Source: Bacteroidota bacterium | Lineage (GTDB): Bacteria; Bacteroidota; Bacteroidia; Palsa-948 | Assembly (NCBI GenBank): GCA_016213435.1 | Contig: JACRAL010000038.1 | Span: 1-42,816 of the forward strand | Direction: 5' to 3' | Length of the DNA stretch: 42,816 nucleotides | In this document: positions 1 to 42,816 of the stretch, piece after piece | How the letters are laid out: every line of letters begins with the position of its first letter | How positions within the stretch are numbered: position 1 is the stretch's first letter | The notes under the pieces: generated by a model | Told to the model about the DNA's origin: nothing | What the model saw: only the letters and a program-made list of their open reading frames with translations | The model's database searches: none | Translations under genes and position numbers: made by a program

Positions 1-75
1 CGAATTAATCAAACCGCCTTGTGGTGCAAATCCTTCACGGAAATGTACTGAGCGACAAGGTCAAGGGCGCTGCTG

Positions 76-192
76 TCAGTTGTACGACAAGCAGAATGCT
101 ATGGTGAGAACAAAGAAGGTGAACGCAAGTAAACTGTCATCAATGCTAAGTTCTTTAAAATCGTTGTCGAAGTATTCTCTAAGTGTCGCCAC
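76..192 (-). pseudogene. possible broken or very short ORF at the left edge
   Basis: Not recognised. Reading the minus strand from a GTG at 190-192 gives 38 codons, beginning VATLREYFDNDF and ending FVLTIAFCLSYN, before a TGA at 76-78. In the next frame the reading continues DSSALDLVAQYISVKDL and stops again at 9-11. The acidic/hydrophobic pattern looks more protein-like than the opposite strand, where positions 2-208 are also open but give a Ser/Lys/Cys-rich product typical of an antisense frame. The simplest reading is a decayed gene or a gene with a frameshift running out of the window. A near-match to the promoter box (TATATTTA, minus strand, 225-232) lies upstream. The rest of 209-302 shows nothing I can assign. 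Confidence 0.25.
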
Positions 193-302
193 TGTCTATG
201 GTTTTTAAAATTACCGCTAACTATTAAATATACGCACCTTTTATGCTTAAACATTGGTTAAGTTGAGGTATTACGAAGGCACTATTTCTTCGGAGTTTCA
301 TT

Positions 303-1493
303 TTATTTTTTAATAACTCCCAATTCTTTCCCCACTTTTTCAAAAGCCGCAATGGCTTTATCCAGATGTTCTTTTTCATGCGCGGCAGAGAGCTGCACGC
401 GTATGCGCGCCTGTCCTTTGGGCACCACAGGGAAGAAAAATCCTATCACGTAAATTCCTTCCTGCAAAAGTTTGTCGGCAAAAGTTTGAGAAAGTTTTGC
501 ATCGTACAGCATCACAGGCACAATGGCAGAATCTCCATTCTTAAATTCCAAACCTATTTTGCGCATGCCTTCTTTAAAATAATTTATGTTCCATTCTAAT
601 TTATCGCGCAGCTCGGTGGTTTCGCTCAGCATATCCAACACGGCAATGGATGCGCCCACAATATGAGGAGCAAGCGAGTTGGAAAATAAATAAGGTCGTG
701 AGCGCTGGCGCAGCATGTCAACCACTTCTTTTTTGCTGCTTGTAAATCCGCCCATCGCACCGCCCAATGCTTTGCCAAGCGTTCCGGTAACGATATCCAC
801 GCGGTGCATCACATTTTTTAATTCTATGGTTCCGCGTCCTGTTTTCCCTATGAAACCGCTGGCGTGACTTTCATCCACCATCACCATCGCATTGTATTTA
901 TCCGCGAGGTCGCATATCTTATCAAGAGGTGCGACAAATCCATCCATGGAAAAAACTCCATCTGTAACTATCAAACGGAATCGTTGTTTCTGCGCCTGTT
1001 TTAATTGCTCTTCCAGATCATTCATGTCGCAATTCTTGTAGCGGTAGCGCTGGGCTTTGCACAAACGCACACCGTCAATAATGCTTGCGTGATTGAGTTC
1101 ATCCGAAATGACGGCATCTTCTTCTCCGAGCAAACATTCAAACAAACCGCCATTCGCATCAAAACATGCGGCATATAATATAGTATCCTCTTGCCCCACA
1201 AACTTGGAAATTTTTTGTTCCAGTATTTTGTGAATGTCCTGCGTTCCGCAGATGAAACGCACGGAACTCATTCCGTAGCCGTGTGAGTCCAATGTTTTGT
1301 GAGCGGCTTCCACCACTTTTGGGTGAGAAGAAAGTCCGAGGTAATTATTCGCGCAGAAAATAATTACCTCTTTTCCATTCACTTTCACCGTTGCGCCTTG
1401 TTTTGTGGTGATGATGCGTTCGCGTTTGAACAATCCTGATTCCTCTATGGATTTAAGTTCTTTCTGGAGATGTTGCTGAAAGTTTCCGTACAT
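303..1493 (-). CDS. kbl: 2-amino-3-ketobutyrate CoA ligase (glycine C-acetyltransferase)
   Basis: A PLP-dependent enzyme of the alpha-oxoamine synthase family. It cleaves 2-amino-3-ketobutyrate with CoA to glycine and acetyl-CoA in threonine breakdown, in the cytoplasm. The 396 residues match the usual length (about 398). Visible landmarks are the family N-terminal block ([12 protein letters not shown]), the substrate loop [20 protein letters not shown] for the PLP-ring aspartate and histidine, and [12 protein letters not shown] with the Schiff-base lysine at about residue 241. The related enzymes BioF, HemA and serine palmitoyltransferase share the fold, but the N-terminal region and whole-length pattern fit Kbl. 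The usual partner, threonine dehydrogenase, is not in the window. It is transcribed away from glnA and carries its own TAnnTTTG box. Confidence 0.93.
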
Positions 1494-1537
1494 ATAATTA
1501 TAGATGTAAGTATTGTGATTTGATTTATAAGAGCGTT

Positions 1538-1545
1538 CAAAGGTA
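1538..1545 (-). promoter_or_regulatory. kbl promoter, -7 box TACCTTTG
   Basis: TACCTTTG on the minus strand is an exact match to the Bacteroidota -7 consensus TAnnTTTG and lies 44 bp upstream of the kbl ATG, giving a leader of roughly 35-40 nt. No TTTG lies at the expected -33 distance. Confidence 0.5.
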
Positions 1546-1698
1546 GAAATTGTCCGATTTCATCATCGTTCTTTAAATCAAACCTCTCTTTCGCGATAAT
1601 TGATTTGTTTGAAGTGGTAATTAGGAATTATATGATGTAGATGCAATAAAAAATGTTTGATTTATACATTTTACATGATTTTTATACAAATAGGTAAA

Positions 1699-1754
1699 AA
1701 ATATAGGGGGTCGTTAATAAAAAAGTTCATTATTTTGTTTTATACCCCCATATT
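1699..1754. promoter_or_regulatory. interrupted palindrome, candidate glnA operator
   Basis: The left arm AAATATAGGGGG (1699-1710) and the right arm CCCCCATATT (1745-1754) are inverted copies with one bulged base, 34 nt apart. The right arm sits between the -33 and -7 boxes of the glnA promoter, where a regulator could block or assist RNA polymerase. A nitrogen-responsive regulator is an inference from the gene it controls; the protein is not known from this window. Confidence 0.35.
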
Positions 1755-1766
1755 ATTTTACTTTTG
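1734..1766 (+). promoter_or_regulatory. glnA promoter (TTTG - 21 bp - TACTTTTG)
   Basis: TTTG at 1734-1737 and TACTTTTG at 1759-1766 fit the Bacteroidota -33/-7 promoter with a 21 bp spacer. Transcription would begin near 1773, leaving a leader of about 44 nt before the glnA ATG. Confidence 0.6.
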
Positions 1767-1816
1767 CTCATTATTTTTCAAACTTTATACTTCAAACCTT
1801 AAACTTTTAGACTAAA

Positions 1817-4114
1817 ATGGCAATTCAACGATTTCGCGCACTCGAAGAAGTGCTCAGCAGAGTTCCGGTAAATGTGGAACTTCCGGCAAAAACTGTTTCC
1901 GATTTTTTCGGAGAGAATGTTTTCAATAAAGAAACCATGAAAAAATGGCTTTCGGACGAAGCGTATAAAAGCGTGATGGCAGCCATTGAACAAGGAACAA
2001 AAATTGACCGCAGCATTGCCGATGATGTGGCATCAAGCATGAAAGCCTGGGCAATGAGCAAAGGGGTTTCACATTACACGCACTGGTTTCAGCCGCTCAC
2101 CGGAACCACCGCGGAAAAACACGATGCCTTTGCACAAAATATTGAAGATGGAAAAGCGCTCGAACGTTTTGATGGCGACCAATTGGTGCAGCAAGAACCC
2201 GATGCTTCTTCTTTTCCAAGCGGAGGAATTCGCAGCACTTTTGAAGCACGCGGATATACTGCATGGGATCCAACATCTCCTGCATTTATTATCGCACAAA
2301 CACTTTGCATTCCAACCATCTTTGTTTCCTATACCGGTGAAGCATTGGATTACAAAACTCCATTACTGAAAGCATTGCATGCCATTGATAAAGCCGCGGT
2401 GGATGTTTGCCAGTATTTTGATAAGAATGTCACAAAGGTTTCTGCAACTCTCGGATGGGAACAGGAATATTTTCTGATTGATTCAGCATTCTACAACGCC
2501 CGCCCTGATATTGCTTTTACAGGCAGAGCGCTGTTCGGTCATTCAGGAGCAAAAGGTCAGCAGTTGGAGGATCATTATTTCGGTTCTATTCCTGAAAGAG
2601 TTCTTTCTTATATCCGCGATCTGGAAATTGAATGTTTCAAACTTGGCATCCCAGTTAAAACCCGCCACAACGAAGTGGCACCAAATCAGTTTGAATGCGC
2701 TCCTGTTTTTGAAGAAGCAAATTTGGCTGTGGATCACAATTCTCTTTTGATGGACATCATGGAAAAAGTAGCGCGCAGGCATAACTTCCGCGTTCTGCTC
2801 CACGAAAAACCATTTGCCGGAGTGAACGGTTCGGGCAAACACAACAACTGGAGTTTGAGTACTAACACCGGAAAAAATCTTTTGGGTCCGGGAAAAACTC
2901 CGAAAACAAATTTACAGTTCCTTACATTTTTCGTCAACACGATTAAAGCAGTTCATGACAATGCGGATCTGATGCGGGCTGTAATTGCTTCGGCAGGAAA
3001 CGAACACCGCTTAGGAGCGAACGAAGCGCCACCGGCAATTGTTTCTGTTTTCATTGGCAGTCAGCTCACAAAAATTTTGGAAGGGCTTGAGAAAAAAGTG
3101 AAGTCAGGAAAAATGACCCCTGAAGAAAAAACAGATCTTAAATTGGATATCGGCAAGATTCCTTCTATTCTTTTGGATAACACGGACAGGAACCGCACCT
3201 CTCCATTTGCATTCACCGGAAATAAATTTGAGTTCCGTGCAGTGGGATCATCGGCAAACTGCGCTGCTGCAATGACCGTTGTAAATACCATTATGGCAGA
3301 TCAGCTGGTGAAATTCAAAAAAGATGTGGATGCACAAATAAACAAAGGCGTTGAGAAAGACGAAGCCATCTTTCATGTGCTGCGCGATTATATTTCTGCA
3401 ACCAAGAAAATTCTTTTTGAAGGAAACGGATACAGCGAAGAGTGGGTGAAAGAAGCCAAGAAGCGCGGACTATCCAATATCAAAACAACTCCCGAAGCAC
3501 TGAAAGTTCTTACACGAAAAGAAGTGATAAAACTTTTCGAGCAAAATAATATTATGAGCGAGCGCGAGCAGCATGCGCGCTATGAGATTCAACTGGAAAC
3601 GTATATGAAGAAAATCCAAATCGAATCGCGCATGATAGGAGAAATGGCAATTGCTTCAATTATTCCATCCGCTCTGAAATATCAAACTGCGCTCATTGAA
3701 AATCTAAAAGGGCTGAAAGAAGTTGCAGCATTTGCCCCAACCCTAAAGGGAGAAATGAAAACCCAAAAAGCAGTTTTAGCTGGCGCAGATGAAGAATTTT
3801 CCCCATCCCTAAAGGGAGAAAATCGTAACCCCTCCCCTTTAGGGGCAGGGGGCGACTTTTCCTCCTCTCAGATGGAAACCATTCAGGAAATTTCTCAACA
3901 CGTTTCAGCAGTTAAAAATAATGTTTACAAAATGATCGAGGCGCGCAAAAAAGCAAACTCGCTGGAAGATGCTCAGGACAAAGCGGCCGCCTATTGCGAG
4001 CACGTAAAACCCTACTTTGATGAGATCCGCTACCATGTCGATAAACTTGAATTTGTTGTGGATGATGAACTATGGACTCTTCCGAAATACAGAGAAATGC
4101 TCTTCACACGATAA
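1817..4114 (+). CDS. glnA: glutamine synthetase type III
   Basis: Makes glutamine from glutamate, ammonia and ATP, the main ammonia-assimilating step. The GSIII-specific N-terminal block (FPSGGIRSTFEARGYTAWDP) and catalytic segments are clear: GWEQEYFLID, EVAPNQFECAP, the ATP/glutamate loop around GVNGSGKHNNWS, and AGNEHRLGANEAPPA. At 765 residues it is about 35-40 longer than the roughly 730 usual in Bacteroidota. The excess lies at about residues 640-682, where three copies of the palindromic repeat (DNA 3734-3856) are read in frame as APTLKGE, FSPSLKGENR and NPSPLGAGG. They fall in a C-terminal helical region after LIENLKGLKEV, outside the catalytic core, so activity is probably kept. A strong terminator follows at 4144. 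Confidence 0.95.
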   Translation: MAIQRFRALEEVLSRVPVNVELPAKTVSDFFGENVFNKETMKKWLSDEAYKSVMAAIEQGTKIDRSIADDVASSMKAWAMSKGVSHYTHWFQPLTGTTAEKHDAFAQNIEDGKALERFDGDQLVQQEPDASSFPSGGIRSTFEARGYTAWDPTSPAFIIAQTLCIPTIFVSYTGEALDYKTPLLKALHAIDKAAVDVCQYFDKNVTKVSATLGWEQEYFLIDSAFYNARPDIAFTGRALFGHSGAKGQQLEDHYFGSIPERVLSYIRDLEIECFKLGIPVKTRHNEVAPNQFECAPVFEEANLAVDHNSLLMDIMEKVARRHNFRVLLHEKPFAGVNGSGKHNNWSLSTNTGKNLLGPGKTPKTNLQFLTFFVNTIKAVHDNADLMRAVIASAGNEHRLGANEAPPAIVSVFIGSQLTKILEGLEKKVKSGKMTPEEKTDLKLDIGKIPSILLDNTDRNRTSPFAFTGNKFEFRAVGSSANCAAAMTVVNTIMADQLVKFKKDVDAQINKGVEKDEAIFHVLRDYISATKKILFEGNGYSEEWVKEAKKRGLSNIKTTPEALKVLTRKEVIKLFEQNNIMSEREQHARYEIQLETYMKKIQIESRMIGEMAIASIIPSALKYQTALIENLKGLKEVAAFAPTLKGEMKTQKAVLAGADEEFSPSLKGENRNPSPLGAGGDFSSSQMETIQEISQHVSAVKNNVYKMIEARKKANSLEDAQDKAAAYCEHVKPYFDEIRYHVDKLEFVVDDELWTLPKYREMLFTR
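3734..3856 (+). repeat. three palindromic repeat copies inside glnA
   Basis: Three short cores lie at 3734-3753 (CCAACCCTAAAGGGAG), 3801-3820 (CCATCCCTAAAGGGAG) and 3827-3856 (AACCCCTCCCC, TTTA loop, GGGGCAGGGGG). All three are read without a stop in the glnA frame, separated by 47 and 6 bp. The first two are near-identical to each other, which suggests local duplication or repeated insertion. Confidence 0.75.
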
Positions 4115-4143
4115 GGTTATAACAAGTCAGAGTTAATAAATTT

Positions 4144-4178
4144 AAACCCGCTCATGAATGCATGGGCGGGTTTTTATT
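4144..4178 (+). terminator. rho-independent terminator of glnA
   Basis: A 13 bp stem starting AAACCCGC, with one T-G wobble and an AATG loop, closes with GCGGGTTT and continues into a T-rich tail (TTTTTATTTT). It starts 29 bp after the glnA stop codon. Confidence 0.85.
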
Positions 4179-4220
4179 TTCTTTGTTTCACTTAATAACG
4201 TGTTATTTCGCTGAAAAACA

Positions 4221-4241
4221 TATTTTTGCTGTCTAAATTTG
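4221..4241 (+). promoter_or_regulatory. two tandem -7-like boxes before the PorE-like gene
   Basis: TATTTTTG (4221-4228) and TAAATTTG (4234-4241) each match TAnnTTTG, about 85-100 bp before the start codon. Neither has a TTTG at a good -33 distance, so which is used is unclear. Confidence 0.35.
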
Positions 4242-4324
4242 CTGTTTCAAACAAAAAATCTACTTTAGTGCTCAATTTTTTATAAGCCTTCCTTGAAGGA
4301 TCTTATGAACTAACAACCTACCTG

Positions 4325-6499
4325 ATGAAAATGTATAAAAGTATCAGTTTATTTCTTTTTGCACTTCTTATTTGTGCCAACGCCTTTGCTCAGAAAAATT
4401 TCTACAAAGACGCGGAGAAAAAATTCTCTTCTCTTGAATATTATGCGGCCATTGACCTCTACAAAGCTGCTTATAAAAAAGCAAACAAGAAACAGAAACC
4501 GGAGTGTCTGTGGAAAACTGCGGAATGTTATCGTCTTATCAACGATATGAAACAGGCAGAAGTTTATTATCAGAAAGCGATTAAGGCAAAATGCGAACAA
4601 TCAACTCTTGCTATTCTTTATCTTGCCGATGCTATGAAAATACAGGAAAAATATCCTGAGGCGATGAATGAATATGAAAAATACAGCAAAGAAGTTCCAA
4701 CCGATAAGCGCGGAGAGAATGGTGTCAAATCCTGCGAACAAGCTCAAAAGTGGAAGGACACTCCCACCCATTACAAAGTAGACAACATGGTGCAGATTAA
4801 TACTAAAAATTTGGATTACACTCCTATGTATGCCGAAAGAAAAAAATATTCTACGCTGCTATTCTCTTCTACAAGACAAGGAGCCACAGGCGATATGGAT
4901 GATCCGAACATTGGAGAACCTTATGCAGATATCTTCATGACAAAAGTTGATAAGAATGGCAAATGGAGCACGCCAGCCCCACTACCTGCTCCCATCAGCA
5001 CAAAAGTCAATGAAGCGGCATGCGTGCTTGATGTAAAAGGAGGCAATATGTATTTTACACGCTGCGGTGTGGCAAAAAGCAAACATCCTAAATGCCAGAT
5101 ATATGGAACAGTAAAAACCGGACAGGTATGGTCTGACCCTACACTTCTTCCTTTCAATGTTGACTCATTCAATTTCGGACATCCTGCTCTCAGTAAAGAT
5201 GAAAAAATTATGATTTTTGCTTCTGATATGCAAGACAGTCTGCATTCCGGATTAGGAGGTTTGGATTTATATTATTCTTTGTGGGACACTAAGAAAAAAA
5301 CATGGGGAACACCTGTAAATCTTGGTCCTGACATTAACACAGAAAGTGATGAAGCCTTCCCTTTCATTCATGATGATGGCTCTCTTTATTTTGCATCAAA
5401 CGGACATCCGGGTATGGGAGGTTTTGATATTTTTCACGCTTCAAAAACAGGGGATAATAAATGGGGCAAAGTAGAAAATATGCGTTTCCCGCTTAATTCT
5501 TCCGCTGATGATTTTGCTATTATTTTTGAAGGCGAGAAAGAACGCGGATACTTCACATCCAATCGTGCAGGAGGAAAAGGCGGTGATGATATTTATTCTT
5601 TCTATCTCCCACCACTGCTCTTTATGGTTGAAGGGTATGTAACCGAAGAAACTACAAAACTTCCCGTTCCAGGAGCCACTGTGAAATTACTCGGTTCGGA
5701 TAACACCTCTTTCGAAATTAAGACCGATGCAAAAGGATATTACAAATATGAAACAAACGGACAAGCACGCTATATTAATGGTAATACTTCTTATGTTCTC
5801 AGCGCATCTGCTTTGGATGTGAAAACTCCTGATTTCCCGGATAACTTACTGGGAAATCCAAAAGCAAAAATCTCAACGGTTGATGTGTCTGAGAATACAA
5901 ACTTTCGCCAGGATTTTGTACTTCAGAAGATCGTAAAGGAAATGAGAATGCCGCTTGTTCTCTTCGATCTTGATGATTTCACTCTGAAACATGCATCCAA
6001 TCCAAAAGATTCTCTAGAGTATCTAGTTAAGGTCATGACGGAAACTCCGAATATTACGGTTGAGCTTTCTGCACATACTGACTATCGTAACGATGCCAAA
6101 TACAATCAAACCCTATCATACAATCGTGCAAAAACCTGTGTGGATTATTTAATCAATGAAAAAGGCATTGATCCAAACAGGATATCTCCTGCAGGATATG
6201 GCGAAAGCAAACCCACTGTTCTGCAAACAGAAGTAACGCTTCCAAGCGGGAAAGTTGTTCCAAAAGAAACAATACTTTCTCAAAGTTGGATTGACAAGAA
6301 TTTCCCGGAGAGCAAAAACAAAAATGATTATGAATACCTGATGCAAATCAACCGCAGGGTTGTTTTCAAAATTTTGAGAAAAGACTATGTTTCTAAAGGA
6401 ACAGAAGGACAGTCAAAAACAGCTCCTGAGATCAAGGTTACAAAGAGCAAATCGGAAGGCGGTGAAGGCGATAACAAAACAGAATGGGACGATCAATAA
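4325..6499 (+). CDS. PorE-like OmpA/PD40/TPR envelope protein
   Basis: Domain order matches PorE, the peptidoglycan-binding periplasmic component of the type IX secretion system. There is a signal peptide (ends about residue 23, NAFAQ), TPR-like helices (about 25-130), PD40/WD40-like propeller blades (about 140-430, e.g. LFSSTRQG, LYFASNGHPGMGGFDIF), a carboxypeptidase-regulatory beta domain (about 440-535, VEGYVTEETTKLPVPGATV) and an OmpA C-terminal domain (about 545-695). The two residues that hold diaminopimelate in OmpA domains are present as Asp586 (AHTDYRND) and Arg601 (SYNRAKT). Cys17 is within the signal peptide but LLIC is a poor lipobox, so lipidation is uncertain. A T9SS-sorted protein encoded at 9803 fits the presence of this system. 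Bacteroidota carry paralogues of this architecture, so exact orthology to PorE is not proven. Confidence 0.8.
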   Translation: MKMYKSISLFLFALLICANAFAQKNFYKDAEKKFSSLEYYAAIDLYKAAYKKANKKQKPECLWKTAECYRLINDMKQAEVYYQKAIKAKCEQSTLAILYLADAMKIQEKYPEAMNEYEKYSKEVPTDKRGENGVKSCEQAQKWKDTPTHYKVDNMVQINTKNLDYTPMYAERKKYSTLLFSSTRQGATGDMDDPNIGEPYADIFMTKVDKNGKWSTPAPLPAPISTKVNEAACVLDVKGGNMYFTRCGVAKSKHPKCQIYGTVKTGQVWSDPTLLPFNVDSFNFGHPALSKDEKIMIFASDMQDSLHSGLGGLDLYYSLWDTKKKTWGTPVNLGPDINTESDEAFPFIHDDGSLYFASNGHPGMGGFDIFHASKTGDNKWGKVENMRFPLNSSADDFAIIFEGEKERGYFTSNRAGGKGGDDIYSFYLPPLLFMVEGYVTEETTKLPVPGATVKLLGSDNTSFEIKTDAKGYYKYETNGQARYINGNTSYVLSASALDVKTPDFPDNLLGNPKAKISTVDVSENTNFRQDFVLQKIVKEMRMPLVLFDLDDFTLKHASNPKDSLEYLVKVMTETPNITVELSAHTDYRNDAKYNQTLSYNRAKTCVDYLINEKGIDPNRISPAGYGESKPTVLQTEVTLPSGKVVPKETILSQSWIDKNFPESKNKNDYEYLMQINRRVVFKILRKDYVSKGTEGQSKTAPEIKVTKSKSEGGEGDNKTEWDDQ

Positions 6500-6523
6500 T
6501 TCAATTACAAATACTTTCAGTTA

Positions 6524-6558
6524 AAAATATCCTCCGACATTTCGGGGGATATTTTTTT
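6524..6558 (+). terminator. rho-independent terminator after the PorE-like gene
   Basis: A 14 bp stem from AAAATATCCTCCGA, a CATT loop and the matching right arm TCGGGGGATATTTT, followed by more T residues. It ends 12 bp before the purM start, separating purM from the upstream transcript. Confidence 0.85.
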
Positions 6559-6569
6559 AGTACAGGATT

Positions 6570-7742
6570 ATGAATGCATCGCGCTATAATTTACGGGGAG
6601 TTTCTGCTACAAAAGAAGAGGTACATCACGCCATTAGAAAACTCAGCAAAGGAGTTTTCCCGAATGCTTTTTGCAAGATCGTTCCTGATTATTTAAATGG
6701 AAGTAAAAAACATTGTGTGGTGATGCATGCCGATGGTGCAGGAACAAAATCCTCGCTTGCATACATATATTGGAAAGAAACCGGTGATCTTTCTGTATGG
6801 AAAGGAATTGCACAGGATGCACTGGTAATGAACATCGATGATCTGCTATGCGTAGGTGCAGTGGACAATATTCTTGTTTCAACTACCATCGGCAGAAATA
6901 AGAATCTTGTTCCGGGAGAAGTTATTTCAGCCATCATCAACGGTGTGGAAGAATTTCTGGCGAAGATGCGTTCCTACGGAATCAATATGCATTCTACAGG
7001 TGGGGAAACTGCCGATGTGGGCGATGTGGTAAAAACTATTATTGTAGATTCTACAGTTACCTGCAGAATGAAACGCAAAGATGTGATGGATGAAAAGATA
7101 AAATCCGGTGACGTGATTGTAGGACTGGCTTCATTCGGAAAAGCAAAATATGAAGATGAATACAACGGAGGAATGGGGAGTAATGGCTTGACTTCTGCGC
7201 GCCACGATGTGTTTGCAAAAATGTATGCTGGAAAATATCCCGAAAGTTTTGATGCAGCTATTCCTAATGAAGTAATCTATTCCGGAACAAAAAAACTTAC
7301 TGATTCAACAGAAGTGAAGGGAATGGATGCCGGAAAACTTGTACTATCTCCAACAAGAACCTATGTGCCAATCATCAAAAAGATTTTAGAAAAAAACAGA
7401 AGGAACATTCACGGCATCATTCATTGTTCAGGTGGAGGACAAACCAAAGTACTGAAGTTTGTAAATGGAGTTCATATTGTAAAAGACAATTTATTTCCAA
7501 CTCCACCGCTCTTTAAATTGATTCAGCTTGAATCCAAAACTAATTGGAAAGAAATGTACCAGGTATTTAACATGGGACACAGAATGGAAATTTACATAGA
7601 CAAAAAATCTGCTGAAAAAATCATTTCTATTTCAAAATCCTTTGGTGTGGATGCGCAAATTATCGGAAGAGTTGAGAAATCAAAGAGTAAAAAAAGTAAT
7701 TTAACAATTAAAAGTGAGTACGGAATATTTGAATATCTATAA
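6570..7742 (+). CDS. purM: phosphoribosylformylglycinamidine cyclo-ligase (AIR synthetase)
   Basis: Converts FGAM and ATP to aminoimidazole ribotide, the fifth step of purine synthesis. The 390-residue length and sequence (HADGAGTKSSLAYIYW near residue 53, QDALVMNIDDLLCVGA, STGGETADVGD, IHCSGGGQTKV) fit the longer PurM form common in Bacteroidota rather than the roughly 345-residue E. coli form. The AIRS N- and C-terminal halves are both intact. No other pur genes are adjacent. It starts 12 bp beyond the terminator of the preceding gene, so its promoter must overlap that region; none is obvious. Confidence 0.92.
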   Translation: MNASRYNLRGVSATKEEVHHAIRKLSKGVFPNAFCKIVPDYLNGSKKHCVVMHADGAGTKSSLAYIYWKETGDLSVWKGIAQDALVMNIDDLLCVGAVDNILVSTTIGRNKNLVPGEVISAIINGVEEFLAKMRSYGINMHSTGGETADVGDVVKTIIVDSTVTCRMKRKDVMDEKIKSGDVIVGLASFGKAKYEDEYNGGMGSNGLTSARHDVFAKMYAGKYPESFDAAIPNEVIYSGTKKLTDSTEVKGMDAGKLVLSPTRTYVPIIKKILEKNRRNIHGIIHCSGGGQTKVLKFVNGVHIVKDNLFPTPPLFKLIQLESKTNWKEMYQVFNMGHRMEIYIDKKSAEKIISISKSFGVDAQIIGRVEKSKSKKSNLTIKSEYGIFEYL

Positions 7743-7793
7743 AATTTCTATTTCGTATTTTTCGTACAATTTCGCTTTTCGAAGATTTAATTT

Positions 7794-8867
7794 ATGTTAG
7801 GGAAACTCGCTTCCGTAAATAACCGCTATGAAGAAGTGGAAAGACAACTTTCCGATCCTAAGACTTTGTCGGACATGAGGCTTTTTACCAAGCTGAATAA
7901 AGAATACAAAGACCTGAAACCCATTGTCGCAGCCTATTACCGCTACAAAAAGATCACCGAGGATATTGAAGGTGCAAAAGCAATGTTAAAGAATGAGAAA
8001 GATGCCGATATGCTCACGATGGCAAAAGCGGAAATTGACGAACTCATTCCGAAAAGAGCGCAGCTTGAAGAAGAAGTAAGGCAATTACTCGTTCCAAAAG
8101 ATCCGGAGGATGCAAAAAATGCTGTACTTGAAATTCGTGCCGGGACCGGAGGAGATGAAGCAAGCATATTTGCCGGAGATCTGTACAGAATGTATATGCG
8201 CTACTGTGAAAAGAAAAAATTAAAATTTGAAACAGTAGATTTTTCGGAAGGAACCATGGGCGGCTACAAAGAAGTCATTGTAAAAATTACCGGTGAAAAC
8301 GCATTCGGCATTTTGAAATTTGAAAGCGGAGTTCATCGCGTGCAGCGTGTTCCGGAAACTGAACAGCAGGGAAGAGTTCACACCTCAGCAGCAACCGTGG
8401 TGGTTCTGCCTGAAGCTGAAGAAGTAGATGTGAAGATAAATCCTGCCGATATAGAAATTCAAACTTCTCGCTCGAGCGGTGCAGGCGGACAGAACGTAAA
8501 TAAAGTGGAAACAAAAGTGATGCTTACGCATAAACCCTCGGGCATCGTGATCACTTGCCAGGAAACCCGTTCTCAAGTTGACAACCGCGAACGCGCTATG
8601 GAAATTCTTCGTACCAAATTGTACGAAATAGAATACACGAAAAAAATGGGCGACATCGCACAAAAGCGAAAGACCATCGTTTCTACCGGTGACCGCTCGG
8701 CAAAGATTAGAACTTATAATTATGCACAGAGCCGCGTAACAGATCATCGCATTGGATTGAGCGTTCATAACCTTCCTACGTTTGTAGGCGGAGATATACA
8801 AGAAATGATTGATGCATTGCAGTTAGCTGAAAATGCTGAGAGACTAAAAGAAGGCTCGGCTGTTTGA
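7794..8867 (+). CDS. prfA: peptide chain release factor 1
   Basis: Recognises UAA and UAG stop codons on the ribosome and triggers peptide release. The universal GGQ motif is at residues 231-233 ([12 protein letters not shown]). The codon-reading tripeptide is PET at residues 187-189 (RVPETEQQG), the RF1-type PxT rather than the RF2-type SPF. The C-terminal signature RVTDHRIGL also marks RF1. Length (357) is normal. The 51 bp gap to purM contains a run of TTTCGTATTTTTCGTA words and no clear promoter, so co-transcription with purM is possible. Confidence 0.96.
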
Positions 8868-8902
8868 TAGCAGAGGTGAAATGGCAGATAATGTTGGTTG
8901 GT

Positions 8903-8932
8903 TGTCCCCCTCTGGAGGGGGTAGGGTAGGAT
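8903..8932. repeat. palindromic repeat, intergenic prfA-pyrF
   Basis: CCCCCTCT / GGAGGGGG forms a near-perfect hairpin (8906-8921) followed by GTAGGGTAGGATT, the half-arm seen in other copies of the family. Confidence 0.6.
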
Positions 8933-8939
8933 TCATTCG

Positions 8940-8947
8940 TAAATTTG
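8940..8947 (+). promoter_or_regulatory. pyrF -7 box TAAATTTG, 4 nt from the ATG
   Basis: Exact TAnnTTTG match ending 4 nt before the pyrF start codon. If used, transcription would begin at or next to the A of the ATG and the mRNA would be leaderless. Confidence 0.45.
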
Positions 8948-8951
8948 TACA

Positions 8952-9800
8952 ATGACACGGGAAGAATTATATCAAAATATAAAAAAGAAAAAATCTTTTC
9001 TATGCATTGGATTGGATACGGATCTGAAAAAAATTCCAAGACATCTTCATAAATCCTCTGATCCGATCTTCGAATTCAACAAACAAATTATTGATGCCAC
9101 TCACGATCTCGGTGTTGCTTATAAACCAAATGTTGCTTTTTATGAATCGTTGGGTTCTGCAGGATGGGAAGCGCTAGAAAAAACTGCTGATTACCTCAAA
9201 AACTTTAAAGATATTTTTACCATTGCTGATGCAAAACGTGGAGACATCGGCAACACTTCCTCCATGTATGCTCAGGCATTTTTTGGATTGATGGATTTTG
9301 ATTCTATTACCGTTGCACCATACATGGGAGAAGATTCTGTAACTCCATTTTTGCAATACGAAGGAAAGTGGGCTATTCTTTTAGCGCTCACTTCAAACAA
9401 AGGAGCGAACGATTTTCAAACTTCTTGCCTCACCCCTAACCCCTCTCCGAAGGAGAGGGGAACTGAAGGCATCAAGTTATTTGAGCAAGTGCTAAAAATT
9501 TCACAGCAATGGGGCAACGCTGATAACATGATGTATGTGGTTGGTGCCACGCAAGCACAAATGCTGAGCGGTGTACGAAAAATAGTTCCCGATCATTTTC
9601 TTCTTGTACCGGGTGTGGGCGCCCAAGGCGGAAGTTTGCAGGAAGTTGCCAAATATGGCATGAACAAACAATGCGGGCTGCTGGTTAACTCCTCACGAAA
9701 TATTATTTATGCCAGTGATAAAGAAGATTTTGCTGCCAAAGCCAGAGTAGAAGCGATGAAGATGCAGAAGGAGATGGAGAAACTACTCGTTAATATTTGA
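8952..9800 (+). CDS. pyrF: orotidine 5'-phosphate decarboxylase (PyrF type 2)
   Basis: Last step of UMP synthesis: decarboxylates OMP to UMP. The catalytic Asp-Lys-x-x-Asp set is DAKRGD at residues 93-98, and the phosphate-binding end is [12 protein letters not shown]. The 282 residues are slightly longer than other type 2 enzymes (about 270-275). The extra residues are an in-frame copy of the palindromic repeat at 9428-9467 (about residues 160-172, [14 protein letters not shown]), between [10 protein letters not shown] and IKLFEQVLK. In the barrel this lies beyond the catalytic strands, in a surface loop. A promoter box lies 4 nt before the ATG. The gene ends 2 bp from the convergent gene's stop. 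Confidence 0.94.
9428..9467 (+). repeat. palindromic repeat inside pyrF
   Basis: Left outer arm CCTCACCCC plus a perfect inner stem CCCCTCTCC / GGAGAGGGG with a GAA loop (core 9440-9460). Read in frame as [11 protein letters not shown]. Confidence 0.85.
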
Positions 9801-9802
9801 AT

Positions 9803-11587
9803 TTATTTCTGAATGATTAGCTTTCGTGTAGTGGTTTCATTCTCAGATTTTACTTGAAGAAAATAAATCCCATTCGGTTGTTTGCCTAAATAAATTTCGG
9901 ATTTTTCACTTTGGATGTTTTGAAAAAGAATTTTTTCTCCTAGCACATTACAGATTTCTAAACTGTATTGATTGCCTACTGCCAACTGCCCATTGCCAAC
10001 TTGTATTTGAAATGTTCCGTTGTTGGGATTGGGATAAATGATAAACTGATTTTGCAAATCATAATTTGTAACGCCAGTAACGCATTGCACAATAGCAGTA
10101 TCTGATAATGTACAGTTGTTAGCGTCTGTAATTGTTACAATCAGGGTTTGTGTCGGACTACCGGTTAATCCTGTAACGGTTGCAGTGGTATCTCCGCTGC
10201 TCCAGAAATAAATGTAAGGAGAAGCACCTCCTCCTGTGGCTGCTGTTACGCTTCCATTATTGTTACCGCAAGTAGGAGTCGTGATAGTAAGAGAATTGGT
10301 AATGGCTGTCACTGATAGTACAGTTACATTAGTCGTTACTATACTGTCGCAGCCGAGAGATGAAATTAATGTATCGTGATAAGTTCCGCTTGTGCTATAA
10401 GTATTTGTTCCTACGATTACACTTTGTCCTGCACAAACAGTTGACGATTGAAAAAAAGTAACGGCAAGACATAACGGATTATACTTAAATATTGTTCCCA
10501 GATTGTTTGTGCCACCTTGACTTGTCATTCCATAAAGAAAAGTTCCGTCATAAATAAGAGAGCCTAAAGGAACACCTCCGTTTGCAACTCCTGAGAAATC
10601 GAGCCGCTTGGAATACCCTGTTCCATCGGGTTTTATTTTAAAGAGGGTTCCCAGATTGTTTGTGCCACCTTGACTTGTCATTCCATAGAGAAAGCCACCG
10701 GCATAAATAAGAGAGCCGGCAGGCTTACTTCCGTTTGCAGCTCCTGCAAAGTCGAGCAGTTTGGTATATCCTGTTCCATCAGGCTTTATTTTAAATATTG
10801 TTCCCAAACCGTATGTGCCACCAACAGTTGTCATTCCATAGAGAAAGGTTCCATCAGAAATCAGAGACCCCTGAGGAATACCTCCGTCTGGATTGCCATT
10901 GCCTACGAAATCGTGCAGTTTGGAATATCCACTGCCATCAGGCTTTATTTTAAATATTGTGCCCAGACTGAATGTGCCACCAATAGAAGTCATTCCATAG
11001 AGAAAAGTTCCGTCATAAATCAGAGATCCCGTAGGACGACTTCCGGTTGCAATGCCTGAAAAATTGCATATCCGGTTATAGTTAGTTCCATTGGGCATTA
11101 TTGTAAATATTGTTCCCTGACTGTTTGAACCGCCTTCAGATGTCGTTCCATAGAAAAAACCAGCAGCAGAAACCAGAGAGCCGAAAGGTCGCCTTCCATC
11201 TACACCGCTTCCGAAATCATGCAGTTTGGTAGTACCACCAGATACCTTAAAGATTGTTCCAAAACCGTTTGTGCCGCCATACGCTGCCATTCCATAGAGA
11301 AAGCCACCGTCAAAAATAAGAGAGCCGTAAGGAGCACTTCCGTTTGGAGTGCCTGTAAAATCGAACAGTGGTGAATACCCTATTCCATCGGGCATTATTT
11401 TAAAGATTACTCCCTTATTGTTTGCACCTCCCCAAAATGTCATTCCATAAAGATAGGTTCCATCAGAAATAAGATCGCCATGAGGTTCCGTTCCGTTTGT
11501 CGCACCTGCAAAGTCAAGCAGCTTGGTGTATTGTGCGTTTGCAATAGTTGAAAGCACAAGTGATGCAATGAGGAGTTGTGTCTTCAT
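9803..11587 (-). CDS. T9SS-exported protein with seven GloVer-type repeats
   Basis: A secreted 594-residue protein of unknown function. The signal peptide MKTQLLIASLVLSTIANAQ sets the start at 11587; a longer frame would run into the upstream gene. Seven repeats of about 50-55 residues follow, each with a DF-type turn (KLLDFAGA...NG), GSLIYDGTFLYGMT and GTIFKIKPDG. They match the TIGR03803 'GloVer' tandem repeat as I know it and probably fold as propeller-like blades. Next come a Cys-containing segment (TVCAGQSV), a SprB-like repeat (TPTCGNNNGSV...GGASPY) and a C-terminal T9SS type A sorting domain (IYPNPNNGTF to GIYFLQVKSENETTTRKLIIQK). A word repeat has entered at about residues 529-539 (VGNGQLAVGNQ) within the sorting domain. 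Confidence 0.82.
   Translation of the reverse strand: MKTQLLIASLVLSTIANAQYTKLLDFAGATNGTEPHGDLISDGTYLYGMTFWGGANNKGVIFKIMPDGIGYSPLFDFTGTPNGSAPYGSLIFDGGFLYGMAAYGGTNGFGTIFKVSGGTTKLHDFGSGVDGRRPFGSLVSAAGFFYGTTSEGGSNSQGTIFTIMPNGTNYNRICNFSGIATGSRPTGSLIYDGTFLYGMTSIGGTFSLGTIFKIKPDGSGYSKLHDFVGNGNPDGGIPQGSLISDGTFLYGMTTVGGTYGLGTIFKIKPDGTGYTKLLDFAGAANGSKPAGSLIYAGGFLYGMTSQGGTNNLGTLFKIKPDGTGYSKRLDFSGVANGGVPLGSLIYDGTFLYGMTSQGGTNNLGTIFKYNPLCLAVTFFQSSTVCAGQSVIVGTNTYSTSGTYHDTLISSLGCDSIVTTNVTVLSVTAITNSLTITTPTCGNNNGSVTAATGGGASPYIYFWSSGDTTATVTGLTGSPTQTLIVTITDANNCTLSDTAIVQCVTGVTNYDLQNQFIIYPNPNNGTFQIQVGNGQLAVGNQYSLEICNVLGEKILFQNIQSEKSEIYLGKQPNGIYFLQVKSENETTTRKLIIQK
9972..10002 (-). repeat. CTGCCAACTGCC-type word repeat inside the T9SS gene
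   Basis: Plus strand reads GCCTACTGCCAACTGCC then CATTGCCAAC, three imperfect copies of a CTGCCAA word. It is read in frame on the minus strand as VGNGQLAVGNQ inside the conserved sorting domain, where homologues have no such residues. Confidence 0.5.
10480..11560 (-). repeat. tandem coding repeats of the GloVer domain
   Basis: About seven units of roughly 150-160 bp carry near-identical stretches (TTTTAAATATTGTTCCCA, TCATTCCATAGAGAAA on the plus strand). The DNA-level similarity between units is high, pointing to recent unit duplication or gene conversion. Open antisense frames here are by-products of the repeats. Confidence 0.8.
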
Positions 11588-11615
11588 CTTTATATAATTT
11601 ATTTTTTCGTTCTGA

Positions 11616-12029
11616 TTATAAAATTGCATTCAGAGGTGGTACTTCACCATAAGTAATGAAATATGCTTCCAATAATTCTTTTTCCTTTTCTTCGGGTTTG
11701 TCTGTCTGAATAAGCTCAACAAACAAATGCTCGTAAGGAAATTGTTTTGCGATCTTTGGATTGCTTTTGTATCGCCTGCCGCAAATGTGTCCTGTTCCCT
11801 TGTAATCAGCAGCAATTGATTTTTTAAGCTCAATAACTCTATCAACGTAGGATGTTGCTTTACCTATATAAAGAACACCTTCATTATCTGTTCCAAGAAA
11901 TCTGTTGATTGGCACTCGTTGTTCGTTTCGAACTGCAATCATTTTATAAACACCGCCTTTGTCTTGATGTCTCTTATGGATATGATCCCAAAACTTTTCG
12001 TCAGCTATTTGCAGCAAATTAGTTGTCAT
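11616..12029 (-). CDS. GIY-YIG-like domain protein
   Basis: 137 residues carrying a GIY-YIG nuclease-like core: GVYKMIAV (GIY strand) at about residue 26, GVLYIGKAT (YIG strand) with Arg in YVDRVIEL, a Glu in KELLEAYFITYGE, and Asn in PPLN near the end. These are the usual GIY-YIG catalytic positions, so a metal-dependent endonuclease is plausible, though the substrate is unknown. It is divergent from an Xre-type regulator and shares a control region with it. The downstream T9SS gene begins 28 bp after its stop, so the two may be co-transcribed. Confidence 0.6.
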   Translation of the reverse strand: MTTNLLQIADEKFWDHIHKRHQDKGGVYKMIAVRNEQRVPINRFLGTDNEGVLYIGKATSYVDRVIELKKSIAADYKGTGHICGRRYKSNPKIAKQFPYEHLFVELIQTDKPEEKEKELLEAYFITYGEVPPLNAIL

Positions 12030-12067
12030 TGGTCGATTCTATAGAATTGATTGTTTTATAAACTATC

Positions 12068-12108
12068 AATAATTATCATTTAGCAAATATAATTATCTTT
12101 TTGATAAT
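12068..12108. promoter_or_regulatory. TAATTATC repeats between the GIY-YIG and Xre genes
   Basis: Two direct copies of TAATTATC (12070-12077 and 12090-12097) are exactly 20 bp apart, two helical turns. The second copy also forms the left arm of the palindrome ATTATC-TTTTT-GATAAT (12092-12108). These flank the minus-strand -7 box TATATTTG (12084-12091). A natural candidate ligand is the adjacent Xre regulator. Confidence 0.4.
12084..12091 (-). promoter_or_regulatory. -7 box TATATTTG of the GIY-YIG gene
   Basis: Exact TAnnTTTG match on the minus strand, 54 bp before the GIY-YIG ATG, embedded between the TAATTATC repeats. Confidence 0.4.
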
Positions 12109-12154
12109 AATGGTTTTCATTCCTTGCCGTGTGCAATTTTAAAAATCACACACC

Positions 12155-12517
12155 ATGTACATTGGCAAAAAGATAAAACTGCTCAGAACCATGAGGGGGC
12201 TTACACAGGAGGAACTGGCAAAGAAAATCAACAAGACAAGGGCGCTTGTTTCTTATGCGGAACAAACGGGTAAAATAAACCACTATACGCTCCAGACAAT
12301 TTTAAAAGCGCTGGGCGTATCGGAAGAGGAGTTTGAAGGATTCAAAGGAAAAATCGGCATGGTGCAGGAGGAGTTGGGTGCAGATCAATACGGCAACAAA
12401 GAACTCTCACACTTAAAGCATAACCTGGAGCATTGCCAAAAAGAAAATGAAGCGCTGAAAGAACTTGTCGCTTCGCAAAAGAAAATTATCGGAATGCTGG
12501 AAAAGCAAAAAGCATGA
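12155..12517 (+). CDS. Xre-family HTH regulator with C-terminal coiled coil
   Basis: A 120-residue DNA-binding protein. Residues about 5-60 form an HTH_3 (Cro/C1) domain: IKLLRTMRGLTQEELAKKINKTRALVSYAEQ with the two HTH helices, then ILKALGVSEEEFEGF. Residues about 80-118 form a charged, leucine-spaced coiled coil (LKHNLEHCQKENEALKELV to KKIIGMLEKQKA), probably for dimerisation. The target is unknown; the repeat-rich region just upstream suggests autoregulation and control of the divergent gene. Small Xre genes next to a nuclease-like gene recall restriction controllers, but no methylase is present. Confidence 0.75.
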   Translation: MYIGKKIKLLRTMRGLTQEELAKKINKTRALVSYAEQTGKINHYTLQTILKALGVSEEEFEGFKGKIGMVQEELGADQYGNKELSHLKHNLEHCQKENEALKELVASQKKIIGMLEKQKA

Positions 12518-12681
12518 ATGTGACTATTCAGCGTCTTGGGTTGATTTTGTGTTTTTTAGTTCCTGTTGAATAACAAAACAATGATCCGTTAAAAGTTTTT
12601 TGATTCTAAAGTTTATTCTCTCTTCCTTTATATACGTTTTAGTTTTCATTCGTAAATTCGCATCCATTAGCCATTCGCACC

Positions 12682-14040
12682 ATGCAGGAAGAATTCCTCC
12701 ATTACCTCTGGAAGTTCCGCTTGTTTGACACTAGGGATTTAAAAACTACTGTTGAAGGCGAACCCATTGAAATTCTTAAATGCGGAGAACCCAACTCCGA
12801 TTCTGGTCCGGATTTCTTCAACGCAAAAATTAAAATAGGAAAAACTATCTGGGCTGGGAACGTAGAGATACATGTTCGCGCTTCAGATTGGGAAATGCAT
12901 AAGCACCAACAGGACAAAGCCTACGACAATGTAATTCTTCATGTTGTGTATCAAGCCGATAAAGAGTTGAGAAGAAAGAATGGCGAGCGTATTCCAACGC
13001 TCGAACTTAATGAGAGAATCCCCAACAATATTTATCAAAAATATTTATCCTTCAAATCCAGTCGAGATTGGATTCCCTGCGGAAAACAGATTAAAGATAT
13101 TGATTCGTTCACATTGAATCACTGGCTTGACCGATTACTTGTTGAACGCCTGGAAAGAAAATCCATTCCTATTCTTGAAAGTTTAAAGCAAAACAAGAAT
13201 AACCGGGAAGAAACTTTTTACCGGCATCTTGCCCGAAATTTTGGACTTAAAATAAATGCAGAACCGTTTGAGTTGCTTGCAAAATCATTGCCGGTTTCTG
13301 TTCTTGGAAAACATAAAAACAGTTTGCTGCAAATTGAAGCGTTGTTGTTTGGAGTGGCGGGGATGTTGCACCCCTCCCTAACCCTCCCCAAAGGAGAGGG
13401 AACGCATGATGAATATTTTTTACAATTAAAAAAAGAATATGAATTTCTGAAAAATAAATTCAAACTAAAACCAATCGACAGTCATCTATGGAAATTCATG
13501 CGCCTGCATCCGCCAAACTTTCCAACCGTTCGTATTTCCCAGTTTGCAAATCTGATTTACAAATCCTCACATTTATTTTCAAAAATAATAGAAACAAAGA
13601 ATATAAAAGCAATTCGCGATTTGCTCTCATGCGAAACGAGTGAGTACTGGAAGACACATTATCGTTTTGATAAACAAACTCCCCTCTCCTTTAGGAGAGG
13701 GGTTGGGGGTGAGGTGAAACGCTTTGGCGATGATGCCATAAGTAACATCATCATCAATACCATTGCACCTTTTGTTTTTATCTATGGCAAAGAAAAAGGT
13801 GCGGAAAACTATGTTGAACACGCTTTAGAATTATTAGAAAAAACTCTTCCTGAAAAAAATGCTATTATCAGTAAATGGAAAGAATTGGGAATTAATGCAA
13901 AGAACGCCTATGAAACGCAAGCTCTTCTTCAACTGAAGAATGAATATTGCTCTAAGAAAAGATGTTTGAAATGTTCGGTGGGAGCGAGACTGCTACACCC
14001 CTCTCCTTCTCTCCCCAAAGGGGAGAGAGAAAGCGCGTAA
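12682..14040 (+). CDS. DUF2851 family protein
   Basis: Function unknown. The N-terminal signature (EEFLHYLWKFRLFD, GEPNSDSGPDFFNAKI, WAGNVEIHVRASDWEMHKHQQDKAYDNVILHVV) defines DUF2851, found almost only in Bacteroidota and usually about 425 residues. The WxGNVEIH...DW...H block suggests a nuclease-like or metal-binding fold, which is only a guess. At 452 residues it is enlarged by three palindromic repeats: about residues 229-242 (LHPSLTLPKGEG), 332-345 (PLSFRRGVGGEV) and 438-452 (LHPSPSLPKGERESA). The third follows the conserved Cys cluster CSKKRCLKCSVG and replaces the normal last residues, so the element or sequence just after it supplies the stop. A TAAATTCG box lies at 12653-12660. Confidence 0.8.
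   Translation: MQEEFLHYLWKFRLFDTRDLKTTVEGEPIEILKCGEPNSDSGPDFFNAKIKIGKTIWAGNVEIHVRASDWEMHKHQQDKAYDNVILHVVYQADKELRRKNGERIPTLELNERIPNNIYQKYLSFKSSRDWIPCGKQIKDIDSFTLNHWLDRLLVERLERKSIPILESLKQNKNNREETFYRHLARNFGLKINAEPFELLAKSLPVSVLGKHKNSLLQIEALLFGVAGMLHPSLTLPKGEGTHDEYFLQLKKEYEFLKNKFKLKPIDSHLWKFMRLHPPNFPTVRISQFANLIYKSSHLFSKIIETKNIKAIRDLLSCETSEYWKTHYRFDKQTPLSFRRGVGGEVKRFGDDAISNIIINTIAPFVFIYGKEKGAENYVEHALELLEKTLPEKNAIISKWKELGINAKNAYETQALLQLKNEYCSKKRCLKCSVGARLLHPSPSLPKGERESA
13367..13405 (+). repeat. palindromic repeat, first copy in the DUF2851 gene
   Basis: CACCCCTCCCTAACCCTCC followed by CCAAAGGAGAGGG. Imperfect inner stem, left-arm orientation. Read in frame as HPSLTLPKGEG. Confidence 0.8.
13677..13716 (+). 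repeat. palindromic repeat, second copy in the DUF2851 gene (opposite orientation)
   Basis: Perfect inner stem CCCCTCTCC / GGAGAGGGG with TTTA loop (13681-13702), followed by the right outer arm GGGGGTGAGG. It is the mirror of the pyrF copy and is read in frame as PLSFRRGVGGEV. Confidence 0.85.
13994..14031 (+). repeat. palindromic repeat at the 3' end of the DUF2851 gene
   Basis: TCTCTCCCC / GGGGAGAGA with AAA loop (14008-14028), preceded by CACCCCTCTCCT. Encodes the C-terminal LHPSPSLPKGER tail. Confidence 0.8.
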
Positions 14041-14075
14041 CTCCCTCTCCTTTGGAGAGGGCTGGAGTGAGGTGG
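14041..14075 (+). repeat. palindromic repeat between DUF2851 and PspC genes
   Basis: CCCTCTCC-TTT-GGAGAGGG (14043-14061) plus the right arm GGAGTGAGGTGG. It begins directly after the DUF2851 stop codon and only about 10 bp from the previous copy. Confidence 0.8.
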
Positions 14076-14095
14076 CTTTTTCTTACTTTTACACT

Positions 14096-14326
14096 ATGAT
14101 ACAACGCACACGCAATTGGTTTGAAGGGCATGCATTCGGAGTGTGTACCTGGCTGGGGAAAAAAATGGGTATCAAAGCCACCACCATCCGAATGTATTTT
14201 ATTTATCTGTCATTTTTCACATTTGGTTCTCCCATTATTATTTATTTCGTTCTAGCGTTTTTATTGGAGCACAAAGCATACTTTAAGCCACGAAAAAATC
14301 CGCGTCCAACCATTTGGGATCTATAA
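14096..14326 (+). CDS. PspC-domain membrane protein
   Basis: 76 residues. The block FGVCTWLGKKMGI matches the PspC domain (short GVCaGLA-type helix), followed by a hydrophobic segment (MYFIYLSFFTFGSPIIIYFVLAF read as one to two membrane passes). PspC proteins sense or buffer inner-membrane stress, but a specific role here is unknown. The ATG at 14096 is chosen because a longer frame from GTG 14072 would start inside a repeat element and add residues foreign to the family. TACTTTTA (14084-14091), a near -7 box, lies 4 nt before this ATG. The K+ channel gene follows 12 bp downstream. Confidence 0.75.
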   Translation: MIQRTRNWFEGHAFGVCTWLGKKMGIKATTIRMYFIYLSFFTFGSPIIIYFVLAFLLEHKAYFKPRKNPRPTIWDL

Positions 14327-14338
14327 ATTAATTTCTGC

Positions 14339-15346
14339 GTGAAAAATCTTTTCTTTTCCAGAATCTATTTCCCAATCACACTCCTCTTTACAATTACGCT
14401 TATCGGCATGAGCGGATATATCTTCATTGAACATTATACGCTGATAGAAGCATTTTACATGACCATCATCACCATCGCTACGGTTGGTTTTGGCGAAGTG
14501 CATCCGCTCAGCGATGCAGGAAGACTTTTTACAGCATTTCTCATCATGAGCAGTTTTGGTATTTTTGCCTATTCCATTTCACTGATAACACGTTATATTG
14601 TGGATGGAGAGTTTCAGCACTTCTTTAAAAGTTATCGTATGAACAATACAATAGAAAAAATTGAAAACCACGTCATTATCTGCGGATATGGGCGTAACGG
14701 CAGACAGGCAGCTCACATATTAAAACAACATGATCAGCGCTTTGTGGTTGTTGAACAAAATCACGAGTTGGTTGCATCCATTACGCATCGATTTTCTCAT
14801 CTTCTGGTAGAAGGAGATGCCACCGATGATGAAGTCTTACAGAAAGCAGGGATTACAAGGGCAAAAGCGCTTATCACCACACTTCCAACTGATGCGGATA
14901 ACCTTTTCATTGTTCTTTCCGCTCGCTCTCTGAATGCAAATCTTACCATCATCAGCCGTGCTTCAGACGACAACTCGGACAAAAAACTTAAAACTGCCGG
15001 AGCGAATAATGTGATAATGCCTGATAAAGTGGGTGGCGCACATATGGCATCACTCGTGCTCAAACCCGATGTGGTGGAGTTTATAGATTTTATCACTGAG
15101 CAAGGAGAAAACAATATTAACCTGGAAGAATTTACTTTTACAGATCTGCGCGAAGAACTCCGGAACAAGACCATTGCTGATATTGATGTGCGAAGTAAAT
15201 CGGGCGCAAATATTATCGGCTTCAAAACAGATAGCGGACAGTTTGTGGTAAACCCTTCTCCCGATACAAAAATAAGTCCTAATGCAAAACTTTTTGTTCT
15301 CGGAACAAATGAACAAATTAAAAAACTGAAAGGAATTCTTTCCTGA
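14339..15346 (+). CDS. two-TM potassium channel with RCK (TrkA-N/TrkA-C) domains
   Basis: Inner-membrane K+ channel gated by a cytoplasmic ligand-binding module, MthK/Kch-like. Two membrane helices (about residues 7-28 and 65-84) flank a pore with filter TVGFGE at residues 48-53 (canonical TVGYGD). A Rossmann RCK domain follows: VIICGYGRNGRQ near 117, with the acidic VVVEQN loop and LLVEGDATDDEVL. A TrkA-C domain closes it (DLREELRNKTIADIDVRS to LFVLGTNEQIKKLKG). Start is GTG at 14339, 12 bp after pspC. The filter E and F substitutions are seen in other bacterial channels and do not argue against K+ selectivity. Confidence 0.88.
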   Translation: MKNLFFSRIYFPITLLFTITLIGMSGYIFIEHYTLIEAFYMTIITIATVGFGEVHPLSDAGRLFTAFLIMSSFGIFAYSISLITRYIVDGEFQHFFKSYRMNNTIEKIENHVIICGYGRNGRQAAHILKQHDQRFVVVEQNHELVASITHRFSHLLVEGDATDDEVLQKAGITRAKALITTLPTDADNLFIVLSARSLNANLTIISRASDDNSDKKLKTAGANNVIMPDKVGGAHMASLVLKPDVVEFIDFITEQGENNINLEEFTFTDLREELRNKTIADIDVRSKSGANIIGFKTDSGQFVVNPSPDTKISPNAKLFVLGTNEQIKKLKGILS

Positions 15347-15380
15347 CCTCACTCTAGATCCCTATACCGCAGGAGAGGGA
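15345..15380 (+). repeat. degenerate palindromic repeat before the rfbD-like gene
   Basis: GACCTCACTCTAGATCCC then a short gap and AGGAGAGGGA. It keeps the left arm (CCTCAC) and right inner arm (GGAGAGGG) but has decayed pairing, an older copy of the family. It starts at the stop codon of the channel gene. Confidence 0.5.
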
Positions 15381-15389
15381 CTTATTGAA

Positions 15390-16367
15390 ATGAAAAAAAT
15401 TCTCATCACCGGCTCCAACGGATTACTCGGACAAAAAGTTGTTTATGGACTTTTAGGCGATTCGTTTTGTCTACTTCCTGACGATTTGAGAAAACAAATT
15501 AAAGGGGAAGTGCAAATCATCGCCACAGCCAAAGGAGAAAATCGCCTGAATAGAAAAGACGGCTATATCTACGAATCCCTCGACATCACAAATAAAGCGG
15601 AAGTAGAAAAAGTTTTTTCAAAATGCAAGCCCGATGTGGTTATCAATACCGCAGCAATGACCAATGTGGATGCCTGTGAAACCAAACGTGAAGAATGCTG
15701 GCTGGCGAATGTAACGGCTGTACAAAATATTGTTGATGCACTTACAAAACTCCCCTCCCCCGTGGGAGAGGGGTCAGGGGTGAGGTTGATTCATATTTCC
15801 ACCGATTTTGTTTTTGACGGAATGAAGGGCGCGCCTTACGATGAAAACGATAAACCCAACCCGCTTCACTATTATGCGCTTTCAAAACTGGAAGGAGAAA
15901 AGATTGTGATGAAGAGTAAACTTAAATGGGCAATTCTAAGAACAATCATAGTTTATGGAGTAGTGGATGGTAATACCCGAAGCAACCTTGTATTGTGGGT
16001 AAAAAATAATCTGGAAAAGAAGCAGAAGATAAATGTGATTAACGATCAATATCGCGCACCTACTCTTTCAGAAGATCTTGCACAAGGGTGTATTCTTGCA
16101 GCGATGAAAGGAGCTGAAGGAATCTATCACGTTTCCGGCAAAGAAACTTTCAGCATTCTTGACTTGGCCTATCAAATTGCTGATTTTTGGAAATTAGATA
16201 GGTCCTTTATTAATCCGGTTTCATCAGAACAATTGAACCAACCTGCAAAACGCCCACCTTATACCGGTTTTATAATAGATAAGGCAAAAAGAGAACTCGA
16301 GTATCACCCTCGTTCATTTACAGAAGGGCTTAAAATTGTTGACGAGCAGTTGAAGCCATATAATTGA
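15390..16367 (+). CDS. dTDP-4-dehydrorhamnose reductase-like SDR
   Basis: An extended short-chain dehydrogenase of the RmlD/RfbD type, reducing a nucleotide-sugar ketone with NAD(P)H for surface polysaccharide. The nucleotide-binding motif is TGSNGLLGQ (residues 7-15). The catalytic Thr and YxxxK appear as ISTDFVFDG and YYALSKLEGEK. NPLHYY and the C-terminal ISILDLAYQIA type region fit the sugar-modifying branch. No rmlABC genes are adjacent, so the substrate is uncertain. A palindromic repeat is read in frame at about residues 121-133 (LPSPVGEGSGVRL) just before the conserved strand IHISTDF, the most intrusive insertion site in the window. Confidence 0.8.
   Translation: MKKILITGSNGLLGQKVVYGLLGDSFCLLPDDLRKQIKGEVQIIATAKGENRLNRKDGYIYESLDITNKAEVEKVFSKCKPDVVINTAAMTNVDACETKREECWLANVTAVQNIVDALTKLPSPVGEGSGVRLIHISTDFVFDGMKGAPYDENDKPNPLHYYALSKLEGEKIVMKSKLKWAILRTIIVYGVVDGNTRSNLVLWVKNNLEKKQKINVINDQYRAPTLSEDLAQGCILAAMKGAEGIYHVSGKETFSILDLAYQIADFWKLDRSFINPVSSEQLNQPAKRPPYTGFIIDKAKRELEYHPRSFTEGLKIVDEQLKPYN
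15750..15788 (+). repeat. palindromic repeat inside the rfbD-like gene
   Basis: CCCCTCCCCC, GT loop, GGGAGAGGGG and right arm CAGGGGTGAGG. The inner stem has one missing base. Read in frame as LPSPVGEGSGVR. Confidence 0.8.
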
Positions 16368-16394
16368 ATATAATGAGGGACCAGAAATTAAGGT

Positions 16395-16424
16395 TTTGAG
16401 GTGTTAATTTTTTAATTATCTTCG
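16395..16424 (+). promoter_or_regulatory. rplU-rpmA promoter
   Basis: TTTG at 16395-16398, an 18 bp spacer and TATCTTCG at 16417-16424, one base off TAnnTTTG. The predicted start near 16431 gives a leader of about 19 nt to rplU. Confidence 0.5.
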
Positions 16425-16449
16425 CTTCCCTTTTTAATACCTAAAGAAA

Positions 16450-16761
16450 ATGTACGCTATAGTAGACATTGCAGGACAGCAATTTAAGGTTCAGAAGAGC
16501 CAGCAAATATTTGTTCACCGCCTCGAAGGAAACGAAGGCGATACCGTTAAATTTGACAAAGTTCTTCTCGTGGATAACGAGGGGAAAGTAGAGGTGGGCA
16601 TGCCTACTGTCAAAGGCGCTTCTATAAGTGCAAAAATTGTTTCTCATTTGAAAGATGAAAAAGTACTTGTCTTCAAAAAGAAAAGACGCAAAGGATATGC
16701 GAAACTGAACGGACATCGCCAGTATTTAACCAAAATTGAAATTCAGGACATTCAATCATAA
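16450..16761 (+). CDS. rplU: 50S ribosomal protein L21
   Basis: A 103-residue large-subunit protein that contacts 23S rRNA and L20. Begins [15 protein letters not shown] as expected and has the C-terminal RNA-binding signature [15 protein letters not shown] near residue 77. Length is normal for the family. It forms the conserved rplU-rpmA pair with the next gene, 67 bp away. Confidence 0.97.
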
Positions 16762-16766
16762 CAGAC

Positions 16767-16827
16767 CTTAGATATTAGATGTGAGATAGCAGCACCTCTA
16801 AAATCTAAGAATCTAAAATCTAAGAAT
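16767..16827. repeat. ATCTAAAATCTAAG word repeat between rplU and rpmA
   Basis: CTTAGATATTAGAT (16768-16781) is roughly inverted by AATCTAAAATCTAAG, which itself occurs twice in tandem up to the rpmA ATG. The repeat fills almost the whole intercistronic gap and could fold as a loose hairpin just before the rpmA start. Confidence 0.55.
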
Positions 16828-16828
16828 C

Positions 16829-17092
16829 ATGGCACATAAAGCAGGTGAAGGTAAAACCAAAAATAACCGAGAGTCGCACAGTAAACGCCTCGGTATAAAA
16901 ATTTATGGCGGACAACCAGCCATTGCAGGAAACATTATCGTTCGTCAACGCGGCACAAAACATCATCCCGGACTTAACGTAGGCATCGGAAAAGATCATA
17001 CTTTATTTGCTCTTGCAGATGGTGTTGTACGATTCAAAAGAGGCGCAAACCATCGTTCTTTTGTACTGGTTGAGCCTGTTGCCGCTAAGTAA
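16829..17092 (+). CDS. rpmA: 50S ribosomal protein L27
   Basis: 87 residues; its flexible N-terminus reaches the peptidyl-transferase centre. Starts [22 protein letters not shown], the direct mature form without the Firmicutes-type cleaved extension, and contains [14 protein letters not shown]. Followed by a clear terminator, so rplU-rpmA is a closed two-gene operon. Confidence 0.97.
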
Positions 17093-17118
17093 AGCACTTC
17101 GCCCTAGAAAACATATAG

Positions 17119-17155
17119 TCTCCTGATTTTCTCTGTAAAGTCAGGAGATTTTTAT
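17119..17155 (+). terminator. rho-independent terminator of rplU-rpmA
   Basis: TCTCCTGA (17119-17126) pairs perfectly with TCAGGAGA (17141-17148), then a T-rich tail. The tail overlaps the -7 box of serS. Confidence 0.8.
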
Positions 17156-17160
17156 TTTTG
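17153..17160 (+). promoter_or_regulatory. serS -7 box TATTTTTG, 5 nt from the ATG
   Basis: Exact TAnnTTTG match; the G is 5 nt before the serS ATG, predicting a leaderless mRNA. The box is formed by the T-tail of the upstream terminator. Confidence 0.45.
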
Positions 17161-17165
17161 CACTC

Positions 17166-18437
17166 ATGCTCCAACTTAACTACATACGCGAACACAAAGA
17201 AGAAGTCATTGCGCGACTGGCTGTCAAGAATTTTGACGCGAAAGAACTCGTAGAAAAAATAATTTCTTTCGACAGCGATCGAAGAAAGATTCAAACGGAA
17301 CTTGATACATTGAATTCTGAAGCCAATACAATAGCCAAACAAGTGGGCGATTTGTTCAAAGCAGGTAAACAAGCAGAAGCGAATGATTTGAAAAATAAAA
17401 GTACCGCGCTAAAGGAAACAACGAAGAAACTTGAGATATCTCTTGCGTTGGCAGAAGAAGAATTAAATAAAGTATTGGTGCTGCTTCCGAATCTTCCGAG
17501 TATAAAAGTTCCCAAAGGAAAAACTCCGGCAGACAATGAAGTGGTTCACACAGAAGGTGAAATGCCAAAACTTTCTGCAAGTGCAAAACCGCATTGGGAG
17601 CTTACTTCTCAATATGATATTATTGATTTTGAACTTGGAGTAAAATTAACCGGTGCCGGATTTCCAGTATATAAAGGAAAAGGTGCAAAACTTCAGAGAG
17701 CGCTGATTAATTTTTTTCTCGACAATGCAACAGCGGCAGGATTTCTGGAGATTGAACCGCCAATCATGGTAAACGAAGCATCTGGTTTTGGAACCGGACA
17801 GTTACCGGATAAAGAAGGACAGATGTATCATGTAACGACTGACAATCTGTATTTGATTCCTACAGCAGAAGTTCCCATTACAAATATTTACCGTGATACC
17901 ATTTTGAAAGCGGAAGACTTACCTATTAAAAATTGCGGATATACACCTTGCTTCCGCAGAGAAGCCGGCTCTTACGGAAAAGATGTGAGAGGACTGAATC
18001 GTCTGCATCAATTTGATAAAGTAGAAATTGTACAAATCTCTCATCCCGATAAATCGTACGAAACATTGGAAGAAATACAGAATTATGTTGCTGGAATTTT
18101 AAGGAAACTGGAATTGCCATTCAGAATCTTAAAACTTTGCGGAGGCGATATGAGTTTTGCATCTGCGCTTACTTATGATTTTGAAACGTATTCTGCCGCG
18201 CAGCAAAAATGGCTGGAGGTAAGTTCGGTTTCCAACTTTGAAACGTTTCAAAGCAATCGTTCAAAAATTCGTTTCCGCGATGGCAATGGGAAACCTCAAC
18301 TGGCGCATACGCTGAACGGAAGCGCATTAGCTTTACCCAGGATTGTGGCCACTCTTTTAGAAAATCATCAGACAGATAAAGGAATAAAAATTCCGAAAGC
18401 GCTTGTGCCTTACACCGGATTTGAAATGATCGATTAA
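17166..18437 (+). CDS. serS: seryl-tRNA synthetase
   Basis: Class II synthetase charging tRNA-Ser (and tRNA-Sec where present). The N-terminal tRNA-binding coiled coil spans about residues 30-105 (rich in Lys/Glu/Leu). Catalytic motif 2 is [19 protein letters not shown] (about residue 258) and motif 3 includes [20 protein letters not shown] near the end. Length (423) is normal. The gene stands alone between a terminator and a palindromic repeat. Confidence 0.97.
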
Positions 18438-18440
18438 CAT

Positions 18441-18472
18441 TCTCCCCCTTGTAGGGGGATTAAGAGGGACTC
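18441..18472. repeat. palindromic repeat between serS and gmhA
   Basis: TCCCCCTT-G-TAGGGGGA forms a short stem, followed by TTAAGAGGGACTC. It lies 3 bp after the serS stop and ends 2 bp before the gmhA ATG, so it is also the gmhA leader. Confidence 0.6.
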
Positions 18473-18474
18473 AT

Positions 18475-19047
18475 ATGAATAAAAACATCATACACCAGAA
18501 CTTTGCAGAGGCAACAGACATTCTTGCAGAGTTTGTTTCCAATCACAAAAACTTTTCCGCAATTGAAAAAGCAGGAAAGCTTTTAGTACAGTCATTTAAG
18601 AAAGGACACAAAGTGATTTCCTGCGGAAATGGTGGTTCCATGTGCGATGCCATGCACTTTTCTGAAGAGCTTTCCGGCAGATTCCGCGAGAACAGAAAAT
18701 CGTTGCCTGCAATTTCAATTTCAGATCCTTCGCATATTTCCTGCGTGGCAAATGACTACGGATATGATTTTGTTTTTTCTCGATTTATTGAAGCAGTTGG
18801 AAAGAAAGGCGATGTACTTTTTTCCATCAGCACCAGCGGAAATTCAAAAAATGTCATCCATGCAATAAATACTGCAAAGAAAAAAGGTATGAAAGTCATC
18901 GGGCTTACCGGTAAAAATGGAGGCAGAATGTCTTTCCTCTGCGATGTAGAGATCCGTGCACCCTATTCAAAATATGCCGATCGTGCTCAGGAAATTCATA
19001 TTAAAATAATTCATTCATTAATTCATTTTGTAGAAGAAAATATGTAA
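18475..19047 (+). CDS. gmhA: sedoheptulose-7-phosphate isomerase (SIS domain)
   Basis: Makes D-glycero-D-manno-heptose 7-phosphate, first step towards ADP-heptose for the LPS core. A single SIS domain of 190 residues with GmhA signatures: [23 protein letters not shown] near residue 43, [11 protein letters not shown] (phosphate loop), and the C-terminal [18 protein letters not shown] with the catalytic His/Glu region. A glycosyltransferase of the heptosyltransferase family is encoded 1.7 kb downstream on the same strand, consistent with the pathway. DiaA is a paralogue, but the SEELSGRF segment favours GmhA. Confidence 0.9.
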
Positions 19048-19077
19048 AAGTATTTTCTTGATACTCAATCTTCTTTC

Positions 19078-20616
19078 ATGCTAGTCAAAACCTTCGGCTG
19101 TGCAGTCCATGGCATAAAAGCTACACTGGTTACGATCGAGACTAATATTTCTGGAGGTGTGTTTTTCTTTTTAGTCGGGTTGCCCGATAGTGCGGTCAAA
19201 GAAAGCCAGCACCGTATTGGCGCAGCGCTGAAAAATATCGGACATAAAATTCCGGGCAAAGGAGTCACTATCAATATGGCTCCTGCCGATATTAAAAAAG
19301 AAGGTTCCGCGTATGATCTTACAACTGCTATCGGAATTCTTGCAGCTGATGATAAAATTAAGAGCGAACAGTTAGCAGAGTATATTATCATGGGCGAACT
19401 TTCCTTAGATGGAGAACTTCGTCCGATAAAAGGTGTTCTTCCCATTGCCATTGAAGCAAAAGAAAAAGGATTCAAAGGGATCATTCTTCCAAAACAAAAT
19501 GCACAGGAAGCAGCTGCGGTTGGAGAGTTAAAAGTTTTTGGAGTGGAAAACATAAAAGAGGTAATAGATTTTTTTAATAGAGAAAAAACTCTTGAACAAA
19601 CGAAGATAAATATTGCTGAAGAATTTTATTCTCAGCTTGGCAAATCAGAATTGGATTTTGCGGATGTAAAAGGACAGGAAAACATTAAGCGTGCTTTGGA
19701 AATTTCTGCAGCAGGCGGACATAATGTGATCATGATTGGTCCTCCGGGGTCAGGAAAAACTATGGTGGCAAAACGTTTGCCAACCATTCTTCCTCCGCTC
19801 ACCATTGAAGAATCACTTGAAACGACAAAGATTCATTCTGTAGCAGGAAAAATGGGAAAGGGAACTTCATTAGTTACCGCTCGCCCGTTTCGTTCTCCGC
19901 ATCATACTATTTCTGATGTGGCACTTGTCGGTGGAGGAAGTTTTCCTCAGCCGGGTGAAATATCTCTTGCGCATCACGGAGTTTTATTTTTGGATGAACT
20001 TCCCGAATTCAGTCGCAATGTGTTGGAAGTAATGCGTCAGCCGCTGGAAGACAGAACAGTAACTATCTCGCGTGCGAAATTTTCTGTGGAGTATCCTGCA
20101 AGTTTTATGCTGATTTCCGCAATGAACCCTTGTCCCTGTGGATATTACAATCATCCTGAAAAAGAATGTGTATGTGCACCAGGCGTGGTGCAAAAATACC
20201 TCAACAAGATTTCAGGTCCGCTTCTCGATAGAATAGATATTCATATTGAGGTTACTCCTGTTGCCTTCAGCGAACTTTCTAGCGAGCGCAGTGCCGAACC
20301 AAGCGAAAAGATCCGTGAGCGCGTAATAAAAGCAAGGGAAATACAATCAAAGCGTTTTGAAAAAAACCAAGGAGTATATTGTAACGCACAAATGAGTGCG
20401 AATACCCTTCGCTCAATTTGTAAAATAGATGAAGCCGGTCAAATGCTTCTGAAAAACGCAATGGAAAAACTTGGTCTATCTGCACGAGCCTACGATCGAA
20501 TTCTAAAAGTCTCCCGCACCATTGCAGATTTAGATCCTTCAGAACAGATTCAAACACAGCATCTAGCAGAGGCAATTCAATATCGAAGTTTGGATAGGGA
20601 GGGTTGGGGAGGGTGA
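19078..20616 (+). CDS. comM: YifB/ComM family Mg-chelatase-like AAA+ ATPase
   Basis: 512-residue hexameric helicase; ComM homologues drive branch migration during natural transformation. An N-terminal Lon-like domain (about 1-170) precedes the AAA+ core: Walker [10 protein letters not shown] at residues 221-229, Walker [10 protein letters not shown], and the cysteine cluster [17 protein letters not shown]. The C-terminal Mg_chelatase domain ends [11 protein letters not shown]. The last residues EGWGG and the stop arise from a half-copy of the palindromic repeat (20592-20616), so the original end was probably YRSLDR followed by a short tail. It starts 31 bp after gmhA. Confidence 0.93.
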
Positions 20617-20617
20617 T
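20592..20617 (+). repeat. half palindromic repeat at the comM 3' end
   Basis: ATAGGGAGGGTTGGGGAGGG corresponds to the right half of the family element, without its mirror. It encodes the terminal REGWGG and the TGA. Confidence 0.55.
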
Positions 20618-20656
20618 ACTCATCATCAAGAAAATATCTATTGTACATAAAACTTT

Positions 20657-20670
20657 TGTGAAAATTCACA
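20657..20670. promoter_or_regulatory. TGTGAA-AA-TTCACA palindrome upstream of the glycosyltransferase
   Basis: A perfect 6+6 bp inverted repeat centred about 36 bp before the predicted transcription start of the next gene. It resembles a shortened CRP/FNR-type half-site pair (TGTGA, TCACA), but spacing is 4 instead of 6, so the regulator is unknown. Confidence 0.3.
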
Positions 20671-20684
20671 GGGACTTTTTTATT

Positions 20685-20692
20685 TACATTTG
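20685..20692 (+). promoter_or_regulatory. -7 box TACATTTG before the glycosyltransferase gene
   Basis: Exact TAnnTTTG match, 24 nt before the ATG. No well-spaced -33 TTTG; the TGTGAA palindrome occupies that place. Confidence 0.45.
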
Positions 20693-20716
20693 TCTGTCTG
20701 CGATACGTACGTTTGA

Positions 20717-21718
20717 ATGAAAATCCTTATCATACGCTTCAGTTCCATTGGAGATATTGTCCTCACTACTCCCATTATTCGTTGCCTGAAACAACAGGTG
20801 AAAGATGCTCAGGTGCATTACATCACCAAGAAACAATTCGGGAGTATTATTGAAAGCAATCCATATATAGATAAACTCTATACCATTGATAAAAATATTT
20901 CGGAAGTTTCAGTAGAACTGAAAAAAGAAAATTATGACTTTGTGATCGACCTTCATCACAATCTCCGCTCCACTCAATTGAAAGCGATATTGGGAAAAAA
21001 GTATAAATCATTTCATAAACTCAATATCGAAAAATGGCTGATGGTTAATTTGAAGATAAACACCCTTCCGAATACCCACATTGTTGACCGCTATTTTGAA
21101 ACTGTAAAATCTCTGGGAGTTAAGAACGATGGAAAGGGATTGGATTATTTTATTCCGGCAAAAGATGAAGTTGATATAAAAACTCTTTCTTTAGAATTTC
21201 AAAACGGTTATATTGGATTTGTGATCGGAGCAAAATATTTGACCAAGCAGTTACCAATAGAAAAAATTATTTCCATCTGCAAAAAAATAGATAAACCGGT
21301 TATTTTACTCGGAGGGAAAGAAGATATTGAAAAAGGAGAAATAATTAAGTTACAAGTCGCAAGTCACAAAATTCTAAATGCTTGCGGCAGATATAATTTG
21401 AATCAATCCGCATCTTTAGTTAAGCAGGCAAAAAAAATAATTACCCACGATACCGGACTGATGCACATTTCTGCTGCGTTTAAAAAAGAAATTGTTTCTG
21501 TATGGGGAAATACAATTCCTGAATTTGGAATGTATCCATACTATGGCGAAACGCAGGTTACAAGTTACAAGTTACAAGTTACAAATTTAAAATGCAGACC
21601 ATGCTCCAAACTTGGCTTTGCAAAATGCCCGAAAGGTCATTTCAGGTGTATGATGGATATTCATGAAGAAGAGATTGTAAAGGCAACCCATCCTGACCTT
21701 CCCAAAGGGAAGGCATAA
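20717..21718 (+). CDS. family 9 glycosyltransferase (ADP-heptose:LPS heptosyltransferase-like)
   Basis: Adds a sugar, most likely heptose, to the LPS inner core on the cytoplasmic face. GT9 marks are MKILIIRFSSIGDIVLTTPIIR at the N-terminus, DLHHNLRST, GGKEDIEKG, and THDTGLMHISAAF with the donor-binding Asp-Thr-Gly. gmhA upstream and kdsB downstream in the window support an LPS role. The 333 residues carry three repeat-derived pieces: KLQVASHK at about 211-219 and QVTSYKLQVT at about 280-291 (both AAGTTAC-type words), and a C-terminal THPDLPKGKA from a palindromic repeat, which also provides the stop. Confidence 0.85.
   Translation: MKILIIRFSSIGDIVLTTPIIRCLKQQVKDAQVHYITKKQFGSIIESNPYIDKLYTIDKNISEVSVELKKENYDFVIDLHHNLRSTQLKAILGKKYKSFHKLNIEKWLMVNLKINTLPNTHIVDRYFETVKSLGVKNDGKGLDYFIPAKDEVDIKTLSLEFQNGYIGFVIGAKYLTKQLPIEKIISICKKIDKPVILLGGKEDIEKGEIIKLQVASHKILNACGRYNLNQSASLVKQAKKIITHDTGLMHISAAFKKEIVSVWGNTIPEFGMYPYYGETQVTSYKLQVTNLKCRPCSKLGFAKCPKGHFRCMMDIHEEEIVKATHPDLPKGKA
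21347..21371 (+). repeat. AAGTTACAAGTCGCAAGTCAC word repeat in the GT9 gene
   Basis: Three degenerate copies of an AAGTTAC/AAGTCAC word, read in frame as KLQVASHK between GEII and ILNACGRYNLNQS. Confidence 0.5.
21553..21587 (+). repeat. AAGTTAC tandem repeat in the GT9 gene
   Basis: Four tandem 7-8 bp copies (GGTTAC, then AAGTTAC three times), read as QVTSYKLQVTN. It lies just before the conserved Cys-rich segment CRPCSKLGFAKCPKG. Confidence 0.7.
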
Positions 21719-21773
21719 GCAACTTATTCACATTCTGAAAGTTCTTCCCTTTCGGAAGGATTAGGATGGGCTA
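21687..21773. repeat. inverted pair of palindromic repeats at two convergent gene ends
   Basis: The copy at 21687-21715 (CCCATCCTGACCTTCCC then AAAGGGAAGG) and the copy at 21743-21773 (CTTCCCTTTCGGAAGG then ATTAGGATGGGCTA) are inverted copies, 28 bp apart. Each holds a small hairpin, and together they could form a long one. The first gives the C-terminus of the glycosyltransferase; the second gives the C-terminal SPS and stop of the thioesterase. The joint structure may act as a two-way terminator, though without T-runs. Confidence 0.7.
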
Positions 21774-22282
21774 ACAAATAATGCTTTGAGTTCTGATGCC
21801 TCTTCCGGCTTCATTCTGCCTGCAAGAATCAACGCAAGTTGTTTTCTTCGAAGGGCGCTTTCAAAGCGTTGCTTTTCTTCTTCTGTCTCGGTGATCACCG
21901 GTGGAATGGGAACAGGTGTTCCTAATTGGTCAACCGCTACAAATGTAAAAATCCCCTGATTACATTTTTTTCTTGAACCACCGGTAGGATTTTCCACCCA
22001 AACATCTACAAAAACTTCAATGGAAGTATTAAATGCACGTGATACTTTTCCTTCCAGCGTAACAACATCTCCTAATTTAACAGGTTGGTCAAACGAAACA
22101 TTATTAACCGAAGCTGTTACGCAAACTCTTCCGCAATGGCGGTGAGCAGCAATTCCTCCTGTAATATCCATCCATTGCATCAACCGCCCTCCGAATAATG
22201 TGTTGAGCGGATTAGTATCGTTGGGCAATACCTGTTCAGTAGTGAAACAGATACTTTCGCGGGGAGCTTTTGCTTTCATCAT
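21761..22282 (-). CDS. acyl-CoA thioesterase, hotdog fold (YciA/BACH-like)
   Basis: Hydrolyses acyl-CoA to free acid and CoA. Hotdog signature: PNDTNPLNTLFGGRLMQWMD, with the conserved Asn/Asp and GG, then ITGGIAAHRHCGRVCVTASVNNVSF and LGDVVTLEGKVSRAFNTSIEVFV. A Bacteroidota-type C-terminal helical extension (EEEKQRFESALRRKQLAL) follows. The start is placed at the ATG-ATG at 22282 (MMKAKAPRES, 173 residues), because a -7 promoter box overlaps the alternative start at 22300. The last residues SPS come from a palindromic repeat. Divergent from hemJ, with promoters back to back. Confidence 0.88.
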   Translation of the reverse strand: MMKAKAPRESICFTTEQVLPNDTNPLNTLFGGRLMQWMDITGGIAAHRHCGRVCVTASVNNVSFDQPVKLGDVVTLEGKVSRAFNTSIEVFVDVWVENPTGGSRKKCNQGIFTFVAVDQLGTPVPIPPVITETEEEKQRFESALRRKQLALILAGRMKPEEASELKALFVSPS

Positions 22283-22297
22283 AATGTTAAAGTTTTT

Positions 22298-22305
22298 CAA
22301 AGATA
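22298..22305 (-). promoter_or_regulatory. thioesterase -7 box TATCTTTG
   Basis: Exact TAnnTTTG match on the minus strand, 15 nt before the ATG at 22282. It rules against translation from the further-upstream ATG at 22300. Confidence 0.55.
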
Positions 22306-22313
22306 GAAATAGT

Positions 22314-22321
22314 TACCTTTG
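22314..22321 (+). promoter_or_regulatory. hemJ -7 box TACCTTTG, 4 nt from the ATG
   Basis: Exact TAnnTTTG match on the plus strand, 8 bp from the divergent thioesterase box. The 4 nt gap to the ATG predicts a leaderless hemJ mRNA. Confidence 0.5.
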
Positions 22322-22325
22322 ACTC

Positions 22326-22886
22326 ATGATTGCCTATGCCAATCCCTATCTTTTAGCTCTCCACATTATTTTTGTTGTAACATGGTTTGCAGGATTATTT
22401 TATATCGTGCGACTTTTTATTTATCATGCTGAAGCAGAAAAAAAATCAGAGCCGGAAAAAGCTATTTTACAAAAGCAGTACAAGCTGATGGAAAAAAGAT
22501 TGTGGTACGGAATCACCTGGCCTTCGATGATCTGTACCTATATTTTTGGAGGATGGATGGTTTATACAAATTTTCTATTCTACCTCTCTTCTCCCTGGTT
22601 CATCCTCAAACTTGCTTTCGTGTTCGGTCTTACGCTGTATCACATTCAATGTCATGTGATGTTTAGCCAGCTTCAAAAAGATGTAGTGAAATATTCTTCC
22701 TTCAGACTCAGAATGTGGAATGAAGTGGCAACCATTTTTTTGGTTGCAATTATTTTTATTGTGGTGATGAAAGATACTTTAAGTTTTGTGTGGGCACTGC
22801 TTGGGCTGATACTCTTCAGTGTTACGATTTTTCTTGCGATCAGGATTTATAAAAAGGGAAGAGAGAAGAAATCATCGGAAAAATAA
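22326..22886 (+). CDS. hemJ: protoporphyrinogen IX oxidase HemJ (CopD-like)
   Basis: Inner-membrane enzyme oxidising protoporphyrinogen IX to protoporphyrin in haem synthesis. The conserved N-terminal block LLALHIIFVVTWFAGLFYIVRLFIYHAEA carries the essential His (residue 13), and KRLWYGITWPSMICTYIFGGW and WFILKLAFVFGLTLYHIQCH follow. Four to five membrane helices in 186 residues fit the family. The tail is basic (KKGREKKSSEK). No other hem genes are nearby. Confidence 0.85.
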   Translation: MIAYANPYLLALHIIFVVTWFAGLFYIVRLFIYHAEAEKKSEPEKAILQKQYKLMEKRLWYGITWPSMICTYIFGGWMVYTNFLFYLSSPWFILKLAFVFGLTLYHIQCHVMFSQLQKDVVKYSSFRLRMWNEVATIFLVAIIFIVVMKDTLSFVWALLGLILFSVTIFLAIRIYKKGREKKSSEK

Positions 22887-22982
22887 AAGGCAGGAATAAT
22901 ATCATCGCTTACTTTCAATTATAAATAATAACAGATTGGTTTGATGTTTTATAGTAGTATTACAAATGATACAGCATAAGAC

Positions 22983-23456
22983 ATGATAAGGTTAATAATT
23001 AAATACAGTGGATTTTTATTAGTTGGATTTTTAATAGTACGAGGGTTAATATTCGTTGATACGCTTTATAATTTAGCTTACTTCTATTTATTCCTAGGTT
23101 TTTTTATTCTCTTACTAATCTTAACAATTTTAATTTTATTAAATAGACAATTAATACGATTTGATAAATCATTTTCAATTAGCAGACTAACATTAACGGG
23201 AATTGTTGTTTGTTTTATTGCGCAGTTTATTTTTATGCTTTTTGTACTTTTTACATTACCCTTCTTTATAAATCATACTACGCCAGAGCAAATTCATAAT
23301 TTTTTAATTGGAATGCTTTATCTATCATTTTTAATATCTTATTTATCTTTTTGTGTTGCTTTTCAGACAAAAATTAAAAAAGCGACTTGGCTCATATTTT
23401 TTATTTTTATTTTTTTTATTATCTTGATTAGTATGGGGTATTTTATTCCTAAGTAG
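22983..23456 (+). CDS. hypothetical four-helix membrane protein
   Basis: Not recognised. 157 residues with four strongly hydrophobic helices (about 10-28, 33-53, 70-92 and 103-155, the last probably two close passes), few charges between them and no motif. The coding region is more AT-rich than its neighbours, with many Phe, Ile and Leu codons, which is partly a result of composition and might also indicate transfer. It stands alone, convergent with the SPOR gene. Nothing in the context suggests a function. Confidence 0.6.
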   Translation: MIRLIIKYSGFLLVGFLIVRGLIFVDTLYNLAYFYLFLGFFILLLILTILILLNRQLIRFDKSFSISRLTLTGIVVCFIAQFIFMLFVLFTLPFFINHTTPEQIHNFLIGMLYLSFLISYLSFCVAFQTKIKKATWLIFFIFIFFIILISMGYFIPK

Positions 23457-23619
23457 AAAGGACCTATATTTTAGAAAATTATTTATTTTCTTCTTTATGC
23501 TCTGTCCGTCCTGGCAGGAAATTGAAAAGATGTGCTACTGAATAAAGTTCTTCTTATTCTCAGAAGAAGTTCCCATTTCAAGGGGATAATATGCAATATG
23601 AATATTGTGGTTTCGTCTT

Positions 23620-24690
23620 TTAGTTTCTCATCAGCCACGCATCTTTCTGCACAGCATGTATCTTCTCCATTGCTTCACGAGCTTCCTTGCGGGAAGCGAA
23701 ACTTCCATAGGAAACCATGTGGAGTTTCTTGTTTATGATTTGTGCATCGTAACCAAGGGTTTTCAATTTTGCGACAAACTTTTCTGCATTTGCAGCAATG
23801 GCGAAAGCGCCACCGATAATTTGAAAACGCCCGTTTGTTTTATGCCGCATTGACTTTGTTTTGGCAACAGCGGTTTTATCGTCCTGCAAACTAACTACAA
23901 TTGGAGTTTTTCCATCAATCGCAATATTTAGAAATCGAATAGTATCGTTTTCAGATGCAAACAAATTACCGGCATTTTCTTTGGCAATATCCTTTTCCGG
24001 CAATGAAACTTCAGATAATTGATAAAGCGGTTCGCCTTTTGCAGCAAAGGGATTCAAACTGGAATAGTCGATATTTTTTAATAATCCGGTTTGAAATGGA
24101 ATCCAGAGGAGAAATGCAATAACCACAACTGCTGTTGAGTAAACAACATAACGTGATATTTTTCTTTTAACGTTTGTCACGCTGAGTGTAGTCGAAGCGA
24201 CTTCCTTTTCTTTTGAAGGAATTATTACTTTGTCTTTTAATTTTTTCTCGATCTTTCTTTCAATCGGTTCGCGCCTGATGGCTGGAGAATAAAAAGTGCT
24301 GAGACCAAACGAATCAGGCAAATAATTGACTGTTTCATCCTGTTCAAACAGCAAAGTATTTTCTTCTCCCAGATAAATTGTTCCGATATTTTTCAGGTCA
24401 AAACGTTTTTCTTTGCTTAATTCTTTATTAAGCATTTTGACATATTCCGAAATACAACGATTGGAATCCGAATAAGAAATATTTTCTGATTGTGCAACCT
24501 GATTGGCGAGCAAGCCATCGTTATTTTTCAGATTCCGGTTAAAGGAAATCTTTTTGAAAGGCGGATGAAACTGGTGCTTTGCCGAATGAATATTTGCAGA
24601 AGAGTAATTGCAAACAAAACCTCCAAAATCGGGTACGATCACACAATCGTGCTCAAACAGAAGTTCGCTGATATGTTTTTCAAGATTCAC
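23620..24690 (-). CDS. HU-CCDC81 / SPOR domain membrane protein
   Basis: 356 residues joining two HU-like CCDC81 domains to a peptidoglycan-binding domain. Residues 1-60 (ELLFEHDCVIVPDFGGFVCNY) and about 65-125 (NDGLLANQVAQSENISYSD to LGEENTLLFEQDE) match the prokaryotic HU-CCDC81 domains. One membrane helix lies at about 185-205 (VVYSTAVVVIAFLLWIPF) and a C-terminal SPOR domain at about 280-356 (GRFQIIGGAFAIAANAEKFV, MVSYGSFASRKEA). SPOR binds denuded glycan at the septum, so a link between cell division and the nucleoid or cytoskeleton is suggested, but unproven. Start is GTG. A repeat is read in frame in the linker (about 163-172, ASTTLSVTN). Confidence 0.8.
   Translation of the reverse strand: MNLEKHISELLFEHDCVIVPDFGGFVCNYSSANIHSAKHQFHPPFKKISFNRNLKNNDGLLANQVAQSENISYSDSNRCISEYVKMLNKELSKEKRFDLKNIGTIYLGEENTLLFEQDETVNYLPDSFGLSTFYSPAIRREPIERKIEKKLKDKVIIPSKEKEVASTTLSVTNVKRKISRYVVYSTAVVVIAFLLWIPFQTGLLKNIDYSSLNPFAAKGEPLYQLSEVSLPEKDIAKENAGNLFASENDTIRFLNIAIDGKTPIVVSLQDDKTAVAKTKSMRHKTNGRFQIIGGAFAIAANAEKFVAKLKTLGYDAQIINKKLHMVSYGSFASRKEAREAMEKIHAVQKDAWLMRN
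24175..24203 (-). repeat. GTCACGCTGAGTG-type repeat inside the SPOR gene
   Basis: Plus-strand reads GTCACGCTGAGTGTAGTCG then AAGCGACTT. Read in frame on the minus strand as VASTTLSVT in the unconserved linker before the membrane helix. A similar CACGCTGAGYGTAGTCGAAG word is, as I recall, widespread in Bacteroidota intergenic DNA; this needs a search. Confidence 0.5.
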
Positions 24691-24708
24691 GGTACGAATA
24701 ACTAATCT

Positions 24709-24762
24709 TTTACGAATTTACGAATTTACAGATTGCCTGCTGTTTATTGTCTGCTGTCAATT
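24709..24762. repeat. two word repeats between the SPOR gene and kdsB
   Basis: TTTTACGAATTTACGAATTTAC (written as TTTTACGAATT plus TACGAATTTAC) at 24709-24729 is followed by GCCTGCTGTTTATTGTCTGCTG at 24735-24756, a doubled CTGCTG-TTATT unit. The second supplies the kdsB C-terminal residues DSRQ and its stop. Confidence 0.5.
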
Positions 24763-25517
24763 TTTTTTAAATCCTCCGGTGTGTCAATGGAATGCGATTC
24801 TATATCTGTAAACTCAACCACAATTTTATATCCGTTTTCCAGCCAGCGCAGTTGCTCCAGCGATTCGGCAATTTCAAGAGGAGAACGTTCCAGCTTTGTG
24901 ATTTCAGCAAGAATATCTGAGCGATAACCGTAAATACCTACGTGCTTATAATACGTATGGAGTTTAAGCCATTCCGTAAAATCCTCTCCACGATAATAGG
25001 GAATGGCGGTACGGCTGAAATAAATCGCTTCCTTTTTTTTATTGATAACTGCTTTTATGGTATTGTGATTAGTGAGTTCGTGAATGCTGTTCAACTTCAT
25101 GACAAGCGTAGCAATTTGAACCTCACCCCCAACCTCTCTCCCGCGGAAGAGGGGCGAAGGGGTGAGGTAAAAGCAATTAGCAACTTTCGAAATCTGCTCA
25201 GGATGAATAAATGGTTCGTCTCCCTGAATATTAATAACTGCATTAAATTTTCCTCCGAAATTTACAAGCGCTTCATAACACCGGTCTGTTCCGCTTTCGT
25301 GCTTGTCTGATGTCATTACGACCTTTCCTCCGAATTTTTTTACAGCACTTTCTATTTTTTTATCATCTGTGGCAACCACTACTTCGGTCAGCGCTTTACA
25401 TTGGTGCGCCTGCTCGTATACGCATTGTATCATTGGCTTTCCTTTAATGTCAGCCAGAGGTTTTCCTGGAAAACGAGTAGAGCCGTAACGTGCCGGAATG
25501 ATGCCGAGAATTTTCAT
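24744..25517 (-). CDS. kdsB: 3-deoxy-manno-octulosonate cytidylyltransferase
   Basis: Activates Kdo as CMP-Kdo for lipid A/LPS core. Start block MKILGIIPARYGSTRFPGKPL is the nucleotide-binding signature, followed by VVVATDD, MTSDKHESGTDRCYE, VINIQGDEPFI and the C-terminal GIYGYRSDIL and IDTPEDLKKI. Normal length is about 245-250; this has 257 because a full palindromic repeat is read in frame at about residues 117-133 (YLTPSPLFRGREVGGEV) between VANCF and VQIATLVMKL. The last residues DSRQ come from a second repeat. The near -7 box TATCTTTA lies 6-13 bp upstream of the ATG on the minus strand. Confidence 0.93.
   Translation of the reverse strand: MKILGIIPARYGSTRFPGKPLADIKGKPMIQCVYEQAHQCKALTEVVVATDDKKIESAVKKFGGKVVMTSDKHESGTDRCYEALVNFGGKFNAVINIQGDEPFIHPEQISKVANCFYLTPSPLFRGREVGGEVQIATLVMKLNSIHELTNHNTIKAVINKKKEAIYFSRTAIPYYRGEDFTEWLKLHTYYKHVGIYGYRSDILAEITKLERSPLEIAESLEQLRWLENGYKIVVEFTDIESHSIDTPEDLKKIDSRQ
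25119..25170 (-). repeat. full-length palindromic repeat inside kdsB
   Basis: The most complete copy: perfect outer arms CCTCACCCC (25121-25129) and GGGGTGAGG (25159-25167) and inner CCTCT / AGAGG (25133-25137, 25148-25152) around a CTCCCGCGGA loop. Total about 47 bp. Read in frame as YLTPSPLFRGREVGGEV. Confidence 0.88.
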
Positions 25518-25575
25518 TACGGTAAAGATAGGAATTGATCGTTTATGCTGGTTTTTCGCCCGTTTCCTGCCTCTT

Positions 25576-25591
25576 TATTTTTGTAAATTCG
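25576..25591 (+). promoter_or_regulatory. promoter boxes before the DUF1571 gene
   Basis: TATTTTTG (25576-25583) is directly followed by TAAATTCG (25584-25591), the second a one-base variant only 4 nt before the ATG. Either may be the -7 element. Confidence 0.4.
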
Positions 25592-25595
25592 TGCA

Positions 25596-26495
25596 ATGAT
25601 TTACAAAAAAAAACAAATTTATCCGAATGGACTATTTCGGAGTTGTTTATTATTTACGGTTTTGTGTTTGGTGTTTCTTTCCTTTACCTATCGAACATCG
25701 CACATCACAACTTCTTCGGTTCTTTCCTGTAAAGAAATACTTCAGAACACAATTGCTTCAGTAGAAAAAATACAAACACTGAAGTTTCATTTAAAATGCA
25801 ATGAACGCTTCAAGGGGAAAATAATTTCTACCGAATCCCAGATTAAACTGAATACTTCCCCCAGAAAAATGTACATCTACCTCAGAGGACCTGAACTTTT
25901 GTGGGTCAAAGGGAAGAATAACGGCAATGCGCTCATAAATCCAAACGGATTTCCATATATGAACCTGAGCCTCGACCCCATGGGGTCTTTGATGCGCGAG
26001 AAGCAGCATCACACTATTAATGAAGCGGGTTTTGATTATTTTGCCGATATCATCAAAAGTTCCATCAACATAACCGGAGAAAAATTTGATACTTATTTTA
26101 AATGCGTAGGAACTATGACATGGGATGAACATGAATGTTATTTCATAGTTGCAGAATATTCAAATTTTAAATACGTTGACTACACCGTCCAGAAAGGGGA
26201 AACATTGGTAACGATTGGGCGCAAACTAAAGGTGAGCGATTATATGCTTCTTGAGATAAATGCGGACAAAGTGAGTAATTACCACGATGTGAAACCCAAT
26301 CAAAAAATAAAAGTGCCCAATGTATATGGAAGCAAAATGATCCTCTATATTGACAAAGAACTATTAGTGCCGCGCATCATAAAAGTGTATGACGACAAAG
26401 GACTCTTTGAATCATACGAGTACCACGACCTGCAGGTGAACGCGAAAATTTCGGAGGAAGAATTTACAAAGGATTATAAGGGGTATGGGTTTTAG
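25596..26495 (+). CDS. DUF1571/LolA-like secreted protein with an inserted LysM domain
   Basis: 299 residues. An N-terminal membrane or signal segment (about 14-33, CLLFTVLCLVFLSFTY) is followed by a repeat-derived YRTSHITTSS and a possible lipid-attachment Cys in SVLSC. The main body resembles DUF1571, a LolA-like half-barrel: TLKFHLKCNERFKGK, SPRKMYIYLRGPELLWVKGKN, ECYFIVAEY. A LysM domain (about 188-236, DYTVQKGETLVTIGRKLKVSDYMLLEIN to NQKIKVP) is inserted before the last strands (KMILYIDKELLVPRIIKVYD, FESYEYHDLQV), which complete the lipid-binding-like fold. Binding of peptidoglycan by LysM and of lipid by the body is an inference. Confidence 0.7.
   Translation: MIYKKKQIYPNGLFRSCLLFTVLCLVFLSFTYRTSHITTSSVLSCKEILQNTIASVEKIQTLKFHLKCNERFKGKIISTESQIKLNTSPRKMYIYLRGPELLWVKGKNNGNALINPNGFPYMNLSLDPMGSLMREKQHHTINEAGFDYFADIIKSSINITGEKFDTYFKCVGTMTWDEHECYFIVAEYSNFKYVDYTVQKGETLVTIGRKLKVSDYMLLEINADKVSNYHDVKPNQKIKVPNVYGSKMILYIDKELLVPRIIKVYDDKGLFESYEYHDLQVNAKISEEEFTKDYKGYGF
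25688..25713 (+). repeat. ATCGCACATC word repeat in the DUF1571 gene
   Basis: ATCGAACATCGCACATCACAAC, about three copies of a seven-base CATCGCA word, read in frame as YRTSHITT immediately after the hydrophobic signal segment. Confidence 0.4.
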
Positions 26496-26595
26496 CGTTT
26501 CCTGCTCATAACATCACATGTAATTGCTTGTGAAATTTATTGATAGGAGGAGGTGTTGGATGCAATGTAAAAATCTTTGATTGCAGCTGAGGTTT

Positions 26596-27786
26596 TCACT
26601 TCTCAATCGCATCCACCCCTGGCAAGGTTCCGCTCTCGATGTATTCCAGAAGAGCACCACCGCCAGTAGAAACGTAACTCACCTTATCACCCATTTTATA
26701 TTTGTTGATGGCAGCAACCGAATCTCCACCACCAATCAGGGAGTAAGCTCCTTTAGAAGTTGCCTGTACGATTGCTTCTGACACGGCTATGGTGCCATGC
26801 TCAAAATTACTCATCTCAAAAACACCCATAGGTCCGTTCCACAAAATGGTTTTTGATTTGAGAATAATATCGCGGTAAATCTTTTCTGTTTCAGGACCAA
26901 TGTCTAATCCCAACCAACCATCCGGAATTTTGTTGATGTCAACCGTTTGTTTTTTCGCATCGTTAGAAAACGCATCTGCTACTACCGTATCCACCGGAAT
27001 GTAAATATTAACCCCTTTTGCTTTTGCATCGCTTAATATCTTTAATGCAACATCCATTTTATCTTCTTCCACTAAGGAACTTCCAATTTTTCCTCCCTGA
27101 GCTTTAATAAATGTATAGGCCATTCCTCCCCCGATGATGAGGTTATTGATCTTATCCAGCAGTTTTTCAATGATCAGAATTTTTCCTGAAACTTTTGCTC
27201 CTCCCAGAATGGCAGTAAAAGGTTTTTCAGCACTCGTAAGAACTTTATTGATGCTGGCAAGCTCTCCCGCCATCACATACCCGAAGCATTTGTTCTTCGG
27301 AAAAAATTTAGCGGTGATCGTTGTGGAAGCGTGCGCGCGGTGCGCGGTGCCAAACGCATCGTTCACATATACGTTACCGAGCGATGCAAGTTCCTGTGCG
27401 AAAGATTCTGTTCCGGTTGTTTCCTGTTTGTGAAAGCGAAGGTTTTCGAGCAACAGCACTTCGCCCGTTTTTAATTCTACAGCGAGCTTTTTTACGGAAT
27501 CTCCTACGCAATCTGAAGCAAATTTCACACTTGTTCCTAAAAGTTTTTCAACCGTAGTTACAATATGTTTTAGAGAGTATTTTTCTTCGTATCCGCCTTT
27601 CGGCCTTCCGAGGTGAGACATGAGTACCAAGCTACCTCCATCTTTCAAAATCTTTTTGATAGTAGGAACAGCGGCACGGATGCGTGTGTCATCTGTCACA
27701 TTGAATTTTTCATCCAGCGGAACATTGAAGTCTACGCGGATGACTGCGCGTTTGTTTTTGAAATTTATGCTGTCTATTGTCTTCAT
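26596..27786 (-). CDS. pgk: phosphoglycerate kinase
   Basis: Transfers phosphate from 1,3-bisphosphoglycerate to ADP in glycolysis. N-terminal substrate-binding block [20 protein letters not shown] with [26 protein letters not shown]-terminal nucleotide domain with [12 protein letters not shown] and the hinge [27 protein letters not shown]. 396 residues, normal. Monocistronic with a clear upstream promoter; no gap gene nearby. Confidence 0.97.
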
Positions 27787-27808
27787 AAAATATGGATAAA
27801 ATTCAAGA

Positions 27809-27816
27809 CAAAAGTA
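27809..27816 (-). promoter_or_regulatory. pgk -7 box TACTTTTG
   Basis: Exact TAnnTTTG match on the minus strand, 22 nt before the pgk ATG. Confidence 0.5.
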
Positions 27817-27845
27817 TAAGATTCGTAATACAGAACAAATGATTT

Positions 27846-27873
27846 TTCTGTGTGAATCTGTGAAATCTGTGGC
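27846..27873. repeat. ATCTGTGAAATCTGTGG word repeat before holB
   Basis: CTGTGTGAATCTGTGAAATC plus TGTGGCT: three copies of a roughly nine-base AATCTGTG word, fills the holB upstream region right up to the TATATTTG box at 27874-27881. Confidence 0.5.
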
Positions 27874-27881
27874 TATATTTG

Positions 27882-29024
27882 ATGATGCTTTTTAAGGATA
27901 TCATCGGACAGGAAGAAGTAAAGAAACGTCTCGTGCATTCTGTGCAGGAGAACCGCGTGAGCCATGCTCAACTATTTTTAGGTGCAGAAGGAAGCGGTGC
28001 TTTGTCTTTGGCTGTTGCTTACACACAATATATTCTTTGCAAAACACCGAAAGGCAGTGATGCCTGCGGTATGTGTGCTTCCTGTATGAAAAATAATAAA
28101 CTTGTTCATCCGGATGTGCATTTTGTTTATCCTGTCGCATTGAAAAAAGGGTCTGTGGAAAAAAGTACGGATGTGGCTGTTGAATGGCGTGAATCATTTC
28201 TGGAAAATTCTTATTTGAATTTATCGGATTGGTTTTCGTCTTTAGATGCCGAGAACAAACAACCAATCATTGGCGTTGAAGAAAGCGGAGAAATTCTTCG
28301 CAAACTCGCGCTCACGACTTACGAAGGGGAATTTAAGGTCATGATCATCTGGATGCCGGAGAAGATGAACATTGCTGCTGCAAATAAATTATTGAAGATA
28401 CTGGAAGAACCGCCTGATAAAACTCTCTTCCTTCTTGTTTCTGAAAATGAAGAAGCTTTGCTGAGTACTATTTACTCGCGCACGCAACTGATAAAGGTAA
28501 ATCGTATTTCCGATGAAGAAATCAAAGAATCGCTGATAGAAAAAAATCAACTGTCTCCGGATGATGCTTCACGCATTGCTTATCTCGCAGATGGAAATTA
28601 TAATGCCGCACTTAAATTGACAGGAGAGAATCTTGAAGAAAACCTGCATTTGCACAAATTCAGAGAGTGGATGAGAATGATTTTTAAAGTGGACGTGGTC
28701 GGAATTATTTCCTGGGTCGAAGAAATTGCGAATTCAAAAGTCGGCAGGGAAAATCAGAAAGCATTTCTGCTATACGGCTTGAACATATTTCGCGAATGTT
28801 TAGTCGGCATGTATGGAGACAAAACATTATTGCGTGTGGACGGAGAAGAACTGGATTTCGTGCAAAAACTTTCCACCAAACTTGACGGAAACATCTGCAA
28901 ACAATTATCTGATGAACTAAACGAAGCGATCATTCATATAGAGCGAAACGGAAGTGCGAAATTAATCTTCACGGATCTATCCCTAAAGTGTATGCGGATT
29001 GTTAAAAAACAGGTTCCTGCATAA
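27882..29024 (+). CDS. holB: DNA polymerase III subunit delta'
   Basis: Clamp-loader subunit that holds the gamma/tau ATPases. Starts [17 protein letters not shown]; the P-loop is degenerate ([11 protein letters not shown], no GKT), as expected for delta', which does not hydrolyse ATP. The four-Cys zinc site ([17 protein letters not shown]) is near residue 52, with [10 protein letters not shown] after it. A sensor-type [17 protein letters not shown] segment follows, then a C-terminal helical domain. The ATG at 27882 (or 27885) is preferred over the TTG at 27879. ubiX follows after 5 bp in an operon. Confidence 0.88.
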
Positions 29025-29029
29025 TCAGA

Positions 29030-29623
29030 ATGCCTAAAAAATTAAAAATAGTTGTAGGAATTACTGGAGCCAGCGGCTCTATTTACGCGAAAGTATTATT
29101 GGAAAAACTTTCTTTCTTGAAAAGCCAGGTGGATTGCGTTGGAATTGTGATGAGCGATAATGCAAAACAAGTTTGGGAAACGGAGTTGGCTGTTCCTCTC
29201 CCCCTTGCAAAGGGGGATAAAGGGGGATTCTTCAAGGCGTATTCCAAAACCGATTTCACCGCTCCATTTGCTTCCGGCTCTTCCGATTTCAGAACGATGA
29301 TTGTTTGCCCCTGCTCCATGGGAACGATGGCAAGAATTGCAAGCGGTATTTCAAATGATCTGATCACTCGCGCAGCAGATGTGATTCTAAAAGAAAGAAG
29401 AAAATTAATTCTTGTTACACGCGATACTCCGATCAGTTTGATCCACATCAACAATATGAAAACCATCACCGAAGCGGGAGGAATTATTTGTCCTGCTTCT
29501 CCATCCTTTTATAGCAAGCCAAAAGATTTTGAGCAACTCGCTTCTACTGTTATTGACCGTGTGCTAGACCTCTGCGGATTGGACGTAAAGATGTATAGGT
29601 GGGGAGGAAAAAACAAGAAGTAA
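29030..29623 (+). CDS. ubiX: flavin prenyltransferase UbiX
   Basis: Makes prenylated FMN, the cofactor of UbiD-type decarboxylases. Recognised by VVGITGASGSIYAKVLLEKL at the N-terminus, PFASGSSDFRTMIVCPCSMGTMARIASGISNDLITRAADVILKERR-type core segments, LVTRDTP and the C-terminal PASPSFYSKPKDFEQLASTVIDRVLDLCGL. A palindromic repeat is read in frame at about residues 56-68 (PLPLAKGDKGGFF) between TELAV and KAYSKTDF. Operon with holB (5 bp gap), a pairing with no obvious functional link. Confidence 0.92.
   Translation: MPKKLKIVVGITGASGSIYAKVLLEKLSFLKSQVDCVGIVMSDNAKQVWETELAVPLPLAKGDKGGFFKAYSKTDFTAPFASGSSDFRTMIVCPCSMGTMARIASGISNDLITRAADVILKERRKLILVTRDTPISLIHINNMKTITEAGGIICPASPSFYSKPKDFEQLASTVIDRVLDLCGLDVKMYRWGGKNKK
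29195..29232 (+). repeat. palindromic repeat inside ubiX
   Basis: CCTCTCCCCCTTGC then AAAGGGGGATAAAGGGGGATTC. A CCCCCTT / AAGGGGG stem plus a second GGGGGATT half. Read in frame as LPLAKGDKGGF. Confidence 0.75.
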
Positions 29624-29675
29624 TAGAAAACCTCAATCCAAAGTAATTCCTCACTTGTAGCACTTTCTAAATCAG

Positions 29676-29708
29676 TAGTAAATCCTTTTCTAATGCAAGG
29701 ACTTACTA
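29676..29708. terminator. hairpin between convergent ubiX and secDF
   Basis: TAGTAAATCCTT (29676-29687) pairs with AAGGACTTACTA (29697-29708) with one mismatch and a 9 nt loop. It overlaps the secDF stop codon. No T-run on either side, so it may stabilise or terminate both transcripts but is not a standard terminator. Confidence 0.4.
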
Positions 29709-32700
29709 TGCGATTTCCTTTTTCTTCTTGTCAAAATCAATTACGATTGGAGTAGCGATGCAGATAGAAGAATACGTTCCAATGACGATACCGATAAGAA
29801 GCGCAAACGCGAACGAACGGATTACTTCACCGCCAAATAAAAATATCGCTACCAACACAAAGAAGGTGATGAGCGATGTGATCATGGTTCGACTTAGTGT
29901 GGTGTTCAATGCGTAATTGATAATGCGGTTCTTTTCTTCGCCCGGGATAAGCGTATTTTTTCCTTTATCTGAAAGGTACTCGCGGATCCGGTCAAATACC
30001 ACCACGGTATCCGTCATGGAGTAACCCATTACCGTAAGAATTGCCGCGATGAAATCCTGATTGATCTCCAATGTAAAGGGCAAGATGCCGTCAAATATTG
30101 CATAGCATGAAAGTACCACTGCCACATCGTGGAAGAGTGCCACAGTTGCTCCAAGTCCGTATTGCCATCCTTTGAATCGTATAAGGATGTAAAGAAACAT
30201 TAATGCACAGGAGAACAAAATTGTCCAAACGGCATTGTTGCGCAAGTCGCGTGAAATAGTTCCTCCTACTTTTTGTGACTGGAGGATGGTGGCATTGTTG
30301 TTGAGCGAAGCAAGTCCGTCATTCAGTTTTTGCTCCACCGTTTGATCTGCAGTGCTGCTGGTATCGTCAATCATGTAAGAAGAAGTAATTCGCACTTGAT
30401 TGCTTCCGCCAAAAGTTTTCACTTCCGGACGTATGCCTCCAAAACCGTTTCTGAGCGCATCACCCACTACTTCTGTTTCTACAGGATTTTCAAAACGCAC
30501 ATAGTAACTTCTTCCTCCTTTAAAATCTACACCCATTGTAAATCCTCCGTGTTTAAAAAAGAAGATAGCACCAGTGAGAATGATTGCGCTGGAGAAAACA
30601 TAATAGAACTTTCGTCTCTTCACGAAATCAATATTTACGTTCTTGAAAGCATTGTGAGTGAGCGGGATAGAAAAACTGATGTCCATTTTTCTCTCCAGAA
30701 GCGCTTCAAACACAATACGGGAAATAAATATGGCGCTGAAAAGAGAGCAGAGAATACCAATAATAAGTGTGGTAGCAAATCCCTGAACAGGACCTGATCC
30801 ATAGACATACAAAATAATACCCAGCAAGATTGTTGTAATGTTTGAATCAAGAATGGAAGACAGTGCGTGTTTGAATCCATCGGAAACCGCCAGCTGCAAA
30901 CCTTTGCCTGCGCGTAATTCCTCGCGGATACGTTCGTAAATAAGTACGTTAGCATCAACGGAAATTGCGACTACAAGTACTAAACCCGCAATGCCGGGGA
31001 GCGTAAGTACTGCACCAAGCGATGCAAGAACTCCGATGATAAAAAAGGTATTGAGCAGAAGAACAACATCCGCGATAATACCCGCTTTGCTGTAATAGAA
31101 AATCATAAACACGAACACAAGGAGTAATGCGATGATAAAAGATTTAAAACCTGCACTGATGGATTCAGCACCCAGCGTGGGTCCTACCACCGTTTCTTCC
31201 ACGATGTGAGCCGGTGCCGGCATCTTTCCTGCTTTAAGAATGTTTACCATGTCATCCACTTCGCGGGCAGTGAAGTCTCCGGTAATTTGTGATTGTCCTC
31301 CAGAAATTTTTCCCTGAACAGTAGGATAAGAATAAACATATCCGTCAAGAACTATCGCAACGCATTTTCCAATATTGTCTCCCGTGAGTGCAGCCCATGT
31401 TTGTCCTGCTTCATCGGTCATCGTCATGGAAATATGCGGACGGCCACCGCCTCTCTGATCATATTCTTTGCGTGCATCTGTCATGATATCGCCATAGAGT
31501 GCGGCTTTTTTATCCCTGCGTGTAACTTTCAGCGCAACAAGTTGTGTAACAGCTTCTGCGCCTTTCACACCTTTGTATGTCCATGCAAATTTGATATTGT
31601 CAGGAAGAACACGTCTAATTTTTTCATTATTCAGGTAAGCCATCACCCGTGCAGTATCTTTGACAAGCGCTCTGCCAACCACAGGTCCAGGTACTGCTTT
31701 TCCTTTTTGGTCAACGAAGGGATTAAGCAGGAAAAAGAGAGGATGCTCGCGTTTCCATTTTGCCTGAGCGGATGTATCCTCATTTGCTTTTTCTGCAATT
31801 ACTTTTTTAGATGTGTCTTTACTATTCAGTCCTAGTTTTGAAAGAACAGACGTATCTTTTTTTGTGATAGTTGCAATAGAATCTTTTCTTACAGGAGCGG
31901 CAGTATTTGTTGTAGAATCAGTAACAGTTGTATCCTTTACTTCGGAAAAACCAAGAATTTCAGAGAGACGCTTATCGGCATCAACGAGTTTTCCGATAGC
32001 TTCTTCGTTCTCATACGTTTCCCAAAATTCAAGATTGGCGGTTCCCTGCAAAAGCTTGCGAACACGTTCTTTGTCTTTCACTCCGGGAAGTTCGATCAAT
32101 ATCCTGCCCGATCCTTCCAGTTTCTGAATGGTTGGTTGAGTAACGCCAAATTTGTCTATACGTGCGCGAAGTGTCTTTTCGGAAGTGGCGATGGCTTCAT
32201 CCACGCGATTTTTGATGAGTTTAATAACTGCTTCATCAGGCGTATTGAAATCAATTTTTCCTTTCATCTCGATGGTGCGGAAATAACTTGCCAGTGATGC
32301 TCCCGGGTCTGCTAATCTCAACTCTTCAGCAAAAAGTTCAGCTAAATGTTTTTTCTCTCTTTTCTCGCGCACACGTGCTTTCCCAATGGCGAGATTCAGT
32401 TTTTTATCATCCGGTTTAGCTGACATATTACGGATGATATCAGGCACCGACACTTCCAGCGTAACGTTCATTCCGCCTTTCAGATCAAGACCGAGATTGA
32501 TCTCGTGGTCTTTGCAATCCTCGTAGGTGAAAACAGACCCGTAAAGAGGAAAGTCAACAGGAAGTTTTCTTACAGAATCTAAAAAGATGTATTCTGCTTT
32601 TGTGCGTACGGAGTCTAGGAATACATTTTCCATTTCAACATTTCCGTTGGAGTGTTTCTTCGCGAGAGCAATGATCTCCGGATTGCTTACAGTTTGTTCA

Positions 32701-32816
32701 GCGACTGCGCGTGCTTCACCTTCTATTTTTCTGGTAATCCAGGAAAAAGAAAGATAAAACAAACAAGCAAGTCCGAGAAGAATTGCGAATATTCGAATGG
32801 CACCTTTATTTTGCAT
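29706..32816 (-). CDS. secDF: protein translocase SecDF (fused SecD and SecF)
   Basis: Proton-driven helper of the SecYEG export channel, 1036 residues with twelve expected membrane helices. The SecD half covers about 1-690: DLKGGMNVTLEV at 111-122 starts the P1 region, an extended Asp/Lys/Thr-rich stretch (about 265-345, e.g. KDTSVLSKLGLNSKDTSKK) breaks P1, and GLVLVVAISVDANVLIYERIREEL is the conserved helix. SecF begins about 705 (DFVKRRKFYYV), with GVDFKGGRSYYVRF near 762 and MGYSMTDTVVVFDRIRE later. Fusion is typical of Bacteroidota. A -7 box lies about 80 bp upstream. Confidence 0.96.
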   Translation of the reverse strand: MQNKGAIRIFAILLGLACLFYLSFSWITRKIEGEARAVAEQTVSNPEIIALAKKHSNGNVEMENVFLDSVRTKAEYIFLDSVRKLPVDFPLYGSVFTYEDCKDHEINLGLDLKGGMNVTLEVSVPDIIRNMSAKPDDKKLNLAIGKARVREKREKKHLAELFAEELRLADPGASLASYFRTIEMKGKIDFNTPDEAVIKLIKNRVDEAIATSEKTLRARIDKFGVTQPTIQKLEGSGRILIELPGVKDKERVRKLLQGTANLEFWETYENEEAIGKLVDADKRLSEILGFSEVKDTTVTDSTTNTAAPVRKDSIATITKKDTSVLSKLGLNSKDTSKKVIAEKANEDTSAQAKWKREHPLFFLLNPFVDQKGKAVPGPVVGRALVKDTARVMAYLNNEKIRRVLPDNIKFAWTYKGVKGAEAVTQLVALKVTRRDKKAALYGDIMTDARKEYDQRGGGRPHISMTMTDEAGQTWAALTGDNIGKCVAIVLDGYVYSYPTVQGKISGGQSQITGDFTAREVDDMVNILKAGKMPAPAHIVEETVVGPTLGAESISAGFKSFIIALLLVFVFMIFYYSKAGIIADVVLLLNTFFIIGVLASLGAVLTLPGIAGLVLVVAISVDANVLIYERIREELRAGKGLQLAVSDGFKHALSSILDSNITTILLGIILYVYGSGPVQGFATTLIIGILCSLFSAIFISRIVFEALLERKMDISFSIPLTHNAFKNVNIDFVKRRKFYYVFSSAIILTGAIFFFKHGGFTMGVDFKGGRSYYVRFENPVETEVVGDALRNGFGGIRPEVKTFGGSNQVRITSSYMIDDTSSTADQTVEQKLNDGLASLNNNATILQSQKVGGTISRDLRNNAVWTILFSCALMFLYILIRFKGWQYGLGATVALFHDVAVVLSCYAIFDGILPFTLEINQDFIAAILTVMGYSMTDTVVVFDRIREYLSDKGKNTLIPGEEKNRIINYALNTTLSRTMITSLITFFVLVAIFLFGGEVIRSFAFALLIGIVIGTYSSICIATPIVIDFDKKKKEIA

Positions 32817-33141
32817 AATGAATCAGTTTTAAGTCTAATTTATTGATTATAAAGTTGATTATTTTCTAGGAAGAAGTTTTATAAAATAGGGTTGCAAATA
32901 TAAAGAAAATGACACAGGATGAAAGAAAAAAAGTGTCTCATGGCGTAAGCTTCCACACGAGCCTGCCCTGATGGAAGCGTCCGGATTCTGAATCGGAATA
33001 GTCCTTTTATATTTTATTCAGTTGCCAAAGACGAATAATCCTTCTATAAATATTGAAAAAAATCTCTCTTGTTTATGGAATGCTCAAAACCCTGCATCAT
33101 TCATGTAAATCAAACCGAAAATCAACTAAAACCTTATAACA
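32817..33141. other. 325 bp divergent region secDF / macroglobulin gene
   Basis: Contains the secDF promoter box and, at 32911-33003, a GC-richer block with three successive inverted repeats: GACAC / GTGTC (32911-32937), GCTTCCA / TGGAAGC (32949-32978) and CCGGATTC / AATCGG with one bulge (32981-32996). No open frame of note. The block could be a small structured RNA, a leader or a decayed mobile repeat. The 33060-33141 stretch is AT-rich with no clear -7 box. Confidence 0.4.
32895..32902 (-). promoter_or_regulatory. secDF -7 box TATATTTG
   Basis: Exact TAnnTTTG match on the minus strand, 78 bp before the secDF ATG, giving a leader of about 70 nt. Confidence 0.5.
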
Positions 33142-36100
33142 ATGAAACATTCAAACAACCAACAACCGACCCCATCGAAGCGCGAATTAACTACGAACCT
33201 ACGAAGTACGAAAAACAGCGAGCTCGTAGTTCGTAACTTCGTAAAATGTTCGTACTTCGGTGGAACAATCACGGCTCTTTTAACATCAGTATCACTGATC
33301 GGGCTCATGAGCTGGATGGCTCCAACCTCTTACCAGCCAACGGTAGAAAACGATTTCATTAAGTTGCTGAAGAAAAAATCCACTGAGACAAATGCAAAAC
33401 TGCCGGAAGAGCGTGTGTATCTTCAGTTCGACAAGTCCTTTTATAATCCGGGGGAAACCATTTGGTTCTCCGCTTACCTGCGTAACGGGCAGAACTTCAA
33501 ACCAAGTGGACAAAGCGATATCCTGAACGTAGAGTTCATCAATCCGAAAGGAAGCGTGGAGAAAACCATCCGCCTCATCGCCAGGAACGGAAAAGTTGCC
33601 GGAGATTTTACCCTGGATGAAGAAGCACCGGGTGGATTATATAAGGTAAGGGCGTATACCAATTGGATGAAGAATGAGGGGAGGCCCACCCCCAGCCCCT
33701 CCCATAAGGAGGGGAGCATGGACACTCAAGTCCTCCCTAACGGGGAGGATTTAGGTGGGGCTTTTGAAAAAGAAATAACTGTACAGGATGTTGTGTTGCC
33801 TGCATTGAAAATGAAACTTGATTTTGACCGCAAGGCATTTGGTGCGGGAGATGAGGTATCTGCATTGATAAAGATCGAAACGAACGAGAATAAACCGCTT
33901 TCTTCTTACAAAATAAAATACGTTGCACAGATAGGAGGAGAAAAAATTGCGGAAGAAGCAACCATCACCGATTATATTGGAGAAAAACATGTGAAGTTCA
34001 ATCTACCTGCTAAACTGAAAACCAACGATGGCTTGCTGAACATCATGATCGATTACCAGGGGCAAACGGAATCCATTTCACGTTCCATTCCCATCGTGCT
34101 GAACAAAATAAACTTCTCGCTCTTTCCTGAAGGAGGGGATCTAGTAAGAGGAATCGCAAGTAAAGTTGCCTTCCGTGCGCTGAATGAATTCGGAAAGCCT
34201 GCAGATGTGGAAGGAATTGTGTTGAACAGTAAAGGAAAACAAGTGGCAGCATTCTCAAGTTTTCATAACGGAATGGGAGCGTTTGAGATCACTCCTGCGC
34301 TCGGAGAAAAATATGTAGCTAAGATCACAAGCCCTGCCGGAATAAAAGAAGAATATGTTTTACCCGAACCGCTTGCAAGAGGATATGTTCTTTCTGTTGA
34401 AAGGTCAGATCAAAAAGAAATGCTGTTGAACATAAGCACCATCGAAACCGAAGATCTTTCTCTGATCGGACAAGTGCGTGGAAAAGTATGTTACGCCACT
34501 GCACTGGAAGCGAAAGCCGGACAGAGTGAGATATTGATCCCTGCCAGGGTATTCCCTATGGGTGTGGTGCAGTTTACTTTGTTTGATTCAAAAGGAATTG
34601 AACGTGCGGAGCGTTTGACCTTTGTAAATAAGAATGATCAACTGAGTGTTTCAATCACTACCGACAAAGAAAAATACCTGCCAAGAGAAAAAGTGAACAT
34701 GACCATTATGGTGAAAGACGAACGCGGAATGCCCATGCCTGCGAATCTTTCTATCAGTGTAGTGAATGACCAACTGTTGTCTTTCGCAGATGATAAACAG
34801 GGAAACATTCTTTCAAAAATGTTGTTGGAATACGACATCAAAGACAAAGTGGAAGAACCAAACTTTTACTTCGATGCGAAAGAACCCAAAGCAGACAAAG
34901 CACTTGACTATGTGATGATGACCAGCGGATGGAGAAGATTCACTTGGGAAAAAGTCATGGCAGAGGATCTGCCTGCAATCACTTACAGCGCAGAAAAAGC
35001 AATCGTTTCAGGAACGGTGCTGGATGCGTATACAGGCAAACCCATCGCGAATGCAAAACTCAAAGTAAATGCTGACGGAACAGAAATTGAAACGGACGAG
35101 AAAGGAAATTTCTCTCTGAAGAAACTTGATCTGAGCAATACAGTAAATCTTTCTCTGAACGCAAGAGGGTATTCAACACAGCAATACCCGATTTACGATT
35201 ACAACCAGAATCTTGCATATTATTTATATCCTCAATACAAACAGAATTATTATGCACCAAGCCAAACCAAATCAGCGACTGGCGGATGGGGACAAATGGC
35301 AGTACCGATGGAGGGAGCAATGGTACCAAGGGGAAAGGCTGTTGCACTGGATGCCGTGATGGAAATGGAAGAAAGAGCTCCTGTTGAGAATGAAGGGGCT
35401 AAATTCAAAAAAGATAAACCTATGAATGAAAATCTAAGCCATGTGGCAAAACAAGAGAATAAAAAGAATCAAATTGCTTCACAAAACAGATTAGCAAAGA
35501 TGAACGAAATTGTAATGGATGATGAACGCGATGGTCTGTTCCATGCTCAAGCAAATAGAGTTGTCAATAAAGCAGTCGCACAGAAAGCAGTGGTATATTA
35601 CCGTGCTAAACAATTTGCCGCACCGGTTTACAAGCAAGGAGAATATCCCGAACAAAGAACTGATTTCCGTTCCACCATTTACTGGAACCCGAATGTGCAG
35701 GTGAATAATTCCGGAAAAGCGGAAGTCTCGTTCTTCAATTCGGATGACATCACTTCTTTCAGAACAACAGTAGAAGGAATCGGGCACGATGGAAGCATAG
35801 GCAGAGCGGAAAAGACTTGCTTCACGCAGATGCCTTTCTCGCTCACAACAAAAATTCCTACTCAAGTTGTTACTCAGGATGTGGTTTCCATTCCCCTTAC
35901 GCTGAAAAATAATACTTCGGCTTCTGTGAGCGGATTGCTCAACATCACCGCGCCAAAAGGGCTGGAACCATTATCAACCATTCCGAACCTTCAAACGCTT
36001 GCAGGAGGAAAAGCAAAAACAATTTTTCTCGAATACAGAGTGAAAGAAGAAATCTCGGAAGGGAATTTCGAAATCAGTTTCAAGGCATGCGGAATGAAAG

Positions 36101-37728
36101 ACGCTTTTGCGCAAAACCTGAAAGTGGTTCCGAAAGGATTTCCTGTGCGCGCTTCTTTCTCCGGTGACAAAGCAGAAACAGAATATCAAATTGACATGCG
36201 CAACGTAGTGAAAGGTTCCATCAAAGTAAAACTGACTGCGTTCCCATCCGTAGTGAGCGACCTGCTTACTGGCGTGGAAGGAATGCTGAACGAACCGGGA
36301 GGATGCTTCGAACAAACAAGCATGAACAGCTATCCGAATGCGATGGTGATGGATTACATGAAAACCTCTAATACGAAAGATGAAAAACTTTTTGCGTATG
36401 CAGGAGGAATGTTAGACAGAGGGTACAAACGCCTTACCACTTTTGAAACAAAAGAAAAAGGATACGAATGGTTTGGCAAAGCACCCGGGCATCAGGGACT
36501 CACTGCTTACGGGTTAATGCAGTTCAACGATCTGAAAAAAGTGTACGATGGAGTTGATCAGAAAATGATCGACCGTACAGCTGAATGGATACTTTCTCAG
36601 AAAGACGGCAAAGGCGGATTCAAACGCAACACGTATGCGCTTCACAATTTTGGGCAGATAAGCGATGACGTGATGAACGGATACATCGTGTACGCACTCA
36701 CAGAAGCGGGGTATGGAAGCCAACTCAAAAAAGAATTGGACACAACGTCTGAAACCTCTATGAAAAACAAAGATCCGTATCAGCTGGCAATGAGTGTCAA
36801 CTCTCTTTATAAATTGAATGACAAAAGTGCTGACAAAGTAATGAAGGAGCTACTCGCGAAGCAAAATAATGATGGAAGTTTTGACGGCACTACACACTCT
36901 ATCACGCATTCTACCGGACAATCTTTAAAAATAGAAACGACTTCGCTTGCAATTCTTGCCATGCTGAAAGACCCGAATACAAACCGCACCGCTATCAACA
37001 AAGTAGTAGAATATCTTGTGCAGAACAGAAATGGATGCGGTTCATTCGGGAATACACAGGGAACTGTTCTCGCACTGAAAGCACTCACTGAATTCGCAAA
37101 AGCGAACAAATCCACACCGGAAGACGGAACCGTTAAATTTTATGTGGACGGGAAAAAAGTTGCTGAGAAAAATTACAAAGCAGGGGAGAAGGATGCCATT
37201 GTGCTAGATAACCTGGAACAGTATATAAAGGAAGGAAAGCACACGCTGAAAGTGAAATATGCAGAAACAAAAAATCCTTTGCCGCATACAGTTTCTGTAA
37301 ACTGGAGTACTTCACTTCCAAATAGCAATAAAGAATGCAAAGTGGATATGCAAACCAAACTTGCATCTAAATCTGCAAATCAGGGTGAAACAATCCGTCT
37401 GACCGCAACCATTAAAAACAAAACGGAAGAAGGTCTGCCCAGTCCGATTGCCATTATTGGAATTCCGGCCGGACTTTCTTTACAACCATGGCAGTTAAAA
37501 GAAATGCAGGAGAAAAATCTGTTTGACTATTATGAAGTAATCGGAAATAATCTCGTGCTCTATTACCGCGGCATGGCACCGAAAGAAGAAAAAGTAATCA
37601 ACCTCGATTTGAAAGCGGATATTCCCGGTGAATACGAAGCACCTGCATCTTCTGCATACCTGTATTATACTAATGAATACAAAACCTGGGATGCCGGTGG
37701 CAAGGTAGTTGTTAAAAAACAAGTTTAA
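33142..37728 (+). CDS. alpha-2-macroglobulin-like protein with thioester motif
   Basis: A giant 1528-residue envelope protein. A hydrophobic segment (about 37-58) follows an odd N-terminal stretch of repeat words. Macroglobulin (MG) domains start near 90 (EERVYLQFDKSFYNPGETIWFSAYLRNG). A beta-sandwich carboxypeptidase-regulatory domain is inserted at about 615-690 (VSGTVLDAYTGKPIANAK). The A2M region follows (FRSTIYWNPNVQVNNSGKAEVSFF), then the thioester motif GGCFEQTS with Cys1055 and Gln1058, and the alpha-alpha helical thioester domain (about 1050-1330), ending with more MG domains. Bacterial relatives trap host or prey proteases covalently; a role in protection or adhesion here is inferred. 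There is no lipobox, unlike many bacterial A2Ms. Two palindromic repeats are read in frame at about 180-208. Confidence 0.82.
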   Translation: MKHSNNQQPTPSKRELTTNLRSTKNSELVVRNFVKCSYFGGTITALLTSVSLIGLMSWMAPTSYQPTVENDFIKLLKKKSTETNAKLPEERVYLQFDKSFYNPGETIWFSAYLRNGQNFKPSGQSDILNVEFINPKGSVEKTIRLIARNGKVAGDFTLDEEAPGGLYKVRAYTNWMKNEGRPTPSPSHKEGSMDTQVLPNGEDLGGAFEKEITVQDVVLPALKMKLDFDRKAFGAGDEVSALIKIETNENKPLSSYKIKYVAQIGGEKIAEEATITDYIGEKHVKFNLPAKLKTNDGLLNIMIDYQGQTESISRSIPIVLNKINFSLFPEGGDLVRGIASKVAFRALNEFGKPADVEGIVLNSKGKQVAAFSSFHNGMGAFEITPALGEKYVAKITSPAGIKEEYVLPEPLARGYVLSVERSDQKEMLLNISTIETEDLSLIGQVRGKVCYATALEAKAGQSEILIPARVFPMGVVQFTLFDSKGIERAERLTFVNKNDQLSVSITTDKEKYLPREKVNMTIMVKDERGMPMPANLSISVVNDQLLSFADDKQGNILSKMLLEYDIKDKVEEPNFYFDAKEPKADKALDYVMMTSGWRRFTWEKVMAEDLPAITYSAEKAIVSGTVLDAYTGKPIANAKLKVNADGTEIETDEKGNFSLKKLDLSNTVNLSLNARGYSTQQYPIYDYNQNLAYYLYPQYKQNYYAPSQTKSATGGWGQMAVPMEGAMVPRGKAVALDAVMEMEERAPVENEGAKFKKDKPMNENLSHVAKQENKKNQIASQNRLAKMNEIVMDDERDGLFHAQANRVVNKAVAQKAVVYYRAKQFAAPVYKQGEYPEQRTDFRSTIYWNPNVQVNNSGKAEVSFFNSDDITSFRTTVEGIGHDGSIGRAEKTCFTQMPFSLTTKIPTQVVTQDVVSIPLTLKNNTSASVSGLLNITAPKGLEPLSTIPNLQTLAGGKAKTIFLEYRVKEEISEGNFEISFKACGMKDAFAQNLKVVPKGFPVRASFSGDKAETEYQIDMRNVVKGSIKVKLTAFPSVVSDLLTGVEGMLNEPGGCFEQTSMNSYPNAMVMDYMKTSNTKDEKLFAYAGGMLDRGYKRLTTFETKEKGYEWFGKAPGHQGLTAYGLMQFNDLKKVYDGVDQKMIDRTAEWILSQKDGKGGFKRNTYALHNFGQISDDVMNGYIVYALTEAGYGSQLKKELDTTSETSMKNKDPYQLAMSVNSLYKLNDKSADKVMKELLAKQNNDGSFDGTTHSITHSTGQSLKIETTSLAILAMLKDPNTNRTAINKVVEYLVQNRNGCGSFGNTQGTVLALKALTEFAKANKSTPEDGTVKFYVDGKKVAEKNYKAGEKDAIVLDNLEQYIKEGKHTLKVKYAETKNPLPHTVSVNWSTSLPNSNKECKVDMQTKLASKSANQGETIRLTATIKNKTEEGLPSPIAIIGIPAGLSLQPWQLKEMQEKNLFDYYEVIGNNLVLYYRGMAPKEEKVINLDLKADIPGEYEAPASSAYLYYTNEYKTWDAGGKVVVKKQV
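33186..33260 (+). repeat. TACGAAGTACGAA word repeats in the N-terminus of the macroglobulin gene
   Basis: CTACGAACCTACGAAGTACG (33191-33210), an inverted CTCGTAGTTCGTAACTTCG (33223-33241) and TTCGTACTTCG (33249-33259). They encode ELTTNLRSTKNSELVVRNFV before the membrane segment, a stretch unlike a normal signal peptide n-region. Confidence 0.55.
33679..33765 (+). repeat. inverted pair of palindromic repeats in the macroglobulin gene
   Basis: First copy at 33685-33719: CCCACCCCCAGCCCCTCCC then ATAAGGAGGGGAGC. Second copy, inverted, at 33729-33763: TCCTCCCTAACGGGGAGGA then TTTAGGTGGGGC. Both are read in frame as RPTPSPSHKEGS and VLPNGEDLGGA, adding about 29 residues between two MG strands (RAYTNWMKNEG and FEKEITVQDVV). 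Confidence 0.85.
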
Positions 37729-37745
37729 TATGTACACACCCAAAC

Positions 37746-37780
37746 CCTGAAGGGAGCACAACCAGAAAACTCCCTTCAGG
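37746..37780. repeat. hairpin between the macroglobulin and small secreted protein genes
   Basis: CCTGAAGGGAG (37746-37756) and CTCCCTTCAGG (37770-37780) are perfect inverse copies, 11 bp, with a 13 nt loop. No T-run follows. The stem resembles another palindromic repeat type. It may protect the upstream mRNA end or reduce readthrough. Confidence 0.6.
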
Positions 37781-37800
37781 ACACGGGAAAAGAACAACCA

Positions 37801-38151
37801 ATGAAAAGCATTCTCGCCACAATCATACTCGTACTTCCTTTAAGTATTTTTGCGCAAGGTCCGAATGCAAATATCAATCCTCCATCACAGGAACAACAAC
37901 AATCATCAGAAAGTTTTTTGGGTTCAAATAGCAATAAGACAGACAAAGAAACCACTGAATGCAAAGATTGTGAAGCGGTAAAGAAAGCGTTAAAAGAATC
38001 TCGTGTTTCATTCGAACACCATCACAGAAAATCTTTCAGTATAAAAAAATGGACAACTAAATTTTTAGGAAGAATGAACATGAAAAAAAAGATGTTTGTT
38101 CACCGTAAAAAAATCAGAACGAATTATGAAATCTGTTTTAATTGGAACTGA
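37801..38151 (+). CDS. small secreted basic protein, unknown
   Basis: Not recognised. 116 residues with a clear signal peptide (MKSILATIILVLPLSIFAQG, cleavage near residue 19). A low-complexity Gln/Ser/Asn segment follows, then an acidic Cys pair (ECKDCEA) and a strongly basic C-terminus (HHHRKSFSIKKWTTK, MKKKMFVHRKKIR). The Cys pair may form a disulfide or bind metal; the basic tail could bind nucleic acid or LPS. It is 72 bp after the macroglobulin gene, separated by a hairpin. The small lipoprotein at 41090 has a similar basic tail, which may be coincidence. Confidence 0.6.
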   Translation: MKSILATIILVLPLSIFAQGPNANINPPSQEQQQSSESFLGSNSNKTDKETTECKDCEAVKKALKESRVSFEHHHRKSFSIKKWTTKFLGRMNMKKKMFVHRKKIRTNYEICFNWN

Positions 38152-38308
38152 TCTCCAACTAAATTATGTGTCAAATTCTATTAATTCACAAGTCTGCGTT
38201 AATAAGTACAGCTACTTTTTAGAGCAATTGCCTATTTATTTCAATTAACATTGTAACAATTAACACTGGATAGGTAAACTTTTCAAGTAATTTATCGTTT
38301 AATGAACC

Positions 38309-39865
38309 ATGCAAAAAAGAATATATACATCATCGCTATTTGTTTTTTTCACTTTTTCTCTTCTTTTTGGGAAGGAGCCGCTTACATGGGCTCATTTAAA
38401 GGCAGGTGACACTCTTGCAAAAGATACTTCCGGAGTGTTTGTCGATGATCCGATCGCTTTTATGCTGGATAGCTTATCGCGCCTGAAATTTTTTGACAAA
38501 CTTACTTTACAAATAACACCGAACAAATACGGTTTCCCGCTTGATTCTGTTCCTAATTATTCCGATTCCATTTATTCACTACACCTTGCAAAATTGGATG
38601 CCGAATCTCCATTTGATCTGATTTACAACAACGCTGTACGCAATTACATAGAATTATATGCTGTAAGAAAACGTGTCATGGTTTCCCGTATGATGGGGAT
38701 GACTCAGCTTTATTTTCCCATCATTGAAGAAATTCTGGACAAACACAAAATACCTCTTGAACTGAAATATCTTGCCATTGTGGAATCAGCTTTAAATCCA
38801 AATGCGCGATCACGCGTGGGAGCAATGGGGTTGTGGCAATTCATGTACGGAACAGGAAAAATGATGGGATTAAAAATTTCTTCTTATATGGATGAGCGGT
38901 GCGATCCTTATAAATCCACTGAAGCCGCTTGCGAATATTTGCAGTTTCTTTACGATATGTTTGGTGACTGGCAAATGGTTCTTGCTGCTTATAACAGCGG
39001 TCCGGGCACCGTGAGCAAAGCAATCAGACGTTCAGGAGGAAAAACAACATATTGGGAAATACGACCATATCTTCCTAGGGAAACACAGGGATACGTTCCT
39101 GCTTTCATCGCGGTAAACTACGTGATGACACATGCAGAAGAACATAATTTATATCCTGCCGTTCCGCGATTGACATTTGCTGATGTGGATACAGTAAATA
39201 TTAAAAAAGAACTTTCTTTTCAACAGATTGCGAGAGTGTTAGACATGTCCATGGAAGAAATCCAGTACCTTAACCCATGTTACAAAAGATATACTGTTCC
39301 GCACTCAGAAGACTATTGCTATTCTCTTTGCCTTCCTACCTCTAAGATCGGAAGTTTCATTACAAATGAAGCGCAAATCTATGAGTATGCTACAAAAGAC
39401 TCTTTGATGCAAACACTTGCTGTACAGGAAGTAGCAAAGACGCACATAGTGAAAAAAGGGGAGATCATCAGCAAGGTGGCAAGAAGATATGGCTGCACCC
39501 CGGAAGATATTATTTCCTGGAATCATTTGCGAAGTGCGAAACTTAGATCAGGCCAGCAACTCACGATATATATATCCATTAAGAACGCAGCCACTTCGAT
39601 TCAAACATCAAAAACAAATTCTTCAGTTTCTGACACAACCAGTGTTTCTAAAATAAATTCTGTGGCAAAACTTTCCAAAGACTCAACCAATGTTTCTGTA
39701 TCTGCAGATGGGAAAATTAAATTTTACACAGTGCAGCAAGGCGATTCCCTGTGGACCATTGCACAGATGAATGGCGTGACTGTTAACCAGATCAAGCAGT
39801 GGAATAACATTGCTGACGGGAAAATTGTTCCCGGACAAAAGATTAAAATCCTTATTACAGGATAA
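38309..39865 (+). CDS. mltD: MltD-type lytic transglycosylase with two LysM domains
   Basis: Cleaves peptidoglycan glycan strands to anhydro-MurNAc ends in the periplasm. A signal segment (residues 1-21) precedes an SLT domain: KYLAIVESALNPNARSRVGAMGLWQFM with the catalytic Glu at 159, AAYNSGPGTVSKAI and the GYVPAFIAVNYVM tail. Two LysM domains follow at about 377-420 (THIVKKGEIISKVARRYG) and about 471-517 (KFYTVQQGDSLWTIAQMNG), joined by a Ser/Thr-rich linker. This is the MltD layout. It may serve cell separation or insertion of large envelope machines such as T9SS. Confidence 0.92.
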   Translation: MQKRIYTSSLFVFFTFSLLFGKEPLTWAHLKAGDTLAKDTSGVFVDDPIAFMLDSLSRLKFFDKLTLQITPNKYGFPLDSVPNYSDSIYSLHLAKLDAESPFDLIYNNAVRNYIELYAVRKRVMVSRMMGMTQLYFPIIEEILDKHKIPLELKYLAIVESALNPNARSRVGAMGLWQFMYGTGKMMGLKISSYMDERCDPYKSTEAACEYLQFLYDMFGDWQMVLAAYNSGPGTVSKAIRRSGGKTTYWEIRPYLPRETQGYVPAFIAVNYVMTHAEEHNLYPAVPRLTFADVDTVNIKKELSFQQIARVLDMSMEEIQYLNPCYKRYTVPHSEDYCYSLCLPTSKIGSFITNEAQIYEYATKDSLMQTLAVQEVAKTHIVKKGEIISKVARRYGCTPEDIISWNHLRSAKLRSGQQLTIYISIKNAATSIQTSKTNSSVSDTTSVSKINSVAKLSKDSTNVSVSADGKIKFYTVQQGDSLWTIAQMNGVTVNQIKQWNNIADGKIVPGQKIKILITG

Positions 39866-39956
39866 TTTTTTTCTTTTAATTATTTTTTTATTGCCGTTAC
39901 TTCTATAGTTTTTTAGCTGAGGTTGAAAAGACTTCAAAAACTTTTTTTTGATTTTC

Positions 39957-39987
39957 TTGTGAGTGTGCCGAAGAATAAATATTTTTG
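39957..39987 (+). promoter_or_regulatory. promoter of the deoxyhypusine-synthase-like gene
   Basis: TTG at 39957-39959, a 20 bp spacer and TATTTTTG at 39980-39987, followed by a leader of about 30 nt. Confidence 0.55.
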
Positions 39988-40022
39988 CACACAAATTTTA
40001 GAGAACCAAAAATATTGTCAAT

Positions 40023-41048
40023 ATGAGCACAACTACAAACACTTCTGTTGAAACGCTTGTCGCAAAACCAAGCAAAACAAAAAACCTCATTTCTGCATTT
40101 ATTGAAAAGCATTACCGCCATTTCAATGCGGCTACTGTTGTTGATGCTTCAAAAGCATACAAAACGCACATGGATGGCGGAGGGAAAATGATGATCACGC
40201 TTGCAGGAGCGATGAGTACTGCAGAACTTGGAGTGTCGCTAGCAGAAATGATTCGCAATGATAAAGTGCAGATAATTTCCTGTACAGGAGCAAATCTGGA
40301 AGAAGATGTTTTTAATCTCGTTGCGCACGATCATTACGAACGTATTCCGGGCTATCGCGACCTAAGCCCGCAAGACGAACAGAAACTTTTTGAAAAAGGA
40401 TTCAACCGCGTCACCGACACCTGCATCCCTGAAGAAGAAGCAATGAGAAGAATTGAACGTCATATCATCAAGCTCTGGAAAGACGCACAGGCCAAAGGAG
40501 AAAGTTATTTGCCTCATGAATTTTTTTACAAACTTCTTTTAGGTGGAGAACTTAAGCAATATTATCAGATCGATCCGAAAGATTCATGGCTTCTTGCTGC
40601 TGCTGAAAAAAATCTTCCGCTTATTGTTCCGGGATGGGAGGATTCCACTTTGGGAAATGTTTTTGCATCCTACTGTGTGACCGGGGACTTAAAAGCTACT
40701 ATCGTAAAATCTGGAATTGAATACATGACCTTTCTTGCAGATTGGTACACAAAGAATTGCAAAGGGAAAGGCATAGGGTTTTTTCAGATTGGAGGTGGCA
40801 TTGCGGGTGATTTTCCTATCTGCGTTGTGCCGATGCTCATTCAGGATCTGAAAAGAAAAGATACTCCGTTCTGGGCGTACTTCTGCCAGATATCTGATTC
40901 CACGACAAGTTACGGTTCGTATTCAGGAGCGGTGCCAAACGAAAAAATTACCTGGGGAAAGCTCAATCCTGCCACTCCACGTTTTGTCATTGAATCAGAT
41001 GCTAGCATTGTGGCTCCGCTCATGTTTGCCTATGTGCTTGAATGGTAA
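40023..41048 (+). CDS. deoxyhypusine synthase family protein
   Basis: 341 residues of the DHS fold, an NAD-dependent enzyme that moves the aminobutyl group of spermidine. In eukaryotes and archaea the acceptor is a lysine of eIF5A/aIF5A; bacteria lack that substrate, and bacterial homologues may be homospermidine synthases or act on an unknown acceptor. The catalytic lysine is conserved as Lys313 in NEKITWGKLNP. NAD-binding segments ISCTGANLEEDVFN, GGGIAGDFPIC and SDASIVAPLMFA are present, as is VPGWEDSTLGN. The N-terminus has a short Thr/Lys-rich lead (about 20 residues). No polyamine genes are adjacent. Confidence 0.88.
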   Translation: MSTTTNTSVETLVAKPSKTKNLISAFIEKHYRHFNAATVVDASKAYKTHMDGGGKMMITLAGAMSTAELGVSLAEMIRNDKVQIISCTGANLEEDVFNLVAHDHYERIPGYRDLSPQDEQKLFEKGFNRVTDTCIPEEEAMRRIERHIIKLWKDAQAKGESYLPHEFFYKLLLGGELKQYYQIDPKDSWLLAAAEKNLPLIVPGWEDSTLGNVFASYCVTGDLKATIVKSGIEYMTFLADWYTKNCKGKGIGFFQIGGGIAGDFPICVVPMLIQDLKRKDTPFWAYFCQISDSTTSYGSYSGAVPNEKITWGKLNPATPRFVIESDASIVAPLMFAYVLEW

Positions 41049-41089
41049 GTTCCAAAACATGTTTCGCATTTGGTTTAGTTTTTGATTTA

Positions 41090-41353
41090 ATGCTTGCTCA
41101 TTCGAAAATACTTTTTCGCAGCACATACATTCTCCTTTTCATTTCGCTGTTGCTTGGAATTCCGTCATGCAGCAGCACGCGCAAAGAAGCCATAGAACGG
41201 AATGGTCTTCACTCAGACGATAAACCAAGTGACATAGCAAAGGAGTTTGGTAAATCATCTAAAAAAAGAAAGAAAGTGTATAATAGGGCAATGAAAAAAA
41301 GATGGAAAAAAATTAATCCTGGCAGAAAAAGGAAGGAGAACCCTTTTAGATAA
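41090..41353 (+). CDS. small basic lipoprotein, unknown
   Basis: Not recognised. 87 residues from the ATG at 41090: a signal segment ILFRSTYILLFISLLLG leads to IPSC (Cys at about residue 27), an acceptable lipobox, then a strongly basic soluble tail (EFGKSSKKRKKVYNRAMKKRWKKINPGRKRKENPFR in sense, rich in Lys and Arg). An in-frame ATG at 41042 would overlap the deoxyhypusine-synthase stop and add 16 unlikely residues. Comparable small Cys-anchored proteins with KKR tails occur in Bacteroidota, without assigned function. Confidence 0.55.
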   Translation: MLAHSKILFRSTYILLFISLLLGIPSCSSTRKEAIERNGLHSDDKPSDIAKEFGKSSKKRKKVYNRAMKKRWKKINPGRKRKENPFR

Positions 41354-41420
41354 AAAAAGATTTTATTTATACTGTATCATTTATTTTGTTTTACTTTGTT
41401 AAATCTTTTAAAAAACTCTT

Positions 41421-42647
41421 ATGAAAAAAATTATTGTTAGTTCGTGGCTTTTAATTATTGGCTCTTTGCTTTACTCCCAGCAAATTACCACAGATAATAT
41501 CAAAAAACATATCCAATATCTATCAAGCGATGAGCTCAAAGGAAGAGGTACCGGTTCATCGGAAGAATTGGTAGCTGCTACTTACATAAGCAAACAATTT
41601 AAAAAATTAAAACTTGAGCCCAAAGGAGATAATAACAATTATTTTTTCTCTTATCAATTTAAGAAACCTCAAAATTCGCGCGACACCGTTGGAGGCGCAC
41701 TTGTTTCCTCGCGCAATGTGGTTGGCTATCTTGATAATAAAGCAGATTATACCGTCATCATCGGAGGACATTTTGATCATCTCGGAATGGGAATGGATCA
41801 TAATTCATCTGATGAACATCCGGAAGGAAAAATTCACAACGGTGCAGATGACAATGCATCGGGAGTTGCCGGTGTAATTGAACTTGCAAGATATTTTTCT
41901 CAGAATAAGAAAAACGAAAAATTTAATTTTCTATTCATTTGTTTTTCAGGAGAAGAACTGGGACTGGTCGGTTCAAAAAAATTCTGCGAGAACCCTACGA
42001 TTGATTTTTTGAAAGTAAATTACATGATCAACATGGATATGATCGGACGACTCTCAGATTCAACAAATAAAATTGTTGTCTTTGGCGTAGGAACTTCTGC
42101 CGATTGGATTCCTGTTCTTGATAAAACAAATTCTGATTTCAAAATAAAAAAAGACAGTGCCGGAATGGGTCCCAGCGACCAGACATCTTTCTATCTCAAG
42201 AATATCCCTGCAGTTCATTTTTTTACAGGGCAGCATATAGATTATCACAAACCAACCGATAAATTTGAAAAAATAAATTTCAATGGTGAGAAAAAAGTTT
42301 TGGGCTACATCGTTAAAGTGATTGAGGAAACAGAAAATCTTCCAAAGATGAAATTTCTTACTACAAGAAATCCTGAGCCCGTAAAAACGGCTCGCAAAGT
42401 TTCTCTCGGTCTCATGCCCGATTATACTTTTGAGGGTAAAGGGATGAAGATTGACGGAGTAACTAAAGGAAAACCAGGTGAGGCAGCAGGTGTTCTGCAA
42501 GGCGATTTACTTATTCAACTGGGAGAAGTTAAAATAGAAAAAATGAGTGATTACATGAAAGAGCTGGCAAAATTTAATAAAGGCGATACAGTAGAAGGCA
42601 CTCTTTTACGTGCAGGAAAAGAGGTGAAAGTGAAATTTATTTTTTGA
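41421..42647 (+). CDS. M28 family metallo-aminopeptidase with C-terminal PDZ domain
   Basis: Secreted zinc peptidase, 408 residues. Signal peptide about 1-19 (SWLLIIGSLLYSQ). Zinc ligands of the M28 fold are visible: His117 in GGHFDHLG, the Asp pair 143-144 in NGADDNASG, the Glu pair 178-179 in FSGEELGL (general base plus ligand), Asp206 in NMDMIGR and His276 in IDYHKPTD. A PDZ domain occupies about 330-408 (GLMPDYTFEGKGMKIDGV, GKPGEAAGVLQGDLLIQLG), a usual pairing in Bacteroidota for clipping peptides in the periplasm or outside the cell. It is the last complete gene in the window. Confidence 0.9.
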   Translation: MKKIIVSSWLLIIGSLLYSQQITTDNIKKHIQYLSSDELKGRGTGSSEELVAATYISKQFKKLKLEPKGDNNNYFFSYQFKKPQNSRDTVGGALVSSRNVVGYLDNKADYTVIIGGHFDHLGMGMDHNSSDEHPEGKIHNGADDNASGVAGVIELARYFSQNKKNEKFNFLFICFSGEELGLVGSKKFCENPTIDFLKVNYMINMDMIGRLSDSTNKIVVFGVGTSADWIPVLDKTNSDFKIKKDSAGMGPSDQTSFYLKNIPAVHFFTGQHIDYHKPTDKFEKINFNGEKKVLGYIVKVIEETENLPKMKFLTTRNPEPVKTARKVSLGLMPDYTFEGKGMKIDGVTKGKPGEAAGVLQGDLLIQLGEVKIEKMSDYMKELAKFNKGDTVEGTLLRAGKEVKVKFIF

Positions 42648-42690
42648 AAATGAAACGGATTGCTAATGCGACTCCTATTTAATCGAATGA

Positions 42691-42720
42691 ATTCCTCGCA
42701 GCTCTGCTGCGGGGTGGCTG
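42691..42720. repeat. REP-like hairpin next to the transposase start
   Basis: CCTCGCAGC (42694-42702), TCT loop and GCTGCGGGG (42706-42714): a 9 bp stem with one wobble, flanked by GAATT and TGGCTGTTAG. Lies 47 bp after the M28 stop and just before the transposase promoter. It may end the M28 transcript and may be the left end of the element. Confidence 0.55.
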
Positions 42721-42731
42721 TTAGTGTTTAG

Positions 42732-42739
42732 TATCTTTG
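42732..42739 (+). promoter_or_regulatory. transposase -7 box TATCTTTG, 4 nt from the GTG
   Basis: Exact TAnnTTTG match ending 4 nt before the GTG start, the same spacing as in pyrF and hemJ. Confidence 0.5.
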
Positions 42740-42743
42740 TTGT

Positions 42744-42816
42744 GTGAGTGAGCATATATATAAGCGACACAATAAAAATTTATTGTTGTATCATTTGGTT
42801 TGTCCTATAAAGTACC
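42744..42816 (+). CDS. IS200-like Y1 transposase, 5' end only (cut by the window)
   Basis: The frame opens with GTG at 42744 and reads VSEHIYKRHNKNLLLYHLVCPIKY up to the window edge. The LLLYHLVCPIKY stretch is the N-terminal strand of IS200/IS605-type Y1 (HUH) transposases, from my knowledge of that family (many start with LLxYHxVxxxKYR). In frame upstream is a TAG at 42729-42731, so GTG is the only plausible start. The catalytic HUH motif and Tyr would lie outside the window, so integrity is unknown. The hairpin at 42691 fits the ends such elements use. Confidence 0.7.
   Translation, partial: MSEHIYKRHNKNLLLYHLVCPIKY

Follow-up and report, generated by a model that had tools for sequence, protein, structure and literature searches.

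Contig C197, analysed here in full as a window of 42,816 nucleotides, belongs to a Bacteroidetes MAG (G000) of 3.70 Mb in 216 contigs. It closes with a truncated transposase frame preceded by a hairpin, and nineteen copies of a CCCCTCTCC-type palindrome are scattered along it. The initial annotation regarded the terminal gene as an IS200-like, RAYT-like candidate mobiliser, possibly of these palindromes, which raises the question whether the contig ends in such a mobiliser or in an element of another kind. Here we present the features of the locus, of its copies in the genome and of its relatives. The element is almost certainly a single-gene insertion sequence of the IS200 group (IS200/IS605 family, TnpA_Y1 subclass 1.1) approximately 550 bp long, of which the genome has at least 12-13 near-identical copies. 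It is an ordinary insertion sequence.

Features of the left end

The truncated frame, the hairpin, the promoter box and the GTG start of the initial annotation are all present at positions 42694-42816 (Table 1). The contig stops inside the element because the assembler was unable to cross the repeat. The hairpin has a 9-bp stem that includes one T.G pair; folded as single-stranded DNA it reaches -8.9 kcal/mol (z -3.6), and one of 200 shuffled sequences folded equally well. From its GTG start the truncated tnpA frame reads VSEHIYKRHNKNLLLYHLVCPIKY up to the contig end.

The sequence TANNTTTG is located just upstream of the tnpA start in 14 of the 15 family members compared, in 13 of them at exactly the same distance. 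The position of the TAnnTTTG box suggests a transcript that begins at or near the start codon and would be nearly leaderless, from a Bacteroidetes-type promoter of the element's own. In enterobacterial IS200 the start codon is sequestered by RNA folding. A fold hiding the tnpA start codon was also sought here, and the start of the mRNA folds no better than shuffled sequences.

Table 1. Coordinates of the element, its target and related features (unprefixed positions refer to the window)
Feature	Position	Strand	Remarks
Target motif TTTAAT	42678..42683	+	Host DNA directly 5' of the element; common to 12/12 left-end copies, flanks diverge beyond
IS200-type element, left end, cut by contig end	42684..42816	+	Recurs at 12 contig ends; complete 550-bp copy in G003
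Left-end hairpin CCTCGCAGC-TCT-GCTGCGGGG	42694..42714	+	Fold; identical hairpin in right ends
TATCTTTG, Bacteroidetes -7 box (TAnnTTTG)	42732..42739	+	Starts 12 nt before start codon; same spacing in 13/15 family members, 15 nt in one
tnpA, first 24 codons (IS200-type Y1 transposase), GTG start	42744..42816	+	Translation; 100% match to other copies
Copy with broken frame (L009)	G000:C131:35245-35514		Extra A after tnpA codon 21
Solo hairpin	G000:C84:11407-11441	-	Left foot and right tail fused at the shared hairpin
Second and apparent third related elements	G000:C158:27394, C118:5, C24:25840, C66:60426/C160:109		
Palindrome-flanked subclass 1.2 loci	G000:C173:3760-4332 (L007), G000:C41:49329-49960 (L008), L061, L063, L065, L068, L075, other genus loci		
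TAG-CCACGACCTTAAGGTCGTGG-CAA palindrome	G000:C4:236, C44:4238, C108:1489, C150:25152		Also in G003, G004 and G005
Short RAYT-like fragments	G000:C92:862-1041, C145:8289-8468		Each open for only 83 codons

Copies in the genome and the complete element

The final 139 bases of the window are repeated at 12 contig ends over 138-147 bp, far above chance, with an identity of 100% in 11 cases and 99% in one; the 11 other left ends show no mismatch over the first 110 bp. Apart from the preceding TTTAAT, each copy has a left flank of its own that is unique. A matching right end closes 13 contigs, with the same hairpin approximately 108 bp inside the contig end. These contigs encode EVIQRYIHEQ and carry the 3' end of tnpA (EVIQRYIHEQGTDKGTYKNFHKNQLRLF and the stop), the hairpin, TCATTCAT(T) and then unrelated DNA. 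The 21-nt hairpin is identical in the 12 left and 13 right ends and lies in direct (same-strand) orientation; it is seen only at copies or relatives of the element, at one solo site and in weak relics. The two sets of contig ends are the left and right end of one repeated element, and for this reason the contigs break at these places. In the copy on C131 the tnpA frame is broken (CCTAATAAAG for CCTATAAAG), which reflects either a decayed copy or an assembly error.

The initial annotation had proposed to look beyond position 42816 for the HUH motif, the catalytic Tyr and the right end. The contig ends there, so these were read from other copies, and all three were found. The middle of the element was in no contig found of its own genome; the complete tnpA was therefore read from the sister species G003. 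This genome contains one complete element of 550 bp (96% identical), which consists of TTTAATC, hairpin, 149-codon tnpA, hairpin and ATTCATT. Its right hairpin follows 17 nt past the tnpA stop and there is no tnpB, a layout shared by the right-end contigs. The full window copy would likewise comprise about 550 bp, ending in GGGGTCATTCATT with host DNA after it. No right-end contig matched the flanks of the window insertion in the sister genomes G001 and G004, in which another reading frame, dihydroorotase-like by eye, lies directly downstream.

Further related loci (28, mostly from Bacteroidetes, some from CPR and Firmicutes) were fetched. In relatives with both ends visible, left and right hairpins mostly match within a copy though the stems vary between copies (e.g. 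CCTCGAGGC/GCCTCGGGG), and the matched hairpins are flanked by TTTAATC-AAAGAATT and T(A/C)ATTCATT. A second related IS200 element in G000 has a left end of 71% identity, also after TTTAAT, and the ends of an apparent third element, with hairpin TGCCTCGCAGCTCTGCTGCGAGGT, were observed in the same genome.

Classification of the transposase

The protein family scores as IS200/IS605, in agreement with the annotation as an IS200-like Y1 transposase: 129 bits against NCBIfam NF033573 (IS200/IS605 transposase, cut-off 55) and 119 bits against PF01797. The RAYT model gives 28 bits, below its cut-off of 80, and the protein has Y---Q, not Y---NP. The protein of an intact Y1 gene on contig C124 shows the reverse pattern (RAYT 98.3 bits, IS200/IS605 18). 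PDB matches of the element's TnpA are IS200/IS605 transposases including ISHp608 (best E 3.5e-21).

The motifs of TnpA are NHVH, FWT and YIHEQ; the G003 copy has both NHVH and YIHEQ, the C131 fragment also has NHVH and the right-end contigs YIHEQ. Subclass 1.1 of TnpA_Y1 is characterized by the HuH signature DH[VI]H, Y---Q and W[TS] (Quentin et al. 2018, PMC6006769). The element agrees with it in Y---Q, W[TS], a length of 149 residues and high copy number; in place of DH[VI]H, NHVH is found in most of the group compared and DHVH in a few relatives.

Insertion site and mechanism

Contig C19 closes within a Y1 gene, where ATTTTAAT is followed by the left end; on C84 the right end is followed by CCTGTGGAAGCC. 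Joined, the two flanks give an unbroken 182-codon RAYT frame with 93% DNA identity to the intact C124 paralogue. The restored site is ATTTTAAT/CCTGTGG; owing to a shared T, the cut may instead fall one base further left. With the empty site restored within a RAYT gene, the target TTTAAT and the lack of duplication are read directly from the sequence. The element therefore inserts 3' of TTTAAT without target duplication, with an ambiguity of one base, and this insertion broke a true RAYT gene.

The C19/C84 pair also bears on the possibility that the contig end is an assembly artefact, with the end of a contaminating IS contig fused to C197. The contig does stop at this point, and 11 others stop at the same one. 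This explanation is nevertheless very improbable, as no two left flanks agree and each is unique, C19 and C84 together form a biologically exact insertion and a 96% identical copy exists in a sister species.

In IS608 and ISDra2, TnpA acts as a dimer that binds the hairpins in their folded form; tetranucleotide guides select the cleavage sites, and the element is transferred as single-stranded DNA (PMC7290912, PMC8266576). By homology, a dimeric HUH/Tyr TnpA would bind each end of the present element at its folded top-strand hairpin and excise the element as a single-stranded circle, which would insert 3' of TTTAAT, leaving the target unduplicated. The ends, hairpins, target motif, absence of duplication, copy number and HUH and Tyr motifs are visible in the sequences compared. 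Single-stranded chemistry, guide pairing and present activity are presumed from the characterized relatives.

A solo hairpin on contig C84

A solo site on C84 consists of TTTAAT-CGAACGAATT, one hairpin and TCATTCATT. It occurs once in its own genome and in none of 59 relatives (60 genomes). The site has a private base change (CGAAC for CGAAT), which is evidence against a chimeric assembly of the 22 nt that both ends have in common. It is most likely a recombination scar: if the identical hairpins at the two ends of an ordinary copy recombined, exactly such a sequence would remain. With the correct target motif on its left and exactly one hairpin, it could also be a minimal non-autonomous, PATE-like mobile palindrome inserted or moved in trans by the IS200 TnpA. 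We consider this very unlikely, given the single copy, the absence from the relatives and the sufficiency of recombination. If true, it would show one step from an IS200 end to a REP-like repeat.

Relation to the scattered palindromes

The CCCCTCTCC palindromes occupy about 83-106 places in G000. The hairpin of the element shows no relation to this family, as the initial annotation had recognized. Flanks of approximately 1.5 kb on either side of Y1/RAYT genes were scanned, for genes outside assembly gaps. Next to the Y1 genes of the own genome no CCCCTCTCC palindrome was found. Among 63 Y1/RAYT loci (203 kb, a few fetched twice) only two such palindromes occur, approximately 750 bp and 1.3 kb off and none flanking, compared with four or five expected by chance at the own-genome density of one per ~35-45 kb. 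The sister genome G001 has no detectable Y1 gene, yet contains five of the palindromes. As far as these loci extend, Y1/RAYT genes and CCCCTCTCC palindromes are not linked.

That the element is a RAYT mobilising these palindromes is thus next to impossible. It belongs to the same HUH/Tyr superfamily, a hairpin precedes tnpA, and the palindromes are numerous (83 or more places, allowing up to one mismatch). Against this stand the RAYT score far below that for IS200, the Y---Q motif, hairpins that are direct rather than inverted and are the element's own ends, the many near-identical copies, the 63 unlinked loci and the palindromes of G001. A Y1 gene flanked by a CCCCTCTCC-type palindrome, the check suggested by the initial annotation, was found neither in the genome nor in the genus, and the ends are standard IS200 ends without related palindromes; the suggested role as mobiliser of the nineteen window copies is therefore rejected. 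The result removes the mobiliser proposed for the window palindromes and accounts for the contig break.

Other palindromes and RAYT fragments

In the genus, subclass 1.2 Y1 genes (Y---Q--HH type) often have palindromes on their flanks that are specific to the gene, many of them inverted. These palindromes read either [AG]TTG-CCNNNNNC-TTYA-GNNNNNGG or GTCCCNTNGGGAC followed by a TTTATAG tail. One pattern search for flanking palindromes took 4-nt loops only, which bears on the C41 locus alone. Subclass 1.2 has been listed as without REPs (PMC6006769), and the palindromes possibly represent an unrecognised REPtron-like arrangement. Together with the C84 solo hairpin, these genes bear on the origin of REP-like repeats.

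A dispersed identical palindrome, TAG-CCACGACCTTAAGGTCGTGG-CAA, has a small GGCTTTAGCC-type hairpin at a distance of ~25 nt on either side and resembles the palindromes that flank subclass 1.2 genes. Four species carry it, with 2-12 copies in each genome; G001 has none. Two short RAYT-like fragments (MSVKKEQTEKHRIYYCTFTCYKWLNLFE...) in G000 are near-identical.

Comparison with known systems

With the IS200 group of the IS200/IS605 family, subclass 1.1 (PMC6006769), the element shares a TnpA of ~150 aa, Y---Q, subterminal hairpins, insertion 3' of a short motif without target duplication, many near-identical copies and tnpA as the only gene. It differs in having NHVH, not DH[VI]H, and is preceded by a Bacteroidetes-type promoter box.

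The targets are TTAC for IS608 and TTGAT for ISDra2. In contrast to both, the present element uses TTTAAT and is without tnpB. Its transposase is homologous to theirs (structures 2a6o, 2xm3 and others), and as in IS608 the same hairpin occurs at the left and right ends (PMC7290912).

RAYT / TnpA_REP systems (REPtrons) have in common with the element the HUH/Tyr superfamily and the presence of palindromes, whereas the element fails the RAYT model, has no Y---NP, carries direct instead of inverted hairpins and is multicopy. The C84 solo, like the PATEs (palindrome-associated elements of IS200/IS605; PMC7290912, PMC3119063), keeps ends only; it differs from them in having one hairpin, not two, and a single copy.
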